A stretch of 64,000 nucleotides of DNA. Source: an uncultured Oscillospiraceae bacterium. Its GTDB lineage: Bacteria; Bacillota; Clostridia; Oscillospirales; Ruminococcaceae. Positions 1-64,000 of this stretch are shown here, piece after piece (the first letter of the stretch is position 1; each line of letters starts with the position of its first letter). The translations under genes were made by a program, and so were the position numbers. The notes under the pieces are model-generated. The model had not been told where the DNA came from and made no database searches. It saw only the letters and a program-made list of their open reading frames with translations. The stretch covers positions 62,001-126,000 of the forward strand of contig UQGL01000003.1 in NCBI GenBank assembly GCA_900540595.1, written 5' to 3'.

Positions 1-1021
1 CGGCCGTGATGGCGTACAGCCCCTGCGCAGGGTGCGCCTGCCAGACCTGACCCAGCGTGCGCGCCAGACTTGCCGCCTCGGAGGCATCGCCCAGACGCTC
101 GCCGTAGGGCGGGTTGGTCAGCACGACCGCATTGTCGAGCGCACGGAAATCCCGGACATCCGCAACCTCAAAGCGGCAGCGGTCCCCCACACCGGCCAGC
201 TTGGCGTTGGCGTTGGCCAGCGCCACAGCGGCGGGGTCGATGTCATAGCCGATGCCCTCAAAGGCGGCATCCTTGCGGACCTCTGCAAGAGCCCTCTGGC
301 GCTGCTCTGCCCAGAGGTCAGCCGGCACAAAGTCGAAATGCTCGGCGGCAAAGCGGCGGCGCAGACCGGGGGCCAGATTCAGCGCCTTCTGCGCAGCCTC
401 GATGACCAGCGTGCCGGAGCCGCAGAACGGATCCTGCACGAGAGAGTCACGGCGCACCCGGCCCAGATCGGCGATGGCGGCGGCCAGCGTCTCCTTGATG
501 GGTGCCAGCGTGGCGTTTTTGCGGTAGCCGCGCTTGTGCAGACCGTCACCGGAGGTGTCGAGATAGATTTCCACCGTGTCCTTGCGCAGCGCAAAGCGGA
601 TCTTGTACAGCGCACCGTCCTCCGGCAGGGTGCCGACCTTATGGCCGTTCATCAGCCGCTTGACGATGGCTTTTTTTACGATGCTCTGGCAGGCAGGGAC
701 GCTGGACAGCTGGCTGGACAGGCTCGAGCCCTTGACCGGGAAGGCCGCGTTGGCGGGGAGCAGCTCCTCCCACGCGATAGCGTAGCAGCCGTCAAACAGT
801 TCATCAAAGGTAGTGGCCTTGTAGGTGGCCAGCAGCAGCAGTACGCGCTCGGCGGTGCGCAGGTTCAGGTTGGCGGCGGCGATCATATCCGCCCCGCCCT
901 GAAATGCCACACGGCCGTCCGTCACCTGAATATTCTGTGCGCCCAGACGCTTGACCTCAAAGTTCAGCGTGGATTCGGTACCGAAGAAGCAGGGCGCGAC
1001 CATCGTGTAAAGTGTAGACAT
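1..1021 (-). CDS. THUMP-domain class I SAM-dependent RNA methyltransferase (partial, C-terminus beyond window)
   Basis: The first 340 codons are visible; the gene runs off the left edge. Residues about 55-165 have the THUMP-type layout of RNA-binding methyltransferases. They are followed by a Rossmann methyltransferase domain with the SAM-binding stretch DPFCGSGT (about 197-204) and the catalytic NPPYGERLG (about 303-311) typical of N2-guanine or N6-adenine RNA methylation. The family is YpsC/RlmL-like, acting on 23S rRNA; the exact target base cannot be read from sequence. The ATG at 1021 is preceded by a GAAAGGA ribosome site. A palindromic repeat lies upstream. Confidence 0.9.
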   Translation of the reverse strand, partial: MSTLYTMVAPCFFGTESTLNFEVKRLGAQNIQVTDGRVAFQGGADMIAAANLNLRTAERVLLLLATYKATTFDELFDGCYAIAWEELLPANAAFPVKGSSLSSQLSSVPACQSIVKKAIVKRLMNGHKVGTLPEDGALYKIRFALRKDTVEIYLDTSGDGLHKRGYRKNATLAPIKETLAAAIADLGRVRRDSLVQDPFCGSGTLVIEAAQKALNLAPGLRRRFAAEHFDFVPADLWAEQRQRALAEVRKDAAFEGIGYDIDPAAVALANANAKLAGVGDRCRFEVADVRDFRALDNAVVLTNPPYGERLGDASEAASLARTLGQVWQAHPAQGLYAITA

Positions 1022-1054
1022 AGGTGTCCTTTCTTGTTGATATGCCGTGAATTG

Positions 1055-1084
1055 TGTAGGGGCGAGCAATGGCTATCCCCTACA
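1055..1084. repeat. TGTAGGGG-type palindromic intergenic repeat, copy 1
   Basis: TGTAGGGG at the left end and CCCCTACA at the right end form perfect outer arms around a 14-nt centre (CGAGCAATGGCTAT). It lies between the RNA methyltransferase and the S1 protein and belongs to a family seen again near 10733, 14034, 15736, 48234, 52661 and 55112. Confidence 0.8.
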
Positions 1085-1177
1085 TTTTTTGTATTGTAAA
1101 ATTGCAAAAAGACCCCAGCCCGGCGGCTGACAGCCGTCAGGATAGGGCCGTTCATTGTATGGCTTTCGCGGCCGGTA

Positions 1178-1660
1178 TCAGCCGCGGCGGCGGGAATATC
1201 CGCCGCGATGGTTCTCCGTCACGCGCTTGAGATCCGCGATCTTTTCCTCGCTGCGGGTCTTGTAGCGGGCCATCATGTCCTCAAAGCTCATATCGCCCTG
1301 AGGTGCAGCAGGCTTGGGCTGCCAGACGCGGGGCTTTTCCTCACGCTTGGGGCGCGGGGCCGGGCGGCGGTCATTGCCGCCAGCCGTACGCTCGCCGTGC
1401 TGCTGGCGCGGGCCGCGCTCCGGCGCGGGCTGGGTGCGCTTGATGGACAATGCGATCTTGCCGTCCGGTGCAATCGAGATCACCTTGACGGAAACCGTCT
1501 GCCCATCACTGAGCACCGTGGAAAGATCCTGCACAAACTCGTAGGAAACCTCGGAGATGTGGACAAGACCGGTCTTGCCCTCCGGCAGAGAAACGAACGC
1601 GCCGAACGGCTTGATACCAGTGACCTTGCCCTCGACAATATCCCCAACTTGTAATGCCAA
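1178..1660 (-). CDS. yabR: S1 RNA-binding domain protein (YabR/GSP13-like)
   Basis: A 160-residue protein with one S1 domain (about 3-75; GDIVEGKVTGIKPFGAFVSL is the canonical first strand pair) and a long basic Gly/Arg/Pro-rich tail ending in SRRRG, as in RNA-binding general stress protein 13/YabR. The start is a TTG at 1660 with AAGGGG nine bases upstream; no ATG fits. It is the last gene of the mazG-hup-rqcP-yabP-yabQ-divIC row, the same position yabR holds in Bacillus. It probably binds ribosomes or mRNA, which is known for the family and not proven here. Confidence 0.88.
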   Translation of the reverse strand: MALQVGDIVEGKVTGIKPFGAFVSLPEGKTGLVHISEVSYEFVQDLSTVLSDGQTVSVKVISIAPDGKIALSIKRTQPAPERGPRQQHGERTAGGNDRRPAPRPKREEKPRVWQPKPAAPQGDMSFEDMMARYKTRSEEKIADLKRVTENHRGGYSRRRG

Positions 1661-1730
1661 ACTATGATACCCCTTTAAATGTAATTTTTATGCCAGGGGG
1701 CTGCCGCAAAGCGTCCCCGCTGAAAACGAT

Positions 1731-2030
1731 TTATTTGCCGCTGATGTCCACAAAGACGCGCTCGTTGGGCTTGGCGTAGCCCTGCTCCCTAGCGTAGCGC
1801 TCGATAATAGCGCTTTCGCCCTGATCCAGCGTGCCGGACAGCTCGGCGTTTTCGGTAAGCTGTGTGCTCAGCTGGTTCTGCACAGACTGCAGCTCCTGCT
1901 GCTTGGATGCAATGGACACCTGATACTGCACGAGATTGACGAACAGCGAGCCGCAGACGATCAGAAACACCGGAACGGTGATCCACCACGGCAGGAATCC
2001 ACGCTGGGACTGTCCCCTGTTTTTGCTCAT
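1731..2030 (-). CDS. divIC: Septum formation initiator family protein DivIC/FtsB-like
   Basis: A 99-residue bitopic protein: short basic cytoplasmic head, one membrane helix (about 14-36), a heptad-rich coiled coil (about 37-72) and a C-terminal stretch ending AREQGYAKPNERVFVDISGK, typical of the DivIC/FtsL/FtsB septum family that assembles with FtsL and FtsQ/DivIB at the division site. The ATG at 2030 has a GAAAGGGGG site and removes an unrelated upstream reading frame. The neighbours (YabP, YabQ, S1 protein) match the Bacillus divIC locus. Confidence 0.92.
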   Translation of the reverse strand: MSKNRGQSQRGFLPWWITVPVFLIVCGSLFVNLVQYQVSIASKQQELQSVQNQLSTQLTENAELSGTLDQGESAIIERYAREQGYAKPNERVFVDISGK

Positions 2031-2076
2031 AGTGGGATGCCCCCTTTCCCAAAAATGCACGCACAACCACTTGTAG

Positions 2077-2556
2077 CTAATTATATAATATGGTCGAAGG
2101 TTTTTGCAACTGTTTTTCAGCGGATTTTTGCTTTTTTTCGGACTTTTTTGCCTTTTTGCGCTCTCTGCGGCGGCTGCGGGCGGCGGCCAGGCGCTTTTTG
2201 AGGGGCCGGACGGCGGTTTTTTCCACCGCATGCAGCGGTGCCAGCAGGCAGGCGGCGGCTGCCGCCGCACAGCGGTGTACGGCGGGCTGCACGGTCCAGT
2301 GCCAGCAAGCAGCCCCCAGCAGCAGCGCGGCGCTCATATACCAGCGGGCCAGACCGCCCGCACTGGCCCCGGCAGCGAAGCTGCAGACCAGCACCGCTGC
2401 TGCGGCAAAGGCCGCTATATCCCGGAAAAAGCAGCGCAGCGCGCCCTCCCCCAGTGCAAGGCGCACGGCATCCCGCACGCCCGCCAGCAGACAGCCCAGC
2501 CCAAGGCACCACAGCACATCCCCCAGCACCGCCCACGGGGCGGGTGACGGGGCCAT
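2077..2556 (-). CDS. yabQ: Spore cortex biosynthesis protein YabQ-like membrane protein
   Basis: A 159-residue protein with about four hydrophobic segments in the first 105 residues and a strongly basic Lys/Arg tail (RSRRRERKKAKKSEKKQK). This is the architecture of YabQ, needed for spore cortex formation in Bacillus and located in the forespore outer membrane. Sequence identity within the family is low, so the call rests partly on position: its ATG directly follows the YabP stop (TAG-ATG). Expected to be made in the mother cell together with YabP. Confidence 0.8.
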   Translation of the reverse strand: MAPSPAPWAVLGDVLWCLGLGCLLAGVRDAVRLALGEGALRCFFRDIAAFAAAAVLVCSFAAGASAGGLARWYMSAALLLGAACWHWTVQPAVHRCAAAAAACLLAPLHAVEKTAVRPLKKRLAAARSRRRERKKAKKSEKKQKSAEKQLQKPSTILYN

Positions 2557-2856
2557 CTAACGGAAGAGCCGCGCCAGCAGACCGCCGCCGGACTGCTGAT
2601 TTTCCGCATACTGCAGGTATTCGATCCTGCCGGAGATCTGCACCTGCCCGCTCTGGGTGGACAGCTCCCCGATCTGCAGCTCCTGCCCGCCGACGGTCAG
2701 ATTGCCGAGCGGCGTTTCCAGCACAGCGGCGCTTTCATCACAGCTGATAACACGGCTGACACCGGTCACGGCCAGATGGCGGCGGTCCCGCAGGGCAAGG
2801 CCGTGGCTTTGCTGCTGCGGCTGGCCGGCGCGCGGCTCCAGTTTTGTTTCCGGCAT
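2557..2856 (-). CDS. yabP: Sporulation protein YabP (YqfC/YabP family)
   Basis: A 99-residue protein of the YabP/YqfC family: HGLALRDRRHLAVTGVSRVISCDE followed by a beta-rich core with VLETPLGNLTVGGQEL and the late motif SGRIEYLQY, interrupted here only for length. The role in spore assembly is inferred from the family. The ATG at 2856 has a strong GGGAGGG site. A sigma-E-like -10 element (CATACAGT) sits about 32 bases upstream, which fits the mother-cell expression known for Bacillus yabPQ. It abuts yabQ without a gap. Confidence 0.88.
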   Translation of the reverse strand: MPETKLEPRAGQPQQQSHGLALRDRRHLAVTGVSRVISCDESAAVLETPLGNLTVGGQELQIGELSTQSGQVQISGRIEYLQYAENQQSGGGLLARLFR

Positions 2857-2887
2857 GGCGGTCCCTCCCCTGCTTGGTTACAGTGAT

Positions 2888-2916
2888 ACTGTATGCGGCA
2901 GGCACCGCGTTTAGAA
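2888..2916 (-). promoter_or_regulatory. Candidate sigma-E-type promoter for yabP-yabQ
   Basis: On the minus strand CATACAGT (2888-2895) matches the sigma-E -10 consensus CATACAnT exactly. A weak -35-like TTCTAAA (2910-2916) lies 14 bases upstream, the usual sigma-E spacing. The same bases form a small inverted repeat TACAGT-gat-ACTGTA (2879-2893). The -35 match is poor, so the call depends mainly on the -10 and on the known regulation of yabPQ. Confidence 0.45.
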
Positions 2917-2938
2917 CCCCGCGCCGGGCGGTGGGGCA

Positions 2939-3184
2939 TTATTCCTCGATGATCTCAAACATTTCCCGTGCGACATCCTTGCCCTTCTGCTCCACATCGG
3001 ACAGGACGCGGATCTTGACAGGGCGGTTGCCGAAGGTGACCTCAATGATGTCGCCGAGCTTTACGGTATAGCTGGCCTTGGCAGGCTTGCCGTTGACCAG
3101 CACACGGCCCGCGTCCGCAACCTCGTTAGCAAGGGTGCGGCGCTTGATGACACGGCTGACCTTCAGGTATTTATCCAGACGCAT
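2939..3184 (-). CDS. rqcP: S4-domain RNA-binding protein RqcP (YabO/Hsp15-like)
   Basis: An 81-residue protein that is almost entirely an S4 RNA-binding domain: MRLDKYLKVSRVIKRRTLAN at the start, then GRVLVNGKPAKASYTVKLGD. It matches RqcP, which works with RqcH on obstructed 50S subunits to add C-terminal alanine tails to stalled chains. The ATG at 3184 has GAAAGGAAA upstream. It follows the HU gene after a strong hairpin, so it is probably reached by read-through or a weak internal promoter. Confidence 0.92.
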   Translation of the reverse strand: MRLDKYLKVSRVIKRRTLANEVADAGRVLVNGKPAKASYTVKLGDIIEVTFGNRPVKIRVLSDVEQKGKDVAREMFEIIEE

Positions 3185-3204
3185 AGATGTTTTCCTTTCG
3201 ATAC

Positions 3205-3238
3205 AAAACCGCCCCGCCGCAGAAGCGCGGCGGGGCGG
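3205..3238 (-). terminator. Intrinsic terminator after the HU gene
   Basis: A 12-bp GC-only stem (CCGCCCCGCCGC, 3209-3220, paired with 3227-3238) with a six-base loop is followed on the minus strand by TTTTGT. It lies between hup and rqcP and would let HU be made in excess over the downstream genes. Confidence 0.8.
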
Positions 3239-3251
3239 AGCGGACCATTAC

Positions 3252-3524
3252 TTACTGAACGGAGTCCTTCAGGGCCTTGCCGGCCTTGAAAGCGGGCAGC
3301 TTGGAGGCCTCAATGGTGATCTCCTCACCGGTCTGGGGGTTGCGGCCCTTGCGTGCAGGGCGCTCACGGACCTCGAAGGTGCCGAAGCCGACCAGTGCGA
3401 CCTTGTCGCCCTCCTTCAGGGCGTTGGTGATGGCGTTCAGGGCGCTGTTGATAGCAGCCTCGGCGTCCTTCTTGGTCAGGTTAGCTTCATTCGCAACAGC
3501 GGCGATCAGTTCAACTTTCGTCAT
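3252..3524 (-). CDS. hup: HU family DNA-binding protein
   Basis: A 90-residue histone-like protein of the usual HU length: helical dimer half [20 protein letters not shown], then the signature [18 protein letters not shown] and a C-terminal helix. It bends and compacts DNA as a dimer. The ATG at 3524 with TTGGAGG seven bases upstream is preferred over an upstream in-frame extension. It sits between mazG and rqcP and is followed by a strong terminator hairpin. Confidence 0.97.
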
Positions 3525-3596
3525 GGTATTATACCTCCAAAGTGTTATATCAGCAAAAAGCAGCTGCGGAAAACTCCGTCCCGCTCGGCTCACTTC

Positions 3597-4280
3597 TTAG
3601 CTTTCTGGGTTGTCGGCGTGCGCCGCGGTAAACGCAGCGTTGCATTTCTGCAGGGCCTGCTCCGGGTCGATGCCTGCACTGCGTGCAAGCGCCGCAGCGG
3701 CAAACAGCAGCTGGCCCATCGCCTGCTCCGCCCGGGCCTTGTCCGGTGTGGTCTCAACTGCCGCAGCCGCAGCAGCGACCGTATCGGCTGCCGACTCTGT
3801 CTGCACGCCGTAGCGGGCAGCGCGCTTTTGCAGCTTGGCGGCGCGCATCAGGGCAGGCAGCGCCTTGGGGACGCTTTCGAGATCATCTGCGAGGGTCAGA
3901 CGGCCCTTTTCCTTATTCTTGAGCGAATCCCAATCTTTTATGCTCTCGTCCCCGCCAAAAATATGCGGGTGACGCTCTATGAGCTTGCGGCAGACACCAT
4001 CGCACACCTCGTCAAAGGTAAAGTGACCGGCCTCCCGCTCGATCTGCGCGTGAAAGACCACCTGCATCATCACATCGCCCAGCTCCTCACAGAGAAGCTC
4101 GGGGTCATTCAGGTCGATGGCATCCACTGCCTCGTAGGCTTCCTCAAGGAAGTTCATCCGGATCGAGGTGTGGGTCTGCACCTTATCCCATGGGCAGCCG
4201 CAGTCCGGATCCCGCAGGATCGCAATGATCGCTACCAGGTCGTCTGCCGTATACTGCTGTTTTTCGGGGTATGCGTTCAT
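3597..4280 (-). CDS. mazG: Nucleoside triphosphate pyrophosphohydrolase MazG
   Basis: A 227-residue MazG protein. The N-terminal half holds the all-alpha NTP-PPase core with GCPWDKVQTHTSIRMNFLEE and the metal-binding ELGDVMMQVVFHA; a second, more diverged helical repeat follows. It removes non-canonical NTPs by hydrolysis to NMP and pyrophosphate. Bacillus YabN carries an extra tetrapyrrole-methylase domain that is absent here. It is first in the hup-rqcP-yabPQ-divIC row, behind its own sigma-A-like promoter. The ATG at 4280 has GGAGAAGG close upstream. Confidence 0.93.
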   Translation of the reverse strand: MNAYPEKQQYTADDLVAIIAILRDPDCGCPWDKVQTHTSIRMNFLEEAYEAVDAIDLNDPELLCEELGDVMMQVVFHAQIEREAGHFTFDEVCDGVCRKLIERHPHIFGGDESIKDWDSLKNKEKGRLTLADDLESVPKALPALMRAAKLQKRAARYGVQTESAADTVAAAAAAVETTPDKARAEQAMGQLLFAAAALARSAGIDPEQALQKCNAAFTAAHADNPES

Positions 4281-4317
4281 AGACCTTCTCCGCGCTCACA
4301 GAAATGCAATACGCTAC

Positions 4318-4345
4318 ATTTTACACAAATCGGCGGATTTGTCAA
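4318..4345 (-). promoter_or_regulatory. Sigma-A-type promoter for mazG-hup cluster
   Basis: Minus strand -35 TTGACA (4340-4345, perfect), 16-bp spacer, -10 TAAAAT (4318-4323). The start point would lie about 30 bases before the mazG ATG. Confidence 0.7.
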
Positions 4346-4391
4346 GCGTTGGCCGTCCGCCCGGCTGCTTTTTTTCGCTGTAGTGTTATTT

Positions 4392-4856
4392 TTACAGCTG
4401 TGCGCCGCAGTGGTTGCAGAACAGCGCGTCGCCATCGACCTCGGCCTTGCAGACGGGGCAGATCTTGGTCTCGCCGCGCAGCTGGATGGGCTCTTCCTCG
4501 ATTTCCTCCTCCTGCTCCTGCTCGGGGGCATCCTCGGTGGCGTCGGCGGCCTCCTGTGCCTCGACCTCTGCGCGCTCGTCCTCGGTCATGCCGGCCTTGA
4601 TCTCCTCAATGGCCTTCTCGACCTCTGCCACGGCGTCGATATACTTTTCGACCAGTGCGGGGTTCTCCTCACCGGCCTTGTGCAGGCTGTAGACCAGAGC
4701 GCCCAGCTGGCGCTGTGCCTTGGACAGTCGTGCCTGCTGGTTCAGAAGATCCAGCTTGTTTTTGCCCTTGTCTGCCAGATCCTGCGCCGTCTTCTTAGCG
4801 GAATCCATCAACTGCAGGCCCTGCTCCTTCAGCATCTCAATATCCAGTTCAAACAT
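4392..4856 (-). CDS. Coiled-coil protein with acidic linker and C-terminal zinc ribbon
   Basis: A 154-residue protein of unknown function. Residues 1-90 are charged and helical (coiled-coil-like, rich in A/K/E/Q); residues about 95-130 are a very acidic Glu/Asp linker; the end is a zinc ribbon with two CxxC knuckles (CPVCKAE and CNHCGAQL). Zinc-ribbon tails of this kind occur on many short Firmicutes proteins without a fixed function. The ATG at 4856 has GAGGTG seven bases upstream; a TTG two codons earlier is also in frame. It is monocistronic, with a clear promoter. Confidence 0.8.
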   Translation of the reverse strand: MFELDIEMLKEQGLQLMDSAKKTAQDLADKGKNKLDLLNQQARLSKAQRQLGALVYSLHKAGEENPALVEKYIDAVAEVEKAIEEIKAGMTEDERAEVEAQEAADATEDAPEQEQEEEIEEEPIQLRGETKICPVCKAEVDGDALFCNHCGAQL

Positions 4857-4885
4857 AGTCAAACACCTCTTTCTTCTTGCCTGAA

Positions 4886-4903
4886 CACGGCATCTGTGCC
4901 GTG
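4886..4903 (-). other. 5'-UTR hairpin before the zinc-ribbon gene
   Basis: CACGGCA (4886-4892) and TGCCGTG (4897-4903) form a perfect 7-bp stem with a TCTG tetraloop between the predicted transcription start and the ribosome site. There is no T-run, so it is not a terminator; it may stabilise the leader. Confidence 0.4.
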
Positions 4904-4915
4904 CGATTTAGGTCT

Positions 4916-4944
4916 ATTATAGCCTATTGCGGCGCGGTTTGCAA
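4916..4944 (-). promoter_or_regulatory. Sigma-A-type promoter for the zinc-ribbon gene
   Basis: Minus strand -35 TTGCAA (4939-4944), 17-bp spacer, -10 TATAAT (4916-4921, perfect). Confidence 0.75.
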
Positions 4945-4979
4945 CGCGCAAATGTATATTTTCCGTGAATTGTGCGGCA

Positions 4980-5906
4980 TTATTTACCAATAAACTCCCG
5001 CAGCAGGCTGTTTTGGGGCACAAGCTCGGTGCCCAGCGCCGGAAATGCGTCAAACCTTGCGCGCAGGGCCTCCAGCTGGCGGGCCTGCACGGGGGTCAGC
5101 TCCGGGTCGGCAGGCATCGCGTCCAGCACGGTGCGCCACAGGCAGACCTCATAGGTGTGGGTCGTATCCAGCAGCAGGTTGGCGCGCGGCTTGTAGGGCT
5201 TGATGAACCGTTCCTCGCCCGCGCAGACATGGCCCCACAGCCCCAGCGTGAAGGCAGCCCCGTGCCCGCGGAACAGGTAATCCCGCACAATGCGCCGCGC
5301 CAGCCGGATGTCCCGGGTGGCCAGACAGCAGGCATCGCTGCTGTCGGCGTATTCCTCCCGCAGGCCCGCATACAGGCAGAGGGCGGCCCCGGCGGGCAGC
5401 TCCTCGGTCAGGGCCGGGTTCAGGGCGTGCAGACCCTCGATGATGACCACACCGCCGCGGGCATCAATGCGGCGGGTGCCGCTGGGCTGCTGAAGTGTAA
5501 AGTCAAACACCGGTGCCTCACAGATGCCGGTTTTGTACAGCTCCTTCAGGCAAAAATGCAGCCGCTCCAGATCCAGTGCCTCCAGACTCTCATAATCATC
5601 GCTGCCATCGGGATTTTTGGGGTATTTCCCCTCCCCGATATAAAAATCATCCAGACTGACGACCTGACTGCTGTGGCCGCGCGCGGCGATGGCCCCGGCG
5701 ATCTTATGGGCCGAGGTCGTCTTGCCCGCAGCGGACGGGCCGGTCAGCATGACGATGCGCTGGCCTGCCGCCAGCACCTCATCGGCGATGCTCTCGATCT
5801 GGTCGTGATAATGCTGCTCGCTCAGGGCCGCCAGCTCCTGCGGGCTGCGCGCGGCCAGCGCCACAAGGTCACGGCTGATGAAGCGTTTGCGATGTGTAAT
5901 GTGCAT
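4980..5906 (-). CDS. Uridine kinase-like P-loop nucleoside kinase
   Basis: A 308-residue protein with the Walker A motif GPSAAGKTTSAHKIA (about 55-69), a substrate-binding SLDDFYIGEGKYP and a Walker B-like VVIIEGLHALNP; the rest follows the phosphoribulokinase/uridine kinase fold. Clostridial relatives are usually about 550 residues with an N-terminal TGS-type domain; that part is missing here. The substrate is unknown and nucleoside phosphorylation is the family expectation. The ATG at 5906 has a perfect GGAGG six bases upstream and lies inside the end of hemZ (38-nt overlap), so the two are translationally coupled. Confidence 0.82.
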   Translation of the reverse strand: MHITHRKRFISRDLVALAARSPQELAALSEQHYHDQIESIADEVLAAGQRIVMLTGPSAAGKTTSAHKIAGAIAARGHSSQVVSLDDFYIGEGKYPKNPDGSDDYESLEALDLERLHFCLKELYKTGICEAPVFDFTLQQPSGTRRIDARGGVVIIEGLHALNPALTEELPAGAALCLYAGLREEYADSSDACCLATRDIRLARRIVRDYLFRGHGAAFTLGLWGHVCAGEERFIKPYKPRANLLLDTTHTYEVCLWRTVLDAMPADPELTPVQARQLEALRARFDAFPALGTELVPQNSLLREFIGK

Positions 5907-7329
5907 AGAAATCCTCCACGGCCTTTTTGCGGTCAAGCAGTTCCGCAAAGCGGTCGATGTACTCGGTGGGATATTTGAAGTTGAAAATGCGCTCGATCTT
6001 GCCGCGGCGCTGCCCCGGAATGACAAGCTTGGTGGAGCCGCCCGCACCGGCCGAAAGAATGGTGTGGACCTCCTCCATAATATAGATATTATACAGACAC
6101 TCAAAACCCGGCTTGGCCCAGCCGATATTTTCCAGATTCTGCAGCGTGCCCTTCTGGCGGTACATATAGTAGGGTCGATAGCCGGCCTCGGCCAGCATAC
6201 TACAGCTGTCGAGCATGGCGGCAACATCGGCATAGTCAGCAGTGCGATGCTCGACCACGATGTTGGACGCCCGCTTGAGGGTCAGCGTGTGGACCGTGAT
6301 GTTCTCCGGCGCAAGCGCGATGGCCTGACGCAGGCTGGCTGCAAAGCCTTCGACCGTGTCCCCCGGCAGGCCCGCGATCAGGTCCATATTGATGTTGGTG
6401 TGCCCTGCAGCGCGCGCGGCCGCAAAGCAGTCGATAATATCCTGTGCCGTGTGGCGGCGGCCGATGTTCTGCAAGACCGTGTCCGAAAAGGTCTGTGGGT
6501 TGATGGAAATACGCGTCGCGCCGTATTTTTTGATGATGCGCAGCTTTTCAGCATCGGTGCAGTCGGGGCGGCCGGCCTCAACGGTGTATTCGTCCAGTTT
6601 CGCTAAATCAAAGGTCTTGGCGATGTGGGACATCAGCTGTTCCAGCTGCGGCGCGTTCAGGCTGGTGGGCGTGCCGCCGCCGATATAGAAGGTGCGGATA
6701 TGCAGCCCGGCGCGGTCGGCGGTCCGGCGGATGGCGGTCAGCTCCTCACAAAGCTTATCGACATAGGGCTGCACAAGCGCGCGGGTGGCTTTATCCCCCA
6801 CCGTGCGGGAGACAAAGCTGCAGTAGCTGCACCGGGTCGGGCAGAACGGGATGCCCGCATAGACGCTGCAGTCCATCGGGTCGGCGGCGTCCAGAACCGG
6901 CTTTTGCAGGTCGGCAATGCCGAGCGCGAGGGCAAACTTTTCCGGCGCGCAGCCAAAGTGGTCAAGGAAGCGCGCGCGTATCTCGTCCTCACCCGCACCG
7001 GCTGCGCGCATGTCGTGAATGATGCGCACCGGCCGCACACCGGTCATCATGCCCCATGGCGGCTTGATGCCGGTTGCCCGGCAGAGCATACCGTACAGCA
7101 GCCGGCACAGGGCGTACTCCGCATCCTCGCCCTGCGGGCGCAGGGCGGTTTGCCACTGCAGCTTACCGTTGAGGCGCAGCAGGGCCAGATCGGTGCATTG
7201 GTGGCTCTGCGCCAGCACAAAATCACCCTCCTGCGGGAGATTTTCCGACTTCTCCGCACCGGGGAAAAACAGCCGTGCGGTATGCTCAGCTTCATAGCCC
7301 GCTGCGGGGCCGCGTAAAATGATCTGCAT
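5869..7329 (-). CDS. hemZ: Coproporphyrinogen III oxidase-like radical SAM protein HemZ
   Basis: A 486-residue radical SAM enzyme. The cluster motif is FCPTRCSYCSF (CxxxCxxC, mid-protein), followed by the glycine-rich GGGTPTSL and, further on, NPQTFSD and the HemN/HemZ-type segment VHTLTLKRAS. HemZ-type proteins are annotated as oxygen-independent coproporphyrinogen dehydrogenases, but many clostridial copies may do other chemistry; no other haem genes are in the window. The start at 7329 forms TGATG with the stop of the MBL gene; an ATG at 7338 is equally possible. The order recJ-relA-dtd-MBL-hemZ is conserved in Clostridia. Confidence 0.85.
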   Translation of the reverse strand: MQIILRGPAAGYEAEHTARLFFPGAEKSENLPQEGDFVLAQSHQCTDLALLRLNGKLQWQTALRPQGEDAEYALCRLLYGMLCRATGIKPPWGMMTGVRPVRIIHDMRAAGAGEDEIRARFLDHFGCAPEKFALALGIADLQKPVLDAADPMDCSVYAGIPFCPTRCSYCSFVSRTVGDKATRALVQPYVDKLCEELTAIRRTADRAGLHIRTFYIGGGTPTSLNAPQLEQLMSHIAKTFDLAKLDEYTVEAGRPDCTDAEKLRIIKKYGATRISINPQTFSDTVLQNIGRRHTAQDIIDCFAAARAAGHTNINMDLIAGLPGDTVEGFAASLRQAIALAPENITVHTLTLKRASNIVVEHRTADYADVAAMLDSCSMLAEAGYRPYYMYRQKGTLQNLENIGWAKPGFECLYNIYIMEEVHTILSAGAGGSTKLVIPGQRRGKIERIFNFKYPTEYIDRFAELLDRKKAVEDFYAHYTSQTLHQP

Positions 7330-7934
7330 CAAAACCATGCCTCATTCATATAGGGGTTGGAGCGGCGCTCCTGCCCAAGGGTGGTAAAATCCTCATGCCC
7401 GGGCAGGACTTTTGTTGCATCGGGCAGCGGCAGTTCTGCCAGCAGGGACAGGCTTTTTGCCATCTCCTGCATGCTGCCGCCGGGGAAATCCGTGCGCCCG
7501 CAGGAGCCGGCAAACAGCGTATCTCCGCTGAACAGCAGCCCGTAGCAGGACAGGCAGACGCCGCCCGGCGTGTGGCCGGGGGTGTGGTAGATCTTGAAGG
7601 TCAGCTCATCGATCGTAAGCTCGTCACCAGCCGGCCATGTGTCCGTGATGACATCGGGCGTCAGGGGCAGCAGCTGGCTGCCCTGCGCATCGGCAGGGTC
7701 CATATAGACCTTGCAGCCGGTTGCTTTTTTGAGGGCTGCCACCGCCCCCACATGGTCGTAGTGACCGTGGGTCAGCAGGATATGGCTCAGCGTTGCGCCC
7801 GCCTCCTCCAGCGCCTTCAGATAGACGCCCGGCTCGGCCGCGGCATCGATCAGGATGCCGTGCTTGGCGTTCGTGATAATTAAAAAGGTATTCGTGTACA
7901 GCGGCGGAACGCCGTGGATATGCTGGATGTTCAT
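7329..7934 (-). CDS. Metallo-beta-lactamase-fold hydrolase (glyoxalase II-like)
   Basis: A 201-residue single-domain MBL-fold protein with the full metal site: HGHYDHVG (about 56-63), the second His in HTPGHTPGG, and FSGDTLFAGSCGRTDFPGG carrying the bridging Asp, plus a late LPGHEDFTT. This pattern is that of YqgX/GloB-like hydrolases of thioesters such as hydroxyacyl-glutathione or bacillithiol conjugates; the real substrate is unknown. It lies between dtd and hemZ in the conserved relA neighbourhood and is coupled to hemZ. Confidence 0.88.
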   Translation of the reverse strand: MNIQHIHGVPPLYTNTFLIITNAKHGILIDAAAEPGVYLKALEEAGATLSHILLTHGHYDHVGAVAALKKATGCKVYMDPADAQGSQLLPLTPDVITDTWPAGDELTIDELTFKIYHTPGHTPGGVCLSCYGLLFSGDTLFAGSCGRTDFPGGSMQEMAKSLSLLAELPLPDATKVLPGHEDFTTLGQERRSNPYMNEAWF

Positions 7935-7956
7935 TGCGTCCTCCCTTGAATTTTGC

Positions 7957-8412
7957 TTACTTTTTCCACTCGTCGGTATCGATCACGATGGTCACCGGGC
8001 CATCGTTCACAAGGTCGATCTGCATGTCCGCGCCGAATTCGCCGTGCTTGACCTCCTGCAGGCCCTGCCGATTCATCTCATCAAGGAACTTTTCATAGCA
8101 CGGCACCGCCAGCTCCCCCTTGGCGGCATGGCTGAAGCTTGGGCGCTTGCCTCTGGCCGTATCACCGTACAGGGTGAAGTTCGACACCACCAGCGCCGAA
8201 TAGCCCAGCTCGACCGCGCTGCGGTTCAGCCTGCCATCCTCGTCCTCAAAAATGCGCAGGTGCGCGCATTTGTCAGCCAGCTTCGGCACAATATCGATCT
8301 CATCGGTTTCACGCACGCCCAGCAGGATGACCAGACCCGGGCCGATGGCGCGCGGCTCACCGCCGTTGACCGTAACGCTTGCGCGGGTTACGCGCTGTAT
8401 GATTGCTCGCAT
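7957..8412 (-). CDS. dtd: D-aminoacyl-tRNA deacylase
   Basis: A 151-residue Dtd: MRAIIQRVTRASVTVNG at the start, the active-site stretch VSNFTLYGDTARGKRPSF and the C-terminal Gly-cisPro motif NDGPVTIVIDT that discriminates against L-aminoacyl-tRNA. It hydrolyses D-aminoacyl- and glycyl-tRNA-Ala mischarges. Length and motifs are those of the family. It follows relA on the same strand, separated by a short repeat element, an order also found in Bacillus. Confidence 0.96.
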   Translation of the reverse strand: MRAIIQRVTRASVTVNGGEPRAIGPGLVILLGVRETDEIDIVPKLADKCAHLRIFEDEDGRLNRSAVELGYSALVVSNFTLYGDTARGKRPSFSHAAKGELAVPCYEKFLDEMNRQGLQEVKHGEFGADMQIDLVNDGPVTIVIDTDEWKK

Positions 8413-8430
8413 AGGGTGCTCCTTCCATGT

Positions 8431-8505
8431 AAGGCTTCCCCCTTGGGTGAAGCTGGCGCCGTAGGCGACTGATGAGGGGCACCTTCCCCCTCAGGGAAAG
8501 GCTTT
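8431..8505. repeat. AAGGCTTCCCCC / GACTGATGAGGGG intergenic repeat element (short form)
   Basis: A 75-nt element starting AAGGCTTCCCCC and ending GGGAAAGGCTTT with the internal block GGCGACTGATGAGGGG. A longer relative is at 52723-52925. It fills the dtd-relA gap and has no coding potential. Similar elements are common between genes in Faecalibacterium-like genomes, as far as I recall. Confidence 0.7.
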
Positions 8506-8510
8506 CAAAC

Positions 8511-10691
8511 TCAGTTCCTCGTCACGCTGACGACATCCTTGATCTTTTTCAGGCGGGCCACAACGCTGTTGAGATGCTCGGTGTTGGTGATGCCCACCGT
8601 CACACTCATCCGGGCGCGCCCCTGCTCGGCGGCGCGCGCCGTCAGCGAGTAGATAGGCACGCGCATATCGCCCAGCGCCAGCGCCACATCCGACACAAGG
8701 TTCGGGCGGTCCATACAGACGATATCGAGCGTTGCCTTATAGCTTTCGCGGGCCTCGTCATCCCAGTAGGCGCGGACCCAGCGGTCGATATTCTCGGGGT
8801 GGCGCATGCTCTCGCGGGCGTTGGCACAGTCCCGCTTATGGATGGAAACACCAAACCCGCGGGTGACAAATCCGACGATCTCATCGCCGGGCAGCGGTGA
8901 GCAGCACTTGGCGAACTTGATGGGGCAGTTGTCGATGCCCTCCACCACGACGCCCTCGGAGGAGTGCATCCGCTTGAGCTCGACCGTAACCGGCCGCGGC
9001 TCGGTGGCCTGCAGTCTGGTGTACTCCTCCTTCAGCTTGGGCAGCATGCGGGAGAGCTGCAGCCCGCCGTAGCCGATGGCGGCGTACATCTCCTCCACAC
9101 TGTTGCAGCGGTTGCGGCGGGCCAGCGCCTCCATAAAGACGGGGCGCTGCTCATCGCTCAGCGTCATGAGGTTGCGGCGCATCTCGCGCTCAAGCGCATC
9201 GCGCCCCTCTTGGATATTTTCCTCCCGCCGCTCCTTTTTAAACCAGTTGCGGATCTTATTTTTGGCCTCGCTCGTCTTGACGATGTTGAGCCAGTCACGG
9301 CTGGGGCCGCGGTTTTCAGGGCCGGTGATGATCTCGATGATCTCACCGGTCTGGACCTTGTGGTCGATCGGCACGATGCGGTTGTTGACCTTTGCGCCGA
9401 TCATGCGGTTGCCGACAGCCGAATGGATGGCGTAGGCAAAGTCGATGGTCGTGGCACCGGCCGGCAGGTTAATGACATCGCCGCGCGGGGTAAAGGCAAA
9501 TACCTCCTCCGGCAGCAGGTCGCTCTTGATGTCACTGAGCAGGTCGGTGGCATCCGCACTCGAGCGCTGGCTTTCCAAAAGCTGGCGCACCCACGCCAGC
9601 CGCTCATCCAGCTTATCGCCGCTGCCGGTGATGCCGGCCTTGTACTTCCAGTGGGCGGCGATGCCGTACTCCGCCATGCGGTCCATATCCCATGTGCGGA
9701 TCTGCACCTCAAACGGGATGGCCTCGCGGCCGATGACTGTCGTGTGCAGGGACTGGTAGCCGTTGGGCTTCGGGGTCGAGATGTAATCCTTAAAGCGGTT
9801 CGGCAGCGGATGGTACATATCGTGGATCAGACCCAGCGCCGTGTAACACTCGGGGACATTGTCCAGAATGATGCGGACGGCGTAGATGTCGTAGATCTCC
9901 TCAAAGTCCTTGTTCTGCATATACATCTTGCGGTAGATGCCGTAGATGCTCTTGACGCGGTGGCGGATGGTGGCCTTCTGGATGCCGTTTTCCGCCAGAT
10001 GCTTGGCGATGGTATGGCAGACCTGATGCAGAAACTCATCGCCGTGCTTGTTCAGCAGGTCACGGATCGTCTCATAGCCGACCGGGTCCAGATAGTGCAG
10101 GCTGCGGTCCTCCAGCTCCTCCTTGATGTTGGAGATGCCTAGGCGGTGGGCGATGGGCGCATAGACCTCCATCGTTTCAAGGGCCTTGTCGCGGCGCTTC
10201 TGCTCTGGCCAGGCGTCACCGGTGCGCATATTGTGCAGCCGGTCGCAAAGCTTGATGATCATGACGCGGACATCCTGACTCATCGCCAGCAGCATCTTGC
10301 GCAGGTTCTCGGCCTGACGGTCCTCGACATTGGAGAACTTGATCTGGGTCAGCTTGGTAACGCCGTCAACAAGCAGCGCGACCTCGGGGCCGAACTTCTG
10401 CCGGATCTCCGTTACCGATACGGGGGTATCCTCCGCCACATCGTGCATCAGGGCTGCAGCAATGCTCTCGCTGTCCATACCCAGCTCCACAAGGATCTGC
10501 GCCACGGAAAGCGGATGACAGATATACGGCTCGCCGCTGCGGCGGCGCTGCTCACCATGCGCCTTGGCGGCCAGCTCGTAGGCGCGGTCGATCATCTCAA
10601 AGTCATACGGACGGCCGCTGTCGATCATACTTGCCTTCAGGTCGTCATAGGTGATGGGCATTTTTACTTCCTGCACGGTTGTGTTTTCCAT
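8511..10691 (-). CDS. relA: Bifunctional (p)ppGpp synthetase/hydrolase RelA/SpoT
   Basis: A 726-residue long RSH protein. Domains in order: HD hydrolase (HDVAEDT and the pair of His/Asp residues in the first 180), synthetase (YISTPKPNGYQSLHTTV, EVQIRT, AEYGIAAHWKYK), TGS (VFAFTPRGDVINLPAGA), a helical/zinc-finger region with CPIKFAKCCSPLPGDEIVG, and a C-terminal ACT domain. Both catalytic halves look intact, so it should make and degrade (p)ppGpp. The ATG at 10691 has GGAGAGGG eight bases upstream; a longer in-frame extension would enter a repeat. In most Clostridia apt lies between recJ and relA; here only a repeat does. Confidence 0.95.
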   Translation of the reverse strand: MENTTVQEVKMPITYDDLKASMIDSGRPYDFEMIDRAYELAAKAHGEQRRRSGEPYICHPLSVAQILVELGMDSESIAAALMHDVAEDTPVSVTEIRQKFGPEVALLVDGVTKLTQIKFSNVEDRQAENLRKMLLAMSQDVRVMIIKLCDRLHNMRTGDAWPEQKRRDKALETMEVYAPIAHRLGISNIKEELEDRSLHYLDPVGYETIRDLLNKHGDEFLHQVCHTIAKHLAENGIQKATIRHRVKSIYGIYRKMYMQNKDFEEIYDIYAVRIILDNVPECYTALGLIHDMYHPLPNRFKDYISTPKPNGYQSLHTTVIGREAIPFEVQIRTWDMDRMAEYGIAAHWKYKAGITGSGDKLDERLAWVRQLLESQRSSADATDLLSDIKSDLLPEEVFAFTPRGDVINLPAGATTIDFAYAIHSAVGNRMIGAKVNNRIVPIDHKVQTGEIIEIITGPENRGPSRDWLNIVKTSEAKNKIRNWFKKERREENIQEGRDALEREMRRNLMTLSDEQRPVFMEALARRNRCNSVEEMYAAIGYGGLQLSRMLPKLKEEYTRLQATEPRPVTVELKRMHSSEGVVVEGIDNCPIKFAKCCSPLPGDEIVGFVTRGFGVSIHKRDCANARESMRHPENIDRWVRAYWDDEARESYKATLDIVCMDRPNLVSDVALALGDMRVPIYSLTARAAEQGRARMSVTVGITNTEHLNSVVARLKKIKDVVSVTRN

Positions 10692-10732
10692 GGTCCATTC
10701 CCTCTCCGTTTTTATAAAATCGCACAGCTCTT

Positions 10733-10817
10733 TGTAGGGGTCGATGCTCGGCATCGACCCGGGAACATCGCCGTTGTCGCCACGCTCCGCGGGCGGATGC
10801 AAGCACCCGCCCCTACA
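10733..10817. repeat. TGTAGGGG-type repeat, copy 2 (compound)
   Basis: Begins TGTAGGGG and ends CCCTACA. Inside are two palindromes, GTCGATGC-tcg-GCATCGAC and GGGCGGATG-caag-CACCCGCCC. The second is nearly the same as the end of the copy at 52661-52715. It occupies the relA-recJ gap. Confidence 0.75.
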
Positions 10818-10837
10818 ATCCCGGATAAAACCGCGTT

Positions 10838-12871
10838 TTATCCTTGTTTTGCCATGGTCGCCAAACGCTGCAAAACCGGTGCAGACGCCAGATCCTGCTT
10901 AGCAGTCACAGCCACAGGCAGCCAGCGGCCGTCCTGCTCCTCGATCAGGCCCAGCTCCTGCAGTGCGGTCAGGCTGGCCAGCATACGGCCGGTATTCTGC
11001 ACGCCCTGCGCCGCAAAGACCGGCTGCAGGTCCGCTGCAGCCACCTGCCCCGTGCGGATGCGGCGGTAGAGCGCCACGGTGTCGGCACGGTCCGGCAGCA
11101 GCACAGCGGCGCGGTCTGCAGGCAGGGTGCCGCCGGTGCGGAACGCTTCAAACCATGCGGCCTGCTCGCTGGGGGTATTGCCCAGCCCGGCAGGGCGGAT
11201 GGCCTTGAGATGCGCCGACACCATCGGCCCGCTGCGCCCGTTGAAGATCGACACCTCGAGGGCAGCCTCGACCTCGCTGCCCACCGGGTAGGCAAATGCC
11301 TGCGGTGCAACGCCGAAGGTCGATGCGAACAGGGTATCGCTGCCCTGCCGCAACCGCAGGCGGGTGTGCCGCCCCTCGCTGCCCATCGGCCAGATGCCGT
11401 CCACAAGGGCGTGCTGCACCAGCAGCACCGGTGTGGGGTTTTCGCGGCCGAAGGGGGCCAGACGGCCCAGCTCCTGCACATTGTCAAGACTCAGTTCCCC
11501 CAGCGTAACGGCGGCATCAAGCTGCAGGCTGACGGCCTCGGGCTGCGCGGCGTGGTCAGCAGCCCAGGCATTGATGGCCTGACGGAAGGCGGGCAGGTTG
11601 TCCTCCTCAATTTCGACACCGGCTGCTGCCGCATGGCCGCCGAAACGGGTCAGATACTGTGCGCACCCTGCCAGCGCGCTGTGCAGATCAAACGGGTCAG
11701 GGGCACGGCCGCTGCCGCGTCCCTCGCCCTCATGCATCGAAATAACGATGACCGGGCGGCCGAACCGCTCCATAAGGCGCGCGGCCACGATGCCGATGAC
11801 ACCGGGGTGCCAGTCCTCACCGCTGACGACAAGCACCCGGTCCCGGGTGCGGGCCGGGTCTTTTTCCAGCGTCTCCAACGCGGCAGCAAATACCTGCTGC
11901 TCGGTTTGCTGACGCTCGGTGTTGATCTCTGCCAGACGGTCCGCAATGCCGGTTGCCTGCTCCTCGTCCCCGCAGAGCAGCAGCTTGAGCGCCACGGCAG
12001 CATTATCCATGCGGCCCGCCGCGTTCAGGCGCGGGGCCAGACTGTAGCTTACCGTATCCGCCGTGACCGGCTTTCCGGCACAGCCGGCGCTCTCCAGCAG
12101 GGCATGCAGACCGGGGCGCATCGTATCCTGCAGAAGGTCCAGCCCCTCCCGGACGATGGTGCGGTTTTCCCCCACCAGCGGCATGACATCGGCCACTGTA
12201 CCGAGGGCTGCAAGCTCGCCGTACATCTCCAAAAGCTCGGCAGGGTCGCAGCCCTCCAGCGCGGCGCAGAGCTTAAAGGCAACGCCCGCACCGCACAGAT
12301 CCTTAAACGGGCTTTCATCATCGGCCCGCTTGGGGTCCACCACGGCAACGGCATCGGGCAGCGTATCGCCCGGCAGATGGTGGTCGGTGATGATAAGGTC
12401 CAGCCCCAGCTCTCTGGCGCAGGCAGCCTCCTCCACGGCAGAGATGCCGTTGTCCACCGTCACGACCAGCTTGAAGCCCTTCTGTGCCAGCGATTCAAGC
12501 GCAGCACGGGTCAGGCCGTAGCCGGAACCGCGCGTGGGCAGCTTGCAGCGCACATGCGCCCCCTGACTGGTGAGACATTCGTACAAAATAGCCGTTGCCG
12601 AAATACCGTCCACATCATAGTCACCGTAGATGACCATGAGCTCCTCATTTTCAACGGCCTGTTCGATGCGGGCGACCGCTTTGTCCATATCCTTGAGCAG
12701 GAACGGATCACTGAGCGGCTCGCCCTGCCCCAGCATTGCCTGCGCAGCGGCGGGCTCGGTACAGCCGCGGGCGGCCAGCACCCGGCGCAGCAGTACACCG
12801 CACCCGGCACCCGCCAGCGAGGTTTCGGCGGCGGGATCGCCCTTTTTCAGTTGCCACGCAGGGTAATTCAT
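10838..12871 (-). CDS. recJ: Single-stranded-DNA-specific exonuclease RecJ
   Basis: A 677-residue RecJ of the longer clostridial type. DHH domain: VIYGDYDVDGISATAIL (about 79-95), VTVDNGIS, TDHHLPGDTLPD; DHHA1 domain: RFGGHAAAAGVEIE; then an OB-like domain and a further C-terminal region of about 120 residues of unknown role, as in other Firmicutes RecJ. It degrades ssDNA 5' to 3' in recombination and mismatch repair with Mn/Mg. It is followed five bases later by the XpaC-like gene start region upstream and precedes relA. Confidence 0.95.
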   Translation of the reverse strand: MNYPAWQLKKGDPAAETSLAGAGCGVLLRRVLAARGCTEPAAAQAMLGQGEPLSDPFLLKDMDKAVARIEQAVENEELMVIYGDYDVDGISATAILYECLTSQGAHVRCKLPTRGSGYGLTRAALESLAQKGFKLVVTVDNGISAVEEAACARELGLDLIITDHHLPGDTLPDAVAVVDPKRADDESPFKDLCGAGVAFKLCAALEGCDPAELLEMYGELAALGTVADVMPLVGENRTIVREGLDLLQDTMRPGLHALLESAGCAGKPVTADTVSYSLAPRLNAAGRMDNAAVALKLLLCGDEEQATGIADRLAEINTERQQTEQQVFAAALETLEKDPARTRDRVLVVSGEDWHPGVIGIVAARLMERFGRPVIVISMHEGEGRGSGRAPDPFDLHSALAGCAQYLTRFGGHAAAAGVEIEEDNLPAFRQAINAWAADHAAQPEAVSLQLDAAVTLGELSLDNVQELGRLAPFGRENPTPVLLVQHALVDGIWPMGSEGRHTRLRLRQGSDTLFASTFGVAPQAFAYPVGSEVEAALEVSIFNGRSGPMVSAHLKAIRPAGLGNTPSEQAAWFEAFRTGGTLPADRAAVLLPDRADTVALYRRIRTGQVAAADLQPVFAAQGVQNTGRMLASLTALQELGLIEEQDGRWLPVAVTAKQDLASAPVLQRLATMAKQG

Positions 12872-12876
12872 ACAGT

Positions 12877-13992
12877 TTAGCTCCTTGTGTTAAAATCAGA
12901 TTCAAAATCATGGGTCAGGCCGTCCTGCCGCAGCATCGTTTCCAGCGTGTCGATCTCGGTCGAAACATCCATGCTCACATCCTGCAGCAGCGTATCATAC
13001 AGCTTTGCATACGCCTGATTCAGCGTGTGCAAAATGCCGGTGATGTCGCGGCGTATCTCAGCGGCATTGGCGGTGTCCGTATCGCCAAGCCCCTGCGCTG
13101 TATCGAGCAGCTTGCGGGTCGTGGGCAGGTAATATTCGCGGAAGCGGCGCACCCGGCCAAGCTGCTCGGGATGGTTATGCACAAAGCCAAGAATGGACGC
13201 GCAGATCTTGCGCATCTGCATCAATTCTTCATCGGCATCGCTGCTCAGTCTGCCGCAGCAAGCCTTTAAATAGTTCAGAAAATCCACGCCCTCGCGCTGG
13301 AACTGCTCAGCCTCGGTCAGCGGCGCAGCAGATGCCGGCTGCGGTGCGGCAGCGGGCTGCGGCGCGGATGGCAGGAGCGAATCATCCAGATAGAGGGTGC
13401 TGTAATCATCGGAAATGGCAGCGTTGGGAAGATCCCCGTTCGCCACAGCCTTTACAACGGTTTCATAGGCCTTTTCCTGCTTGATCTGTGCCTTGCGGGC
13501 CAGCGCGGGCAGGTCACAAGTCCAGTCATTGGCAGCGCGCAGCAGCTTGCGCAGGCGGCTGAAATAGGCCAGCTTTTTCATGCCCACAACGGCCATAAAA
13601 AGGAAGCCGAGCGTTGCGGGGGTAAATACGGCCGTCAGAATCGGCAGGGCTATAAAATCCTGTTGGGAAAGCCCCAGCGGCCCTGCGCCGACTGCCGTCA
13701 GGATGCCCAGCACGAACGCCGCGATGCCAAAGCAGCCTGCAAAGGTCCAGCCAACCGCCGTCAGCGCAACGCCGACAGACTGGCCGCCGTTTTTCCACTT
13801 GCGCTCCAGGCGGCGCTTCCACGCGGAGAAGCTGTCCGGTTGTTTCACGCCCATGGCATCGCCCGCCTGCTCCAGCGCATCGGCAATGCTGCCCAACACG
13901 GAGGAGCCGATCCTGCTGCCCATCTCGACCGCATTGTCGATCACATCGCCAAGGTCGTAGTTATATTCGTAATTGTGTTTGTTGTCTGGCAT
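12877..13992 (-). CDS. XpaC-like 5-bromo-4-chloroindolyl phosphate hydrolysis family membrane protein
   Basis: About 371 residues: an N-terminal cytoplasmic stretch (DLGDVIDNAVEMGSRIGSSV), two membrane helices around 75-95 and 110-135, an Ala/Pro-rich linker (about 220-245) and a long helical C-terminal domain with conserved CASILGFV and YYLPTTRKLLDTA. The family takes its name from Bacillus XpaC, but its biochemistry is unresolved and it probably is not a phosphatase. Two starts are possible (14004 or 13992); the latter has a weak GGGA site. It directly precedes recJ on the same strand. Confidence 0.75.
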   Translation of the reverse strand: MPDNKHNYEYNYDLGDVIDNAVEMGSRIGSSVLGSIADALEQAGDAMGVKQPDSFSAWKRRLERKWKNGGQSVGVALTAVGWTFAGCFGIAAFVLGILTAVGAGPLGLSQQDFIALPILTAVFTPATLGFLFMAVVGMKKLAYFSRLRKLLRAANDWTCDLPALARKAQIKQEKAYETVVKAVANGDLPNAAISDDYSTLYLDDSLLPSAPQPAAAPQPASAAPLTEAEQFQREGVDFLNYLKACCGRLSSDADEELMQMRKICASILGFVHNHPEQLGRVRRFREYYLPTTRKLLDTAQGLGDTDTANAAEIRRDITGILHTLNQAYAKLYDTLLQDVSMDVSTEIDTLETMLRQDGLTHDFESDFNTRS

Positions 13993-14033
13993 GGTTTGTC
14001 CCATCTGTTTGTTTTTATCGTCTGCTGCCGTGC

Positions 14034-14098
14034 GGCGGTCAGAGGACTGACCGCCCTACATCTGCGCCCCACGGTAGGGCCCGGCCAGCCCCCTGGCC
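14034..14098. repeat. TGTAGGGG-type repeat, copy 3 (compound)
   Basis: Contains GGCGGTCAG-agga-CTGACCGCC followed by CCTACA and, 13 bases on, GTAGGGCCCGGCCAG with a partner CTGGCC. It fills the gap between the FAD protein and the XpaC-like gene and belongs to the same palindromic family. Confidence 0.65.
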
Positions 14099-14109
14099 GC
14101 CGTCTCGGG

Positions 14110-15708
14110 TCATTCTGCAGGTGCCCAATTCTTCATCAGCTCGGCGGCACAGCGCACACCGTCCACGGCGGCGGTCATGATGCCGCCTGCATAACCAGCA
14201 CCCTCACCGCAGGGGTAAAGGCCGCTCAGACCGGTACACTGCAGGTCCTCTTTGCCGCGTTCAAGGCGCACCGGGCTGCTGGTGCGGGTCTCAAGACCCG
14301 TCAGCACGGCATCGGGGGCGCGGTAGGCTGCCAGTTTACGGCCAAAGGCCGTCAGACCCTCGCGCAGGGCACCGCCCAACTCCGTGGGGAGCAGGCTGCC
14401 GAGATCGCAGGGCGTCACACCCCGGGGGTAGGTCGGCTCCACACGGTCCAGCGCCAATGCGCTGCCCCCTGCCAAAAAGCTGCCGACCGTCTGCGCCGGG
14501 GCGCGGTATTCCCCGCCGCCCGCGCGGTAAGCGGCCTGCTCAAGCTGACGCTGGAACGCCACCGCCTTAACCGGGTCGTTGTCAAAGTCACTGCCGTCCA
14601 CGCTGACGACCACCGCCGCATTCGCGTTTTTGCCGTCGCGGGCGTGCAGGCTCATGCCGTTGGTGACAACGCCGCCCTCCTCACTGGCGGCGGCGCAGAC
14701 CGTGCCGCCCGGGCACATGCAGAAGGTATAGACGCAGCGCCCGCCGCTGACATGCTGGCTGAGCTGGTACTCGCCCTTCGGCAGTGCCGGGTGCCCTGCC
14801 GCACCGTGGTACAGGCTTTTGTCGATCTCCGTCTGCAGATGCTCGGCGCGGAAGCCGACCGAGAAGGGCTTGCACGCAAGCGGCAGGCCCAGCTCATGCA
14901 GCATGGCAAAGGTATCCCGGGCGCTGTGCCCCACGGCAAGGATAAGCTGCTCACAGGCAACGCTGCCCGCCGTGGTGTCAATGCCGGTCAAGGCACCGTT
15001 TCGGATCTGCAGGCCGGTCAGCGCCGTGTTGAACCGCACCTCCCCACCCAGAGACTCTATCTCCCCACGAATGCTGCGGATCACATCCCGTAGAAGGTCG
15101 GTGCCGACATGCGGCTTCTGCCGCCAGGCAATATCTGCCGGCGCGCCGTGGTCGAGGAACGCCCCCGTCACAAAGGCACACAGCGGGTCGCCGACACGGG
15201 TGGTCAGCTTGCCGTCCGAGAAGGTCCCCGCGCCGCCCTCGCCAAACTGGATGTTGGCATTCGGATCCAGCTCACCGGTCTTTTCAAAATGGCTGACCGC
15301 GCGGATGCGCTCATCAAGGGCGGGGCCGCGCTCCAGCACCAGCGGGCGGTAGCCGCTGCGGGCCAGCAGCAGCGCGGCAAAGAGGCCCGCCGGGCCAAGG
15401 CCCACGACCACCGGGCGGTGTGCCAGCGGCATTTTGCCCCGGGGAAAGGTAAAGGCAGGCGGCTGTGTGAAACAGACGCAGGGCGAGGCCCCGGCCAGCG
15501 CCGATTCCTCACCCTCGTCCTTGAGTGTGACTGCGATGGTGTAGACAAGCACCGGCGCACCGTGCCGGGCGTCCACGCTGAGCTTTGCCACACCGCAGTG
15601 CGCCGCCTTGCGGGCGGGCACGCGGAGAATGGCCAAAGCCTTGGCCGCCGCCTCGGCGTCCGGGTCGGGGCAGGTCAGCGGCAGGCGGATATTGCGGACT
15701 AGAAGCAT
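14110..15708 (-). CDS. NAD(P)/FAD-dependent oxidoreductase (COG2509-type uncharacterised dehydrogenase)
   Basis: A 532-residue flavoprotein. The first 85 residues form a small alpha/beta domain; then comes the FAD dinucleotide motif VVGLGPAGLFAALLLARSGY with an acidic end (LERG), an internal ANIQFGEGGAGTFSDGKLTT and a C-terminal FAD-binding segment GLYPCGEGAGYAGGI. This is the usual layout of the large uncharacterised FAD-dependent dehydrogenase family of anaerobes. Substrate unknown. The start at 15708 has AAGGGA upstream; longer in-frame extensions run into a repeat. Confidence 0.85.
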   Translation of the reverse strand: MLLVRNIRLPLTCPDPDAEAAAKALAILRVPARKAAHCGVAKLSVDARHGAPVLVYTIAVTLKDEGEESALAGASPCVCFTQPPAFTFPRGKMPLAHRPVVVGLGPAGLFAALLLARSGYRPLVLERGPALDERIRAVSHFEKTGELDPNANIQFGEGGAGTFSDGKLTTRVGDPLCAFVTGAFLDHGAPADIAWRQKPHVGTDLLRDVIRSIRGEIESLGGEVRFNTALTGLQIRNGALTGIDTTAGSVACEQLILAVGHSARDTFAMLHELGLPLACKPFSVGFRAEHLQTEIDKSLYHGAAGHPALPKGEYQLSQHVSGGRCVYTFCMCPGGTVCAAASEEGGVVTNGMSLHARDGKNANAAVVVSVDGSDFDNDPVKAVAFQRQLEQAAYRAGGGEYRAPAQTVGSFLAGGSALALDRVEPTYPRGVTPCDLGSLLPTELGGALREGLTAFGRKLAAYRAPDAVLTGLETRTSSPVRLERGKEDLQCTGLSGLYPCGEGAGYAGGIMTAAVDGVRCAAELMKNWAPAE

Positions 15709-15735
15709 AGATGTATTTTCCCTTGCTGTGGTGGT

Positions 15736-15842
15736 TGCAGGGGCGAGCATTGCTCGCCTCTGCCCGTTTTGGTCTGTAAAGAGCTTTCTTGGAAAGCGCG
15801 TTGCTGCGCCAAGTTGGCGGGCGACCAATGGTCGCCCCTACA
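15736..15842. repeat. TGTAGGGG-type repeat, copy 4 (compound)
   Basis: GGCGAGCA/TTGCTCGCC (15742-15758) and GGGCGACCAATGGTCGCCC (15819-15837, followed by CTACA) are two palindromes of the family separated by 60 bases. They lie between cdaR and the FAD gene. Confidence 0.7.
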
Positions 15843-15851
15843 GAGCAACAT

Positions 15852-17165
15852 TTATTTCGATGTGACCTCGCACTGGACGGTATAGCTGCCGGTGGCAAAG
15901 ATGCGGGTCGCGGACGGGATCTGGATGCTGACGGCAATCGTCTGCTGGCCCACTGTCAGGTTCAGGCTCTGGCAGTCGATCTGCGCCACAATGCTGTCGG
16001 CGTTCAGCTTTTCGATCTCATCCGCCGGGCCGTAGAGCGTAACGCCGCTGACAAGGCTGGAGAGTATCTGCAGCTCATAGTTGCTGGGCACATTGATGGC
16101 GCGGATGTTCGATACATTCAGCTTGGTGGAGCCCATCTCGGAGGTGTCAAAGTCCAGCGTCACATTGGTCACACCGTCCAGCGAAACGATGCCGGCCGGC
16201 AGCTCGATCAGACGCTGGTAGTCGCGGCCCGGCTCAAACTCGCGGGCAAGGTCAAAATCGGTGACGGTCAGGGATTCCAGCGTGCTGATGGTGCGGGCCG
16301 GGCCTGCCACGCGCAGCGTCTGCTGGGTGAGCGAATAATGCAGGCTTTCCACATCAAAGCCGTTCGGCGTGCCGATGAAATCCACCTTGAGCGGCAGCTC
16401 CCGCACCTGATAAACGGTCAGTGTCACATTGGCGGAGTCGCTCTCCATCGAGATATACTGCGGCGTAAAGACATTGCCGACCTCATCCCGCAGCTGCAGG
16501 GTTGCGGGCACGGTCGTGGTATCGGCCAGCTCGCCGTCGATCTGCACAGGGGCCACGATGCTGGACACCTGATCCAGTTCGCTCGTGGGGCCGCGCAGCG
16601 TGATCTCAGCGGGCACAGCAGTGGTCTTATTGAGCATATAGCCGTTGGAGATCGGCACGGCGGAGGCGTCCACCGTGACCGGGAAGGTCTTTTCGCTCAC
16701 CTCATCAAAGACAACATCAATCGTATCGGGGCTTTCGACCGTACACTCGATGTCCCCGGGGAAGTCGGTCGTGTTGGTCACGCGGGCCTGCAGGCGCAGC
16801 GTCACCTTGCCCGGGCCGCTGACACCGGCATAGCTGGGATAGACCATGATGTCGGAGTTCTGAATGTTGCCGATGATCGTGCCATTGCCCTCGACCTTGA
16901 CGGTAACGCCCTCGAGGTCAGGCTTTTCCACGATGTCCAGCCCCTGAGAGGTGTAGGCGGAGGCACCGCTGGTGTAGTTGATGGGTACCTTGGTCACTGT
17001 CTTGGAGCCTTGGGGGTCGATGTAGACCGTCACAATGGTCCAGGTCGCAAAGCCCATGATGAGCGCCAGCACCATCATAAAGACTGGGTTGTTCCAGAAG
17101 GTGCGCGGTCCCTTGGGCACTGCCCCCATCGGCCCCGGGGCGGCGGGCTTATTCGGGCTTGCCAT
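15852..17165 (-). CDS. cdaR: YbbR-domain protein CdaR, regulator of diadenylate cyclase
   Basis: A 437-residue protein: short proline-rich head, one membrane helix (about 28-50) and a long extracytoplasmic region of four YbbR-type beta repeats, each with a pattern like YTLNKTTAVPAEITLRGPTS. CdaR binds CdaA and modulates c-di-AMP synthesis. The gene starts inside cdaA (17-nt overlap), so the two are co-translated. glmM, often third in the operon, is not adjacent here. Confidence 0.92.
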   Translation of the reverse strand: MASPNKPAAPGPMGAVPKGPRTFWNNPVFMMVLALIMGFATWTIVTVYIDPQGSKTVTKVPINYTSGASAYTSQGLDIVEKPDLEGVTVKVEGNGTIIGNIQNSDIMVYPSYAGVSGPGKVTLRLQARVTNTTDFPGDIECTVESPDTIDVVFDEVSEKTFPVTVDASAVPISNGYMLNKTTAVPAEITLRGPTSELDQVSSIVAPVQIDGELADTTTVPATLQLRDEVGNVFTPQYISMESDSANVTLTVYQVRELPLKVDFIGTPNGFDVESLHYSLTQQTLRVAGPARTISTLESLTVTDFDLAREFEPGRDYQRLIELPAGIVSLDGVTNVTLDFDTSEMGSTKLNVSNIRAINVPSNYELQILSSLVSGVTLYGPADEIEKLNADSIVAQIDCQSLNLTVGQQTIAVSIQIPSATRIFATGSYTVQCEVTSK

Positions 17166-18045
17166 GGTTCAGTGCACCTCCCTTGCGCAGCAGCCTTTGC
17201 AGCGGCGAGGCCTTTTCGGCCTCGGCTTCCTCAGGGGGAACGATCTCCTCCTGCAGCAGATTGAACAGGTTCTGACGGTCCAGGCGGCGGATCAGAACGC
17301 CGTTTTTGGCCATCGAGATAATGCCGGTCTCCTCACTGACAATGACAACGATGGCGTCGGAGTTCTCACTCATGCCAAGACCGGCGCGGTGGCGGGTACC
17401 CATATCCTTGCCCATCTCGAGGTTGTTGGACAGCGGCAGCACGCAGCCGGCCGCAACGATCACACCGTCCCGAATCACGACTGCACCGTCATGCAGGGGC
17501 GTCCCCTCATAGAAGATCGTTCCCAGCATTTCGGGGATCACATCGGCGTGCATCGGCGTGCCGGTGCGGATGATCTCGTCCAGATTGTTGTTGCGCTCAA
17601 GCACCATCAGGGCGCCCGTGCGAGTGTCCGAAAGCTGCTCTGCCGCATCGCAGATCGCAACAACCGCGCTCTGCCATGCACCGCGCAGCGAGGGGTCGCT
17701 GCGCCGATTGCCGAGCATCAGGTTGGCCCACATCGTGCTTTGGCCCATCCGCTCCAGCGTGCGGCGCAGCTCCGGCTGGAAGATGACCACCGCAGCCATA
17801 AAGCCGATGGTGATGACATTGTTCAGCGCCCATGTGACGGTCTTTAGGTTCAGCATAACCGCCAGACCGTAGAACACCAGAATCAGAAGGATGCCTTTGA
17901 CAAGCTGGCCCGCGCGGGATTTGCGGGCGAACTGCAAAAGCTGGTAAAACACAAACGATATGATCAGGATGTCCAGCGTGTCGGACAGCGGGTCAAAGGT
18001 GCGCAAACTGCTTAAAATAGCGTTGAGCGTCTGGTTGGGCAGCAT
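17149..18045 (-). CDS. cdaA: Diadenylate cyclase CdaA
   Basis: A 298-residue membrane diadenylate cyclase. Three hydrophobic helices in the first 90 residues precede the DAC domain with the catalytic GTPLHDGAVVIRDG and the ATP-contacting RHRAGLGMSE. It condenses two ATP to c-di-AMP, which controls potassium and osmolyte balance and wall homeostasis. The C-terminus after the DAC fold is short and charged. It is coupled to cdaR downstream; ispDF lies upstream on the same strand. Confidence 0.95.
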   Translation of the reverse strand: MLPNQTLNAILSSLRTFDPLSDTLDILIISFVFYQLLQFARKSRAGQLVKGILLILVFYGLAVMLNLKTVTWALNNVITIGFMAAVVIFQPELRRTLERMGQSTMWANLMLGNRRSDPSLRGAWQSAVVAICDAAEQLSDTRTGALMVLERNNNLDEIIRTGTPMHADVIPEMLGTIFYEGTPLHDGAVVIRDGVIVAAGCVLPLSNNLEMGKDMGTRHRAGLGMSENSDAIVVIVSEETGIISMAKNGVLIRRLDRQNLFNLLQEEIVPPEEAEAEKASPLQRLLRKGGALNHGKPE

Positions 18046-18083
18046 GGTTGCCGCGTCCCCCTTTCCGGGTCAGGATGATGGTT

Positions 18084-19220
18084 TCACTCGATCAGTGCAA
18101 CGGCGTGGGCGGCAATGCCAAGACCCTCGCCGGTAAAGCCGAGATGCTCCTCGGTCGTGGCCTTGACGCTGACGGCGTCCACCGGCAGACCGAAGGCATC
18201 GGCAATCTTCTCGCGCATTGCGAGGATGTGGGGGGCCAGCTTCGGGCGCTGGCAAAGAATCGTTGCATCAATGTTGCCGACCCTGTAACCGTGGGCGGCG
18301 ATGATCTTTGCCACCTCGCGGGTCAGCTGCAGCGAGTCCGCACCCTTGTAGGCGGGGTCGTTGTCGGGGAAATGCTGACCGATGTCCCCCAGCGCCGCCG
18401 CACCCAGCACGGCATCCATGACCGCGTGCAGCAGCACATCGGCATCGGAATGACCCAGCAGGCCCTTTTCAAACGGGATCTCAACGCCGCCCAGAATGAG
18501 CTTGCGGTCCTCTACTAAGCGGTGAACATCATATCCGTGGCCAATGCGCATGGTTTTCTCCTTTTGTAGATCCTCTTTGGTGGTGATCTTGTAGTTGGCG
18601 TAATCGCCCTCGGTCAGGGTGACGGGCAGGCCCGCCAGCTCAAACAGGCTGCAATCATCGGTGACAAGGCTTGCCTTTTCGCCGGTAACTGCCGACAGCG
18701 CCTGCAGATACAGGCTGCGGCGGAAGCACTGCGGCGTCTGCACGGCATAGAGCGATGCGCGGTCGGGCGTTGCAGCTACACGGCCTGCCCCGTCCGCGAT
18801 CTTGATGGTATCCTTGACAGGCACGGCGGGTGCCGCCGCGCCGTCAGCTGCCGCAGCCGTCAGCACGGCCGTGATGACCGCCTCGCTGACGAAGGGGCGG
18901 GCAGCGTCATGGATGGCAACCAACTCCCCCTCTGCTGCAGCAAGGCCGCTGCGCACACTGTCGGCGCGGGTCGCACCGCCCTGCACGACCGTGCAGGGCT
19001 TTGTGCAGCGGGCCGCAATGGCCTCACACTCCGTCCGGTTGCCGCCGCAGACCAGCACAAGCCCGGTGACTGCCGGATGCGCCGCCAGAGCATCACAGCT
19101 TGTCTGCAAAACGGAACGGCCGTCCGGCAGACGAAAGCTGAGCTTGTCAAATCCCATCCGGCGGGACGCCCCCGCAGCCACCACAATGGCAGTCACGGCA
19201 GGCAGATTCATTTCTTTCAT
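18084..19220 (-). CDS. ispDF: Bifunctional IspD-IspF (MEP cytidylyltransferase / MECDP synthase)
   Basis: A 378-residue fusion. Residues about 1-222 are IspD ([35 protein letters not shown]) and about 223-378 are IspF ([50 protein letters not shown] end). It would do the third and fifth steps of the MEP pathway; the fourth enzyme IspE is not in the window. IspF keeps its own Met after the linker KEDLQKEKT. Start chosen at ATG 19220 with AGGGGG ten bases upstream; a GTG at 19226 is possible. Confidence 0.95.
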
Positions 19221-19243
19221 GGGCACACTGCCCCCTTTACCTA

Positions 19244-19263
19244 TGTATAATAAATATTATACA
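19244..19263. promoter_or_regulatory. Perfect 8-4-8 palindrome over the ispDF promoter region
   Basis: TGTATAAT (19244-19251), AAAT, ATTATACA (19256-19263). The right arm provides TATAAT on the minus strand, a perfect -10 for ispDF with its start point about 29 bases before the ATG. No good -35 is seen. It may be an operator or just a symmetrical -10. Confidence 0.5.
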
Positions 19264-19351
19264 GGGTTATACCAAAAAAATCCACTAAAATCCAGATGAT
19301 TTTTTGTGTAGAACGAAAAAATCCCGCCGGGTGGGAAAACTGCGATTTTTG

Positions 19352-19380
19352 TTGCCAACCGCGCAACGAAACGGTATAAT
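19352..19380 (+). promoter_or_regulatory. Sigma-A-type promoter for the gene at 19410
   Basis: -35 TTGCCA (19352-19357), 17-bp spacer, -10 TATAAT (19375-19380). The leader is short (about 22 bases) and contains the AAGGAGGG ribosome site. Confidence 0.75.
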
Positions 19381-19409
19381 AAAGCCAAGACAAACAAGGA
19401 GGGCACGCC

Positions 19410-19802
19410 ATGACTGCCAACGCTGCCGATTTTGCCGGGTCCGGATGCGGACGCCGCTATGAAAAAGAACTTGAGACCCACTTCCGCGATTGCCTGCTGT
19501 TCTATCTGGACGGGCGCATTCGCTTTGAGCGGTACTGCTACGGCGAGGCTGCCTGCCTCGTGTTCAGCGTGTGGGCCCACGGCTTTGACGCCGATGGAAA
19601 AATTTTGTGGGACCGCGAGCCGGAGTTTGAAAGCCAGCAAAAAGCGATCCCCCGCGTGCTGACCGACATCCGCGCCGAGGACGGCGCCTTGCAGTTTGAC
19701 GGTGCATTTAAGCATTACGTCCAGACCGAGGAATTTGCCGAGGACAAGGCGAATGGGTATGGCAAGTGGAAGGTATTCTGGCTGAAGAGAAAGAGGAAAT
19801 AA
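19410..19802 (+). CDS. Hypothetical protein, 130 aa
   Basis: A soluble, mixed alpha/beta protein with no signal peptide or membrane helix and a high content of aromatic and charged residues (FRDCLLFYLDGRIRFERYCY; YGKWKVFWLKRKRK at the end). I do not recognise a family. It has a good promoter, a strong AAGGAGGG ribosome site six bases before the ATG and its own terminator, so it is a real monocistronic gene, flanked by ispDF and the nucleoside operon, both on the other strand. Confidence 0.75.
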   Translation: MTANAADFAGSGCGRRYEKELETHFRDCLLFYLDGRIRFERYCYGEAACLVFSVWAHGFDADGKILWDREPEFESQQKAIPRVLTDIRAEDGALQFDGAFKHYVQTEEFAEDKANGYGKWKVFWLKRKRK

Positions 19803-19841
19803 AAAATTCCTGCAACGCAGAAAACGTTGCAGGATTTTTTT
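19801..19841. terminator. Bidirectional intrinsic terminator
   Basis: TCCTGCAACG (19808-19817) pairs with CGTTGCAGGA (19825-19834) with an A-run to the left and seven T to the right. It serves both the hypothetical gene (plus) and the nucleoside phosphorylase (minus), which converge here. Confidence 0.9.
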
Positions 19842-19868
19842 GTTGTTTGTGAGGAAGGGATTTTCAAT

Positions 19869-21191
19869 TTAGAATTTCTCTACCCCTTCACTGGTAACGC
19901 GGGCGTAGATCAGCGGCGGGACGGTGGGCTTTTCGTCACGGATGACAAGGCCGCCGCGATACATTTCCTCGGCTGCGGCAAACAGGCTTTCGTCATCGGC
20001 GTAGAGGGTGCAGATGCTCTCCCCTGCGCTGACATGATCGCCCAGCTTTTTGTGCATCGTGATGCCTGCGGCAAAGTCGATGCTGTCCTCCTTCTTGATG
20101 CGGCCCGCACCCAGCAGGACGCTGGCATTGCCGATGCGCTCGACATCGTTTTTGTAAATGTATCCATCGGCGGGGGCGGTCAGCTCATAGCTGAATTTTG
20201 CCTTGCGGAATTTGTCGGCATCCCGCAGCACGCTGATGTCACCGCCCTGCGCGGCAAACATCTGGCAGCACTTTTCAAAAGCGGAGCCGTCGGCGATGAC
20301 GCTCTCGGCCAGCCTGCGGCAGGTCGGCATATCGCCCTTGCCCGCCAGCACCAGCATGTTGCTTGCCAATTGCAGGCAGACCTCGGTCAGATCGGCGGGG
20401 CCTTTGCCCTGCAGGACGGCCATGCTCTCGGCTACTTCAAGCGAGTTGCCGATGTTTCTGCCCAGCGGCTTGTCCATATCGGTGATCAGCGCGGCGACCT
20501 TGCGGCCGTGCGCCGTGCCGATTGCGACCATCTGGCGCGCCAACTCAAGGGCGCTGTCCAGATCCTTCATGAAGGCGCCGTCCCCCATCGTCACATCGAG
20601 CAAAATGGCGTCTGAACCGGCCGCGAGCTTTTTGGACATGATGGAGGATGCGATCAGCGGAATACAGCCGACCGTGGCGGTCACATCGCGCAGGGCGTAG
20701 ATCTTTTTGTCAGCCGCAGCGATCTTGCCGCTCTGTCCGATAACCGAAATACCGATCTCATTGACCTGCTTGAAAAACTCCTCCTGTGTCAGGCTGGTGC
20801 GGGTGCCGGGCACTGCTTCCATCTTGTCGATGGTGCCGCCGGTGTGGCCCAGCCCGCGCCCGCTCATCTTGGCGATCTTGACGCCGCAGGCCGCCACGAT
20901 GGGCGCAATGACGAGCGTGGTCTTGTCCCCCACGCCGCCGGTGGAGTGCTTGTCCGCCTTGATGCCCGCGATGGCGGACAGATCGACCATATCGCCGGAG
21001 CGGGCCATGACATCGGTCAGTACGGCAGTCTCCTCATCGGTCATGCCGCGCAGATAGATGGCCATGAGCAGCGCCGACATCTGGTAGTCGGGCACATCCC
21101 CGGCCACATAGCCGTTGACCGCAAAGGAAAGCTCCTCACGGTTCAGCGTGCCGCCATCGCGTTTTTTGGCGATAATATCATACATTCGCAT
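19869..21191 (-). CDS. pdp: Pyrimidine-nucleoside phosphorylase
   Basis: A 440-residue phosphorylase of the Pdp/DeoA family: KADKHSTGGVGDKTTLVIAP (phosphate-binding signature, about 80-99), SGRGLGHTGGTIDKMEA, and the C-terminal PYNP domain ending in YARVTSEGVEKF. It cleaves uridine/thymidine to base and (deoxy)ribose 1-phosphate. It is the last gene of the nucleoside uptake and salvage cluster; a strong hairpin lies between it and the permease gene, so its expression may be partly uncoupled. Confidence 0.95.
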   Translation of the reverse strand: MRMYDIIAKKRDGGTLNREELSFAVNGYVAGDVPDYQMSALLMAIYLRGMTDEETAVLTDVMARSGDMVDLSAIAGIKADKHSTGGVGDKTTLVIAPIVAACGVKIAKMSGRGLGHTGGTIDKMEAVPGTRTSLTQEEFFKQVNEIGISVIGQSGKIAAADKKIYALRDVTATVGCIPLIASSIMSKKLAAGSDAILLDVTMGDGAFMKDLDSALELARQMVAIGTAHGRKVAALITDMDKPLGRNIGNSLEVAESMAVLQGKGPADLTEVCLQLASNMLVLAGKGDMPTCRRLAESVIADGSAFEKCCQMFAAQGGDISVLRDADKFRKAKFSYELTAPADGYIYKNDVERIGNASVLLGAGRIKKEDSIDFAAGITMHKKLGDHVSAGESICTLYADDESLFAAAEEMYRGGLVIRDEKPTVPPLIYARVTSEGVEKF

Positions 21192-21206
21192 AAGCTTGTC
21201 TCCTTC

Positions 21207-21250
21207 AAAAAAGCACAGGCCGCCCGGCTGCAGGCGTCGGGCGGCCTGTG
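21207..21250 (-). terminator. Intrinsic terminator between nupQ and pdp
   Basis: CACAGGCCGCCCG (21214-21226) pairs with CGGGCGGCCTGTG (21238-21250); on the minus strand it is followed by CTTTTTT. A 13-bp perfect stem. It would end most ABC-operon transcripts before pdp. Confidence 0.85.
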
Positions 21251-21261
21251 TATCGTTTGTA

Positions 21262-22254
21262 TCAGCGGCTGCCCTTATCGTAGGGGATACCCTCGGCCTT
21301 GGGGGCCTGAGAGTTTTTGGAGGTAAAGATCAGCACGATCATCGTGACGATATACGGCAGCATCTGGTAGAAGTTGGAGATTTCCTTGACACCCTCAAAC
21401 TTCGGCAGGAAGGACAGCGACGACGAGTAGGCCGCAATGACCTTGAACAGTGCGAAGAAGAGCGACGAGGCCAGAATCGGGAATGGTTTCCAGTTGCCGA
21501 AGATCATGACAGCCAGCGCCAGGAAGCCGTAGCCGCCGACATCGGAGTTGAAGCCGGAGCCGGCCGCCACCGTGTAGGCCAGACCGCCGACGCCGCCAAG
21601 GAAGCCGGAGATCAGCACGCCGGCATAGCGCATCTTGTAGACATTGATGCCCACAGAATCCGCCGCCTGAGGATGCTCGCCGCAGGCGCGCAGACGCAGG
21701 CCGAAGCGGGTCTTGTACATCACAATGTAGGCTGCGATGAACAGAACGATGGCCACCGGGGTCGTTAGATAGAAATACTTGAAGATGAGGTTGTTCCAGA
21801 AGCTGGGGCCGTCCACCGGGGCAAGGCCGAAGGTATCGCGGGTAATGCGCACCCAGCTGGGGATCGAGATAGTGGTCAGGCCCTGACCCTGAATCGCCCA
21901 AGTCATAACAACGGCGAAGGCGGGCGCAAACTGGTTCAGGGCCGTGCCGCCGATGGTCTGGTCGGCCTTCAGGTTGATGGCCGCGAAGCCCAGCAACAGT
22001 GAGAAGATCATGCCCGTGACGCCCGCCACAAGGATGGCGATGAGCATGGAAATCTGCGGGTGCGCGGAACCGAAGCCGCTCTGGTCAAGCCCTTGCAGCG
22101 TAAAGCAGGCGAACAGCGCACCAATGATCATCATGCCTTCCAGCGCGATGTTGATGACGCCGGAATGCTCGCTGAACATACCGCCCAGCGCGACGAGCAG
22201 CAGCGGCACCGCAAACAGGATCGTCAGACTGATAATGTTGGCAGCGATCATCAT
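21262..22254 (-). CDS. nupQ: Nucleoside ABC transporter permease (NupQ-like)
   Basis: A 330-residue permease of the BPD_transp_2 family with about nine to ten hydrophobic helices and the family's cytoplasmic loop RFGLRLRACGEHPQAADSVG that contacts the ATPase. It resembles Bacillus NupQ (YufQ), the second permease of the guanosine/purine nucleoside importer. It overlaps nupP by 4 nt (ATGA). Partners are NupP, the duplicated ATPase NupO and the BMP lipoproteins encoded upstream. Confidence 0.9.
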   Translation of the reverse strand: MMIAANIISLTILFAVPLLLVALGGMFSEHSGVINIALEGMMIIGALFACFTLQGLDQSGFGSAHPQISMLIAILVAGVTGMIFSLLLGFAAINLKADQTIGGTALNQFAPAFAVVMTWAIQGQGLTTISIPSWVRITRDTFGLAPVDGPSFWNNLIFKYFYLTTPVAIVLFIAAYIVMYKTRFGLRLRACGEHPQAADSVGINVYKMRYAGVLISGFLGGVGGLAYTVAAGSGFNSDVGGYGFLALAVMIFGNWKPFPILASSLFFALFKVIAAYSSSLSFLPKFEGVKEISNFYQMLPYIVTMIVLIFTSKNSQAPKAEGIPYDKGSR

Positions 22255-23366
22255 TTGGCAGCGCCCCCTTTCTCTTTGCGGCCGGAGACTGCCTTGGCGA
22301 TCACGCCGCGCATCAGCAGCGCAAAGGCCGCCAGATAGATGATGACAGCGATCACGATGTCGATGGTCTCCGAGGAGTAGGCGGGCTGCATGGCCGCGCC
22401 GCCGACCTGAATATAGCTGATGAAAAGCGCCGAGAAGATCGTGCCGATGGGGTTGGAGCTGGCCAGCAGCGCCACGGGAATGCCGTTGAAGCCCATGCCC
22501 AGAATGGATTTTTCCAGCACATACTGGCCCGTACCGGCCAGATAGTAGATGCCGCCGCCGATGCCGGACAGCGCACCCGAAATGACCATAGAAAGCACGA
22601 TGTTGCGCTTGGAGTTGATGCCCGCATACTGGGCGGCATCCCGGCTGAGGCCGCAGGCCTTCAGCTCATAGCCAAAGGTGGTCTTTTGCAGCACGACCCA
22701 GACGAGAACAGCAAAAACAATCGTAATGATGATAGAAATGTTGATCCAGCTCGAATTGCCGAACAGTGCGGCAAACGGCCCCTTGGGCAGGATAGCCCCG
22801 GGGTTTGCAGCGGACAGCGCCGCCGTGCGGTCCGAGTTGGACGCGCCCCAGGCAGAAGCCAGCATAGTGGGGGTGTTGGCCAGCAGCAGGTTCACAAGGT
22901 ACATGCCGATCCAGTTGAACATGATGGCGGTGATGACCTCGTTGACATTGAAGTACGCCTTGAACAGGCCCGGGAAGACGCCCCAGATCGCACCGCCGAC
23001 AGCGCCCGCCAGCAGGCAGACGAACCACGGCATCTGGAATTGAATGGCACACAGCAGTGCGAAGAATGCGCCCATCGTATACTGACCGGACGCGCCGATG
23101 TTGAACAGGCCGGTCTTGAAGGCAAAGCCGACCGACAGGCCGCACATCATCAGCGGCGCTGCCTGATACAGCACCTTGCCCAGCTTGTCCATGCTGGAAA
23201 AGCCGGTCGTCATCATGGCTTTCATGCCGCCAAGCGAAGCGCCGGGGTTCAGCAACACCAGCAACACAAAGCCCAGCACCAGACCGATGATGATGGACAA
23301 AAGGCTTGCCAGCACGCCTACTACAGCGGGGTGCTGCAAAAGCGGCCGTTTATTCTGTTTACTCAT
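22251..23366 (-). CDS. nupP: Nucleoside ABC transporter permease (NupP-like)
   Basis: A 371-residue permease, eight to ten membrane helices, with the loop FGYELKACGLSRDAAQYAGI matching the coupling loop of NupQ. It corresponds to Bacillus NupP. It overlaps nupO and nupQ by 4 nt on each side, so the three are tightly co-translated. Confidence 0.9.
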   Translation of the reverse strand: MSKQNKRPLLQHPAVVGVLASLLSIIIGLVLGFVLLVLLNPGASLGGMKAMMTTGFSSMDKLGKVLYQAAPLMMCGLSVGFAFKTGLFNIGASGQYTMGAFFALLCAIQFQMPWFVCLLAGAVGGAIWGVFPGLFKAYFNVNEVITAIMFNWIGMYLVNLLLANTPTMLASAWGASNSDRTAALSAANPGAILPKGPFAALFGNSSWINISIIITIVFAVLVWVVLQKTTFGYELKACGLSRDAAQYAGINSKRNIVLSMVISGALSGIGGGIYYLAGTGQYVLEKSILGMGFNGIPVALLASSNPIGTIFSALFISYIQVGGAAMQPAYSSETIDIVIAVIIYLAAFALLMRGVIAKAVSGRKEKGGAAK

Positions 23367-24901
23367 GCTTTCGCCTCCCCTTGCTTCTTCGCGCCGGCCA
23401 TATACAGACCCAACTCCTCGACGGTGGTCTTGCGCGGGTCAAATTCGCCGACGATCTCGCCCTCATAAATCACAAGGATGCGGTCGGACAGGTTCATGAC
23501 CTCGTCCAGCTCCAGACTGACGAGCAGGACCGCACGGCCCCTGTCGCGCTCGGCCACGATCTGCTTGTGGATATACTCGATCGCGCCGACGTCAAGGCCG
23601 CGGGTGGGCTGCACGGCAACGAGCAGCTGCGGGTCCTTATCGACCTCGCGGGCGATGATGGCCTTCTGCTGGTTGCCGCCCGACATACTGCGGGCGATGG
23701 TGGCAGGGCCCTGACCACTGCGCACATCGTACTGCTTGATGAGCCGCTCGGCATAGTCGAGGACGGCCCCCTTCTTAATAAAGCCGTGGTTCTGGAACTC
23801 CGGCTGCCAGTAGCGCTGCAGGACCATATTGTCAGCCAGCGTATAGTCCAGCACCAGACCGTGCTTATGGCGATCCTCGGGAATATGGCTCATGCCGGCC
23901 TTGGAGCGCTCACGGATGGGTGCATTCGTGATGTCCCTGCCCTCCAGCCTGATCGTGCCGCCGGTCGGCTTTTCCAGTCCCGTGATGCCGTAGATCAGCT
24001 CGCTCTGGCCGTTGCCGTCAATACCGGCGATGCAGACAATCTCGCCCGCGCGGACATTGAAGCTGACGCCGCGCACGGCGTTATTCTTGTGTACCTTGCT
24101 GGGCACTACGAGGTTCTCCACCTCAAGAATCGGCTTGCCCGGCTCGCTGGGCTTTTTCTCAACGGCGAACTGCACATCGCGGCCGACCATCATCTTGGAC
24201 AACTCTTCCTTGGTGGTGTCCTTGATGTCTACCGTACCGATATACTTGCCCTTGCGCAGGACGCTGCAGCGGTCGGACACAGCCATGATCTCGTTAAGCT
24301 TATGGGTGATGAAGAGGATGCTCTTGCCCTCTGCCTTGAAGCCGCGCATGATCTCCATCAGCTCATCGATCTCCTGCGGGGTCAAAACAGCCGTAGGCTC
24401 ATCGAAAATCAGAATTTCATTGTCGCGGTAAAGCATTTTCAGGATCTCGACACGCTGCTGCATGCCGACCGAAATATCGCTGACAAGCGCATCGGGATCG
24501 ACCTTCAGGCCGTATTTTTCACTCAGCGCCATGACCTTTTTGCGGGCCTCGTCCTTCTGCAGGAAGCCGTGCTTTGTGTCCTCCACGCCGAGGATGATGT
24601 TATCCAGCACGGTGAAGCATTCCACCAGCTTAAAGTGCTGATGCACCATGCCGATGCCCAGCGCGTTGGCGTCATTCGGGTTGTTGATCTTGACCTCCTG
24701 CCCGTTTTTCTTGATAACACCCTTTTCCGGCTGGTACAGGCCGAACAGCACACTCATCAAGGTGGATTTTCCGGCGCCGTTTTCGCCCAACAGGGCATGG
24801 ATCTCGCCCTTGCGCAGCTGCAGGGTGATATCATCATTTGCTTTGATGCCGGGGAACTCCTTGGTGATGTGCAGCATTTCGATGACATAATTTTCTGTCA
24901 A
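23363..24901 (-). CDS. nupO: Nucleoside ABC transporter ATP-binding protein (NupO-like, two ABC domains)
   Basis: A 512-residue ATPase with two ABC domains in tandem. Domain 1 has LLGENGAGKSTLMS, Q-loop and DEPTAVL; domain 2 has a shortened Walker A (AGIDGNGQSEL) and the signature SGGNQQK, as in sugar/nucleoside importers. It energises NupP/NupQ. The start is a TTG at 24901 giving (M)TENYVIEMLHITKEFPG, aligned to Bacillus NupO, with AAAGGGG ten bases upstream; GTG codons at 24910 and 24940 are alternatives. An 8-4-8 palindrome covers the leader. Confidence 0.93.
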   Translation of the reverse strand: MTENYVIEMLHITKEFPGIKANDDITLQLRKGEIHALLGENGAGKSTLMSVLFGLYQPEKGVIKKNGQEVKINNPNDANALGIGMVHQHFKLVECFTVLDNIILGVEDTKHGFLQKDEARKKVMALSEKYGLKVDPDALVSDISVGMQQRVEILKMLYRDNEILIFDEPTAVLTPQEIDELMEIMRGFKAEGKSILFITHKLNEIMAVSDRCSVLRKGKYIGTVDIKDTTKEELSKMMVGRDVQFAVEKKPSEPGKPILEVENLVVPSKVHKNNAVRGVSFNVRAGEIVCIAGIDGNGQSELIYGITGLEKPTGGTIRLEGRDITNAPIRERSKAGMSHIPEDRHKHGLVLDYTLADNMVLQRYWQPEFQNHGFIKKGAVLDYAERLIKQYDVRSGQGPATIARSMSGGNQQKAIIAREVDKDPQLLVAVQPTRGLDVGAIEYIHKQIVAERDRGRAVLLVSLELDEVMNLSDRILVIYEGEIVGEFDPRKTTVEELGLYMAGAKKQGEAKA

Positions 24902-24921
24902 CCGTTGCACGCCCCTTTCGA

Positions 24922-24941
24922 TGTGTACAGGCTTGTACACA
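24922..24941. promoter_or_regulatory. Operator-like palindrome before nupOPQ
   Basis: TGTGTACA-GGCT-TGTACACA is a perfect 8-bp inverted repeat with a 4-base centre, placed about +8 to +27 from the predicted start point. A third TGTACA word overlaps the -35 (24978-24983). The arrangement suits a repressor binding downstream of the promoter; the regulator is not in the window as far as I can tell. Confidence 0.7.
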
Positions 24942-24955
24942 ATTTAGTACTCTAT

Positions 24956-24984
24956 ATTATACAGAAAATTTCATTTTTGTACAA
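24956..24984 (-). promoter_or_regulatory. Sigma-A-type promoter for nupOPQ
   Basis: Minus strand -35 TTGTAC (24979-24984), 17-bp spacer, -10 TATAAT (24956-24961, perfect). Confidence 0.8.
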
Positions 24985-25068
24985 GAGATTTTGCACAAAA
25001 AGTTGTCACATTATGGTCATTCCATCCGCTTTGCCTGTCAAATCGCGGACAGCCCTGCCCTTATACGC

Positions 25069-25102
25069 AAAAACCGCCCCGTGCGGTAAGGCACGGGGCG
25101 GT
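25069..25102 (-). terminator. Intrinsic terminator after the first BMP gene
   Basis: ACCGCCCCGTGC (25073-25084) pairs with GCACGGGGCGGT (25091-25102), loop GGTAAG, followed on the minus strand by TTTTTGCG. It separates the highly expressed binding protein from the ABC genes. Confidence 0.85.
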
Positions 25103-25124
25103 CAAAAGTCATACTTTTAAGCTA

Positions 25125-26258
25125 TCAGCTCTGATAGTCAACAGTTACATTGGTGACGGCGGGGTGTACATCGACGTCAAAGCTGTCGTCAATGACCAGA
25201 GAGCCGTCCACGATGGCAGCATACATAGCGTCGTACTGCTCCTGCGTGAACTTGGTGAACTTGCTGGTAGACATCGGCAGGCCAACGCAGTTCTCGGCAG
25301 CGCCCAGAACGGCCTGCTTGCCGGCGTAGGCATCGGTAAACTTCCAGCCGTTGTTCAGGGCATCGGTCAGGGCCTCGTTGACAGATTCGGCCAGGCCCTT
25401 CATGGCAGAGGTGACAACGGTGTCGAACCGGCCGGACTGGTCAACGTCAACGCCGATCATCTTGCCGCCGTTGGCCTGAGCAGCAGCGTCGCAGCTCTCG
25501 CAGACAGGGCCGCCGCAGGCAAAGACGACCTCGGTACCCTCGGAGTACCAGCCATCCATCTTGTTCTTGACCTCATCGGTAGCAGCGAAGCCGCCGGAGT
25601 ACCAGTACTTGATGTTGACATCCGTAGCACCGATCTCCTTGGCAGCAGCATCAGCGCCCTGCACGAAGCCGTAGCCGTAACGGATAACAGCGGGAACGGC
25701 CATGCCGCCCAGGAAGCCCAGCTCCTTGTAGCCGTCGTAAACAGCGGCGTAGCCAGCCAGATAACCGGCCTGCTCTTCCTTATAGGTGATCAGCGCGGTG
25801 TTGGAGGTAGGCGCCTTGTCGCCCAGATCAGCGGTGGAAACATCCAGCGCGAGGAACTGAACATCGGGGTACTTGGCCTGAGCCTCAGCGATAGAGGAAC
25901 CGAACAGGTAGCCGGCAACGACGACGGCCTTAGCGCCATCGTTGACAGCGTTGTCCATCTGCTCCAGACGAGCAGCGTCGGAGTCCTCGGTGGGGCGGTA
26001 GTAGTTGGCGTTCAGGCTGTTGGCACTGCAGAAGTCCTGCACGCCCTGCCAGGTGTACTGGTTAAAGGACTGGTCATCAATGTTGCCTACATCGGTAACG
26101 AAAGCAACATCGGTCTTGCTGCCGGAAGTGGAAGCAGCGGCCTCAGAGGTAGCCTCCGTCGTGGTGCTGGCCGTGGAGCTTGCGGGGGTAGAACCGCCGC
26201 AGGCAGCCAGAGAGAGCGCCATGCTGGCAGCCATTACAAAAGCGAGAAACTTTTTCAT
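25125..26258 (-). CDS. nupN: BMP family nucleoside-binding lipoprotein
   Basis: A 377-residue lipoprotein: signal peptide with lipobox LSLAAC (Cys20), a Ser/Thr/Ala-rich tether to about residue 48, then the BMP/PBP1-type domain with DQSFNQYTWQGVQDF, KYPDVQFLALDVS, QAGYLAGYAA and FACGGPVCES. It is the extracellular binding component of the nup nucleoside importer (Bacillus NupN/BmpA role). The ATG at 26258 follows an AAGGAG site; it has its own promoter and terminator. Confidence 0.93.
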   Translation of the reverse strand: MKKFLAFVMAASMALSLAACGGSTPASSTASTTTEATSEAAASTSGSKTDVAFVTDVGNIDDQSFNQYTWQGVQDFCSANSLNANYYRPTEDSDAARLEQMDNAVNDGAKAVVVAGYLFGSSIAEAQAKYPDVQFLALDVSTADLGDKAPTSNTALITYKEEQAGYLAGYAAVYDGYKELGFLGGMAVPAVIRYGYGFVQGADAAAKEIGATDVNIKYWYSGGFAATDEVKNKMDGWYSEGTEVVFACGGPVCESCDAAAQANGGKMIGVDVDQSGRFDTVVTSAMKGLAESVNEALTDALNNGWKFTDAYAGKQAVLGAAENCVGLPMSTSKFTKFTQEQYDAMYAAIVDGSLVIDDSFDVDVHPAVTNVTVDYQS

Positions 26259-26292
26259 GGTTTTAATCTCCTTAGGTTGATTTTCAGTTGTC

Positions 26293-26313
26293 CGGCAGGG
26301 CGGTTCCCTGCCG
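26293..26313 (-). other. 5'-UTR hairpin of the first BMP gene
   Basis: CGGCAGGG (26293-26300), CGGTT, CCCTGCCG (26306-26313): a perfect 8-bp stem at the very start of the predicted transcript. A related GCAGGG/CCCTGC hairpin precedes the second BMP gene (27610-27630). It may protect the 5' end or be a dispersed repeat. Confidence 0.5.
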
Positions 26314-26323
26314 TAATAAGTTC

Positions 26324-26352
26324 AGTATACCGCATTTGAGGCGGTTATTCAA
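26324..26352 (-). promoter_or_regulatory. Sigma-A-type promoter for the first BMP gene
   Basis: Minus strand -35 TTGAAT (26347-26352), 17-bp spacer, -10 TATACT (26324-26329). Confidence 0.75.
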
Positions 26353-26410
26353 TGACAAAATGCTAAACAAAACATTACAAAAGCATAACAAAGCCGCTGT
26401 GCGGGCTGTG

Positions 26411-27574
26411 TCAGCGCAGGCGGGTCAGTGTGACATTGGGGGTGTCGGGCAGCGTATCAAGGTCAGAGTAGGTGTCCACCCGCAGCGCGCTGGTGCGCAG
26501 CTTTTCATACAGCTTGCGGTAACTTTCCTGACTGAAGTTGTCCAGCCGCCACTGGCTGCCGGCCTGCAGCGCCACCTCGCCGTTGGTAAAGCCTGTCTTC
26601 TCGGTCTGGCCGGCGCTCTGGGCATCCCAGGTGCCCTGCGCAAAGAAGGTGTACAGCTCGCGCTGCACCGCCGCATTGTAGCATTTAACGGCGCTGGCAA
26701 GGATACGGTCGCCCTGATCGGTGCGGTCGCAGTCTGTCGTGATTGCCTTGGCACCGGTCTGGTTGACAGCGTTGGCAACGCCTGTATAGAGGTCACCGCC
26801 GCTGACCATGATCAGCGTTGTTCCGTTATTATACCAGTCGATCATCCGCTGGGTGATGGCATCATTGACCGTATCCGTGTCGGTGAACCATGTCTGCAGG
26901 CTCACGCGCTCACCCTGCTGCTCGGCAGCGGCCTCTGCGCCCTGCAAAAAGCCGGTGGCGTAGCGCACAATGCCGGGGACCTCCCGCGTACCGACAAAGC
27001 CCAGCGCGGTATACCCTTCGGTCACAGCGGCATAGCCCGCAAGATAGCCCGCCTGCTCCTCCTGAAAGAGAACACAGTGGACCAGATTGGCCGTTTTGTA
27101 GGCGCTGTAGTCGTCATTATGGGGCTCATCGTCAAACAGCAGGTAATGCACATCCGGGTAGTTTTCCTGAATGCGGTAGAGCGCCTGACCCATGACCTCG
27201 CCGCGGCAGACCACAAGCTTTGCACCGCTCTCGGCCGCAGCGCGCAGGGCCGCCTCGGCATCATCGGCGGTGCTGCCCGCCGCCGTCTGGCTTACGGCCG
27301 TGTAATGGTAGGTATTGGCAAAGGTCTGTACGCCCTGCCACAGCATGGCATCCTCGCCGCTGTCCGTGCCGCCGGGGCCGGTCACCAGCGCGATGGTCTG
27401 CCCGCCCGGCAGCACCTGTGTCGGGTCCTCCGGCTCATAGACAAAGGTGGCGTCATCGGTCGGGGCGGTCACGACATGCACCACCTGTGCTTCGGCGATG
27501 GCTTCTCTGCCCTTGCAGGCAGTCAGGCCTGCCAGCAGGGTCAGCGTCAGGAACAATGCTAAGAACTTCTTCAT
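26411..27574 (-). CDS. Second, diverged BMP family lipoprotein
   Basis: A 387-residue lipoprotein: MKKFLALFLTLTLLAGLTAC (lipid Cys20), then a BMP-type fold that aligns with the neighbouring binding protein (MLWQGVQTFANTY, NYPDVHYLLFDDEP, EEQAGYLAGYAAVTEGY, GFVGTREVPGIVRYATGFLQGAEAA) but is clearly diverged and has a different C-terminus. It probably feeds the same permease with another ligand or senses it; this is inference. The AAGGAG site is unusually far (14 bases) from the ATG. It follows cdd in the salvage operon. Confidence 0.85.
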   Translation of the reverse strand: MKKFLALFLTLTLLAGLTACKGREAIAEAQVVHVVTAPTDDATFVYEPEDPTQVLPGGQTIALVTGPGGTDSGEDAMLWQGVQTFANTYHYTAVSQTAAGSTADDAEAALRAAAESGAKLVVCRGEVMGQALYRIQENYPDVHYLLFDDEPHNDDYSAYKTANLVHCVLFQEEQAGYLAGYAAVTEGYTALGFVGTREVPGIVRYATGFLQGAEAAAEQQGERVSLQTWFTDTDTVNDAITQRMIDWYNNGTTLIMVSGGDLYTGVANAVNQTGAKAITTDCDRTDQGDRILASAVKCYNAAVQRELYTFFAQGTWDAQSAGQTEKTGFTNGEVALQAGSQWRLDNFSQESYRKLYEKLRTSALRVDTYSDLDTLPDTPNVTLTRLR

Positions 27575-27638
27575 GGGTACGGGAAAATCTCCTTGGTATT
27601 CGTTTCTTTGCAGGGGCATGGTTTCCCTGCCTTTGGGG

Positions 27639-28058
27639 TCATTCCAGATTGGCCGGGCCAAAGCCGTAGGGCAGCAGCTCTCCGAGGGTCGTCACGATGT
27701 AATCCTCCTCGCTTTTGGCCATGATTACAGTCAGCCCGGGGCCGCCGAACTCATAGAGTGCCTGACGGCAGACGCCGCAGGGGCCGGTGACAAGGGTGTT
27801 CTTCTCCCCCGCCTTGCTGCCCACAATGGCGATAGCGTCAAACTCGCGCACACCCTCGCTGACGGCCTTGAACAGCGCCGTGCGCTCGGCGCAGTTCGTA
27901 GCGGTATAGCCTGCGTTCTCGATGTTGCAGCCCTTGAACACGCGGCCGTCCTTGGCCCGCAGTGCCGCCCCCACATGGAAGCGGGAATACGGCGCATAGG
28001 CAAACCCCTGCCCTTCAAACGCAGCGCGGATCAGGGTCCGGATCTCAGCTTTTTCCAT
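27639..28058 (-). CDS. cdd: Cytidine deaminase
   Basis: A 139-residue Cdd of the small tetrameric type: substrate loop FHVGAALRAKDGRVFKGCNI, catalytic NCAERTALF (Cys ligand and proton-shuttle Glu) and PCGVCRQ (two Cys zinc ligands). It deaminates cytidine and deoxycytidine to uridine and deoxyuridine, feeding the phosphorylase of the same cluster. It starts 2 nt after the deoD stop. Confidence 0.97.
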   Translation of the reverse strand: MEKAEIRTLIRAAFEGQGFAYAPYSRFHVGAALRAKDGRVFKGCNIENAGYTATNCAERTALFKAVSEGVREFDAIAIVGSKAGEKNTLVTGPCGVCRQALYEFGGPGLTVIMAKSEEDYIVTTLGELLPYGFGPANLE

Positions 28059-28060
28059 GC

Positions 28061-28792
28061 TTACTTCTCCAAAAAGGCATCCACGCCGAGCGCGACCTGC
28101 ATCATGGCAGTAAAGCTGGTCTGGCGCTGCTCGGCGGTCGTGATTTCCGGCGAGACAAAGCTGTCCGAGATGGTCAGCAGACAGGCTGCCCGCTTGCCCA
28201 GCACCTTTGCATTGTGGAAAAGGGCGAAGCTCTCCATCTCAACAGCCAGACAGCCCTTTTCATCGCGCAGGCGCTCCCAGTAGGTCGGCTTGGCGTCGCT
28301 GGGCTGGCGGTAGAACACATCGGAGGAATGGATATTGCCCTCGATCAGGGGGACACCTGCCGCGGCAGCGCTGCGGCGCAGGGCGTTGTTCAGCGCGGCG
28401 CTGGGGGTCTGGATGTCGTCTGTATCGCCGCTCTGGGTCACAGCATAGTTGCTCTCGGAATACGCGCCGGTGGCCAGCACGACATCAAACAGCTTGGCCT
28501 TGTCGGTATACGAGCCGGCAGAGCCGATGCGGATGATGTTCTCCACACCGTACTGACTGTACAGCTCATAGGAATAGATACCGATGGACGGCATGCCCAT
28601 GCCGCTGCCCATAACGCTGATGGGGCGGCCCTGATAGCTGCCGGTGTAGCCGAGCATACCGCGTACATCGGTGACGAGGCGGACATCCTCCAGAAAGGTC
28701 TCCGCGATGAACTTTGCGCGCAGCGGATCGCCGGGCATCAGAACGGTCTTGGCGAAATCGCCCTTTTCCGCGCGGTTATGAGGGGTAGACAT
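28061..28792 (-). CDS. deoD: Purine-nucleoside phosphorylase DeoD-type
   Basis: A 243-residue hexameric-type PNP: MPGDPLRAKFIAETFLED near the N-terminus, GSGMGMPSIGIYSYELY, and the catalytic-site VEMESFALFHNAK. It splits purine (deoxy)ribonucleosides to base and sugar 1-phosphate. The ATG at 28792 has AAAGGAG about nine bases upstream. First gene of the minus-strand salvage operon; a -10-like TATACT and a 7-11-7 inverted repeat lie upstream. Confidence 0.96.
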   Translation of the reverse strand: MSTPHNRAEKGDFAKTVLMPGDPLRAKFIAETFLEDVRLVTDVRGMLGYTGSYQGRPISVMGSGMGMPSIGIYSYELYSQYGVENIIRIGSAGSYTDKAKLFDVVLATGAYSESNYAVTQSGDTDDIQTPSAALNNALRRSAAAAGVPLIEGNIHSSDVFYRQPSDAKPTYWERLRDEKGCLAVEMESFALFHNAKVLGKRAACLLTISDSFVSPEITTAEQRQTSFTAMMQVALGVDAFLEK

Positions 28793-28834
28793 AAAAGCAC
28801 ACTCCTTTATTTTGTGATATTGGTAGATATAGTA

Positions 28835-28859
28835 TACCACACTTTCCCGGTTTGTGGTA
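28835..28859. promoter_or_regulatory. Inverted repeat between divergent deoD and radical SAM genes
   Basis: TACCACA (28835-28841), 11-base spacer, TGTGGTA (28853-28859). The left arm overlaps a minus-strand TATACT that could be the deoD -10. It could be an operator for deoD; no match to a known regulator is claimed. Confidence 0.4.
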
Positions 28860-28897
28860 AACTTATAGAAAAGTTTTTTGTGAAAGAGGTTTTTGCC

Positions 28898-29812
28898 ATG
28901 CAGCTGCCGCACCACTGTACCCTTTGCCCCCGGGCCTGCGGGGCCGACCGCGCCGCAGGGCAGCGGGGCTTCTGCGGGGCCGACGATACCCTGCGGGTGG
29001 CACGCGCCGCCCTGCACCACTGGGAGGAGCCCTGCCTGAGCGGCGACCCCGATGCCGCCACCGGGAGCGGCACGGTGTTTTTCAGCGGCTGCACCCTGCG
29101 GTGCTGCTACTGCCAGAACTACCCCATCAGTCAGGGTGAGGTGGGCAAGGCGATCACCGCCGAGCGGCTGGCCGATATTTTTATGCAGCTGCAAAACGGC
29201 GGAGCCAAAAATCTGAATCTGGTCACGGCGTCCCACTATCTGCCCTGGGTGACAGAGGCACTGGATGCTGCCAGAGCGGCGGGCTTTGCCCTGCCTGTTG
29301 TCTACAACACCGGCGGCTATGAAACCGTTGAGGCTGTCCGCGCACTGGCCGGGTATGTGGACATCTGGCTTACCGACTATAAGTATTGCGACAGCACGCT
29401 GGCGGCGCAGCTTTCCTGCGCGCAGGATTACCCCGCCGTGGCAGATGCCGCCCTGCGCGAGATGCTTGTGCAGACCGGCGCGCCGATCTATGATGCAGAC
29501 GGCTACCTGCAGCGGGGCGTCATCGTGCGGCATCTGGCCCTGCCCGGCCATGTAGCGGACAGCCGCGCGGTACTGCAGCGGCTGGCAGCACTGCGGGCAG
29601 AGACCGGTGTGGAATTTATCCCGAGCCTGATGAGCCAGTTCACACCTTTTTATAAGGCGGCCGAGCACGGCTTAGGGCGGCGCATCACGACCTATGAGTA
29701 CCGGCAAGTCATTGATGAGGCCGTCCGGCTGGGGCTGACCGATGGCTACATGCAGGAAAAGAGCAGCGCCCGGGAGGAGTACACCCCGCCGTTTGATCTG
29801 GAAGGGGTATAG
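28898..29812 (+). CDS. Radical SAM protein, PflA-like (COG1313 type)
   Basis: A 304-residue radical SAM protein with an N-terminal cysteine set (C7, C10, C14, C26; CTLCPRACGADR) followed by the cluster motif GCTLRCCYC (C65, C69, C72). This two-part cysteine layout is that of the uncharacterised PflX/COG1313 family related to pyruvate formate-lyase activating enzymes; the target protein is unknown and no glycyl radical enzyme is nearby. ATG 28898 has GAAAGAGG upstream. The next gene starts 9 bases after its stop, so the two are probably co-transcribed. Confidence 0.85.
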   Translation: MQLPHHCTLCPRACGADRAAGQRGFCGADDTLRVARAALHHWEEPCLSGDPDAATGSGTVFFSGCTLRCCYCQNYPISQGEVGKAITAERLADIFMQLQNGGAKNLNLVTASHYLPWVTEALDAARAAGFALPVVYNTGGYETVEAVRALAGYVDIWLTDYKYCDSTLAAQLSCAQDYPAVADAALREMLVQTGAPIYDADGYLQRGVIVRHLALPGHVADSRAVLQRLAALRAETGVEFIPSLMSQFTPFYKAAEHGLGRRITTYEYRQVIDEAVRLGLTDGYMQEKSSAREEYTPPFDLEGV

Positions 29813-29820
29813 GGCTCATC

Positions 29821-31698
29821 ATGATCGTATCCGTTTGCTATCTGCTCCTGTTTCTCTTTGTCGGTCTGCTGCTGGCGCGCCGGGCCGTGCCGGACGCAGA
29901 CAGCGCCGTCCTCCTTCCGCTGGGGTGCGGGCTTGGGGTATCCCTGCTGGCGGTGCTGCCCGCCCTGTTTGCCCTGCCGTTCGGCTTTACCCTGCCGGCC
30001 GCCGGGCTGGCGGGTGCCGCTGCAGCGGTGCTGGGCGGGGTGCTGCTGCGGTGCGGCACACGGCTGCATGGGACCGCGAAGGACCCCGACTGCGGGGCAA
30101 GCTGGGCCTGTCTGCTGCCGGTGGCCGCCGTGACGCTGTTTCTGCTGCATACCCATGTGCTGCACATGGTAAATGGCACCCTCCACACCGGGCAGAGCTG
30201 CTACGGCGATATGCCGATGCATCTGGGGTTTATCCGCTATATTGCGCAGAGCGGTGAATTTCCGCCGCGCTATCCCCTGTTGGGCGGCGCACACCGGTTT
30301 GGCTACCCGTTCCTCTGCGAAACGGTCTCCAGCGTCTTTCTTCTGCTGGGGGCGGATCTGCGCACCGCCTACCTGCTGCCGATGCTGCCCGCCTTTCTCT
30401 CGGTGTACGGCATGCTCTGGCAGCTGGCCCGCCGCGTGACGGGCAGCGCTGCCAAAGCAAGCCTTGCGTTCTATCTGTTTTTTATGGGCAGTGGGTTCGG
30501 GTTTGTGTATTTTCTCGGCTCCGCCGCGGATTTTGCGGGCATCTTCACCGGTTTTTACACAACGCCGACCAATTTTGTTGAGAAGAACATCGTCTGGGTC
30601 AACCCCATCGCAGATCTGCTGATCCCGCAGCGCGCCACCCTCTTTGGCTGGTGCGTGCTGCTGCCCGCCCTGTATCTGCTGTGGCGGTTCTGCTATGAGG
30701 GCGAACGCCGCCTCTGGCTTTGGCTGGCTTTGCTGGTGCTGCCTCTGCCGCTTTTGCACACGCACAGCGCACTGGCGCTGGTACTGCTCTGTCTGGTGAG
30801 CGGGCTTTACACATTGACACAGGGCGCACGCAAAGAGACGCTGCTGCCTTGGCTGGGGCTGGCCGCCGTCTGCGGCGCGGCATGGCTTTTCCAGATGCTG
30901 CCGACCGTGCTGGCGCAAAGTCTGGACGGTCAGCAGATGCTGCGGCTGCACTTCAACTGGATCAACGGCCAGAATGACGGCACCCTGAAGGACAGCTATC
31001 TCTGGTTCTACATCAAAAACATCGGCCTTGTGTATCTTCTGTTGATTCCGGCGTTTGTACATGCCAAACCAAAGCAGCGGTGGCTGTACGGCGGCGGGCT
31101 GGCGATTTTAGCGCTGGCGGAGCTCGTTGTATTCCAGCCCAACAATTATGACAACAACAAGCTGCTGTATGTCTGGCATATGCTGGGATGTGTTCTGGCA
31201 GCCCAGCTGCTGGCCGACCTGTTTGCAAAGGTGCGCGCCCTGCCCTGGCGGGCGCTGGGGCTGGCGCTCTGCTGCTTTGCGGCGATGTTCGGCAGCGTGC
31301 TGACCCTTGGGCGGGAGGCATTGAGCGACTATCAGCAGTGGAGCGCCGATGACATTGCACTGGCAGCGTATATTGACGAGAACACCGAGAGCGATGCGCT
31401 GTTTTTGACCAGCGACAGCCACCTGACGCCGGTGTTTGCACTGGCGGGGCGGCAGATCCTGTGCGGGTCGGGCAGCTATGTCTACTACCACGGCATGGAC
31501 TACACCGATGAATACAACGCCATGCGCACCCTGTATGAAACGCCCGACACTGTCACCCTGCAGATCTGGGGCGTACAGTACGCCGTGTTCGATTCCTCCG
31601 TCTACAGCCGCTTTGCCGATGCCAACGAGGAATGGTATGCGCAGCGGTACCCCCTGTGGTACGAAAACAGCGGCTGCCGGGTGTATAAGATTCACTAA
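29821..31698 (+). CDS. Large polytopic membrane protein, GT-C glycosyltransferase-like
   Basis: A 625-residue protein with about 12-13 hydrophobic helices, many His and aromatic residues in loops, and a soluble C-terminal domain of about 110 residues. An early loop after the third helix carries YGDMPMHLGFIRYIAQSGEF, the kind of acidic extracytoplasmic motif seen in GT-C lipid-sugar transferases; NFVEKNIVWVNPIADLLIPQ and PNNYDNNKLLYVWHM are further loop motifs. I infer transfer of a sugar from a polyprenyl carrier; this is not proven. It follows the radical SAM gene directly. Confidence 0.7.
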   Translation: MIVSVCYLLLFLFVGLLLARRAVPDADSAVLLPLGCGLGVSLLAVLPALFALPFGFTLPAAGLAGAAAAVLGGVLLRCGTRLHGTAKDPDCGASWACLLPVAAVTLFLLHTHVLHMVNGTLHTGQSCYGDMPMHLGFIRYIAQSGEFPPRYPLLGGAHRFGYPFLCETVSSVFLLLGADLRTAYLLPMLPAFLSVYGMLWQLARRVTGSAAKASLAFYLFFMGSGFGFVYFLGSAADFAGIFTGFYTTPTNFVEKNIVWVNPIADLLIPQRATLFGWCVLLPALYLLWRFCYEGERRLWLWLALLVLPLPLLHTHSALALVLLCLVSGLYTLTQGARKETLLPWLGLAAVCGAAWLFQMLPTVLAQSLDGQQMLRLHFNWINGQNDGTLKDSYLWFYIKNIGLVYLLLIPAFVHAKPKQRWLYGGGLAILALAELVVFQPNNYDNNKLLYVWHMLGCVLAAQLLADLFAKVRALPWRALGLALCCFAAMFGSVLTLGREALSDYQQWSADDIALAAYIDENTESDALFLTSDSHLTPVFALAGRQILCGSGSYVYYHGMDYTDEYNAMRTLYETPDTVTLQIWGVQYAVFDSSVYSRFADANEEWYAQRYPLWYENSGCRVYKIH

Positions 31699-31729
31699 GC
31701 CCCTTCTATTTTATAGCCCATTTTTTCCG

Positions 31730-31758
31730 GCATATCGGCGCACTTTTTCACATAGGAT
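31730..31758 (+). promoter_or_regulatory. Sigma-E-type promoter before spoIIID
   Basis: -35 GCATATC (31730-31736; six of seven positions of kmATATT), 14-bp spacer, -10 CATAGGAT (31751-31758; CATAnnnT). spoIIID is a sigma-E gene in Bacillus, so the match fits biology. Confidence 0.65.
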
Positions 31759-31791
31759 TTGACAGAAAATTCTATGCGAGGAGGTCAGGCT

Positions 31792-32067
31792 ATGAAGGGC
31801 GACCCTGAGGAGCGCGCTGCTGCGGTGGGGCGGTATATTGTGCAGAGCGGCGCGACCGTGCGGGCGGCGGCAGCCGTGTTCGGCGTAAGCAAATCCACGA
31901 TCTGGAAGGACCAGCACCGCCTGCGCCGCCAGAATCCCGGCCTTTGGGCCGAGGTACAGGCTGTTGTGCAGAAAAACAAGGCCGAGCGTCATCTGCGCGG
32001 CGGCGAGGCCACCCGCCGCAAATATTTGCGGCGATCATCTTGCACAGGCCCGCACAGCACAGTATAA
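31792..32067 (+). CDS. spoIIID: Sporulation transcriptional regulator SpoIIID
   Basis: A 91-residue DNA-binding protein, the usual SpoIIID length. The helix-turn-helix contains AAAVFGVSKSTIWKD and the C-terminal motif AERHLRGGEATRRKY, which aligns with the RHLRGGEAT block of Bacillus SpoIIID that forms the second DNA-contacting region. It tunes sigma-E mother-cell transcription. ATG 31792 has GAGGAGG eight bases upstream; an upstream in-frame Met is rejected because it precedes the ribosome site. A sigma-E-like promoter lies just upstream. Confidence 0.95.
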   Translation: MKGDPEERAAAVGRYIVQSGATVRAAAAVFGVSKSTIWKDQHRLRRQNPGLWAEVQAVVQKNKAERHLRGGEATRRKYLRRSSCTGPHSTV

Positions 32068-32101
32068 TAAAGAAAAGAACAATCAAAAGGACGGTGCATC
32101 T

Positions 32102-32581
32102 ATGAAGCGGCAGGACTACATCAGCTGGGACGAGTATTTTATGGGCATTGCCCTGCTTTCCGCCATGCGGTCAAAGGACAACAACAGTCAGGTCGGGGCC
32201 TGCATCGTCAGCCCGGAGAACAAGATCCTGTCGCTGGGCTACAACGGCATGCCCATCGGCTGCAATGACGATGATATGCCCTGGGAGCGCGAGGGCGATG
32301 ACCTTGAGACAAAATACATGTATGTCTGCCACTCGGAGCTGAACGCCATTCTGAACAGCCCCAATCACGACCTGCGCGGCTCGCGGATGTATGTGACGCT
32401 CTTTCCCTGCAATGAGTGCGCCAAGGCGATCATCCAGAGCGGCATCAAGGAACTGATCTACCTTTCGGACAAATATCACGACACCCACGCCTGTGTGGCC
32501 AGCCGCCGCATGTTCAAGATGACCGGCGTTGTGTGCCGGGCCTACCGGCCCACCGGGCGCGAGATCAAACTGGATGTATAA
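32102..32581 (+). CDS. comEB: dCMP deaminase (ComEB-like)
   Basis: A 159-residue zinc deaminase: SQVGACIVSPENKILSLGYN, the catalytic CHSELNAI (His ligand, Glu acid/base) and PCNECAKAI (two Cys ligands). These are typical for deoxycytidylate deaminase, which makes dUMP for thymidylate synthesis. It lies between spoIIID and udk with udk starting 13 bases downstream. Confidence 0.94.
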   Translation: MKRQDYISWDEYFMGIALLSAMRSKDNNSQVGACIVSPENKILSLGYNGMPIGCNDDDMPWEREGDDLETKYMYVCHSELNAILNSPNHDLRGSRMYVTLFPCNECAKAIIQSGIKELIYLSDKYHDTHACVASRRMFKMTGVVCRAYRPTGREIKLDV

Positions 32582-32594
32582 GGAGCATCAGCTT

Positions 32595-33218
32595 ATGAAT
32601 ACCATCATCATCGGCATTGCCGGCGGCACCGGCAGCGGCAAGACCACCCTGACCGAAAAGCTGCGGGAGCATTTCGGCAGCAATGAGGTCAGCGTCATCA
32701 ACCACGACAGCTACTATAAGCGCCATGACGAGCTTCCCTATGAGGAGCGCTGCAAGCTGAACTATGACCATCCCGACAGCTTTGACACGGCGCTGATGAT
32801 CGCCCATCTGCAGGAGCTGCGCGCCGGGCATCCGGTGCAGGTGCCGGTGTATGATTACACCATCCACAACCGCAGCAACCAGACCGTGCTGGTGCAGCCC
32901 GCACCTGTCATCATCGTTGAGGGCATTTTGATCTTCGACTCCCCCGAGCTGTGCGAGCTGATGGACATGAAGGTCTTTGTGGACACCGATGCCGATGTGC
33001 GCATCCTGCGCCGCATCGTCCGCGATGTCAAGGAGCGCGGCCGCACGCTGGACAGCGTGGTAAGCCAATACCTGACCACCGTCAAGCCGATGCATGAGCA
33101 GTTTGTCGAGCCGAGCAAGCGCAAGGCTGACCTGATCGTGCCTGAGGGCGGGCGCAACCTCGTTGCGCTGGAGCTGCTCATCAAGTGGGTAGACAATCAC
33201 CTGCACAACGCAGAATAG
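32595..33218 (+). CDS. udk: Uridine kinase
   Basis: A 207-residue uridine/cytidine kinase with Walker A GIAGGTGSGKTTLTEKL, substrate loop INHDSYYKRHDELPYEER, VPVYDYTIHNRSNQT and VIIVEGILIF. It phosphorylates uridine and cytidine to UMP and CMP, the salvage partner of the nucleoside uptake genes on the other strand. AAGGAG lies nine bases before ATG 32595. Co-transcribed with the dCMP deaminase; ends in a terminator. Confidence 0.96.
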   Translation: MNTIIIGIAGGTGSGKTTLTEKLREHFGSNEVSVINHDSYYKRHDELPYEERCKLNYDHPDSFDTALMIAHLQELRAGHPVQVPVYDYTIHNRSNQTVLVQPAPVIIVEGILIFDSPELCELMDMKVFVDTDADVRILRRIVRDVKERGRTLDSVVSQYLTTVKPMHEQFVEPSKRKADLIVPEGGRNLVALELLIKWVDNHLHNAE

Positions 33219-33224
33219 AAAACA

Positions 33225-33260
33225 AATCCGGCAGGCGCTTTTTGAGGCGTCTGCCGGATT
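33225..33260. terminator. Bidirectional terminator between udk and the antiporter
   Basis: AATCCGGCAG (33225-33234) pairs with CTGCCGGATT (33251-33260) with an extension GCGC/GGCGT. It separates converging genes. Confidence 0.8.
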
Positions 33261-33294
33261 ATTCGTTGCAGCAGGTTTATTGTCTGGGTATCTT

Positions 33295-34491
33295 TTACGC
33301 CTGTGCCTCGCTCGGATGCGCCACAGGCGGCATCTTGGTAAACAACGCCTTCAGCACAAGCGGCGTGGCAACGCTGGACACCACGATCAGCAGGATGACC
33401 GCCGTGAAATAGACGGGATCGACGACGCCGACCTCCAGCCCCTTCTGGGCCACGATCAGGGCGACCTCGCCGCGGGTCATCATGCCGACACCGACCTTGA
33501 GGGAATCGCCCCAGTTGAAGCGGCAGACTCTGGCCGCCAGACCGCAGCCGATGATCTTGGTCAGCAGGGCCACCAGAACAAAGCAGATGCAGAACAGGAA
33601 AATTTCCGGCGTCAGGCCGCTGATGTCGGTTTTCAGACCGATGCTGGCGAAAAACACGGGGGCAAAGATGACATAGTTGCTGATGTCAACGCGGCGCTCG
33701 ACATACGGTGCGTCCTGCATCGTGCAAAGAACGATGCCCGCAATGTACGCGCCGGTAATATCGGCAATGCCGAAGTACTGCTCCGCAATGTAGGCCATGG
33801 CAAAGCAGAACGCAATGCTGACGATGGTGATGCGCTGGGTATGGGGGTTGCGGGCGTCGAGCCACTTCATCGCAAAATGGATGACAACGCCGATGCCGAC
33901 AGCAACCAGGAAGAAGAGTGCCGTCTGGATCAGCACGCCGCCGATGCCGGTACCCTCGCCCGAGCTGGCACCCAGCACGCAGGTCAGCACAATGATGCCG
34001 ATGACATCATCAATGACCGCCGCGCTGACAATGGTCGTGCCGAGGAAACTTTTCAGGTGGCCCAGCTCCTGCAGCGTGGCCACCGTGATAGATACGCTGG
34101 TGGCCGTCATGATCGTGCCGATGAACAGCGCGCGGTAAAACTCCGGGCTGCCCACGGCCGAAAAGCCATAGAATGCGCTGTAGAGCAGCGTGCCGCCCAC
34201 CAGCGGCACAAAAACGCCGATGCAGGCGATGAGGGTCGCAATGGGGCCTGCGCGCAGCAGCTCCTTCAAATTTGTGCCAAGGCCGGTCGTAAACATCAGC
34301 AGCACAACGCCGATCTCCGCAAAGGTCGAGATTGCATCACTGGTCTGCACCAGATTCAAAAGGCAGGGTCCGATAAGCAGGCCGGCAAGGATCTCACCCA
34401 CGACCTGTGGGGCCTTGCATTTACGGGCGACCAGCGCAAAAAACTTTGCGCTCAGGATAATGATCGCCAAATCGCGAAAAATGGAATACAT
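33295..34491 (-). CDS. Cation:proton antiporter (CPA2 family, NapA/KefB-like)
   Basis: A 398-residue membrane protein with about 12-13 helices. The family motif with consecutive aspartates in the ion site is visible in AAVIDDVIGIIVL (about 160-172), preceded by TATSVSITVATLQELG. There is no cytoplasmic Rossmann (KTN/TrkA-N) domain, so it is the short Na+/H+ or K+/H+ exchanger type. It is monocistronic on the minus strand. Ion specificity cannot be told. Confidence 0.9.
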   Translation of the reverse strand: MYSIFRDLAIIILSAKFFALVARKCKAPQVVGEILAGLLIGPCLLNLVQTSDAISTFAEIGVVLLMFTTGLGTNLKELLRAGPIATLIACIGVFVPLVGGTLLYSAFYGFSAVGSPEFYRALFIGTIMTATSVSITVATLQELGHLKSFLGTTIVSAAVIDDVIGIIVLTCVLGASSGEGTGIGGVLIQTALFFLVAVGIGVVIHFAMKWLDARNPHTQRITIVSIAFCFAMAYIAEQYFGIADITGAYIAGIVLCTMQDAPYVERRVDISNYVIFAPVFFASIGLKTDISGLTPEIFLFCICFVLVALLTKIIGCGLAARVCRFNWGDSLKVGVGMMTRGEVALIVAQKGLEVGVVDPVYFTAVILLIVVSSVATPLVLKALFTKMPPVAHPSEAQA

Positions 34492-34580
34492 GAACTATCC
34501 TCTCTCCTTACAGCATGGTAATTCTCTCCGGCATGACCGCATAATGCCCGCTGCCGATACGCCGAGCGCGATGACGCCCT

Positions 34581-34598
34581 TATAGTTTTAGCACTATA
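34581..34598. promoter_or_regulatory. TATAGT-TTTAGC-ACTATA inverted repeat
   Basis: A perfect 6-6-6 inverted repeat about 90 bases upstream of the antiporter. Both arms resemble -10 hexamers. No clear -35 was found, so it could be either a promoter or an operator. The rest of 34492-34718 shows only AT-rich sequence without features I can support. Confidence 0.35.
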
Positions 34599-34718
34599 CG
34601 CCGCCGTTTGCAAGAGGATAAAACGCGCAAAATATGCAGTTTGAGCGCACAATTTGCATACAATTTGCCCATGCCGCCCACAGCCGCGAAAAACTTTTAA
34701 AAAACCGCAAAATAATGC

Positions 34719-34747
34719 TTGACATTTCCCGCGCACATTGTTATAAT
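34719..34747 (+). promoter_or_regulatory. Sigma-A promoter of tRNA-Ser
   Basis: -35 TTGACA (34719-34724), 17-bp spacer, -10 TATAAT (34742-34747); both hexamers are perfect. Confidence 0.9.
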
Positions 34748-34782
34748 AGCTCATGCAGTCAGGCGCTGCACAAAAAGAATAT

Positions 34783-34874
34783 GGAAAGATGGCTGAGCTG
34801 GTCTAAGGCGCACGACTGGAAATCGTGTAGGGCCCCTAAAGCCCTCAAGGGTTCGAATCCCTTTCTTTCCGCCA
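34783..34874 (+). tRNA. tRNA-Ser (GGA)
   Basis: Acceptor GGAAAGA pairs with TCTTTCC; discriminator G and encoded CCA at the end. Anticodon loop CTGGAAA gives GGA. The long variable arm (GGGCCCCTAAAGCCC) is that of a type II serine tRNA. T arm GGGTTCGAATCCC. Confidence 0.95.
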
Positions 34875-34878
34875 TGTT

Positions 34879-34915
34879 AAAGGCTACATCCTATTTTGGA
34901 TGTAGCCTTTTTCTT
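34879..34915 (+). terminator. Terminator of tRNA-Ser
   Basis: AAAGGCTACATCC (34879-34891) pairs with GGATGTAGCCTTT (34898-34910), then TTCTT. Confidence 0.9.
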
Positions 34916-34940
34916 GTCTTTGCGGACGCTGCAGTCACAC

Positions 34941-35002
34941 AAAACCGGATACCGTGTGCGGGGTTATTCAGCCCTGCGCACGGTATCTGGTTTTGCTTTT
35001 TC
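34941..35002 (+). terminator. Second long hairpin before blaI, terminator-like
   Basis: A 19-nt arm from 34941 (AAAACCGGATACCGTGTGC) pairs with 34976-34994 with two wobble/mismatch positions and is followed by GCTTTTTC. It backs up the tRNA terminator and insulates the BlaI promoter at 35034. Confidence 0.65.
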
Positions 35003-35033
35003 TCCGCAGTTTCTCACCATAAGGGAATTTTTG

Positions 35034-35062
35034 TTGACATTCTCGGTCTATTGTAGTAGACT
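35034..35062 (+). promoter_or_regulatory. Sigma-A promoter of the blaI-M56/M23 operon
   Basis: -35 TTGACA (35034-35039), 17-bp spacer, -10 TAGACT (35057-35062). The first operator copy covers the spacer and -10. Confidence 0.75.
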
Positions 35063-35093
35063 GTAAACAAAGATAGGTCTATTACAGTAAACC
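35045..35093. promoter_or_regulatory. Two BlaI-type operators
   Basis: GGTCTATTGTAGTAGACT (35045-35062) and GGTCTATTACAGTAAACC (35076-35093) are two related 18-bp sites 31 bases (three helical turns) apart. The first contains the dyad GTCTA-ttgtag-TAGAC and the TACTACA word (reverse strand) known from BlaI/MecI operators. They overlie the -10 and the start region, as expected for autorepression. Confidence 0.75.
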
Positions 35094-35107
35094 AAAGGAG
35101 TTACCCC

Positions 35108-35485
35108 ATGCTGAACCATGAACCGCTCCGCCTTGCCGATGGCGAATACCGCTTTGCCTGCCTTGTGTGGGACAATGAGCCGCTGCCCAGCGGGCAGCTT
35201 GTTACGCTGGCCGCCGCCGCGCTGGGCTGGAAAAAAAGCACCACCTACACCGTTTTGAAGAAGCTCTGCGAGCGCGGTGTGCTGCAAAATTCAGACGGTC
35301 AGGTGACAAGCCTGATCCGGCGGGAGGATGTCCAACAGGCCGAGAGTGCCGCCGTGGTGGACAAGACCTTCGGCGGCAGCCTGCCGCGCTTTGTAGCCGC
35401 CTTCCTCAACTCAAAGCCGATCAGCGAGGCCGAGGCTGCCGAGATTCGCGCTCTGCTGGACGCCGCCCAACAAAAGGAGGGGTAG
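35108..35485 (+). CDS. blaI: BlaI/MecI/CopY-family transcriptional repressor
   Basis: A 125-residue repressor: winged helix with TLAAAALGWKKSTTYTVLKKLCERG and a C-terminal dimerisation helix region (FLNSKPISEAEAAEIRALLD). In known systems the repressor is cut after the BlaR1/MecR1 sensor is activated. The following gene, two bases after its stop, encodes an M56 protease of that type, so the pair is intact, but no beta-lactamase or PBP2a follows. The ATG has AAAGGAG six bases upstream and is preceded by two BlaI-type operators. Confidence 0.93.
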   Translation: MLNHEPLRLADGEYRFACLVWDNEPLPSGQLVTLAAAALGWKKSTTYTVLKKLCERGVLQNSDGQVTSLIRREDVQQAESAAVVDKTFGGSLPRFVAAFLNSKPISEAEAAEIRALLDAAQQKEG

Positions 35486-35487
35486 TT

Positions 35488-37404
35488 ATGCGCAGTATCG
35501 TACTTTCCTTTTTGCTGCTCAGCGCACGCGGCGCGGTGGCCGCAGCGGCAGTCTGGTGCGTTTGCCGGGTGCTGCGCCGCGCCCACGCCCCCAGCCGTCT
35601 GCTGTGCTGGCTGTGGCTGGCCGTAGGGGTACGGTTCGTGCTGCCGTGGGGCATTCCGCTGCAGCTGCCCCGCCCGCAAAGCGCCCCGCTGGCTGCAGCC
35701 GCCGACACCGTGCAGGAGCTGGGTGCGCTGCCGCTTCCGGATTTGGCACCGGCAGCACCCACCGCTGCGGCCGCGCTGCCGTGGTACACCCGGCTGACCC
35801 CCTGGCATATACTTGCGGCAGTCTGGCTGGCCGGTGCGCTGGTGCTGGCGCTGCGCGGCATCGCGGGCTATTGGCGGCTACGCCGCAGCGTTGCGCTGGC
35901 CTGCAAGGCACCGGACGGCTGCTACGGCGGAGCCTGTGTGGCTGCACCGTTCACGCTGGGCATCCTGCGCCCGCGCATCTATCTGCCGGACAGTCTGCAG
36001 GGCGCGGCCCGACAGGCCGTGCTGCTGCATGAGCAGACCCACATCCGCCGCGGCGACCCGCTGACCAAGCCGCTGTTTTATGCTGCAGTCTGTCTGCACT
36101 GGTTCAACCCGCTGGCATGGCTGGCGTTCCGCGGTTTTGAGCGCGACATGGAGGCCGCCTGTGATGAGGCCGCCGTGCAGGGCCGCCCCCTGCCCGAGCG
36201 CAACGCCTACTGCGAAACGCTGCTGCAGTTTGCTGTACAGGGGCAGCGGGTGCCGGGCAGCCTGACCTTCGGGCAGGGCAGCGTAAAGGGGCGCATCGTG
36301 CATCTGCTGCACTACCGCCGTCTGGGCGCGGGGGCACTGGCGGTCTGCATAGCCGTGGTCGGCCTCTGCTTTGCTGCCTGCATGGTCCGTCCGGAGCTGT
36401 CCGCACAGCCCGAGACCACAACAGCCGCACCGGAAAGCCCGGCCACTGCCGAGACCGCCCAGCCAGCCGAAGCGCCCGCACCGGTGGTACAGACCTCTGC
36501 CCTGCCGACATTGAGCGATGCCGCGAACAGCCCGCGATTCCTCTGCCCGGTCGATTACAAGTACATCTCCCGTTTCCGTTCAGACGAGGACGGCCACCGC
36601 GGCGATGACCTCTGTGCGGATGAGGGCACCGAGATTTACGCCGCCGCGGACGGTGTTGTGCTGGCCGCGCAGGAGCATTACAGCTGGGGCAATTTTGTGG
36701 AGATCGACCACGGTACCGACGCCGACGGTCTGCGCTGGGTCACGCTGTACGCCCACATGAAGTCCTGCGCCGTGCAGGTCGGGCAGACCGTCACTGCCGG
36801 GCAGGTCATCGGGTATCTGGGGCACACCGGCAACACAACCGGCAACGCCTGCCATTTTGAGATGCAGGTCAATGGCGTCCTTACGGAGCCGCGCTATTTT
36901 ACCGCCTACACAGGCAGTGATGCCGCCGAGCTGACGCAGGAAAAGGCAGACGAAATTCTGGCCGAGGCCGTGCGCCGCGCTGCTTCCGACCAGACGACTG
37001 CCGTTGATGGAGCTGCCGCCCTTTCCGGCGTGGATCTCTTTACCCTGCCGGTCGCGCCCCCGCCGCAGGTCAGCGGCTATGCCCCCGAAAACGGCCACTC
37101 CGGCATTGACTTTGCCGCCGAGGAGGGTGCGGAGGTTTACGCCGTTGCCGGTGGTATCGTGACCGCCGCCGACTACGATGTTGAAAAGGGCAACTATGTC
37201 GTCCTTGACCACGGCGGCGGGCTGGAAACGGAGTATCAGCACATGAAGTCGCTGCTCGTCTCTGCCGGGCAGTCCGTGGTCCAAGGCCAGGTCTTGGGAT
37301 ATGTGGGCAGCACCGGCAATTCCACCGGGCCGCACCTGCACTTTGAGGCACGGCAGGACGGCGCGCCTGCAGACCTGACCGGGACTGCCCTATTAGCGGA
37401 GTAA
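35488..37404 (+). CDS. M56 (BlaR1-type) membrane protease fused to two M23 peptidase domains
   Basis: A 638-residue protein. Residues 1-300: BlaR1/MecR1-like integral membrane M56 protease with helices at about 3-27, 37-57, 105-127 and 280-300, zinc motif HEQTH (181-185) and a downstream Glu in ERDMEAACDE (218-227). Residues 300-345: Thr/Ala/Pro linker outside the membrane. Residues 350-470 and 525-632: two M23 peptidase domains. The first has H370, D374 and H423 but reads NACHFE where the family has HxH, so a catalytic His is replaced by Ala454. The second is intact (H537, D541, H585, PHLHFE). The usual penicillin-binding sensor is absent. Co-transcribed with blaI. M56/M23 fusions are known in Firmicutes; the function is not. 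Confidence 0.9.
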   Translation: MRSIVLSFLLLSARGAVAAAAVWCVCRVLRRAHAPSRLLCWLWLAVGVRFVLPWGIPLQLPRPQSAPLAAAADTVQELGALPLPDLAPAAPTAAAALPWYTRLTPWHILAAVWLAGALVLALRGIAGYWRLRRSVALACKAPDGCYGGACVAAPFTLGILRPRIYLPDSLQGAARQAVLLHEQTHIRRGDPLTKPLFYAAVCLHWFNPLAWLAFRGFERDMEAACDEAAVQGRPLPERNAYCETLLQFAVQGQRVPGSLTFGQGSVKGRIVHLLHYRRLGAGALAVCIAVVGLCFAACMVRPELSAQPETTTAAPESPATAETAQPAEAPAPVVQTSALPTLSDAANSPRFLCPVDYKYISRFRSDEDGHRGDDLCADEGTEIYAAADGVVLAAQEHYSWGNFVEIDHGTDADGLRWVTLYAHMKSCAVQVGQTVTAGQVIGYLGHTGNTTGNACHFEMQVNGVLTEPRYFTAYTGSDAAELTQEKADEILAEAVRRAASDQTTAVDGAAALSGVDLFTLPVAPPPQVSGYAPENGHSGIDFAAEEGAEVYAVAGGIVTAADYDVEKGNYVVLDHGGGLETEYQHMKSLLVSAGQSVVQGQVLGYVGSTGNSTGPHLHFEARQDGAPADLTGTALLAE

Positions 37405-37408
37405 CAAG

Positions 37409-38638
37409 ATGAAATACAGGCACTTCCCCGCCGCTGTATTGGCGGCGGGGCTGCTTTTTTATACCCTTTTTTCGGGCTTTGCCGCACAGGCAGCAGACAA
37501 AAAGGGCGAATTGACGCAAAAACAGACCGAGACCCGGCAGGAGTATGAGGCCGCGCAGTCCGCACTGGCCGCGCTGCAGGCGCAGCAGGCCCAGACCGAG
37601 AGCGAGATCCAGTCGCTGAACGGACAGGCCGCCGAGCTGGCGGGGCAGATTGAGGCGGTAACCGCTGCCGTGCAGCAGGCACAGACAGAGCTTGACGCGC
37701 GTTTGTCTGATGCGGAAGCCGCACGGGCTGCCCGGGACGCCAAGCAGGCAGAGTACGAGGCACGCCTTTCCGTCTGCAAGGAGCAGCTGCGCGCAATGCA
37801 GCGGCTGGACGGCGGCGGGGCGCTCTGGCTGCTGACACAGGCCAAAAGCCTGTACCAGCTGCTGACCTTTGACACCGTGCTGCGCCAGATGAGCGCCAAA
37901 AACAGTGCCGTTCTGGCCGAGCTTGACGCTGAGGCCGCTGCGCTGGAGCAGGCCCGCGCCGAGGCCGAGGACGCTGCCCGCCGCGCTGAGACCGCAAGAG
38001 CCGAGCTGGAGGGCCAGCAGACTGCCCTGCACACCGCGCAGAGCCAGCTGGAAGCCGCCCTGCTGGACGCCAACAGCACCCTGACCGCCCAGCAGGCCGC
38101 CGCACAGGCCCAGACCACCGTGACCGATGCCGCGAAAAAGGCCTACGAGGAGGCTACTGCCGCGCTTGATGCCTATGTGCGGGCGCAAAGCCGCCGCTAC
38201 ACGACGGCAGAGCTGCGGCTGACCAGTCTTGATTTCCGCTGCCCGCTGGACAGCTACGGGCGCATCACAACACAGTTCGGCGAGGCGGACCCATGGGGCA
38301 TCCCCCACAGAGGCACCGACTTTGCCGCGCCGGGCGGCACACCGATCTACGCCATTGCGGACGGCATCGTCAGCGCCGCGCGGGCGATGAACAGCTACGG
38401 CAACTGCGTACAGGTCAGCCACGGCACAGCGGATGACGGCTGCCGCTACGACAGCCTGTATGCTCACATGAGCAGCATCGCCGTGGCGGAGGGCACCGCC
38501 GTGCGGCGCGGCGATCTGCTGGGCTATGTCGGCAACACCGGCAATGTCTACGGCACCGGCGGCGGGTATCACCTGCATCTTGAGCTGCGGGTGAACGGCA
38601 GCCGCACAGACCCGCTGGGCTATGTGCCGAGCCGATAG
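37409..38638 (+). CDS. Secreted coiled-coil M23 peptidase (EnvC/murein hydrolase activator-like)
   Basis: A 409-residue exported protein: signal peptide to about residue 28 (AAQAADKK cleavage area), a very long Ala/Gln/Glu-rich coiled coil (about 30-265) and a C-terminal M23 domain with HRGTDFAAPGGTPIYA, LYAHMSS and YHLHLEL. The metal-binding and HxH residues look complete, so it may be an active endopeptidase, unlike EnvC itself. It starts 4 bases after the M56/M23 gene and has no separate promoter, so it belongs to the BlaI operon. Confidence 0.88.
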   Translation: MKYRHFPAAVLAAGLLFYTLFSGFAAQAADKKGELTQKQTETRQEYEAAQSALAALQAQQAQTESEIQSLNGQAAELAGQIEAVTAAVQQAQTELDARLSDAEAARAARDAKQAEYEARLSVCKEQLRAMQRLDGGGALWLLTQAKSLYQLLTFDTVLRQMSAKNSAVLAELDAEAAALEQARAEAEDAARRAETARAELEGQQTALHTAQSQLEAALLDANSTLTAQQAAAQAQTTVTDAAKKAYEEATAALDAYVRAQSRRYTTAELRLTSLDFRCPLDSYGRITTQFGEADPWGIPHRGTDFAAPGGTPIYAIADGIVSAARAMNSYGNCVQVSHGTADDGCRYDSLYAHMSSIAVAEGTAVRRGDLLGYVGNTGNVYGTGGGYHLHLELRVNGSRTDPLGYVPSR

Positions 38639-38711
38639 GGATGGATTTTATCGGCGGCCTGCGGAAACACCCATCTCCCCTGCGGACGATTTGAAAACGA
38701 GGTTTCCTATT

Positions 38712-40073
38712 TTGACCTTCGGTGATTTTTTGTATTTTGTCGGCTTTCAGGTCGAATATACCGCCGTGCGCCTCGCGCGCAGGATGTGGGCGGCAGCACA
38801 GTGGGCTGCGTGGGCCGCGCTTACGCTGCTGGCCGTGCTGCTGCGGCCTGTGGTGCGGGCGGCGGCAAATTTCAAGGCGGCGCTCTGCGCCCCGCGGCAG
38901 CTGGCAGATTATCTGCTGCCTGTGCTGGCCTGCGCAGCGCTGGCCGTCTACCTGCACACAGCGCTTTCCCAGCCCTTTGTGCTGCGGGTCGAGGTAAACG
39001 GCCAAAGTGTCGGCTATGTGGCCGGTGAAGCAGCCTTTGAGGCAGCGCGCGCTGATGTGCAGGCCCGCATCAATGGGGTGGCCGACTGGCAGATACAGCC
39101 GGAGTACACCCTTGTCCGGGGCGGCGCAGATACCCCTACTCTGACCGAGCGGGAAATCGCCGATGCCATCCTGCGCGCCTCCGGCGGGGAGATCACCGAG
39201 GGGACCGCCGTCTACATAGACGGCGCGCTGCAGTTCATCACCACCGAGGGCGACCATCTGCGGCAGTTCCTCTATGCGCTGCGCCGCCCCTGGCAGCGCG
39301 AGGGTGTGCAGACAGCCTTTGTGCATGGGCTGCGCATGGTGGACGGCATCTACCCTGCTGCAGCGGTCACACCTTACCCTGATCTGATAGAGGCACTGCA
39401 GCGCGGGGACGGCCTGTTGCAGGTCAAGGTCGTGCGGTATGAGACTGTGACAAAGGCGCTGCCCTTTGAGACACAGACCGTTGAGGATCCCGCGCTGGAC
39501 TTTGGCAAGACCGAGACCGTACAGGACGGGCAGGACGGCGCCGAGCAGGTCACAAGCGAGATCACCGAGATAGACGGAACGGTCGCGGCTGTGCAGGCCG
39601 TGGATGTGCAGCTTTTACAGCCCGCCGTGCCGGAGATCATCCACCGGGGCACACGGCTGAAAAGCGGCATGATCGGCAAGCTCGGCACCGGCAGCTTTCT
39701 CTGGCCTGTGCCGGGGTATTCGGGCATCAGCCGATGGGCTAATCTACCCTATGGCCACCGCGGGGTGGACATCACCGCAGCCTACGGCACACCCATCTAC
39801 GCCGCCGATGCCGGCACCGTCATTGCCGCAAAGTGGCATAACCACCCCACCATGAGCTGGGGCTACTATGTGGAGATCGACCACGGCAACGGCTACAAAA
39901 CGCTCTACGCGCACATGTGCCGCTTTGTTGTACAGGCCGGGCAGACCGTGGAAAAGGGTCAGTTGATCGGCTATGTAGGCGCTACGGGTGCCGCCACCGG
40001 CAACCACTGCCATTTTGAAATGTATTACAACAACGCCCTGATCAGCGCACGGAATGTGTTCCCGGATATATAA
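38712..40073 (+). CDS. Membrane-anchored G5-domain M23 peptidase
   Basis: About 453 residues: one or two N-terminal membrane helices, a 150-residue region with signs of a ubiquitin-like/YPEB-type fold (VLRVEVNGQSVGYVAGEAAF), a G5 domain (VKVVRYETVTKALPFETQTV to EIIHRGT) that binds peptidoglycan sugars, and an M23 domain (YGHRGVDITAAYG, LYAHM, GNHCHFEMY). All M23 residues are present. I chose TTG 38712 with GAGG nine bases upstream; an ATG at 38622 overlapping the previous gene would add an unlikely 30-residue head. Third M23 gene of the locus. Confidence 0.85.
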   Translation: MTFGDFLYFVGFQVEYTAVRLARRMWAAAQWAAWAALTLLAVLLRPVVRAAANFKAALCAPRQLADYLLPVLACAALAVYLHTALSQPFVLRVEVNGQSVGYVAGEAAFEAARADVQARINGVADWQIQPEYTLVRGGADTPTLTEREIADAILRASGGEITEGTAVYIDGALQFITTEGDHLRQFLYALRRPWQREGVQTAFVHGLRMVDGIYPAAAVTPYPDLIEALQRGDGLLQVKVVRYETVTKALPFETQTVEDPALDFGKTETVQDGQDGAEQVTSEITEIDGTVAAVQAVDVQLLQPAVPEIIHRGTRLKSGMIGKLGTGSFLWPVPGYSGISRWANLPYGHRGVDITAAYGTPIYAADAGTVIAAKWHNHPTMSWGYYVEIDHGNGYKTLYAHMCRFVVQAGQTVEKGQLIGYVGATGAATGNHCHFEMYYNNALISARNVFPDI

Positions 40074-40095
40074 TTAAATTTATTTTGCAAACCGC

Positions 40096-40124
40096 TTTAC
40101 TTTTTTGTTTTCCCGTGGTAGAAT
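40096..40124 (+). promoter_or_regulatory. Sigma-A-type promoter for the Lrp gene
   Basis: -35 TTTACT (40096-40101), 17-bp spacer, -10 TAGAAT (40119-40124). Confidence 0.6.
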
Positions 40125-40146
40125 ACTTCACATAGTAAAGCTGACT

Positions 40147-40191
40147 AAGCTCTCGTTCAGGTGCAATGACGCACACGGACGGGAGCTTTTT
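40147..40191 (+). terminator. Attenuator-like hairpin in the lrp leader
   Basis: AAGCTCTCGTTC (40147-40158) pairs with GGACGGGAGCTT (40177-40188) through GT wobbles, with an inner GTGC/GCAC stem, followed by a T-run. It lies between the predicted start point and the lrp ATG, so it would cut lrp transcription unless an antiterminating fold forms. Confidence 0.55.
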
Positions 40192-40211
40192 GCCTAAAAT
40201 GAGGTACCGCT

Positions 40212-40658
40212 ATGGATCACATCGACCGCAAAATCATCGACATTCTGCAAAATAATGCCCGTTCCCCGCTCAAGGAGATCGCCGACCATGTGTTTTTGTC
40301 CAGCCCTGCTGTGTCAGCCCGTATCGCCCGGCTCGAAAGCTCGGGGACTATCTCCGGCTATCAGGCGCAGGTCGATGCCCCCAAGCTGGGGTACATGGTC
40401 AAGGCCTTCATCAATCTGGATATGGACCCCCAGCGCAAGCCGGAGTTTTACCCGTATATCCAAAACTGCCCCCATGTGGTGGAGTGCAACTGCGTCACCG
40501 GCGATTACAGTATGCTGATCGAGGTGCTGTTCGGCACAACACAGGAGCTGGACCAGTTCATCAACCATCTGCAGCAGTTCGGCCGCACCCGCACCCAGAT
40601 CGTCTTTTCTACCCCGGTAGAGCATCGCGGTGTGCCGGTGGCAGTGCCGGAGGAATGA
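40212..40658 (+). CDS. Lrp/AsnC-family transcriptional regulator
   Basis: A 148-residue regulator: N-terminal HTH (IIDILQNNARSPLKEIADHV, SSPAVSARIARLESSGTI) and a C-terminal RAM ligand domain (VTGDYSMLIEVLFGTTQELD). The usual ligands are amino acids. Its stop (40656-40658) directly abuts that of the converging AEC transporter, with no terminator between. The leader has a hairpin that could attenuate it. Confidence 0.92.
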   Translation: MDHIDRKIIDILQNNARSPLKEIADHVFLSSPAVSARIARLESSGTISGYQAQVDAPKLGYMVKAFINLDMDPQRKPEFYPYIQNCPHVVECNCVTGDYSMLIEVLFGTTQELDQFINHLQQFGRTRTQIVFSTPVEHRGVPVAVPEE

Positions 40659-41600
40659 TTACAGGTATCCCCCGCAGCGCAGCAGGAAGATCCAGCCCGT
40701 CAGCGTCAGGGCGGAAAGCAGCGTTGTCAGGGCGATGCAGCTCGATGTCAGCACGCCCTCGTGGCCCATATTCTTGCTCATGACATAGGCGCTGGGGGTC
40801 GTAGGGCTGCCCAGCATGATGAGCAGCGCAACGAGTTCTTCATCCCGGAAGCCGAGCGCTACTGCACAAGGCAGAAACACCGCCGCCAGACCGACCGTCT
40901 TGATGAAGGCCGCCGCGACCGTAGGGCCAAGCTTTTGGATGGCCTTTGTGCCCTCAAACGATGCGCCGATCGACAAAAGCGACAGCGGCGTGGTGAGGGA
41001 CGCAAGGCTGCTCATGGTCTTGGTGACCATCTGGGGCAGCGTGAAGGGCAGCAGCGCATAGACTGTGCCAAAAATGATACCCAGCAAAATCGGATTGGTG
41101 GCAACCCCGCGCAGCAGCTGCCCGGCATTCGGTGTGCTGCGCTGCAAGGGAGATTCCATCATTAAGATGAGCACGGCAAAAATGTTGAACAGCGGCACGC
41201 TGCCCAGGATCATCAGCGGGGCCATGCCCGCATTGCCGTAGATATTCTGGATGAACGCCACACCCAGCACGGCGGCGCTGCTGCGGTAGCCCGCCTGCAC
41301 AAACTCCCCTACCAGAGCTTTGTCCTTCAGGAAGCGCTTAGCCCCCGCCCAGACGGCCAGAATGCCGACAAGCGTAGCCGCAAAGCAAAACAGCACAAAT
41401 CTGGGCTGGAAATCATGCAGAATATCCACACTGCCCATGTCGAGAAACAGCATGACAGGCAGCGTGACCTTAAAGCAAAGCTTATCCGCTGCCTTGCAGA
41501 ATGCAGGCGGCAAAAAGCCTGCCTGCCCCAGCAGATACCCCACCACCATGACAAAGAACACCGGCATGGTGGCATTCAGACTAAACAGCAGGTTTTGCAT
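40659..41600 (-). CDS. AEC-family transporter (auxin efflux carrier/malate permease-like)
   Basis: A 313-residue membrane protein with about ten helices in two inverted halves, as in the AEC/MleP family: MPVFFVMVVGYLLGQAGFLP at the start and TTPLSLLSIGASFEG in the middle. Substrates of the family are organic acids or amphipathic small molecules. The ATG at 41600 has GAGGGG seven bases upstream; an in-frame extension would overlap tRNA-Leu. It follows tRNA-Leu and its terminator on the same strand. Confidence 0.88.
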   Translation of the reverse strand: MQNLLFSLNATMPVFFVMVVGYLLGQAGFLPPAFCKAADKLCFKVTLPVMLFLDMGSVDILHDFQPRFVLFCFAATLVGILAVWAGAKRFLKDKALVGEFVQAGYRSSAAVLGVAFIQNIYGNAGMAPLMILGSVPLFNIFAVLILMMESPLQRSTPNAGQLLRGVATNPILLGIIFGTVYALLPFTLPQMVTKTMSSLASLTTPLSLLSIGASFEGTKAIQKLGPTVAAAFIKTVGLAAVFLPCAVALGFRDEELVALLIMLGSPTTPSAYVMSKNMGHEGVLTSSCIALTTLLSALTLTGWIFLLRCGGYL

Positions 41601-41636
41601 TGCGGCACCCCTCATTTCTTTATAAAAACAAAAAAG

Positions 41637-41669
41637 AAAAGTCCTACAGCGAAAAACTGTAGGACTTTT
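41637..41669. terminator. Terminator of tRNA-Leu
   Basis: AAAAGTCCTACAG (41637-41649) pairs with CTGTAGGACTTTT (41657-41669); T-run on both strands. Confidence 0.9.
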
Positions 41670-41671
41670 CT

Positions 41672-41755
41672 TGGTGCGGAAGATGGGACTTGAACCCACA
41701 CGTCATAGACACACGCACCTCAAACGTGCCTGTCTGCCGATTCCAGCACTTCCGC
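41672..41755 (-). tRNA. tRNA-Leu (GAG)
   Basis: Minus strand: acceptor GCGGAAG pairs with CTTCCGC, discriminator A, encoded CCA. Anticodon loop TTGAGGT gives GAG. The variable arm (TGTCTATGACGTG region) is long, as in type II leucine tRNAs; T arm GGGTTCAAGTCCC. Confidence 0.95.
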
Positions 41756-41780
41756 TCAAATCGCATTGACTGCGAGAGAT

Positions 41781-41810
41781 ATAATACCACAATCCGCACC
41801 CAAAAGTCAA
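41781..41810 (-). promoter_or_regulatory. Sigma-A-type promoter of tRNA-Leu
   Basis: Minus strand -35 TTGACT (41805-41810), 18-bp spacer, -10 TATTAT (41781-41786). Confidence 0.7.
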
Positions 41811-41842
41811 GCCTTCTGCGAAAGTTTTATTCACGAATTGCC

Positions 41843-41888
41843 AAAAACGCCCTGCGCCCCCGGAGGTTTCCTTCCGGGGGCGCAGGGC
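41843..41888 (-). terminator. Terminator after the GPH transporter
   Basis: GCCCTGCGCCCCCGGA (41849-41864) pairs with TCCGGGGGCGCAGGGC (41873-41888); a T-run follows on the minus strand. Confidence 0.9.
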
Positions 41889-41917
41889 TGTTTATGAAGA
41901 GAAAAGAAAATGGCAAA

Positions 41918-43480
41918 TCAGGCGCGGTAGCTTTCGGGCAGCTGGTCAAGGGTCTGCCACTTCTCCATGGCAGCCTCCAGCGTCATACCGTTTGCAACGG
42001 CATCGCGGCGGCAGGCGTTGACAGCCTGAATCTCCTTCATCTTCTCACCGGTCAGGGCGTAGCCCTTCATGGCGATGAGGGTGGCCGCCCAGGCGACCAT
42101 CGGGATAACGCAGAACAGCACGATAACAACGACATTCATGCCCGGCGTGTAGGGGTCATACTGGGTAGGCAGGTTGTTCAGGCCGATGAAGGTCACAGCG
42201 ATGCCGACGACCGTGGCAGCCAGACTGGACACCAGCTTATCGACAAGGCTGAACAGCGTACCCATGATGCCGGGGATATACTTGCCGGAGCGGTAAGTCT
42301 CGTAATCGGAGCAGTCGGCGACCATCGGGATAGGCATATCGGCAGTGGCGTAGTATGCACCGTAGCCGATGCCGAAGAAGAGGACAAACAAAACCGTGTA
42401 CAGATTGATGGACAAGCCATTCTCCCCCAGCAGGCTGAGGTGGAATGCATCGCCGTGGCCCCACAGCAGCAGCAGGACCAGCACGCCGACATAGCAGGCC
42501 AGCGCCACGCCGACATACTTTGTCAGGCTTGCCTTCTGGCCCTTCTTCTGGCTGGTGCGCACAGAGAGCAGGAAGAACGGCACACTGAACAGATAGCCCA
42601 GCACCATCATGGGCAGATACAGCCCATCGTAAGCGCCCATCATGCAGCCGTACAGCATGCAGAGGACCGTTGTGTTGTTGGCGATGGAGAGCGCCAGCTT
42701 GGTGCCGGCACCCGCGATCATCAGCCGCTGCATGGGCTTGTTTTCCTTGATGATCTGGATATATTCGCTGACCTTGACCTTCTGGGGCTTTTCGCCGCCG
42801 ATGCCGAAATACTTGGGCTGGTCCTTCTCCCAGATGCCGATGATGGCAAGGATGGTCAGCACAACGGACATAGCGATGCCGACCGGGGCCAGCGTGCGGA
42901 AGAACCCTGCGGAGGAGTAGCCGCCCTCATAGCTTTTGGCCAAAATCGGCGCCAGAAACTGCATGATGCCCATGCCCAGCAGGGAGCCGACCGTGTTAAA
43001 GATTGTGAAGAGCGGGCGCTGCTTCGGGTCGTTGGTCAGCACAGTCTGGCCGGAGCGGGTGCAGCTGGTCTGGAACGTATAGCCGATGACCCAGACGAAG
43101 TACAGCCCCACAAACGCGGCATAGCGCGCCCACATCATGGTATCAGGGATCATGGGGGTGATGCCGTACAAAATCAGGATGCTGACGGCCATGATGATGT
43201 TGCCGATGGCCATGAACGGACGGAACTTACCGAATTTGCCGTTTGTGCGGTCCATCAGCGCGCCGATGATCGGGTCGGTGATGGCGTCGCACAGACGCAT
43301 GGCCGTGACCATGACCGAGGCAAACAGGGTGCCCAGCGCCAGCACATTGCTGCCGAAGGTGGCAATGTAGGAAAGCACCAGGACATAATAGACATTGGTG
43401 GCACCGTTGTTCAGCGGAAACAGTACCAGCTGGTAGAGTTTGGCGCGGTTGACATTCGACGCCTTTGCATTTTCGCTCAT
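41918..43480 (-). CDS. GPH-family glycoside:cation symporter
   Basis: A 520-residue MFS-type carrier of the GPH family (MelB, LacS, GusB relatives), about 12 helices. Typical blocks: MRLCDAITDPIIGALMDRTN with the cation-site Asp residues, FGKFRPFM, and later ADCSDYETYRSGKYIPGIMG. It imports a glycoside with Na+ or H+. The gene lies 52 bases after the GH2 glycosidase and ends in a strong terminator, so the two form a transport-plus-hydrolysis pair. The substrate may be a galactoside or a glucuronide. Confidence 0.9.
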   Translation of the reverse strand: MSENAKASNVNRAKLYQLVLFPLNNGATNVYYVLVLSYIATFGSNVLALGTLFASVMVTAMRLCDAITDPIIGALMDRTNGKFGKFRPFMAIGNIIMAVSILILYGITPMIPDTMMWARYAAFVGLYFVWVIGYTFQTSCTRSGQTVLTNDPKQRPLFTIFNTVGSLLGMGIMQFLAPILAKSYEGGYSSAGFFRTLAPVGIAMSVVLTILAIIGIWEKDQPKYFGIGGEKPQKVKVSEYIQIIKENKPMQRLMIAGAGTKLALSIANNTTVLCMLYGCMMGAYDGLYLPMMVLGYLFSVPFFLLSVRTSQKKGQKASLTKYVGVALACYVGVLVLLLLWGHGDAFHLSLLGENGLSINLYTVLFVLFFGIGYGAYYATADMPIPMVADCSDYETYRSGKYIPGIMGTLFSLVDKLVSSLAATVVGIAVTFIGLNNLPTQYDPYTPGMNVVVIVLFCVIPMVAWAATLIAMKGYALTGEKMKEIQAVNACRRDAVANGMTLEAAMEKWQTLDQLPESYRA

Positions 43481-43532
43481 GGGCTGCTCCTTTATCGGTA
43501 TTTGTTATGGCATTGCCGCCCCCGGCGGCCTT

Positions 43533-45452
43533 TTATACCCAGTTTGCGCTGGAGGATTTTGCCTTGCCCAGCTTGTAGGCGGGGTTCGGGGTCTCGACCT
43601 TGCGGAACATCGCATCGTCGATGCAATCCCCTGCCACGGCCTGAACCTTCGTCTCGCCGTCCAGCTTGACGCGGAACTTGAAGATATGCTCGCCTGCCTG
43701 CTCCTCCAGCTTTTCGCCGTTGACATAAAGGCTTACCTGCTTCTGGTTTGAGTAGACCTTGACCTCGATCTCGCTCTGGGTGCGGTCCGCAAAGCGTTTG
43801 GAGCAGATATGCACGAACGGCTCATCGCTCCACCACGCCTTGTAGATATAGAAGCTGTCCTTCTTCGTCTTGCGGTCAAAGGTGACAAGACCCTTGTGGT
43901 TCATGCCCGGCTCGCCGCCCTGATCGCGGGCGTCTGCAGCAAAGTCGTACATGTTCCATACATGGGTTGACCACAGCCAGCTGTGGCGTTCAAAGCAGCG
44001 CAGCATGTACTCATGGTAGATTGCCTGATATTCCTCGGTATGGTCACCGCGGCGGGGATGCTCACTGTGCAGGTTGGGCATGCCCTCGGCGCCGTATTCG
44101 CTGAAGCCCAACGCGCGGTTCGGGTAGCAGAGATGGAAAAAGTCCATCCAGAGGTCATTCAGGAAGAGGCCCGGCACATACCAGCCGAGGTACAGGTTCC
44201 AGCTGACCAGATCGGTGATGTGGGCCACCGGGTTGAAGGGGCCGCACATTGCATAGCAGGCCAGCGTGGTCAAGCGGGTCTTATCCATCTCATGGCAGAG
44301 GTCGTTCAGCACGCGGTGGTTGTCCAGCATGTCGCGCTTGTCTTTTGTGGAGATCGTGATCTCGTTGGAGACGCCCCAGCAAACGATGCAGGCGTGGTTG
44401 TAGTTCTGAACGATCAGCTCCTTCATCTGGGAGATCGTGTTCTCACGCCCGTTGGGCATATGCTCAGAGATATAGGGGATCTCTGCCCAGACGACCATGC
44501 CCGCCTCATCGCAGAGGTCGTAGAAATACTGGTCGTGCTGGTAGTGTGCCAGACGGATGGTGTTCGCGCCCAGCTCCTTGATGAGCTGCATATCCTCGTC
44601 ATGCATTTCCCGGGTGATGGCATTGCCGAGGCCCTTGCGGTCCTGATGGCGGGAAACACCGTGCAGCGGGTAGGCGCGGCCGTTGAGGAAGAAGCCCTTC
44701 TGCGGGTCAACATGGAAGCTGCGCACGCCAAAGCGCTGCCGCACCTCGTCCTGTACGGCCCCGTTCAGCACCAGACGCACCGCGCAGGTGTAGAGATAGG
44801 GGTCGCGCACGCCGTCCCACAGATGGGGATGCGCAAGCGTGACTGCGGCGTCACTGCCCTTGCCTGTCAGCACCTCAGCCCCGGCGGCATCGAGGATCGA
44901 GAACTCGATCTCGCCCTCCCCCTCGATGCGGGTCTTGACGGTGATGTCTGCATTTGCACCGTTGACGGTCGGGGTGATCTGCACGCCGCAGCTGCCCAGA
45001 TAGTCCAGCGCAATGTGATTTTTGCTGACGACCAGCAGGCTGACATCGCGGTAGATGCCGCCGTAGAAGGTGAAGTCCGCCTTCTGGGGATAGACGCGGT
45101 CATTCTTGCTGTTGTCCACCGACACGGTCAGCTCGTTCTCCTCCGCCAGCAGGCCGGTCACCTCTGCGCGGAAGGTCGAGTAGCCGCCGTCATGGCGCAT
45201 GACCTCCTGACCGTTCAGCGTGACCCTTGCGCTGGCGTTGACGCCCTCAAACTGCAGCCAGACCTGCTGCGTTTCAGCGTCATAAGCGGGGGCCGCAAAC
45301 TGCGTTGTATAGGTGCAGGTGCCGCGCCAATAATCATTGCCACCGTCCTGACCGTCGATGTTGTTCCAGGTATGGGGCAGATTCACCGCAGCGGTTTTGC
45401 CGTCCGGCCCGGTGAACTGCCAGTTTTTCATCAGCTTGGTCGTGCTTCGCAT
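43533..45452 (-). CDS. GH2 beta-galactosidase or beta-glucuronidase
   Basis: A 639-residue GH2 enzyme of the short type: jelly-roll domain (NLPHTWNNIDGQDGGNDYWRG), immunoglobulin-like domain, TIM barrel with acid/base CWGVSNEITIS (about residue 360) and nucleophile GFSEYGAEG (about 450), then a short C-terminal beta domain. It is cytoplasmic (no signal peptide). Residues 518-521 are NHKG, the NxKG pattern that marks beta-glucuronidases, in a context like that of E. coli GusA, though related beta-galactosidases can look similar. The start has GGAGGG close upstream. Confidence 0.88.
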   Translation of the reverse strand: MRSTTKLMKNWQFTGPDGKTAAVNLPHTWNNIDGQDGGNDYWRGTCTYTTQFAAPAYDAETQQVWLQFEGVNASARVTLNGQEVMRHDGGYSTFRAEVTGLLAEENELTVSVDNSKNDRVYPQKADFTFYGGIYRDVSLLVVSKNHIALDYLGSCGVQITPTVNGANADITVKTRIEGEGEIEFSILDAAGAEVLTGKGSDAAVTLAHPHLWDGVRDPYLYTCAVRLVLNGAVQDEVRQRFGVRSFHVDPQKGFFLNGRAYPLHGVSRHQDRKGLGNAITREMHDEDMQLIKELGANTIRLAHYQHDQYFYDLCDEAGMVVWAEIPYISEHMPNGRENTISQMKELIVQNYNHACIVCWGVSNEITISTKDKRDMLDNHRVLNDLCHEMDKTRLTTLACYAMCGPFNPVAHITDLVSWNLYLGWYVPGLFLNDLWMDFFHLCYPNRALGFSEYGAEGMPNLHSEHPRRGDHTEEYQAIYHEYMLRCFERHSWLWSTHVWNMYDFAADARDQGGEPGMNHKGLVTFDRKTKKDSFYIYKAWWSDEPFVHICSKRFADRTQSEIEVKVYSNQKQVSLYVNGEKLEEQAGEHIFKFRVKLDGETKVQAVAGDCIDDAMFRKVETPNPAYKLGKAKSSSANWV

Positions 45453-45508
45453 TGCGCCCTCCTGTGTTGTATTTTATACTATAAGCATTGTACAGGAGTG
45501 CAAATTTA

Positions 45509-45527
45509 TTCGCAATAGGTTTGCGAA
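45509..45527. promoter_or_regulatory. Operator-like palindrome upstream of GH2-GPH
   Basis: TTCGCAA-TAGGT-TTGCGAA: perfect 7-bp arms with a 5-base centre, 57-75 bases before the GH2 ATG. A partial copy (TGCGAAATTCG) follows about 15 bases away. It is probably the site of a sugar-responsive regulator, not encoded next door. Confidence 0.6.
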
Positions 45528-45566
45528 AAGCGGTACTGCCTGTGCGAAATTCGGTTTTTTCGCCAC

Positions 45567-45614
45567 AAAAAAAGTCCCCACTGCTTTGTACAATCTGCAC
45601 AAATCCGTGGGGCT
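45567..45614 (-). terminator. Terminator after the histidine kinase gene
   Basis: AGTCCCCAC (45573-45581) pairs with GTGGGGCT (45607-45614) on a long loop; the minus strand then reads TTTTTTT. Confidence 0.75.
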
Positions 45615-45622
45615 TGTTTTGT

Positions 45623-46906
45623 CTATTCAGCTTTCGGGGGCGGCAGCACGATCTTGACTGCAAACAGCGCCCCGCGGGGTTCCGTTGCCATGCTGCCGTT
45701 GTATTTGTGCACGATGCGGCGCGCCACCTTTAGCTCATAGCTGTGGCGGCGGCCGTGATCCGGCTGCTCCGCCGGGTGCGGCCCGATGACATTGACGACC
45801 GCAAAGCCCTGCCGTCTGCAGACCAGCAGGTCGATCATACGGCGGTCGGTATCCCGCTGCTGGGCAGCGGTGTCAATGGCCTGATCCAGCAGGTTGGAGA
45901 AAAGTGCATACAGGTCTCCCGGCTCAATGGCCGCCAGACAGGTGCCATCGGCCACACAGTTCAGCCGGATGCGCTGGGCCTCGCACAGCAGGCTCTTTTC
46001 GGTCAGCACAACATCCAGCACCTCGTTGCCGGTGGCGGCGTTGGCGTCATACATCCGGGCGGCCTGCTCGGCCTCGTCCAGACTTTGCGAGACGGCTGCA
46101 TCGGGCTGCAGGCGGCGCAGGTCTGCGATCTGCACCTTCAGCTCATGGCATTTACGGTTGATGATTTGCACATTCTGCCGCGCGATCTGGTACTGCTTGC
46201 GCTGGCGGTCGTACAGCAGGTTGAGGGCATCCATCTCCTTCTGCAGGGCGGCCTTTTTGAAAAGCTCCGTCTGCAGATAGAGCAGCGTCACGCAGTAAAA
46301 TTGGGTCAGCAAGGACGGTGCCACCACCGCCGAGGGGCGCAGCCCGATACGCAGACTTGTCTGCAGGGCAAAGAACTGAAAGACGAACATGACCCCCAGC
46401 AGCCCGGCACTGCCAAGCTGGCGCGGGCCGATGTGGTAGGTCCCGTCCTCCGGCATTGTCCGGGCCACGGTAAAGCGGACCACGATGCAGCATACCACCG
46501 TAAAGCCAAGCTGGCCGAGCAGCATTGGCGTGCTGTACAGGGAAAGATGCTGCATGCCGAGTGCCTCGGCGGTCCAGATCAGGACCCGCCACAGCTCATA
46601 CACCGACTCTGAGGTCAGCACGATCCAGACGCTGCAATAGGCGCTGGCGGCCCAGTCCAGCCGGGTACACAGATGTGTGGATACCGCAGCGCAGGTAAAA
46701 TAAACGGCATAGATCACAAGAAGCAGCAAGGCGTCCAGACGGCCGCTGTTGCCAAAGACCATCAGCCGCGAAAGGGGGATCACCATAATAAGATCCAGCA
46801 GGGCGCGCAGCCGGAAGTGATCCCGCTTTTTCAGCGGCAGCCAGTAGGCCAGCTGGGCGCCGCAGATGCCTGCGGCGCAGACGGCCAGACTCAGGATGGA
46901 ATCCAC
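45623..46906 (-). CDS. AgrC-like GHKL sensor histidine kinase
   Basis: A 427-residue kinase: six or so N-terminal membrane helices (1-200), a coiled dimerisation segment with INRKCHELKVQIADLR (likely phospho-His) and a GHKL ATPase domain with a modified N-box LFSNLLDQAID, where the usual Asn after Asp is Gln, and an eroded G1 box. The changes suggest weak or altered ATPase activity. It overlaps the LytTR regulator upstream on the same strand (adjacent, no gap) and forms a pair with it. No peptide precursor (AgrD-like) gene was seen. Confidence 0.82.
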   Translation of the reverse strand: MDSILSLAVCAAGICGAQLAYWLPLKKRDHFRLRALLDLIMVIPLSRLMVFGNSGRLDALLLLVIYAVYFTCAAVSTHLCTRLDWAASAYCSVWIVLTSESVYELWRVLIWTAEALGMQHLSLYSTPMLLGQLGFTVVCCIVVRFTVARTMPEDGTYHIGPRQLGSAGLLGVMFVFQFFALQTSLRIGLRPSAVVAPSLLTQFYCVTLLYLQTELFKKAALQKEMDALNLLYDRQRKQYQIARQNVQIINRKCHELKVQIADLRRLQPDAAVSQSLDEAEQAARMYDANAATGNEVLDVVLTEKSLLCEAQRIRLNCVADGTCLAAIEPGDLYALFSNLLDQAIDTAAQQRDTDRRMIDLLVCRRQGFAVVNVIGPHPAEQPDHGRRHSYELKVARRIVHKYNGSMATEPRGALFAVKIVLPPPKAE

Positions 46907-47614
46907 CTACAGCGCACCCCCGACATATGCCGCCACGGCGGCCAAAAACGCTGCGCGCTGGCGGCGGCTGATCTCCAGCCGTTCCTCCCCCACCTGCACA
47001 AAGTCGTCCTGCACACCGCGCACATGGCGCAGATTGACCAGATAGCACTGGTTGCACCGGGCAAAATGGTAGGCGGTCAGGTCCTTCTCCGCCTTGAGCA
47101 GACTGCCGCGCACCGACCATGTCCCGGTCGTGGTGTGGTAATGCAGCAGCCGGTCGCGCGTTTCCAAATACAGGATGTCATCGGTGGCCAGCAGCTGCAC
47201 GCCGCCGCCCACCTGCAGGGTAATCTGCCCGCCGCGCCGGCGGCAGATACGCTGCAGCGCGCGGTCCAGCTTTGTGCTGAACTGGTAGTAGCTGACGGGC
47301 TTGAGCACAAAATCCAGCGCATCGACCTCATAGCCGCGTATGGCATACTGCGCCATATTCGTCACAAAAATCAGCACCACATCGGGGTCCAGCAGCCGGA
47401 TACGCTCCGCCGTGGGCATGCCGCCCAGCGTGGGCATCTCAATATCGAGAAAAATAATATCAAACCCGGGGCGGTAAGGCTCCACGATCTGGGAGCCGTC
47501 CGCAAAGGGGGTCACTTCCAGCAGCTGGCCGCTCTCCTGCGCGTACTGCGCAATAAAGCCGCACAGCTCCTGCCGCACAGCAGCGTTGTCCTCGACAACG
47601 GCGATCTTTGCCAC
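46907..47614 (-). CDS. LytTR-family response regulator (AgrA/LytR-type)
   Basis: A 235-residue regulator: receiver domain (VVEDNAAVRQELC; phospho-Asp in DIIFLDIEMPTLGG; conserved Lys in DFVLKPVSYYQF) and a C-terminal LytTR DNA-binding domain (LYLETRDRLLHYHTT, FARCNQCYLVNLRHV). Such regulators bind direct repeats about one turn apart. It is transcribed with the kinase from a -10/-35 pair just upstream. Confidence 0.93.
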   Translation of the reverse strand: MAKIAVVEDNAAVRQELCGFIAQYAQESGQLLEVTPFADGSQIVEPYRPGFDIIFLDIEMPTLGGMPTAERIRLLDPDVVLIFVTNMAQYAIRGYEVDALDFVLKPVSYYQFSTKLDRALQRICRRRGGQITLQVGGGVQLLATDDILYLETRDRLLHYHTTTGTWSVRGSLLKAEKDLTAYHFARCNQCYLVNLRHVRGVQDDFVQVGEERLEISRRQRAAFLAAVAAYVGGAL

Positions 47615-47646
47615 GGGCCGTCTCCCCCTTTCTTACATATATCTTT

Positions 47647-47675
47647 ATTATGACAAATATCCATAAAAAAAGCAA
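47647..47675 (-). promoter_or_regulatory. Candidate promoter of the LytTR two-component pair
   Basis: Minus strand -35 TTGCTT (47670-47675), 17-bp spacer, -10 CATAAT (47647-47652). Confidence 0.55.
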
Positions 47676-47730
47676 CACCCTTTATAACAAAAGGTGCCGC
47701 CCTGACCGGAAATTATTGGCGGCCGGCACT

Positions 47731-48063
47731 TTACCGGTCCGGCTCGCAGTCCAGAATGGAGGGGATATTTTCCCAGCGGACCGCCTCGCTCCGGTAGCGC
47801 TCCTGCAGCCATGCCACCGCTGCATCCAGCCCCGCCTGACTGCCGTCAAACTCAGCGGACTCGATTTTTTCCTCCGCCGTATGCTCGATGCTCCACGGGC
47901 CGGGCCAAATCTGGGCGGTCAGGTACTCCAGCTTTTTCTTACCGCTTTCATCGTTGGGGTCTGCTTTTTTGCCGGGCGTGATGACATACCGCATACCGCC
48001 CTCGGCCCCGGAATAGGGGTTGCCGTTATGGAACCAGTGATAGATCGGGAAAGCGTCAAGCAT
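47731..48063 (-). CDS. Hypothetical protein, 110 aa
   Basis: A soluble acidic protein with no signal peptide (MLDAFPIYHWFHNGNPYSG; WPGPWSIEHTAEEKIESAEF). No family recognised. ATG 48063 has GAGGTG six bases upstream; an in-frame extension over tRNA-Gly is rejected. It lies just downstream of the tRNA-Gly terminator. Confidence 0.65.
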   Translation of the reverse strand: MLDAFPIYHWFHNGNPYSGAEGGMRYVITPGKKADPNDESGKKKLEYLTAQIWPGPWSIEHTAEEKIESAEFDGSQAGLDAAVAWLQERYRSEAVRWENIPSILDCEPDR

Positions 48064-48080
48064 GGCGGGCACCTCACAAC

Positions 48081-48116
48081 AAAAAATGTCCTGATGCAAG
48101 AGCATCAGGACATTTT
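48081..48116 (-). terminator. Terminator of tRNA-Gly
   Basis: AAAATGTCCTGATGC (48083-48097) pairs with GCATCAGGACATTTT (48102-48116); T-run on the minus strand. Confidence 0.9.
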
Positions 48117-48191
48117 GGAGCGGGATACGAGTCTCGAACTCGCCACCTACTGCTTGGGAAGCAGTCACTCTACCGGATGAGCTAATCCCGC
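48116..48191 (-). tRNA. tRNA-Gly (CCC)
   Basis: Minus strand: acceptor GCGGGAT pairs with ATCCCGC, discriminator T, encoded CCA. Anticodon loop TTCCCAA gives CCC. T arm GCGAGTTCGAGACTCG. Confidence 0.94.
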
Positions 48192-48204
48192 ATCAGTGAC
48201 TGCT

Positions 48205-48233
48205 ATTATAGCGCAAATCAGGTGGGTTGTCAA
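48205..48233 (-). promoter_or_regulatory. Sigma-A promoter of tRNA-Gly
   Basis: Minus strand -35 TTGACA (48228-48233), 17-bp spacer, -10 TATAAT (48205-48210); both perfect. Confidence 0.9.
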
Positions 48234-48308
48234 GGGGGGGCGGGCGGCATATATGCCGCCCCTACTGCGGTGGATTTTGTAGGGGGCGGCGTCCCCGACG
48301 CCCCGCGG
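48234..48308. repeat. TGTAGGGG-type repeat, copy 5 (compound)
   Basis: GGGCGGCATATATGCCGCCC followed by CTAC, then a second unit starting TGTAGGGGGCGGCGTCC at 48278. The second unit shares about 31 identical bases with the start of the copy at 52661. Confidence 0.8.
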
Positions 48309-48321
48309 ATGGGTAATCCTT

Positions 48322-51300
48322 TTACATCATACTGAACAGATCGACCTGACTGGTTTCGGGCAGATTACCGAGAGCGCCGACTGCGCGCAGCTTGTCAAAA
48401 ACCGACTGTGCAACGCCGCTGGCCTGCTGCAGCTCCTCGACCGAGATATACTCCTGCCCGTGCATCGTGGCCTGCTCAAGCGCCACGGCGGCGGCATCGC
48501 CCAGACCGCGGATGGCCGTAAACGGCAGACGGACCTTGCCGTCCTCGACCACATACTTGCTGGCATAGCTCTTGCCCAGCTCGATCGGCAAAAACTCGCA
48601 GCCGCGCTGCAGCATCTCGTTTTCCAGCTGCAGGCTGACTAAGGCGTCATCGTCCTTGGCGGTGCGCTCGTCCTTGGGGATCTTTTCGTTGTCCTTCAGG
48701 TGCTGCTTGGCCACGCGGACACCGCCGACGGCGGCCTCATAGTCGATGTCCGCGCCGCGCACCGTAAAGTAGACGGCATAAAACACCGCCGGGTGGTAGA
48801 CCTTGAACCACATCAGGCGGATGGCCGCCATCAGGTAGGCAACGGCGTGGGCCTTGGGGAACATATACTTGATCTTGCGGCAGGATTCGATATACCAGTC
48901 GGGCACATCATGCTCACGCATGGCCTCCTCCCACCCGGGCTTGAAGCCGCCCTTGGCGACCTTGCCTTTACGCACGGCCTCCATAATGTCAAACGACATC
49001 TTCGGCTCCAGTCCCTTGCGCAGCAGGTAGAGCATGATACTGTCACGGCAGCCGATGACCTCTGCGATCGTGCAGGTGCCCGAGCGGATCAGCTCATCGG
49101 CATTGCCGGTCCAGACGTCGGTGCCGTGGGACAGGCCCGAGATCTGGATCAGCTCAGAAAAATTCTTCGGCTGGGCGTCCAAAAGCATCTGGCGGACAAA
49201 GTTTGTGCCCATTTCCGGGATGCCGAAGGTGCCGGTTTTGGAGCCGATCTGCTCCTCGGTCACGCCGAGCGCGGCCGGGCTGGTCAGCAGACTGTAGACC
49301 TTTTCATCATTCATCGGGACCGAGTCAATGGGGATGCCGGAGTATTCCTCAAAGAATTTGTAGAAGGTCGGCACATCATGGCCCAGCTCGTCCAGCTTGA
49401 GCAGCGTGTCGTGCAGGTATTTAAATTCAAAGTGGGTGGTCAGCAGACCGCCCTTGACATCGTCCGCCGGGTGCTGGATGGCACAGAAGTCGTAAATATC
49501 GAAGGTATCCGGCACAACGACCATGCCGCCGGGATGCTGGCCGGTCGTGCGCTTTACGCCGGTGCAGCCGATGACAAGGCGGTTTTCCTCGGCACGGTTG
49601 ACGGTACGGCCGCGTTCCTCAAGGTACTTTTTGACATAGCCGTAGGCCGTTTTATCCTGCAGACCGGAAACAGTGCCCGCCTTGAACACATTCTCCTTGC
49701 CGAAAAGCTCCTCAGTGTAGCGATGCACGCAGGACTGATACATGCCTGAGAAGTTCAGGTCAATATCAGGCTCCTTGTCGCCGTAGAAGCCGAGGAAGGT
49801 CTCGAACGGGATGTCGTGTCCTTCCACGATCATCGGCTTGCCGCAGACCGGGCAGTTTTTGTCGGGCAGGTCAAAGCCGTCAAAGTGGATGCCGTCATTG
49901 ATCCACTCGCTGTGCTTGCAGTTGGGGCACAGGTAGTGCGGCGGCATTGAGTTGACCTCCGAAATGCCGGAAAAGTGCGCAACAGCAGACGAGCCTACAG
50001 AGCCACGGCTGCCGACCTGATAGCCGCCCGCGTTGGAGTAGGCCACCAGACGCACGGCGATGACATACAAAACGGCGTAGCCGTGGCCGCAGATGGAATC
50101 CAGCTCCTTTTTCAGCCGCTTTTGCAGCACATCGGGCAGCGGCGCGCCATAGTCCCGCGCGGCATGCTTCCACGTGTCGTCGCGCAGCTCCTGCTCGGCG
50201 CCGGGGATGCTGGGCGGGTAGGTGCCCTTGGGGATGGCGCGCAGGTTGTTGTCGATGGTGGCTGCAATCTTGTTGGGGTTGGTCACAACGATCTCGTAGG
50301 CCTTTTCCTGCGGCAGGTAGCTGAAATCCTCCAGCATGTCGGGCGTAGTGCGGAAGTAGAGCGGTGCCTGATTGTCGGCGTCCTTAAAGCCGTTGCCGGC
50401 CTGCAGGACTGCGCGGTAGATCCAGTCCTCCGGCTCCTGAAAGTGGGAGTCACCCGTAGCCACGACCGGCTTGTGCAGGTCCTCGCCCAGCTGTATAACG
50501 GTACGGTTGAAGTTCTTGATCGCCTCGATCGAATCCACCTGCCCGTTGCGAACCATAAATTCATTGTTGCCGAGGGGCTGGACCTCAAGATAATCGTAAT
50601 AATCGGCGATGCGCAGCAGCTGCTCATAAGGCTGGCCCGCCACGATCGCCCTGTAAAGCTCGCCCGCTTCACAGGCCGGGGAGAGCAGCAGTCCCTCCCG
50701 GTACTGGTTGAGCAGGCTGCGCGGCACGCGCGGCTTTTTGAAGAAATACTGGGTGTGCGCCGCGCTGACGATGCGGTAGAGGTTTTTTAAGCCGACCTGA
50801 TTCTGCACCAGAATAATCAGGTGGTAGTATTTCTTTTTCAGCACCTCTTTGTTGCCGCCAAGGCCGGTGTTGATGGCATCGACTGCGTGGATGTCCTTTT
50901 CCTCGAGGTCGGTCAGCATGACTTCAAAGATGCGGGCCAGCGCCATGGCATCATCAACGGCGCGGTGGTGGTTGAAGGGCGGTATCTCAAGATGCTTGTT
51001 GATCGTATCCAGCTTGTAGTTGCGCAGGCCGGGGAAAAGTGCCTGCCCCATCGGCAGCGTGTCGATATAGGTGTTCTCGTCCCAGCTGACGCCCGCCTTC
51101 TCCCCTGCCTTGCGGATGAACAGCATATCAAAGCTGTGGGCATTGTGGGCTACAAGGATATTATCCCCGCAAAATTCTTTAAAAGCGCGGATGGCCTCCT
51201 CCGGCGTGGGGGCGTCGGCGACCATGGCATCGTTGATGCCGGTCAGGTCAACGACTTTCTGCGGGATCGGCTTGCCGGGGTTGACGAAGGTGCAGAACTT

Positions 51301-52629
51301 CTTTTCCTCGTTGATCTTACCGTTTTCCACATAGACGGCGCCGATCTCGGTCAGCCGCTCGGTGTTGGCGTCAAGACCGGTCGTCTCGGTGTCGAAAACG
51401 ACAAACGAGCCGGACAGCGGCATCTGCGCTGCGCCGTAGACGGCGGGGATCATATCATCGACAAAATAGGCCTCGCAGCCGTAGATCAGCTTAAAGTTCG
51501 GGTCTGTTTCGTGGATGGCATCGGTAGCCAGCATCGCCTCGGGGTAGCCTTGGCAGACGCCGTGATCGGTGATGGCCACAGCGCGGTGGCCCATGCGGTG
51601 CGCCAGACGCACAATCTTGCCGGGGTCGTTGAAGCCGTCCATTGAGCTGGACTTGGTATGCAGGTGCAACTCGACCCGCTTTTGCCCCTCGGGCGCAGTG
51701 TCCTGCCGCTGCTCGCGCTCGACCTGCAGAACATCGTAGGGCAGGATGACAAAGTCATGCTCGTACTTGTCATACATATAGTTGCCACGCACGATCAGGG
51801 TGGTGCCGGGCTTGAGACCCTCCCACTTGGACATATCGGCGTCCTCGTCCCCCAATACCTTGAGGTTGACTGAACCGGAATAGTCGGTGATGGAGGTAAA
51901 ATAGATCTTGCGGCGGCTGCCCTTGACCTCGGTGGCAAACACATCGCCCCAGACCGTCACCTTGCCGCCGTCCCCCAGATCGTTCAGATGGCGGATGTCG
52001 GCAGGCTTGAAGGTCTTGCCGTAGAACAGCTTGACCGGCTTATTGGTAAGGGCCAGCCCCTCGATCGTAAAGTCGGGCGGCGTTTCCTTGGCTTCAAACT
52101 TGACGGCAGGCGCTTTCTCCTGCAGGTACTGTTCAAGCTCCTCCTCGGTGCGGGTGTTGCCGGTATCGGCCAGCCGCACGATGGGCAGTGCACCGGTGCG
52201 CTCCTGAATAAGCTCTGCCAGCACGCGGGGCAGCTCCACGCTCTCCAAGATCTGGCGGCCCGCATTGACATGGATGGTGATGCCGTCCTCGCCAAAGGTG
52301 ACAGGCTTGGCCTTATCGAGAAAGCCGTTGACCGGCATGCCCCGCTGCTTCAGCTCCTCCAGCATAAGGCGCACCGCCTCCGGGGTGATGCTCTGGTACG
52401 CAAAATAGCTGCGAACCTGCAGCTCATACCCGGCAAACACCTCGGAAAGGGATGCACAAAGACGCCCGCACAGCGCCTGATCCAGAGGTTCAGCACTGCG
52501 CAGGCAGATCACGACCTGTCTTTTTGTGCGGTAAAGCTCCACGCGGTCGACCAGCACACTGCCGAACGCCGCACAGAACTGCTGGTCCGCCGTAAACTGC
52601 GGCCAGACTTGGGTGACGAAAGGTTTCAA
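48322..52629 (-). CDS. polC: DNA polymerase III alpha subunit, PolC type
   Basis: A 1435-residue PolC, the main replicative polymerase of Firmicutes. Domains in order: N-terminal domains I/II, OB fold (about 215-310), PHP domain (VELHLHTKSSSMDG, split), inserted DnaQ-type 3'-5' exonuclease (SGSFVVFDTETTGLD at about 410; later NHHRAVDDAMAL), zinc-binding region (CPNCKHSEW and CPVCGKP at about 900-930), and the C-family palm/fingers with the catalytic GDKEPDIDLNFSG. All key motifs are intact. The order with ispG, rseP, dxr and cdsA is conserved. Confidence 0.98.
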   Translation of the reverse strand: MKPFVTQVWPQFTADQQFCAAFGSVLVDRVELYRTKRQVVICLRSAEPLDQALCGRLCASLSEVFAGYELQVRSYFAYQSITPEAVRLMLEELKQRGMPVNGFLDKAKPVTFGEDGITIHVNAGRQILESVELPRVLAELIQERTGALPIVRLADTGNTRTEEELEQYLQEKAPAVKFEAKETPPDFTIEGLALTNKPVKLFYGKTFKPADIRHLNDLGDGGKVTVWGDVFATEVKGSRRKIYFTSITDYSGSVNLKVLGDEDADMSKWEGLKPGTTLIVRGNYMYDKYEHDFVILPYDVLQVEREQRQDTAPEGQKRVELHLHTKSSSMDGFNDPGKIVRLAHRMGHRAVAITDHGVCQGYPEAMLATDAIHETDPNFKLIYGCEAYFVDDMIPAVYGAAQMPLSGSFVVFDTETTGLDANTERLTEIGAVYVENGKINEEKKFCTFVNPGKPIPQKVVDLTGINDAMVADAPTPEEAIRAFKEFCGDNILVAHNAHSFDMLFIRKAGEKAGVSWDENTYIDTLPMGQALFPGLRNYKLDTINKHLEIPPFNHHRAVDDAMALARIFEVMLTDLEEKDIHAVDAINTGLGGNKEVLKKKYYHLIILVQNQVGLKNLYRIVSAAHTQYFFKKPRVPRSLLNQYREGLLLSPACEAGELYRAIVAGQPYEQLLRIADYYDYLEVQPLGNNEFMVRNGQVDSIEAIKNFNRTVIQLGEDLHKPVVATGDSHFQEPEDWIYRAVLQAGNGFKDADNQAPLYFRTTPDMLEDFSYLPQEKAYEIVVTNPNKIAATIDNNLRAIPKGTYPPSIPGAEQELRDDTWKHAARDYGAPLPDVLQKRLKKELDSICGHGYAVLYVIAVRLVAYSNAGGYQVGSRGSVGSSAVAHFSGISEVNSMPPHYLCPNCKHSEWINDGIHFDGFDLPDKNCPVCGKPMIVEGHDIPFETFLGFYGDKEPDIDLNFSGMYQSCVHRYTEELFGKENVFKAGTVSGLQDKTAYGYVKKYLEERGRTVNRAEENRLVIGCTGVKRTTGQHPGGMVVVPDTFDIYDFCAIQHPADDVKGGLLTTHFEFKYLHDTLLKLDELGHDVPTFYKFFEEYSGIPIDSVPMNDEKVYSLLTSPAALGVTEEQIGSKTGTFGIPEMGTNFVRQMLLDAQPKNFSELIQISGLSHGTDVWTGNADELIRSGTCTIAEVIGCRDSIMLYLLRKGLEPKMSFDIMEAVRKGKVAKGGFKPGWEEAMREHDVPDWYIESCRKIKYMFPKAHAVAYLMAAIRLMWFKVYHPAVFYAVYFTVRGADIDYEAAVGGVRVAKQHLKDNEKIPKDERTAKDDDALVSLQLENEMLQRGCEFLPIELGKSYASKYVVEDGKVRLPFTAIRGLGDAAAVALEQATMHGQEYISVEELQQASGVAQSVFDKLRAVGALGNLPETSQVDLFSMM

Positions 52630-52660
52630 TGGAATTTTACCTCACAAGTGGATAGCATGT

Positions 52661-52715
52661 TGTAGGGGGCGGCGTCCCCGACGCCCCGCGGGCGGATACA
52701 AGCATCCGCCCCTAC
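52661..52715. repeat. TGTAGGGG-type repeat, copy 6 (compound)
   Basis: Begins TGTAGGGGGCGGCGTCC, continues with GACGCCCCGCGG and ends GGGCGGATA-caag-CATCCGCCCCTAC. The left part equals the right part of copy 5 and the right part is nearly the right part of copy 2. Confidence 0.85.
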
Positions 52716-52722
52716 GAGGGTT

Positions 52723-52925
52723 GGCTTCCCCCTCGGGGCTGCGCCCGCAGGCGCGTGTCGAAGCGCAACCGCCGGAGGCGGCTCTTAGCGCGGAGACTGA
52801 AGCTGTCCGCGAGGCGGATTGATGAGGGCGAAGTTTCCGGGTATTACCCGCAAACGGATTGCCGAGGACAGCTTGCCCCTCATCCGGCCCTGCGGGGCCA
52901 CCTTCCCCCGCGGGGGGAAGGCTTT
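52723..52925. repeat. Long GGCTTCCCCC element (related to 8431-8505)
   Basis: About 200 nt from GGCTTCCCCCTCGGGG to GGGGGGAAGGCTTT with internal GATTGATGAGGG and a mirrored CCCTCATCC. Its two ends are nearly inverted, MITE-like. It fills most of the 301-bp polC-ispG gap together with repeat copy 6; no coding sequence was seen there. Confidence 0.7.
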
Positions 52926-52930
52926 ATTGG

Positions 52931-53983
52931 TTACATTTTATGAATTTCTTCCAGCAGCTGCCCTACAATGTCGCCCTTCAGCATACGGATCTTTTCGCCG
53001 CGGATGAAGAGCAGTGCCTCGTCCTTGCCGCCGGCAATGCCGATGTCGGCATCGGACGCCTCGCCCGGGCCGTTGACAACACAGCCCATGATGGCGATCT
53101 TGAGCGGCTTTTTGAAGCCTTCGTCCCGCAGACGGCGCTCGACCTCGTTGGCGATCTCGATCATCGGGTACTGGGTGCGCCCGCAGGTCGGGCAGCTGAT
53201 GATCTCAGGGCCTGCCACGGCGTAGCCTGCCGCGCGCAGGATGTCATAGCCTGCATAGACCTCGTTCTCGGGCTCATCGGTCAGGCTGACACGCAGCGTA
53301 TCGCCAAGACCCTCCATCAGCAGACCGCCGATGCCCATGCCGGACTTGATCAGGCCCATCCGGTTGCCGCCTGCCTCGGTTACACCGACATGCAGGGGGT
53401 AATCGGTTTGGCTGGCCAGCAGGCGGTAGGCCGCCATCATGCGGGGCACATTGCTGGATTTGATCGAGATGACGATGTTGTCAAAGTCGAACTTCTGCAG
53501 CAGGCGCACATGGTACATGGCGCTCTCTACCATCGCCTCGGGCACGGGGGCGCCGTACTTGGCCAGAATATGCTTTTCAAGGCTGCCGCCGTTGACGCCG
53601 ATGCGGATGGGTACATTTTTGGCGTTGCAGGCATCGGCCACCGCCTTGACGCGGTCATCATCACCGATGTTGCCGGGATTGATGCGGATCTTATCGGCAC
53701 CGGCATCGAGCGCGGCAAGCGCAGCGCGGTAATCAAAGTGGATGTCCGCCACGACGGGGATGTCCACCTTCTCTTTAATAGCAGCCACAACGGCGGCGTC
53801 CGCCGGGGTGGGCACCGTCACGCGGACGATCTGGCAGCCGGCGGCCGCAACGCGCTGCGCCTGTGCCACATTGCCCGCAATATCCTTGACGGGCACATTC
53901 AGCATCGTCTGTACGGCGATGGGGTTTGTGCCGCCGATCTTGAGATTGCCGATCTTGACTTCTTTTTTCAGTTGACGCTGCAT
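52931..53983 (-). CDS. ispG: 4-hydroxy-3-methylbut-2-enyl diphosphate synthase IspG (GcpE)
   Basis: A 350-residue IspG without the plant-type insert. TIM-barrel part: GGTNPIAVQTMLNVPVKD, RINPGNIGDD; C-terminal 4Fe-4S domain with CPTCGRTQYP and GCVVNGPGEASDADIG (three cluster Cys and the fourth ligand Glu). It reduces MEcPP to HMBPP in the MEP pathway. The ATG at 53983 has AAGGAG six bases upstream. Transcribed with rseP and dxr. Confidence 0.97.
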   Translation of the reverse strand: MQRQLKKEVKIGNLKIGGTNPIAVQTMLNVPVKDIAGNVAQAQRVAAAGCQIVRVTVPTPADAAVVAAIKEKVDIPVVADIHFDYRAALAALDAGADKIRINPGNIGDDDRVKAVADACNAKNVPIRIGVNGGSLEKHILAKYGAPVPEAMVESAMYHVRLLQKFDFDNIVISIKSSNVPRMMAAYRLLASQTDYPLHVGVTEAGGNRMGLIKSGMGIGGLLMEGLGDTLRVSLTDEPENEVYAGYDILRAAGYAVAGPEIISCPTCGRTQYPMIEIANEVERRLRDEGFKKPLKIAIMGCVVNGPGEASDADIGIAGGKDEALLFIRGEKIRMLKGDIVGQLLEEIHKM

Positions 53984-53994
53984 CGTAGTTCTCC

Positions 53995-55077
53995 TTATAA
54001 GAATCGTGTAATGTCCTGCATCGTTACCAAAATCATGAGCCACAGCAGGGCAACCATGCCCGCCGTGTTGATAAAGCTCTGCGCGCGCAGGGGTACAGGA
54101 TGGCCGGTCAGCCCCTCCCACGCAAGAAAGAGCAGCTTGCAGCCGTCCAGCGCGGGAATAGGCAGCAGGTTGAAGATGCCCACATTGATCGTCAGCAGAG
54201 CCATCAGGGAAAGCACATCCCGCCAGCCGTACCGCACGGCCTGACTGACTGCCGACACAGTGCCGATCGGACCGGAGAGATCCTCCATGCCCGCCCGGCC
54301 GGTAAACAGCTGCCAGAAGCCGCCCAGAATCGCACCGCTGTAATAGCGGAACAGTTCCCCCGCCATGGCCAGAGTGCTGTGCACCGATAAGGGCTGCGCT
54401 GCCACCCGAAAGTCTGTGGCGTATTGCACACGGCCGTTTTCATCCAGCGTTGGGCTGACCGTCACGGCAGGCAGGCTCACGACCTCGCCGCCGCGCAGCA
54501 CCTTCATGCTATGTGTCTTTTCGGTGCCGTCGAACAGCTCGGACAGCGCGTAGACCGTGCGGCAGGGCTTACCGTCCACCTGCAGAAGGACATCCCCCTT
54601 CTGCAGGGCAGCGGCGCTCTTAGCGTTCTCGCCGAAATCCGCTACCGTTGTGCTGCCGAGCCGCCCCTGCGAGAGGACCAGCACCAGCAGCACCGCCATG
54701 CCGAGCAGAAAGTTCATCAGCGCACCGCAAAGCGTCACAAAAAAGCGCTGCCATGCCGTGGCCTGCTCAAACTGCTGCCCGCTGACCGTCAGCGGGAACA
54801 GCGCAGCTTTGCGCGGCGGGGCATACTCCTCTGCCGGCGGGTCTGCGTCCTCCTCCGGGGGTTGACTGAACAGGTTGTAGCCGCCCAGCGGGAAAAGGCG
54901 CAGTGAATAGGTCGTACCGTTTTTTTGAACCGACCACAGGCGCGGGCCAAAGCCGATGGAAAATTCCTCAACATGGATACCGCAATGCCGGGCCGCCATA
55001 AAGTGGCCCAGCTCATGCACCAGAACAACGCCGCCGAACACGAGCAGCGATGCCAGCCCGGTCAGCAATGCAGTCAT
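53995..55077 (-). CDS. rseP: Site-2 protease RseP (M50)
   Basis: A 360-residue membrane zinc protease: HELGH in the first helix (about 21-25), a PDZ domain in the centre (ALQKGDVLLQVDGKPCRTV) and the second zinc ligand in LLPIPALDG near the C-terminus. An acidic/proline loop (PPEEDADPPAEEYAPPRK) precedes the second helix. It cleaves membrane-bound anti-sigma factors and leftover signal peptides. The gene follows dxr after a repeat. ATG 55077 has GCGAGG upstream. Confidence 0.94.
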   Translation of the reverse strand: MTALLTGLASLLVFGGVVLVHELGHFMAARHCGIHVEEFSIGFGPRLWSVQKNGTTYSLRLFPLGGYNLFSQPPEEDADPPAEEYAPPRKAALFPLTVSGQQFEQATAWQRFFVTLCGALMNFLLGMAVLLVLVLSQGRLGSTTVADFGENAKSAAALQKGDVLLQVDGKPCRTVYALSELFDGTEKTHSMKVLRGGEVVSLPAVTVSPTLDENGRVQYATDFRVAAQPLSVHSTLAMAGELFRYYSGAILGGFWQLFTGRAGMEDLSGPIGTVSAVSQAVRYGWRDVLSLMALLTINVGIFNLLPIPALDGCKLLFLAWEGLTGHPVPLRAQSFINTAGMVALLWLMILVTMQDITRFL

Positions 55078-55111
55078 AGGCACCTCGCAAGTAAAGTATT
55101 GGACATAGAGT

Positions 55112-55198
55112 CGTAGGGGCCGGGCATGCCCGGCCCGCGCGTGTATGGCAGGCAGGAGTCTGCCGGAAAGCTGAGGGCCGCACATGTGCGGCCCCTAC
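55112..55198. repeat. TGTAGGGG-type repeat, copy 7 (compound)
   Basis: CGTAGGGGCCGGGCATGCCC starts a unit whose palindrome is GGGCCGGGC-AT-GCCCGGCCC; further on are GGCAG/CTGCC and GGGCCGCACATGTGCGGCCC followed by CTAC. It lies between rseP and dxr. Confidence 0.75.
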
Positions 55199-55211
55199 CG
55201 GGCAGTTCCAA

Positions 55212-56363
55212 TCAGATATGTGCCTCCACATAGGCTCGCGCCATGCGGTCGCACTCATGGACATCGGCAAGCGTGTAATCCCCGCCGAAGGAATCGCTGT
55301 CCACGATGCCCTCCACAAGGCGGCCGATGTCGAGGAAGCCGATCTCGTCCCGCAGGAAGTGCGCCACGGCGGCCTCATTCGCGCCGTTGGCGGCGCAGGG
55401 GGCCAGACCGCCCTTGCGGATCGCCTTCTTGCAGGCCTTGAGGCAGCGGAAGGTCTCGTCATCCGCCGTTGCAATGCTCAGCTTGGTCAGTGCCGTGAAA
55501 TCCAGCTCCGGCACAGGGCTGGGCAGACGCTCCGGCCAGGTCAGCGCGTACTGAATGGGGATGCGCATATCCGGCACGCCAAGCTGCGCGATGATGGAAT
55601 GATCGGCAAACTGCACCGCGGAATGGATAATGCTCTCCCGCTGGACAACGATCTGGATCTTGTCCTCCGGCAGACCGAAGAGCCACGCAGCCTCGATCAG
55701 CTCAAGGCCCTTGTTCATCAGGGTGGCAGAATCGATGGTAATTTTTGCACCCATGTTCCAGTTTGGGTGCTTGAGGGCGTCCGCCTTCGTCTTGGTGCGC
55801 AGCTCCTCGGTGCCCATGCCGAAGAACGGCCCGCCGGAGGCGGTCAGCAGGATCTTTTCCAGCGTTTTGGCGCTGTGCTGATCCTGCAGGCACTGGAAGA
55901 TGGCGCTATGCTCACTGTCCACAGGCAGCAGGTGAACACCGTTTTTCTTGACGGCATCGGTCACCAGATGGCCGCCGGTGACAAGGCTCTCCTTGTTGGC
56001 CAGCGCCAGATCATGGCCGCTCTCGATAGCCGTCAGTGAGGCATCCAGACCGGCAATGCCGACAACGGCGTTCAGCACCGTGCCTGCGCCGTCCATGGCG
56101 GCCAGCTCACGCAGGCCGTCCGCCCCCTTCAGCAGCTTGGGCGCGCCCGTCTGCCCCGCCAGCGCGGCGGACAGCCTGTCGAACGCAGCCGGGTCGGTGA
56201 CAGCCACATACTTCGGGTGAAATTCAGCGATCTGGGCCAGCAGCTTGTCTACGCTGGAGTTGGCTGACAAACCGAACACCTCATAGCCGTGCATGCGGCA
56301 GACATCAAGGCTTTGGGTGCCGATTGAACCGGTAGAGCCCAGCAGTGTGATAACTTTACTCAT
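55212..56363 (-). CDS. dxr: 1-deoxy-D-xylulose 5-phosphate reductoisomerase
   Basis: A 383-residue Dxr: NADPH motif LLGSTGSIGTQSLDV at the start, substrate and metal segments ALANKESLVTGGHLV, LPVDSEHSAIFQCLQ, LTASGGPFF and HPNWNMGAKITIDSATLMNK. It makes MEP from DXP with NADPH and a divalent metal. The start at 56363 leaves a 10-base gap to cdsA. With ispG and ispDF it covers four of the MEP steps seen in this window. Confidence 0.97.
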   Translation of the reverse strand: MSKVITLLGSTGSIGTQSLDVCRMHGYEVFGLSANSSVDKLLAQIAEFHPKYVAVTDPAAFDRLSAALAGQTGAPKLLKGADGLRELAAMDGAGTVLNAVVGIAGLDASLTAIESGHDLALANKESLVTGGHLVTDAVKKNGVHLLPVDSEHSAIFQCLQDQHSAKTLEKILLTASGGPFFGMGTEELRTKTKADALKHPNWNMGAKITIDSATLMNKGLELIEAAWLFGLPEDKIQIVVQRESIIHSAVQFADHSIIAQLGVPDMRIPIQYALTWPERLPSPVPELDFTALTKLSIATADDETFRCLKACKKAIRKGGLAPCAANGANEAAVAHFLRDEIGFLDIGRLVEGIVDSDSFGGDYTLADVHECDRMARAYVEAHI

Positions 56364-56373
56364 TGTACATTCC

Positions 56374-57234
56374 TCACAGCAGATAGAAGAAATAGCGTAC
56401 CGCGATGGAAACGAACGGCGCAATGAACATAACGCTGTCAAAGCGGTCGAGAATACCACCGTGCCCCGGGAAAATCGTGCCATAGTCCTTGATGCCCGCC
56501 TGACGCTTGACAGCGGAGGCAAACAGGTCACCCAAGATGCCCAGCACCGATGCCACGGCACCCATGCCGAGCAGCACCATATAGTGCCGCGCCAGCACAT
56601 GGATGCTCAGCACATTATAGGTCTTTGACAGCAGCGAGTAGACCAGCGTCAGCACGCAGCCGGCGGCCATGCTGCCCAGCACGCCGCCCACAGCGCCCTC
56701 CACCGTTTTGTGAGGGCTGACAATGGGGGCCAGCTTGCGCCTGCCGAAGGCACGGCCTGCAAAGTAAGCAGCGGTGTCCCCGCCCCATGCAAAGCAGAGG
56801 ATCAGCAGGATGAAATAGATGGCATCATAGCGATACTGCGCAAAGGGCAGCATCCGCTTGAGATGGATGAGCGAGTAAAAGCAGAAGGTGATCACGCCCG
56901 AAAAGTAGACAAACCCCGTCAGCTTGCCGAAATCCAGCGTCTGGACATGCGCGATCTGGCAGACATTGTAGAACAGCACGGTCAGGAACGCCACCGGCAG
57001 CAGCAGCCCGCGCACCATCTGTGAGCTGCTGAGCATGACCAGCAGGGTCAGCGGCACAGCACCGGCATACAGATACCATTGCTTTTTGCCAAAGCCCATG
57101 GCGGAAAAGACCTCATGGATGGCCAGCAGGCAGATGGCACTGAGCACCAGGTCAAACAGGAAGGTGTCGAAAAACGCCAGTACAACGGCCAGAACGCCCA
57201 GGCCGACAACGGCAGTGATGATGCGGGTCTTCAT
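56374..57234 (-). CDS. cdsA: Phosphatidate cytidylyltransferase CdsA
   Basis: A 286-residue integral membrane enzyme with about eight helices and the CDS signature SPHKTVEGAVGGVLGS and KDYGTIFPGHGGILDRFDSV. It makes CDP-diacylglycerol from phosphatidate and CTP. In most Firmicutes uppS precedes it; here only a 99-bp gap with a hairpin lies between it and frr. The ATG at 57234 has GAAAGGGAATCACT upstream. Confidence 0.96.
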   Translation of the reverse strand: MKTRIITAVVGLGVLAVVLAFFDTFLFDLVLSAICLLAIHEVFSAMGFGKKQWYLYAGAVPLTLLVMLSSSQMVRGLLLPVAFLTVLFYNVCQIAHVQTLDFGKLTGFVYFSGVITFCFYSLIHLKRMLPFAQYRYDAIYFILLILCFAWGGDTAAYFAGRAFGRRKLAPIVSPHKTVEGAVGGVLGSMAAGCVLTLVYSLLSKTYNVLSIHVLARHYMVLLGMGAVASVLGILGDLFASAVKRQAGIKDYGTIFPGHGGILDRFDSVMFIAPFVSIAVRYFFYLL

Positions 57235-57276
57235 AAACAGTGATTCCCTTTCGCGGAATAGATTTTCTTGCAATAA

Positions 57277-57318
57277 CAGCCTATGCGGGCGTGTCAGATG
57301 ACATGCCCGCACAGGCTA
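57277..57318. other. Hairpin between frr and cdsA, where uppS normally lies
   Basis: AGCCTATGCGGGCGTGTC (from about 57279) and GACATGCCCGCACAGGCT pair with two wobble/mismatch positions and loop AGAT. It lacks a T-run and is not a convincing terminator; it might process the mRNA. Confidence 0.45.
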
Positions 57319-57333
57319 TCGTTCATGGAGAGA

Positions 57334-57888
57334 TCAGACCTCCATGATCTCCTTGTTCTTGTCGGCGCAGGTGTCGTCGATCATCTTGACATACTTGTCC
57401 GTCAGCTTCTGGGTTTCCTCCTCCAGCTTCTTCTGATCGTCCTCGGTGATCTCGCCGGCCTTCTTCATGGCCTTAAACTTATCCATTGCATCGCGGCGGA
57501 TGTTGCGCACAGCGGTCTTGGCATCCTCGCCCTGCTTCTTGACATCCTTGGTCAGCTGCTTGCGGCGCTCCTCGGTCGGAGCCGGGAACACCAGACGGAT
57601 GACCTGACCGTCATCAATGGGGTTGATGCCGATGTCGCTGGTCTGGATCGCCTTGGAGATGGGCTTGAGCATCGAGCGGTCCCACGGGGAGATGGTCAGG
57701 ATGCGGGCCTCGGCCACAGCCACAGCAGCGATCTGCTGGATGGGCGTGGGGCTGCCGTAGTAGTCCACCGCCACCTTGTCGAGGATGGCGGGGTTGGCGC
57801 GGCCGGCGCGGATGGAAGCCAGCTCATGGACCAGATGGTTGACGCTGGCGTTCATTTTTTCTTCAAAGGGTTTGGTCGTGCTGCTCAT
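57334..57888 (-). CDS. frr: Ribosome recycling factor
   Basis: A 184-residue RRF of normal length: N-terminal helix, VDYYGSPTPIQQIAAVAVAE, LTISPWDRSMLKPISKAIQ, DGQVIRLVFPAPTEERRKQL and a long coiled-coil end. It splits post-termination ribosomes with EF-G. It follows pyrH, as is universal in this cluster. Confidence 0.98.
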   Translation of the reverse strand: MSSTTKPFEEKMNASVNHLVHELASIRAGRANPAILDKVAVDYYGSPTPIQQIAAVAVAEARILTISPWDRSMLKPISKAIQTSDIGINPIDDGQVIRLVFPAPTEERRKQLTKDVKKQGEDAKTAVRNIRRDAMDKFKAMKKAGEITEDDQKKLEEETQKLTDKYVKMIDDTCADKNKEIMEV

Positions 57889-57966
57889 AGTAAGATTCTC
57901 CTTATTCGTAAAATAGTATAGGGGAAAATTATGAATTTTTCAAAGCTTCAGCTTTTCTTTTTTAAT

Positions 57967-58674
57967 TTACTCTTTCACAAGGGTGCCGACCATCTCGCCC
58001 TGCACAGCCTTGGCGATATTTTCGGGCTTACCCAGATCAAACACAAGGATGGGCAGGCCGTTATCACGGCAGAGGGTCGCGGCCGTGGAGTCCATGACGG
58101 CCAGACGCTCGTCCAGCACGCGGGTAAAGGTCAGCGTATCATAGCGCACGGCATCGGCATACTTGTGGGGGTCCTTATCGTAGACACCGTCCACCATCGT
58201 AGCCTTGAACATGGCATCGGCGCTGATCTCCAGTGCGCGCAGCGCGCTGGCCGTATCGGTGGAGAAGATGGGGTTGCCGGTGCCGCCGCCGAACACAACG
58301 ATCTTGCCGCTCTCCAGCGCAGCGATGGCCTTGTCGCTGGTGAAGCACTCGGCCACCTGCGGCATAAAGGAGCTGGTCATGACAACGGCCTCCACGCCCT
58401 GCTGGCGCAGTGCATCCTTGACGGCCAGCGCGTTCATGACGGTAGCCAGCATGCCGATCTTGTCGGCGTCCATGCGGTCCATTTTGCCGCTGGAACGGCC
58501 GCGCCAGAAGTTGCCGCCGCCCACAACAATGCCGATCTGCGCACCCAGATCGTGCGCCGCCTTGATGCCGGCACAGATAGAGGCGATGGTTTCCTCATCA
58601 AAGCCCGTGCCCTTGGGGCCGGAAAGTGCCTCGCCGCTGACCTTCAGAAGAATACGTTTATACTGAATTGCCAT
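57967..58674 (-). CDS. pyrH: UMP kinase PyrH
   Basis: A 235-residue UMP kinase: RILLKVSGEALSGPKGTGFD, IVVGGGNFWRGRSSGKMDR, VFGGGTGNPIFSTDTASALR. Hexameric amino-acid-kinase-fold enzyme, GTP-activated and UTP-inhibited in the family. First gene of the pyrH-frr-cdsA-dxr-rseP-ispG-polC run. Confidence 0.98.
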   Translation of the reverse strand: MAIQYKRILLKVSGEALSGPKGTGFDEETIASICAGIKAAHDLGAQIGIVVGGGNFWRGRSSGKMDRMDADKIGMLATVMNALAVKDALRQQGVEAVVMTSSFMPQVAECFTSDKAIAALESGKIVVFGGGTGNPIFSTDTASALRALEISADAMFKATMVDGVYDKDPHKYADAVRYDTLTFTRVLDERLAVMDSTAATLCRDNGLPILVFDLGKPENIAKAVQGEMVGTLVKE

Positions 58675-58775
58675 AAAAACACCACCTGTAGTTATTTTGG
58701 CGGTCTACCCTGCCGTACAGGCATAGTAAACCATTCTTTTTGTATTACATTTTACAATAATTTACGCACAAAGTA

Positions 58776-58803
58776 AAGCGGTGCAGCAAAAAAAGCACCG
58801 CTT
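58776..58803 (-). terminator. Terminator-like hairpin after the GHKL gene
   Basis: AAGCGGTGC (58776-58784) pairs with GCACCGCTT (58795-58803) around an A-rich loop; the T-tract that follows on the minus strand is interrupted (TTTACTTTG), so efficiency is uncertain. Confidence 0.55.
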
Positions 58804-58832
58804 CCCTGCCGGGACAACGGTGCCATGTCATT

Positions 58833-59636
58833 TTACAGCAATTCCTGCGCCCGCAGCACAGCCAGCTCACGGCGCAGCGCCAGCCGCCGGGTCTGCCGCT
58901 CGGCCATGCGCTCCACGGGGGATTCCAGCATCAGGTCATCGAGCAGCGGCGCGGGCGGCAGGGTGAAGCGCAGCTCCGTGCCCGGCCCCGGCCCCACGGC
59001 CAGCGACCAGCCCATGGCCTTTGTGTAGGCCGCGATAAGCGGCAGCCCCAGCCCGCCCGCATAGAGCAGCCGGGCGCTCCAGCAGCCATCGGTCAGCAGC
59101 GCCTTTGCATCGGGCGGCAGACCGGGACCGTTGTCCCGGTAGCAGAACAGCCCGGGCTCACAGCGCAGCGTAATGCAGGCCCCCGCGTCTGCGGAGAGCG
59201 TGTTGGAGATCAAATTCGTCATCAGGCCGTTCAGAAGGGCCGCATCCCCCACCGTGGGCAGCACGCTCTGCCCGGCGGTCTGCAGCTCGATCGTGAACGG
59301 CAGGTCATACCGGGCGGCCTCCTCCCGCAGGATGTCGCAGATCTCATCCAGCTGGCTCAGCAGGTCGATGGGGCGCGGCACGCAGGTGCTGTGCAGCACG
59401 GCGGCTGTCGCCGCATCGGAGGCCTGATCCCCCAGACGGCGCGCGCTGAGCAGCTGCGTCTGCATATCCCGCACAAGCTGCGCCATTCCGGCGCGGTCTG
59501 CCGGGCTCAGGGGGTGTTCAAGCTGGTCAAGCAGGACCTCAAAAGCGTTTTCCATGCCGTCAAACACACGGCGGAACCGGCCGCGCAGTCCGCCGCGCAG
59601 GGCCAGCAGGTCTGCCTTGCTCTGCTTTTCCTCCAT
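58833..59636 (-). CDS. Sensorless GHKL-type histidine kinase-like ATPase
   Basis: A 267-residue soluble protein: helical N-terminal half without membrane or PAS domain and without a convincing phospho-His motif (LEHPLSPADRAGMAQLVRDM is the only His-rich helix), then a HATPase_c domain with N-box LMTNLISNTLSADAG, G1 box FCYRDNGPGLPP and G2 box AGGLGLPLIAAYTKAMGW. It sits 15 bases after a Spo0A-like gene, so it may act on it as a kinase, phosphatase or anti-factor; this is inference. The ATG has GGGAGGCG upstream. Confidence 0.75.
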   Translation of the reverse strand: MEEKQSKADLLALRGGLRGRFRRVFDGMENAFEVLLDQLEHPLSPADRAGMAQLVRDMQTQLLSARRLGDQASDAATAAVLHSTCVPRPIDLLSQLDEICDILREEAARYDLPFTIELQTAGQSVLPTVGDAALLNGLMTNLISNTLSADAGACITLRCEPGLFCYRDNGPGLPPDAKALLTDGCWSARLLYAGGLGLPLIAAYTKAMGWSLAVGPGPGTELRFTLPPAPLLDDLMLESPVERMAERQTRRLALRRELAVLRAQELL

Positions 59637-59651
59637 GGAAAACGCCTCCCT

Positions 59652-60446
59652 TTATCGTTCTGTCATACCGCGCAGCTGCTGAAGCATTCCTTTAAAAAGC
59701 TGTCCGTTGGAAAGCACACCGTCCTCCGGGCGGCCGCACCGCAGGCAGAGCGCCCGGTACGCATCGGTGCCGCGCCTTGCCATGCCGGCGGATAGCCGGT
59801 TCAGTGCTGAGGTCACCGTTCCGACCTCGATGTCCTCCTCCGTTGCGACATACTGCTGCAAAACGCCGATCGGCTGCGGCTTGTCCGCATACAGGGCGTA
59901 GAGCAGCATCCGCTCGGCGTAGCGGTAGCCGTTCAGGGTCGTGGGTGCGCCGAGGCTTTCCAGCACATCCTCACAGCAGCGGCGCAGCCGGTAGAGCCGG
60001 TTTTCTTCCTCATCGGTGCCCATGCGGTAGATCTCATCAAAGAGGTTTTTCATGCCGTAGGGGCGCAGCATGATCTCATACCGGGAGAACAGCCCCAGCG
60101 CACGGCGGGCGGCCGTCTCCTCCGGCACAGGCACAAGTACCAGCACAGCCGGCTGCGGCTTCAGATCCATTTTGCCGATCTCCTGCAGCACCTGCGTCAC
60201 GGCAGGCTTTGTGAGCAGCGCATCCAGCACCAGCACCTGCGGGCGAAGGCCGCCGTGCAGCAGCTCCAGTACCTCCTGCCCGGTGGATGCGATTGCCGCC
60301 GCGCGGACCTCCTCGCTGTGGGTCCGGGCAAACAGCTGCATCGTATCCCGGTCAAGGCGGGAGCCGAACGCAAAAAGTGCCACAACGGCCGGTGTTTCCG
60401 GGAGTTTGGCCTGCCCGGCAGCCTTGTCCATCAATGCCACTGCCAT
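59652..60446 (-). CDS. Spo0A-like regulator with degenerate receiver domain
   Basis: A 264-residue protein, Spo0A length (267 in Bacillus). The C-terminal domain aligns with Spo0A: ESLGAPTTLNGYRYAERML corresponds to EIGVPAHIKGYLYLREAI, then the HTH-like VGTVTSALNRLSAGMARRG and SNGQLFKGMLQQLR. The N-terminal domain has receiver layout (VLVLDALLTKP with an Asp at the acceptor position) but lacks the acidic pair after strand 1 (ALFAFGSRLD) and has Arg instead of the invariant Lys (MLRPYGM), so it probably is not phosphorylated normally. The start ATG overlaps the upstream stop (TGAGATG). Confidence 0.72.
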   Translation of the reverse strand: MAVALMDKAAGQAKLPETPAVVALFAFGSRLDRDTMQLFARTHSEEVRAAAIASTGQEVLELLHGGLRPQVLVLDALLTKPAVTQVLQEIGKMDLKPQPAVLVLVPVPEETAARRALGLFSRYEIMLRPYGMKNLFDEIYRMGTDEEENRLYRLRRCCEDVLESLGAPTTLNGYRYAERMLLYALYADKPQPIGVLQQYVATEEDIEVGTVTSALNRLSAGMARRGTDAYRALCLRCGRPEDGVLSNGQLFKGMLQQLRGMTER

Positions 60447-60447
60447 C

Positions 60448-60720
60448 TCAGCCCACCGCCCATCCGCAGATATCCCGGAGGATCGCTGGCATCTGGTTAG
60501 GCTCCACCGCGTTTTCATACAGAAAGCGTGTCAGCATCCCGGCGCGCTCCTCCCCTGTGTCGCACAGCATCCGCTCCACCGGCGGTTCTTCATCACGCTG
60601 CACGCAGATGACAAAGGCGTCCGCTTCGCGCAGCAGTGAATAGGTCACGGTCCCAGCCGCCTGCAGGTCTGCCAGCGCAGAAAATTCCCGCCGATAGCTT
60701 GCGATCCGTTGCGTATCCAT
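60448..60720 (-). CDS. Small hypothetical protein, 90 aa, first gene of the Spo0A-like cluster
   Basis: A 90-residue protein (MDTQRIASYRREFSALADLQ at the start) with a central beta pattern TVTYSLLREADAFVICVQRD and a helical C-terminus. It resembles small uncharacterised sporulation-linked Clostridia proteins of the DUF6514 kind, which I cannot confirm. The Spo0A-like gene starts inside its stop codon, so they are co-translated. GGAGG lies eleven bases before the ATG. Confidence 0.65.
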   Translation of the reverse strand: MDTQRIASYRREFSALADLQAAGTVTYSLLREADAFVICVQRDEEPPVERMLCDTGEERAGMLTRFLYENAVEPNQMPAILRDICGWAVG

Positions 60721-60766
60721 ACAAAAATCTCCCTCCACATAATGTCGCTCCCGTTTGCTTAAAAAT

Positions 60767-60795
60767 ACTATAGTGCAACACCTGTGCAGGTTCAA
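60767..60795 (-). promoter_or_regulatory. Sigma-A-type promoter of the Spo0A-like cluster
   Basis: Minus strand -35 TTGAAC (60790-60795), 17-bp spacer, -10 TATAGT (60767-60772). Confidence 0.7.
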
Positions 60796-60849
60796 TCCAA
60801 ACCGCATATACGATTTTATACGGTCAGGGCAAGATTTGTATTATTATAG

Positions 60850-60863
60850 CACTATTTATAGTG
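60850..60863. promoter_or_regulatory. CACTAT-TT-ATAGTG palindrome upstream of the Spo0A-like cluster
   Basis: A perfect 6-2-6 inverted repeat about 55 bases upstream of the -35; the -10 region itself contains the related word ACTATAGTG (60767-60775). The remaining sequence up to tRNA-Ala is AT-rich with no gene. Confidence 0.4.
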
Positions 60864-60959
60864 TAGCGCAATAAGCGTGCGGAAAACAGCCGTCCGCAAT
60901 AAAAATCGTATGTTACACGACCTGTCCCTCTTTGGCCCCACAAAATTCTTGTTTTGCTC

Positions 60960-60988
60960 TTGACTTTTTGCGCAAAATGGATTACACT
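60960..60988 (+). promoter_or_regulatory. Sigma-A-type promoter of tRNA-Ala
   Basis: -35 TTGACT (60960-60965), 17-bp spacer, -10 TACACT (60983-60988). Confidence 0.7.
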
Positions 60989-61007
60989 GGTTTAGTCGCA
61001 AAGACAT

Positions 61008-61083
61008 GGGCCTGTAGCTCAGTTGGGAGAGCGTTCGGTTCGCATCCGAGAGGTCAAGGGTTCGAATCCCTCCAGGTCCACCA
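61008..61083 (+). tRNA. tRNA-Ala (CGC)
   Basis: Acceptor GGGCCTG pairs with CAGGTCC, giving the G3-U70 pair that identifies alanine tRNAs; discriminator A and encoded CCA. Anticodon loop TTCGCAT gives CGC. T arm GGGTTCGAATCCC. Confidence 0.94.
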
Positions 61084-61084
61084 G

Positions 61085-61114
61085 AAATCCCGCCGTATTC
61101 CGGCGGGATTTTTT
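61085..61114 (+). terminator. Terminator of tRNA-Ala
   Basis: AAATCCCGCCG (61085-61095) pairs with CGGCGGGATTT (61101-61111), followed by T residues. Confidence 0.92.
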
Positions 61115-61133
61115 GTTTATACGGCGCTTTGTA

Positions 61134-61162
61134 TTGACACCAGCAGTTTGGATAGTTATAAT
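61134..61162 (+). promoter_or_regulatory. Sigma-A promoter of marR-TSUP
   Basis: -35 TTGACA (61134-61139), 17-bp spacer, -10 TATAAT (61157-61162); both hexamers perfect. Confidence 0.9.
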
Positions 61163-61169
61163 TAGAACT
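61154..61169. promoter_or_regulatory. MarR operator candidate
   Basis: AGTTATAATTAGAACT is an inverted repeat (AGTT/AACT arms around TAATTA) that covers the -10. A bound dimer would block the promoter, which suits autorepression by the adjacent MarR protein. Confidence 0.55.
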
Positions 61170-61202
61170 GTTCTTTTTATCACTTGCAAAGGAGGGCTTC
61201 CT

Positions 61203-61634
61203 GTGCTGCCTGTATTATCCTATATACAGCACTACAAAAAATACTATACCGCGCAGTTTGAGGCCGCCTCTGCGGCATACGGGCTCAACCAGTTGGAGAT
61301 CGACATCCTGCTGTTTCTGCACAACAACCCTGAATGTCACACCGCCGGGGACATCTGCCGCTACCGCGGTCTGGCAAAATCCAATGTATCGGCGGCGGTG
61401 GAGCGGCTGCGCGCGCGCGGCGTGCTGACGGTCTCCCCTGCGCCGGACAACCGCCGCCAGCGGTTGCTGGGCTTTACTGCGGACGGTCAGCGCATCACCG
61501 CCGCGCTGGCGGAGATCCAGCACCGCACGGTCGAGCCGCTGTTTGCGGGCTTTACGGCACAGGAGCAGCAGACGCTGCAGGACTATCTGCGCCGCATGGA
61601 TGCAAACCTCCTGCGGGAGCTGAACAAGGAGTAA
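61203..61634 (+). CDS. MarR-family transcriptional regulator
   Basis: A 143-residue winged-helix regulator: helical N-terminus, recognition region DICRYRGLAKSNVSAAVERL, wing with SPAPDNRRQRLLGFTADGQ and C-terminal dimer helices. Start is GTG 61203 with GGAGG seven bases upstream; the longer frame through tRNA-Ala is rejected. It is co-transcribed with the TSUP exporter 4 bases downstream and probably controls it in response to the exported compound. Confidence 0.9.
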   Translation: MLPVLSYIQHYKKYYTAQFEAASAAYGLNQLEIDILLFLHNNPECHTAGDICRYRGLAKSNVSAAVERLRARGVLTVSPAPDNRRQRLLGFTADGQRITAALAEIQHRTVEPLFAGFTAQEQQTLQDYLRRMDANLLRELNKE

Positions 61635-61638
61635 GAAT

Positions 61639-62412
61639 ATGACCTATCTGGTAGCATTTATCGTCTGCTTTATCGCGGGCATCGGGGCCGGGCTGGGCAC
61701 CGGCTTTGCCGGCATGAGCGCTGCGGCGGTCATCAGCCCCATGCTCATCACCTTTTTGGGCATGGACCCCTACATGGCTGTTGGCATTGCATTGGCCAGC
61801 GATGTGCTGGCCAGCGCAATCTCTGCCTATACCTACGGCAAAAACGGAAATCTGGACATCAAAAACGGCGCCGTCATGATGGCCTCGGTGCTATGCTTCA
61901 CGCTGGTGGGCAGCTATGTGGCCAGCCTCGTGCCCGGCACCACGATGGGCGGCTTTTCCACTTTTATGACCCTTCTGCTGGGCGTCAAGTTCATTGTGCG
62001 GCCGGTCATGACCACCAAAAGCGCAATGAACGCCGTGAGCGCAGAGAAGCGGTTTGTGCAGTCCCTGCTCTGCGGTGCGGGTGTCGGGTTCATCTGCGGG
62101 TTTATCGGCGCAGGCGGCGGCATGATGATGCTGCTGCTCCTGACCTCGGTGCTGGGGTATGAGCTGAAAACCGCCGTGGGCACCAGCGTCTTTATCATGG
62201 CTTTTACGGCGTTCACCGGCTCGGCCAGCCATTTCGCCATCGGCGGTATGCCGGATGTATTCTGCCTGATCTGCTGTGTGCTGAGCACGCTGCTCTGGGC
62301 GCGCATCGCCGCCAAGTTTGCCAACAAGGCTGCGCCCGCCACCCTGAACCGTGCCACCGGCGTTGTACTGGTCGTACTGGGGGCGGCGATCCTGGCAGTG
62401 AATTATTTGTAA
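61639..62412 (+). CDS. TSUP-family (TauE/SafE) sulfite/organosulfur exporter
   Basis: A 257-residue membrane protein with about eight helices in two repeats, each with a Gly-rich motif (IGAGLGTGFAGMSAAAVISP and GFICGFIGAGGGMMMLLLL). The TSUP family moves sulfite, sulfonates or sulfoacetate across the membrane. Paired with a MarR regulator, a set typical of inducible export. Confidence 0.9.
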   Translation: MTYLVAFIVCFIAGIGAGLGTGFAGMSAAAVISPMLITFLGMDPYMAVGIALASDVLASAISAYTYGKNGNLDIKNGAVMMASVLCFTLVGSYVASLVPGTTMGGFSTFMTLLLGVKFIVRPVMTTKSAMNAVSAEKRFVQSLLCGAGVGFICGFIGAGGGMMMLLLLTSVLGYELKTAVGTSVFIMAFTAFTGSASHFAIGGMPDVFCLICCVLSTLLWARIAAKFANKAAPATLNRATGVVLVVLGAAILAVNYL

Positions 62413-62470
62413 GAATGCCGCGCTCTATGCAGCGATGCAGGAGCGAGCATTTTTCAGTAAGCATAAATAA

Positions 62471-62501
62471 GCCCCCGGACAGCTTCGCACTGTCCGGGGG
62501 C
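62471..62501. terminator. Hairpin between converging TSUP and GH3 units
   Basis: GCCCCCGGACAG (62471-62482) pairs with CTGTCCGGGGGC (62490-62501). The T-tracts are short on both sides; it probably stops both transcripts, weakly. Confidence 0.65.
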
Positions 62502-62506
62502 TATCC

Positions 62507-62614
62507 TTATGCCTTCTTAGCCTCCCCTTCCGGGAAGACGACGAACAAGCCACCCTCGCGCACCCATTGGGCGGCGGCAGGGTGCCTGGCTGCAAAGGCA
62601 TTCCACGCTTTCAT
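62507..62614 (-). CDS. Small ORF of 35 aa after the GH3 gene
   Basis: Starts MKAWNAFAARHPAAAQWVRE and ends GEAKKA. It begins 12 bases after the GH3 stop with an AAGGGAG ribosome site five bases upstream and ends just before the terminator hairpin, so it is probably translated. It has no signal peptide or membrane segment. Function unknown; too short for a firm call. Confidence 0.5.
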   Translation of the reverse strand: MKAWNAFAARHPAAAQWVREGGLFVVFPEGEAKKA

Positions 62615-62625
62615 ACAGTCTCCCT

Positions 62626-64000
62626 TCAGCCGTTGCGCAGGCGGCGTTCCAGCTGCGCGTTCAGCAGCTGGTTCTTGACCGCCTCATAAATGACCCGCAC
62701 AAGGCCGATGACCCAGAAACCCTTTGCCTCCAGCACGATGCCGTCCACCATGCCCATGCTGATGGCACCGCTTGTCATTTTGGCCAGCGCGCGCAGCGGC
62801 ATGTTGTACTGGAACAGCACATTCAGATCGGGCTTGCCTTTTTTGAAGCTGGCGTTCAGCAGTGCTGTCAGCACGGCCCAGATCAGCCAGCCCAGCGGGC
62901 TGCGGCTGTGGTTCAGCTCGCCCAGCGTCATGTTGCGGTCGATTTTGACCTTATCCTGCGGGATGGGATGTCCGAGCAGGGCCTCCCACTCGGCATCGGG
63001 CACATTCTGCACACTGCCGCTCTTGTAGTGCGGCAGCGCCTTGCCGGCATAGGGGTCGGGGGCATTGGTGCCGCGGATGTCAACATTGGCCGTCAGGCGG
63101 ATGTCCGCGCTGGAGGCACCGACACGAACCTCATACCGGCCGCCCTCGACCTCCCAGCAGTCAGTTCTGGTGTTCCAGTAGCGGAACGCCTTGTCATCGA
63201 GCGGGAGCGTAACCGTGCATCTCTCCCCTGCCGCAAGCGACACCCTTGCAAAGGCCTTTAGCTCCTGCGCGGGGCGGAAGATCTCCGCACCGGGCTTTGC
63301 GATATAGACCTGCACGATCTCCGCGCCGTCACGCGCACCGGTGTTGGTCACGGTCAGGCTCACACTGTCGGCGGTGACCTTCAGGTCGGAATAGGCATAG
63401 CTTGTATAGCTCAGGCCGTAGCCGAACGGGAACGCCACCGGCACCCCGGCGGTCTGGTAATAGCGGTAGCCGACATACAGCCCCTCACGGTACTGCACGG
63501 TGCGGCCTACCCCGGCAAAGTTATCCTTGGCGGGGGTCTCCTCATAGGCATTGGCCCATGTCTCGGCCAGCTTGCCGCCGGGGTTGACCTTGCCGGTCAG
63601 CACATCCACCATGGCACCGGCACCGGCCTGCCCGCCCAGCGCCCCGTAGACGAGCGCCCTGCAGTGGGCCAGCCACGGCGTTTCCAGCGATGCACCGGCG
63701 TTCAGGACTACCACCGTGTTGGGGTTGGCCTGCTCGACCGCCTGCAAAAGCTCGATCTGGTTATCGGCAAGCTTCATGTCCACGCGGTCAAGACCCTCGC
63801 TCTCCTTGATCTCATCCAAACCCAGACAGAGCAGCACCGTGTCGGCCTTTTGGGCCAGTGCCACGGCCTGCGCCTTTTTGTCGGCATCGGGGCGGCCCTG
63901 ACGGTCAAAGCCTGCGGCGAAGCCCGCGCACTGCAGCCCGCTCTGCGCAAGGCAATCAAGTAGCGTATCGACCTTGATAGAGTTTACGGCGCTTGAGCCG
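62626..64000 (-). CDS. GH3 beta-glucosidase (partial; N-terminal part beyond window)
   Basis: About 458 C-terminal residues are visible, open at the right edge. It contains the GH3 C-terminal alpha/beta sandwich (GSSAVNSIKVDTLLD, VLLCLGLDEIKESEGLDR, VVVLNAGASLETPWL, GKVNPGGKLAETW), then a fibronectin III-like domain (FPFGYGLSYTSYAYSDLKVT, FARVSLAAGERCTV) and an extra tail of about 110 residues rich in Leu and Lys/Arg. The catalytic nucleophile Asp lies in the missing N-terminal barrel, so activity cannot be judged. Probably cytoplasmic disaccharide hydrolysis. Confidence 0.9.
   Translation of the reverse strand, partial: GSSAVNSIKVDTLLDCLAQSGLQCAGFAAGFDRQGRPDADKKAQAVALAQKADTVLLCLGLDEIKESEGLDRVDMKLADNQIELLQAVEQANPNTVVVLNAGASLETPWLAHCRALVYGALGGQAGAGAMVDVLTGKVNPGGKLAETWANAYEETPAKDNFAGVGRTVQYREGLYVGYRYYQTAGVPVAFPFGYGLSYTSYAYSDLKVTADSVSLTVTNTGARDGAEIVQVYIAKPGAEIFRPAQELKAFARVSLAAGERCTVTLPLDDKAFRYWNTRTDCWEVEGGRYEVRVGASSADIRLTANVDIRGTNAPDPYAGKALPHYKSGSVQNVPDAEWEALLGHPIPQDKVKIDRNMTLGELNHSRSPLGWLIWAVLTALLNASFKKGKPDLNVLFQYNMPLRALAKMTSGAISMGMVDGIVLEAKGFWVIGLVRVIYEAVKNQLLNAQLERRLRNG

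Follow-up and report, generated by a model that had tools for sequence, protein, structure and literature searches.

The window analysed here, a stretch of 64,000 nucleotides, carries between positions 35034 and 40073 a promoter with two operators followed by four genes in a row, and all four open reading frames were found where the sequence-only reading had placed them; every feature described below lies on the forward strand. A tRNA-Ser gene is located upstream of the operon, with two terminator-like hairpins (34879..34991) between them. The promoter (35034..35062) consists of a −35 element, TTGACA, starting at 35034, a 17-nt spacer and a −10 element, TAGACT, ending at 35062, and the same arrangement occurs in relatives. 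The first inverted repeat, GTCTATTGTAGTAGAC (35046-35061), is located between the −35 and −10 elements and overlaps the latter, while the second, GTCTATTACAGTAAAC (35077-35092), lies downstream of the promoter. These were the sole sites in the window at ≤3 mismatches, and an equal number of matches was obtained in 0/100 shuffles; the half-sites of the most regular operator sites are spaced 4 nt apart. The paired repeats, present and conserved in relatives, are candidate BlaI operators.

The first gene, blaI (35108-35485; 125 aa), encodes a BlaI/MecI-type winged-helix repressor that passes the curated Penicillinase_R cut-off (64.6 bits against 22.6; E 1.3e-17) and matches MecI (1okr/1sd6) with an E of 1.2e-4 in phmmer. 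Its A-F pair aligns with the N-F of MecI, which by this alignment places Phe at P1′, and Phe occupies the cleavage-site position in 16/16 aligned sequences. In the excerpted text of PMC9834060, the cleavage site of BlaI is Asn101-Phe102; by alignment, the position is retained in the BlaI of the window, with putative cleavage at A-F.

After a gap of 2 nt, the second gene (35488-37404; 638 aa) encodes an M56 protease (Peptidase_M56, E 1e-41) fused to two Peptidase_M23 stretches. The M56 domain (residues 8-270; 35509..36297) has the BlaR1 fold and carries HEQTH at 181-185, E222xxxD226, D190 and Y241, matching the HEXXH...ExxxD pattern with its supporting Asp and Tyr; the M56 protease of the sequence-only reading was confirmed. 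All seven BlaR1 catalytic positions that were checked are retained and invariant in the proteins compared. BlaR1 was recovered by structure comparison; it was not listed in a PDB sequence search with the whole M56-M23 protein, and the NCBIfam BlaR1 models matched the protease part only, far below their cut-offs. The view that two M23 domains outside the membrane stand in place of the penicillin-binding sensor was upheld, a class D-like domain being unmatched in this protein.

The third gene (37409-38638), 4 nt further on, encodes a coiled-coil M23 hydrolase (ccM23) whose M23 domain (E 1.1e-27) is C-terminal to a coiled-coil-like stretch and whose N-terminus resembles a signal peptide, these coiled coils and the signal peptide being assigned by eye and from weak Pfam coiled-coil matches. 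The 5′ end of this gene contains an RNA hairpin that is conserved and has a T run after it (37426..37450); this hairpin is a possible attenuator or coupling element. The fourth gene encodes a G5-M23 hydrolase (G5, E 1.2e-16; M23, E 7.4e-31), and its listed frame, 38622-40073, overlaps ccM23 by 17 nt. Since the homology begins at residue 32-33 in four unlinked relatives and a candidate TTG start preceded by GAGG is found at 38712, the true start is probably 38712 rather than 38622, giving a gene of 38712-40073; the matching frame extends to residue 20 in G001 and to residue 14 in G002. Domain search detected neither a beta-lactamase nor a PBP among the four operon genes.

M23 domains of the M56 protein and predicted hydrolase genes

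The two M23 domains of the second gene differ in their active sites. In the membrane-proximal M23a (approximately residues 351-470; 36538..36897), the zinc ligands H370, D374 and H456 and the middle His are present, and the first His of HxH, the catalytic one, is replaced by Ala454, leaving the M23 catalytic set incomplete. All five site residues are present in M23b (approximately residues 521-632; 37048..37383). The window M23b and the products of genes 3 and 4 all have HxxxD, the middle His and HxH and are predicted hydrolases, and HxH was found in 21/21 relatives of genes 3 and 4. Among relatives of the M56-M23 protein, M23a usually lacks the water-activating histidine and keeps its zinc ligands in 247/251 proteins, a tally that includes many near-identical proteins and four rows (L024, P0121, P0127 and L013) in which the M23 typed first is located around residue 590 and not beside the membrane helix. 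The catalytic His is present in 10 of 49 representative proteins, a set in which rows were also retained when the site state differed, so that rare states and the number of changes are inflated; turnover by M23a has thus not been lost everywhere, which counts against the circuit proposed below. The earlier proposal that the M23 modules “read or cut” peptidoglycan can accordingly be divided on sequence grounds: M23a looks like a reader, whereas M23b and the products of genes 3 and 4 look like cutters.

A parallel to M23a is offered by Pgp3 of Campylobacter jejuni, in which engineered replacement of the same His (H247A) yields a protein without activity that binds stem peptides but leaves them uncut, including a pentapeptide ending in D-Ala-D-Ala. 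The residue is naturally Ala in M23a, whereas the Pgp3 case is a laboratory mutant of an enzyme and not of a sensor. The held pentapeptide could also speak for an indirect antibiotic sensor, in which M23a would detect uncross-linked pentapeptides under a beta-lactam or glycopeptide block and the operon would be a wall-antibiotic stress response, the more so as the characterised M56/BlaI circuits in excerpts of PMC9834060 and PMC7593790 answer beta-lactams. However, a penicillin-binding domain is unmatched in the M56-M23 protein, and wall-hydrolase outputs would presumably do damage while synthesis is blocked, so we regard this explanation as unlikely. Less likely still is that M23a, like the LytM domains of EnvC and DipM, reads a partner such as an amidase or a divisome protein and not peptidoglycan; the zinc ligands kept in nearly all the proteins would be needless in a pure protein-binding domain.

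Genes 3 and 4 appear to be additional copies. Gene 3 groups with the EnvC/PcsB-like coiled-coil hydrolase of the ftsE-ftsX-M23-S41 locus; in contrast to FtsEX-linked hydrolases, it is located away from ftsEX and bears a candidate BlaI operator. A paralogue in G002 is beside ftsEX, and the FtsEX neighbours of the ccM23 paralogue were Pfam-confirmed in one genome only. Housekeeping paralogues of both ccM23 (beside ftsEX) and G5-M23 are present in most of the relatives searched. The status of a reserve copy does not hold everywhere: no second ccM23 was found in G007, and in G140 the operator-bearing ccM23 was the only one found.

Operator and gene order in relatives

The gene order, sought in relatives as the sequence-only reading had suggested, was found complete in L001 and L002 and without gene 4 in L003, so that absence from all relatives, named in advance as refuting, does not apply. 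Together with near-identical proteins on many contigs, these loci rule out an operon confined to a single strain. In four Gemmiger genomes, ccM23 and G5-M23 are located away from blaI-M56, yet bear the same operator, which is double in 3/4 of these unlinked pairs; in two more distant genomes, the same operator precedes a ccM23 adjoining serS. Chance adjacency of the four genes was ruled out in this way, as the operator is still present at the hydrolase genes when these have a different genomic location. The strict scan covered 15 genomes; GGTCTAN6TAGAC gave 28 matches in 13 of 14 genomes, every one at a blaI/M56-M23 or ccM23 promoter. As exceptions to the strict pattern, two of three matches in G006 are at another place (C131) and its blaI promoter has TTGACT, and no strict match was obtained in G112, whose two sites are slightly different. 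The shared operator at separate places supports a regulon that extends beyond the operon, and its movement with the hydrolase genes makes it less likely that these operators do not bind this BlaI, an outcome that had been named in advance as refuting.

The restriction of the operator to these promoters also bears on a zinc-status sensor, in which the zinc site of M23a would report zinc supply for zinc-dependent hydrolases. The conserved zinc ligands beside a variable catalytic residue and the M23 zinc peptidases that make up all outputs would fit such a sensor; the restricted operator distribution speaks against it, as does the fact that M23a keeps its middle histidine together with the remainder of a peptidase site, making it the least probable of the alternatives.

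No ccM23 promoter with an operator was found in G008, G010 and G011, though each has blaI/M56-M23 (the G010 contig ends near the M56 gene); the output there may be the M56-M23 protein alone, which counts against a general model. Similarly, neither ccM23 nor G5-M23 directly follows the M56 gene in eight further M56-M23 loci (L131-L138); a longer G5-M23 is located two genes on in L131 and L132, beyond gaps of >100 nt, and no blaI was detected at the L135 locus. Such genomes without any other output found could favour a view of the M56-M23 protein as mainly a membrane-tethered hydrolase, with M23b doing the work and wall-state control secondary, as could the presence of all five M23b site residues in 227/233 two-domain proteins. 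We consider this improbable, however, as the protease residues are invariant and, in six Gemmiger relatives whose gene is complete, M23b is replaced by a coiled-coil-like stretch.

An operator common to every M56 system of a genome was unsupported in the tested genomes G009-G012, which have three to nine M56 matches each and the operator at the M56-M23 promoter alone; such sites may serve other M56 systems elsewhere, as in Clostridium thermocellum. Other BlaI paralogues are present in these genomes and could bind the same sites.

A proposed wall-state circuit

How bacteria match the cutting of their wall to its synthesis has long been asked, and few direct sensors of wall state are known. Our preferred reading, to which we give a probability of roughly 0.55, is a BlaR1-type repressor-cleavage circuit in which a natural peptidoglycan substrate-trap sensor governs reserve hydrolases. 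At the sequence level it is supported by the regulon, the retained protease residues, the paralogy and the fact that the sensor has usually lost its catalytic His; BlaI binding, the ligand, the direction of the response, BlaI cleavage and hydrolase activity are inferred. BlaI, presumably a dimer, would sit on the two operators and repress the operon it belongs to as well as the ccM23 and G5-M23 genes. The M56 protein would span the membrane, with its protease cytoplasmic and M23a outside, where M23a would hold zinc and could hold a stem peptide or cross-link while cutting it little, if at all. A filled M23a groove would signal an excess of uncut peptides or a shortage of endopeptidase activity and switch on the protease, which would cleave BlaI and allow synthesis of the reserve hydrolases; in the majority of genomes searched, these are extra copies of FtsEX-linked and G5-type hydrolases. 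The narrower claim, that an M23 substrate trap replacing the BlaR1 penicillin sensor directly gauges uncut peptides or cross-links to set reserve autolysins, homeostatically and unrelated to antibiotics, is put forward tentatively, at slightly under even odds.

If correct, this would be a compact, testable wall-state sensor in which a disabled copy of an enzyme family gauges the live copies, paralleling BlaR1, where a live beta-lactamase is under the control of a stalled beta-lactamase-like domain. M56/BlaI circuits might then serve as gauges of the wall in general, with antibiotic sensing as one case. The staphylococcal BlaR1/BlaI and MecR1/MecI systems share with this locus the M56 gluzincin catalytic residues and fold, the adjoining BlaI-type repressor and the cleavage-site position, and, according to excerpts of PMC7593790 and PMC9834060, a sensor derived from a wall-related enzyme whose turnover is impaired. 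They differ in that the sensor is class D beta-lactamase-like there and M23 here, where the outputs are M23 wall hydrolases.

A description of an M56-M23 regulon was not found in the open papers searched. The excerpted text of an M23 review (PMC9662197) places M56/M23 proteins, which as here combine both domains in one protein, among multi-enzyme architectures at <1% of hits, reports no M56 role in peptidoglycan cleavage, and describes neither a regulon nor a sensor state. A likeness in regulation is offered by BlaI_0696 of C. thermocellum, whose regulon, as described in PMC8457756, comprises the operon of BlaI_0696 itself, with two BlaR1s, and few other genes. Inverted GTCTAT repeats, paired sites and autoregulation are common to both systems; the repeats are 5 nt apart in C. 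thermocellum, whereas the most regular sites here have a spacing of 4 nt.

Operators and gene order in the window and its relatives

In the window, sequence inspection placed a promoter of the form TTGACA-17-TAGACT at 35034-35062 (+), and a pattern search located two operators, each an inverted repeat, at 35046-35061 and 35077-35092 (+), the only two places in the window with three or fewer mismatches to the operator, a count reached in 0 of 100 shuffles. Domain searches found blaI, the M56-M23-M23 gene, the coiled-coil M23 gene (ccM23, gene 3) and the G5-M23 gene (gene 4) behind them on the same strand, with intergenic gaps of 2 nt and then 4 nt, and the arrangement described by the sequence-only reading was thus seen where that reading had put it. 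The start of gene 4 is probably TTG 38712 and not 38622, since in four relatives whose ccM23-G5-M23 pair lies away from blaI/M56-M23 the homology sets in at residue 32-33. A few near-identical matches of the window proteins are named, as Gemmiger sp.

The same reading had proposed a wall-state feedback operon and a genome search for its gene order. In a single scan of genome contigs, from which at least 79 loci were kept, the complete order recurred in two Gemmiger formicilis loci (L001 and L002), and L003 carried it without gene 4. Seven further Gemmiger loci (L004-L010) had blaI and M56-M23, and a coiled-coil-like stretch replaced the second M23 in all six complete M56 genes (L009 is cut by the contig end); ccM23 was not found in their examined flanks. 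The order blaI/M56-M23/ccM23 was present in L011, a metagenome-assembled genome in which an in-frame stop interrupts the M56 gene (6977-8317), and in L014 blaI/M56-M23 was followed by a ccM23-like gene of which the contig end leaves only the beginning. Among the matches listed, a whole M23 gene lay directly behind M56-M23 in 4 of 16 such loci, and a cut one in 1 of 16 (L001-L014, L024, L027); an M23 gene was present in the examined flanks of one (L033) of the 63 loci whose M56 protein shows no M23 (L015-L079 minus L024 and L027).

Several variants of the locus were also observed. A second M56 gene follows the first in tandem at L006:8913-10112, with no M23 domain detected at its end, and at L010:8979-10508, and genome G008 has two tandem M56-M23 genes. 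The M56 protein of L138:3009-5495 has three M23 stretches (Pfam). Behind blaI/M56-M23 on the same strand, a gene for a pseudouridine synthase (assigned by Pfam in L131) and a long G5-M23 gene occur at L131:4588-7449 and L132:4555-7411.

Operator sites across genomes

The strict pattern TTGACAN{5,9}GTCTAN6TAGAC, scanned in 15 genomes, gave one site each in ten (G001-G003, G008-G012, G024, G140), two each in G004, G005 and G007, three in G006 (two of these at one place, C131) and none in G112, and its reversal gave zero sites in all 15. In each of the ten genomes with one site, that site marked the promoter of blaI/M56-M23. The unlinked ccM23-G5-M23 pair was preceded by the second site in G004, G005 and G007 and by one of the sites in G006, and three of the four unlinked-pair promoters carried two operators like those of the window, the second copy of G006 being imperfect. 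An AsnC-type gene matching the next gene of the window lies downstream in L156-L158, with one further ORF intervening in L156 and L157. The looser GGTCTAN6TAGAC gave 28 matches on 24 distinct sites, against 14 matches for its reversed control; 13 of the 14 genomes had at least one, and G008 had none because the site there reads AGTCTA. The 28 matches covered 19 promoters, 13 of blaI/M56-M23 and six of ccM23. A third location was found in G024 and G140, where an operator-bearing ccM23 adjoins serS (Pfam, G024); the G024 copy has 41% identity to gene 3.

No GGTCTAN6TAGAC match fell at other BlaI or M56 genes, though the scanned genomes hold other BlaI and often other M56 genes. Since the matches fall instead at blaI/M56-M23 and ccM23 promoters, the distribution of sites links the output genes to this regulator through sequence evidence that does not rest on their order. 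The window-type operator has a precedent in PMC8457756, where C. thermocellum BlaI_0696 is described as recognizing paired inverted GTCTAT repeats by DAP-seq, with EMSA on single sites.

Elsewhere in G006, an operator-like palindrome with -35-like hexamers on both strands, GTCTAGCGTGCTAGAC, occurs at C131 (L160:103).

The first M23 domain as a putative sensor

Five positions of each M23 site were typed across 251 M56-M23 proteins, the remaining one of 252 having no detected M23. In the first, membrane-proximal domain (M23a in the window), all three zinc ligands were kept in 247/251 and the first His of HxH was lost in 204/251 (Ala in the window), a tally that includes many near-identical proteins and four (L024, P0121, P0127, L013) whose first typed M23 lies near residue 590. 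In the second domain of two-domain proteins, this His was kept in 232/233 and all five positions in 227/233. Among 49 representatives, 10 kept the first-domain His and the others had A, Q, C, S, L, T or M in its place, and a change between His and another residue was counted at least 10 times. This set also retained rows with differing site state, which inflates rare states and the change count. HxH was intact in all 21 relatives of genes 3 and 4, both regulon and housekeeping.

According to a review (PMC9662197), this His does not coordinate zinc, and its proposed role is the activation of water. The first three matches of M23a among PDB sequences were engineered H247A forms of Pgp3, narrowly ahead of ShyA; PMC6978369 describes Pgp3 H247A as an inactive variant whose structure was determined with a pentapeptide and with a cross-linked tetra-tri peptide, the scissile bond lying in the site. 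M23a thus resembles a natural substrate trap as judged from its residues, because the zinc ligands are kept and the water-activating His is usually lost, as in the inactive, peptide-holding Pgp3 form. The rival reading that M23a instead recognizes a partner protein is a live one, because its top fold matches in structure comparison were the LytM domains of EnvC and DipM, tied with true peptidases.

For the substrate-trap reading, BlaR1 offers a model: its beta-lactamase-like domain, of slow turnover, senses the ligand, and its M56 domain cuts BlaI. By analogy, the binding of a stem peptide or cross-link in M23a, or possibly the loss of such binding, would switch the protease, and this switching would derepress the hydrolases.

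Output hydrolases and the gene 3 hairpin

In a tree built without the G024 and G140 copies, the ccM23 proteins of the regulon from Gemmiger and from L011 formed one clade (99/98), which grouped with FtsEX-type hydrolases (95/94); the order ftsE-ftsX-M23-S41 was found in G002 (Pfam), with like neighbours by eye in L151 and L153. The regulon G5-M23 proteins formed a single clade (98/87). Besides the regulon copy, a second ccM23, matching less strongly (E 1e-30 or better), was present in G001-G006 and G009 and was not found in G007, and longer G5-M23 paralogues occurred in 12 of 12 genomes searched. Because such further copies occur in most genomes searched, the circuit appears mostly to drive additional, dedicated hydrolase copies; G008 was without both regulon copies.

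The first codons of gene 3 contain a hairpin with a T run (37426-37450, +), which is possibly an attenuator or translational coupler and may set the regulator-to-hydrolase ratio. In the window, L001, L002 and L003, the 66-nt stretch containing it exceeds shuffles in folding by 3.6-3.8 sd, and within the first 25 codons of the gene these four sequences share 18 of 20 codons for invariant amino acids, compared with 44% gene-wide (binomial p 2.9e-5).
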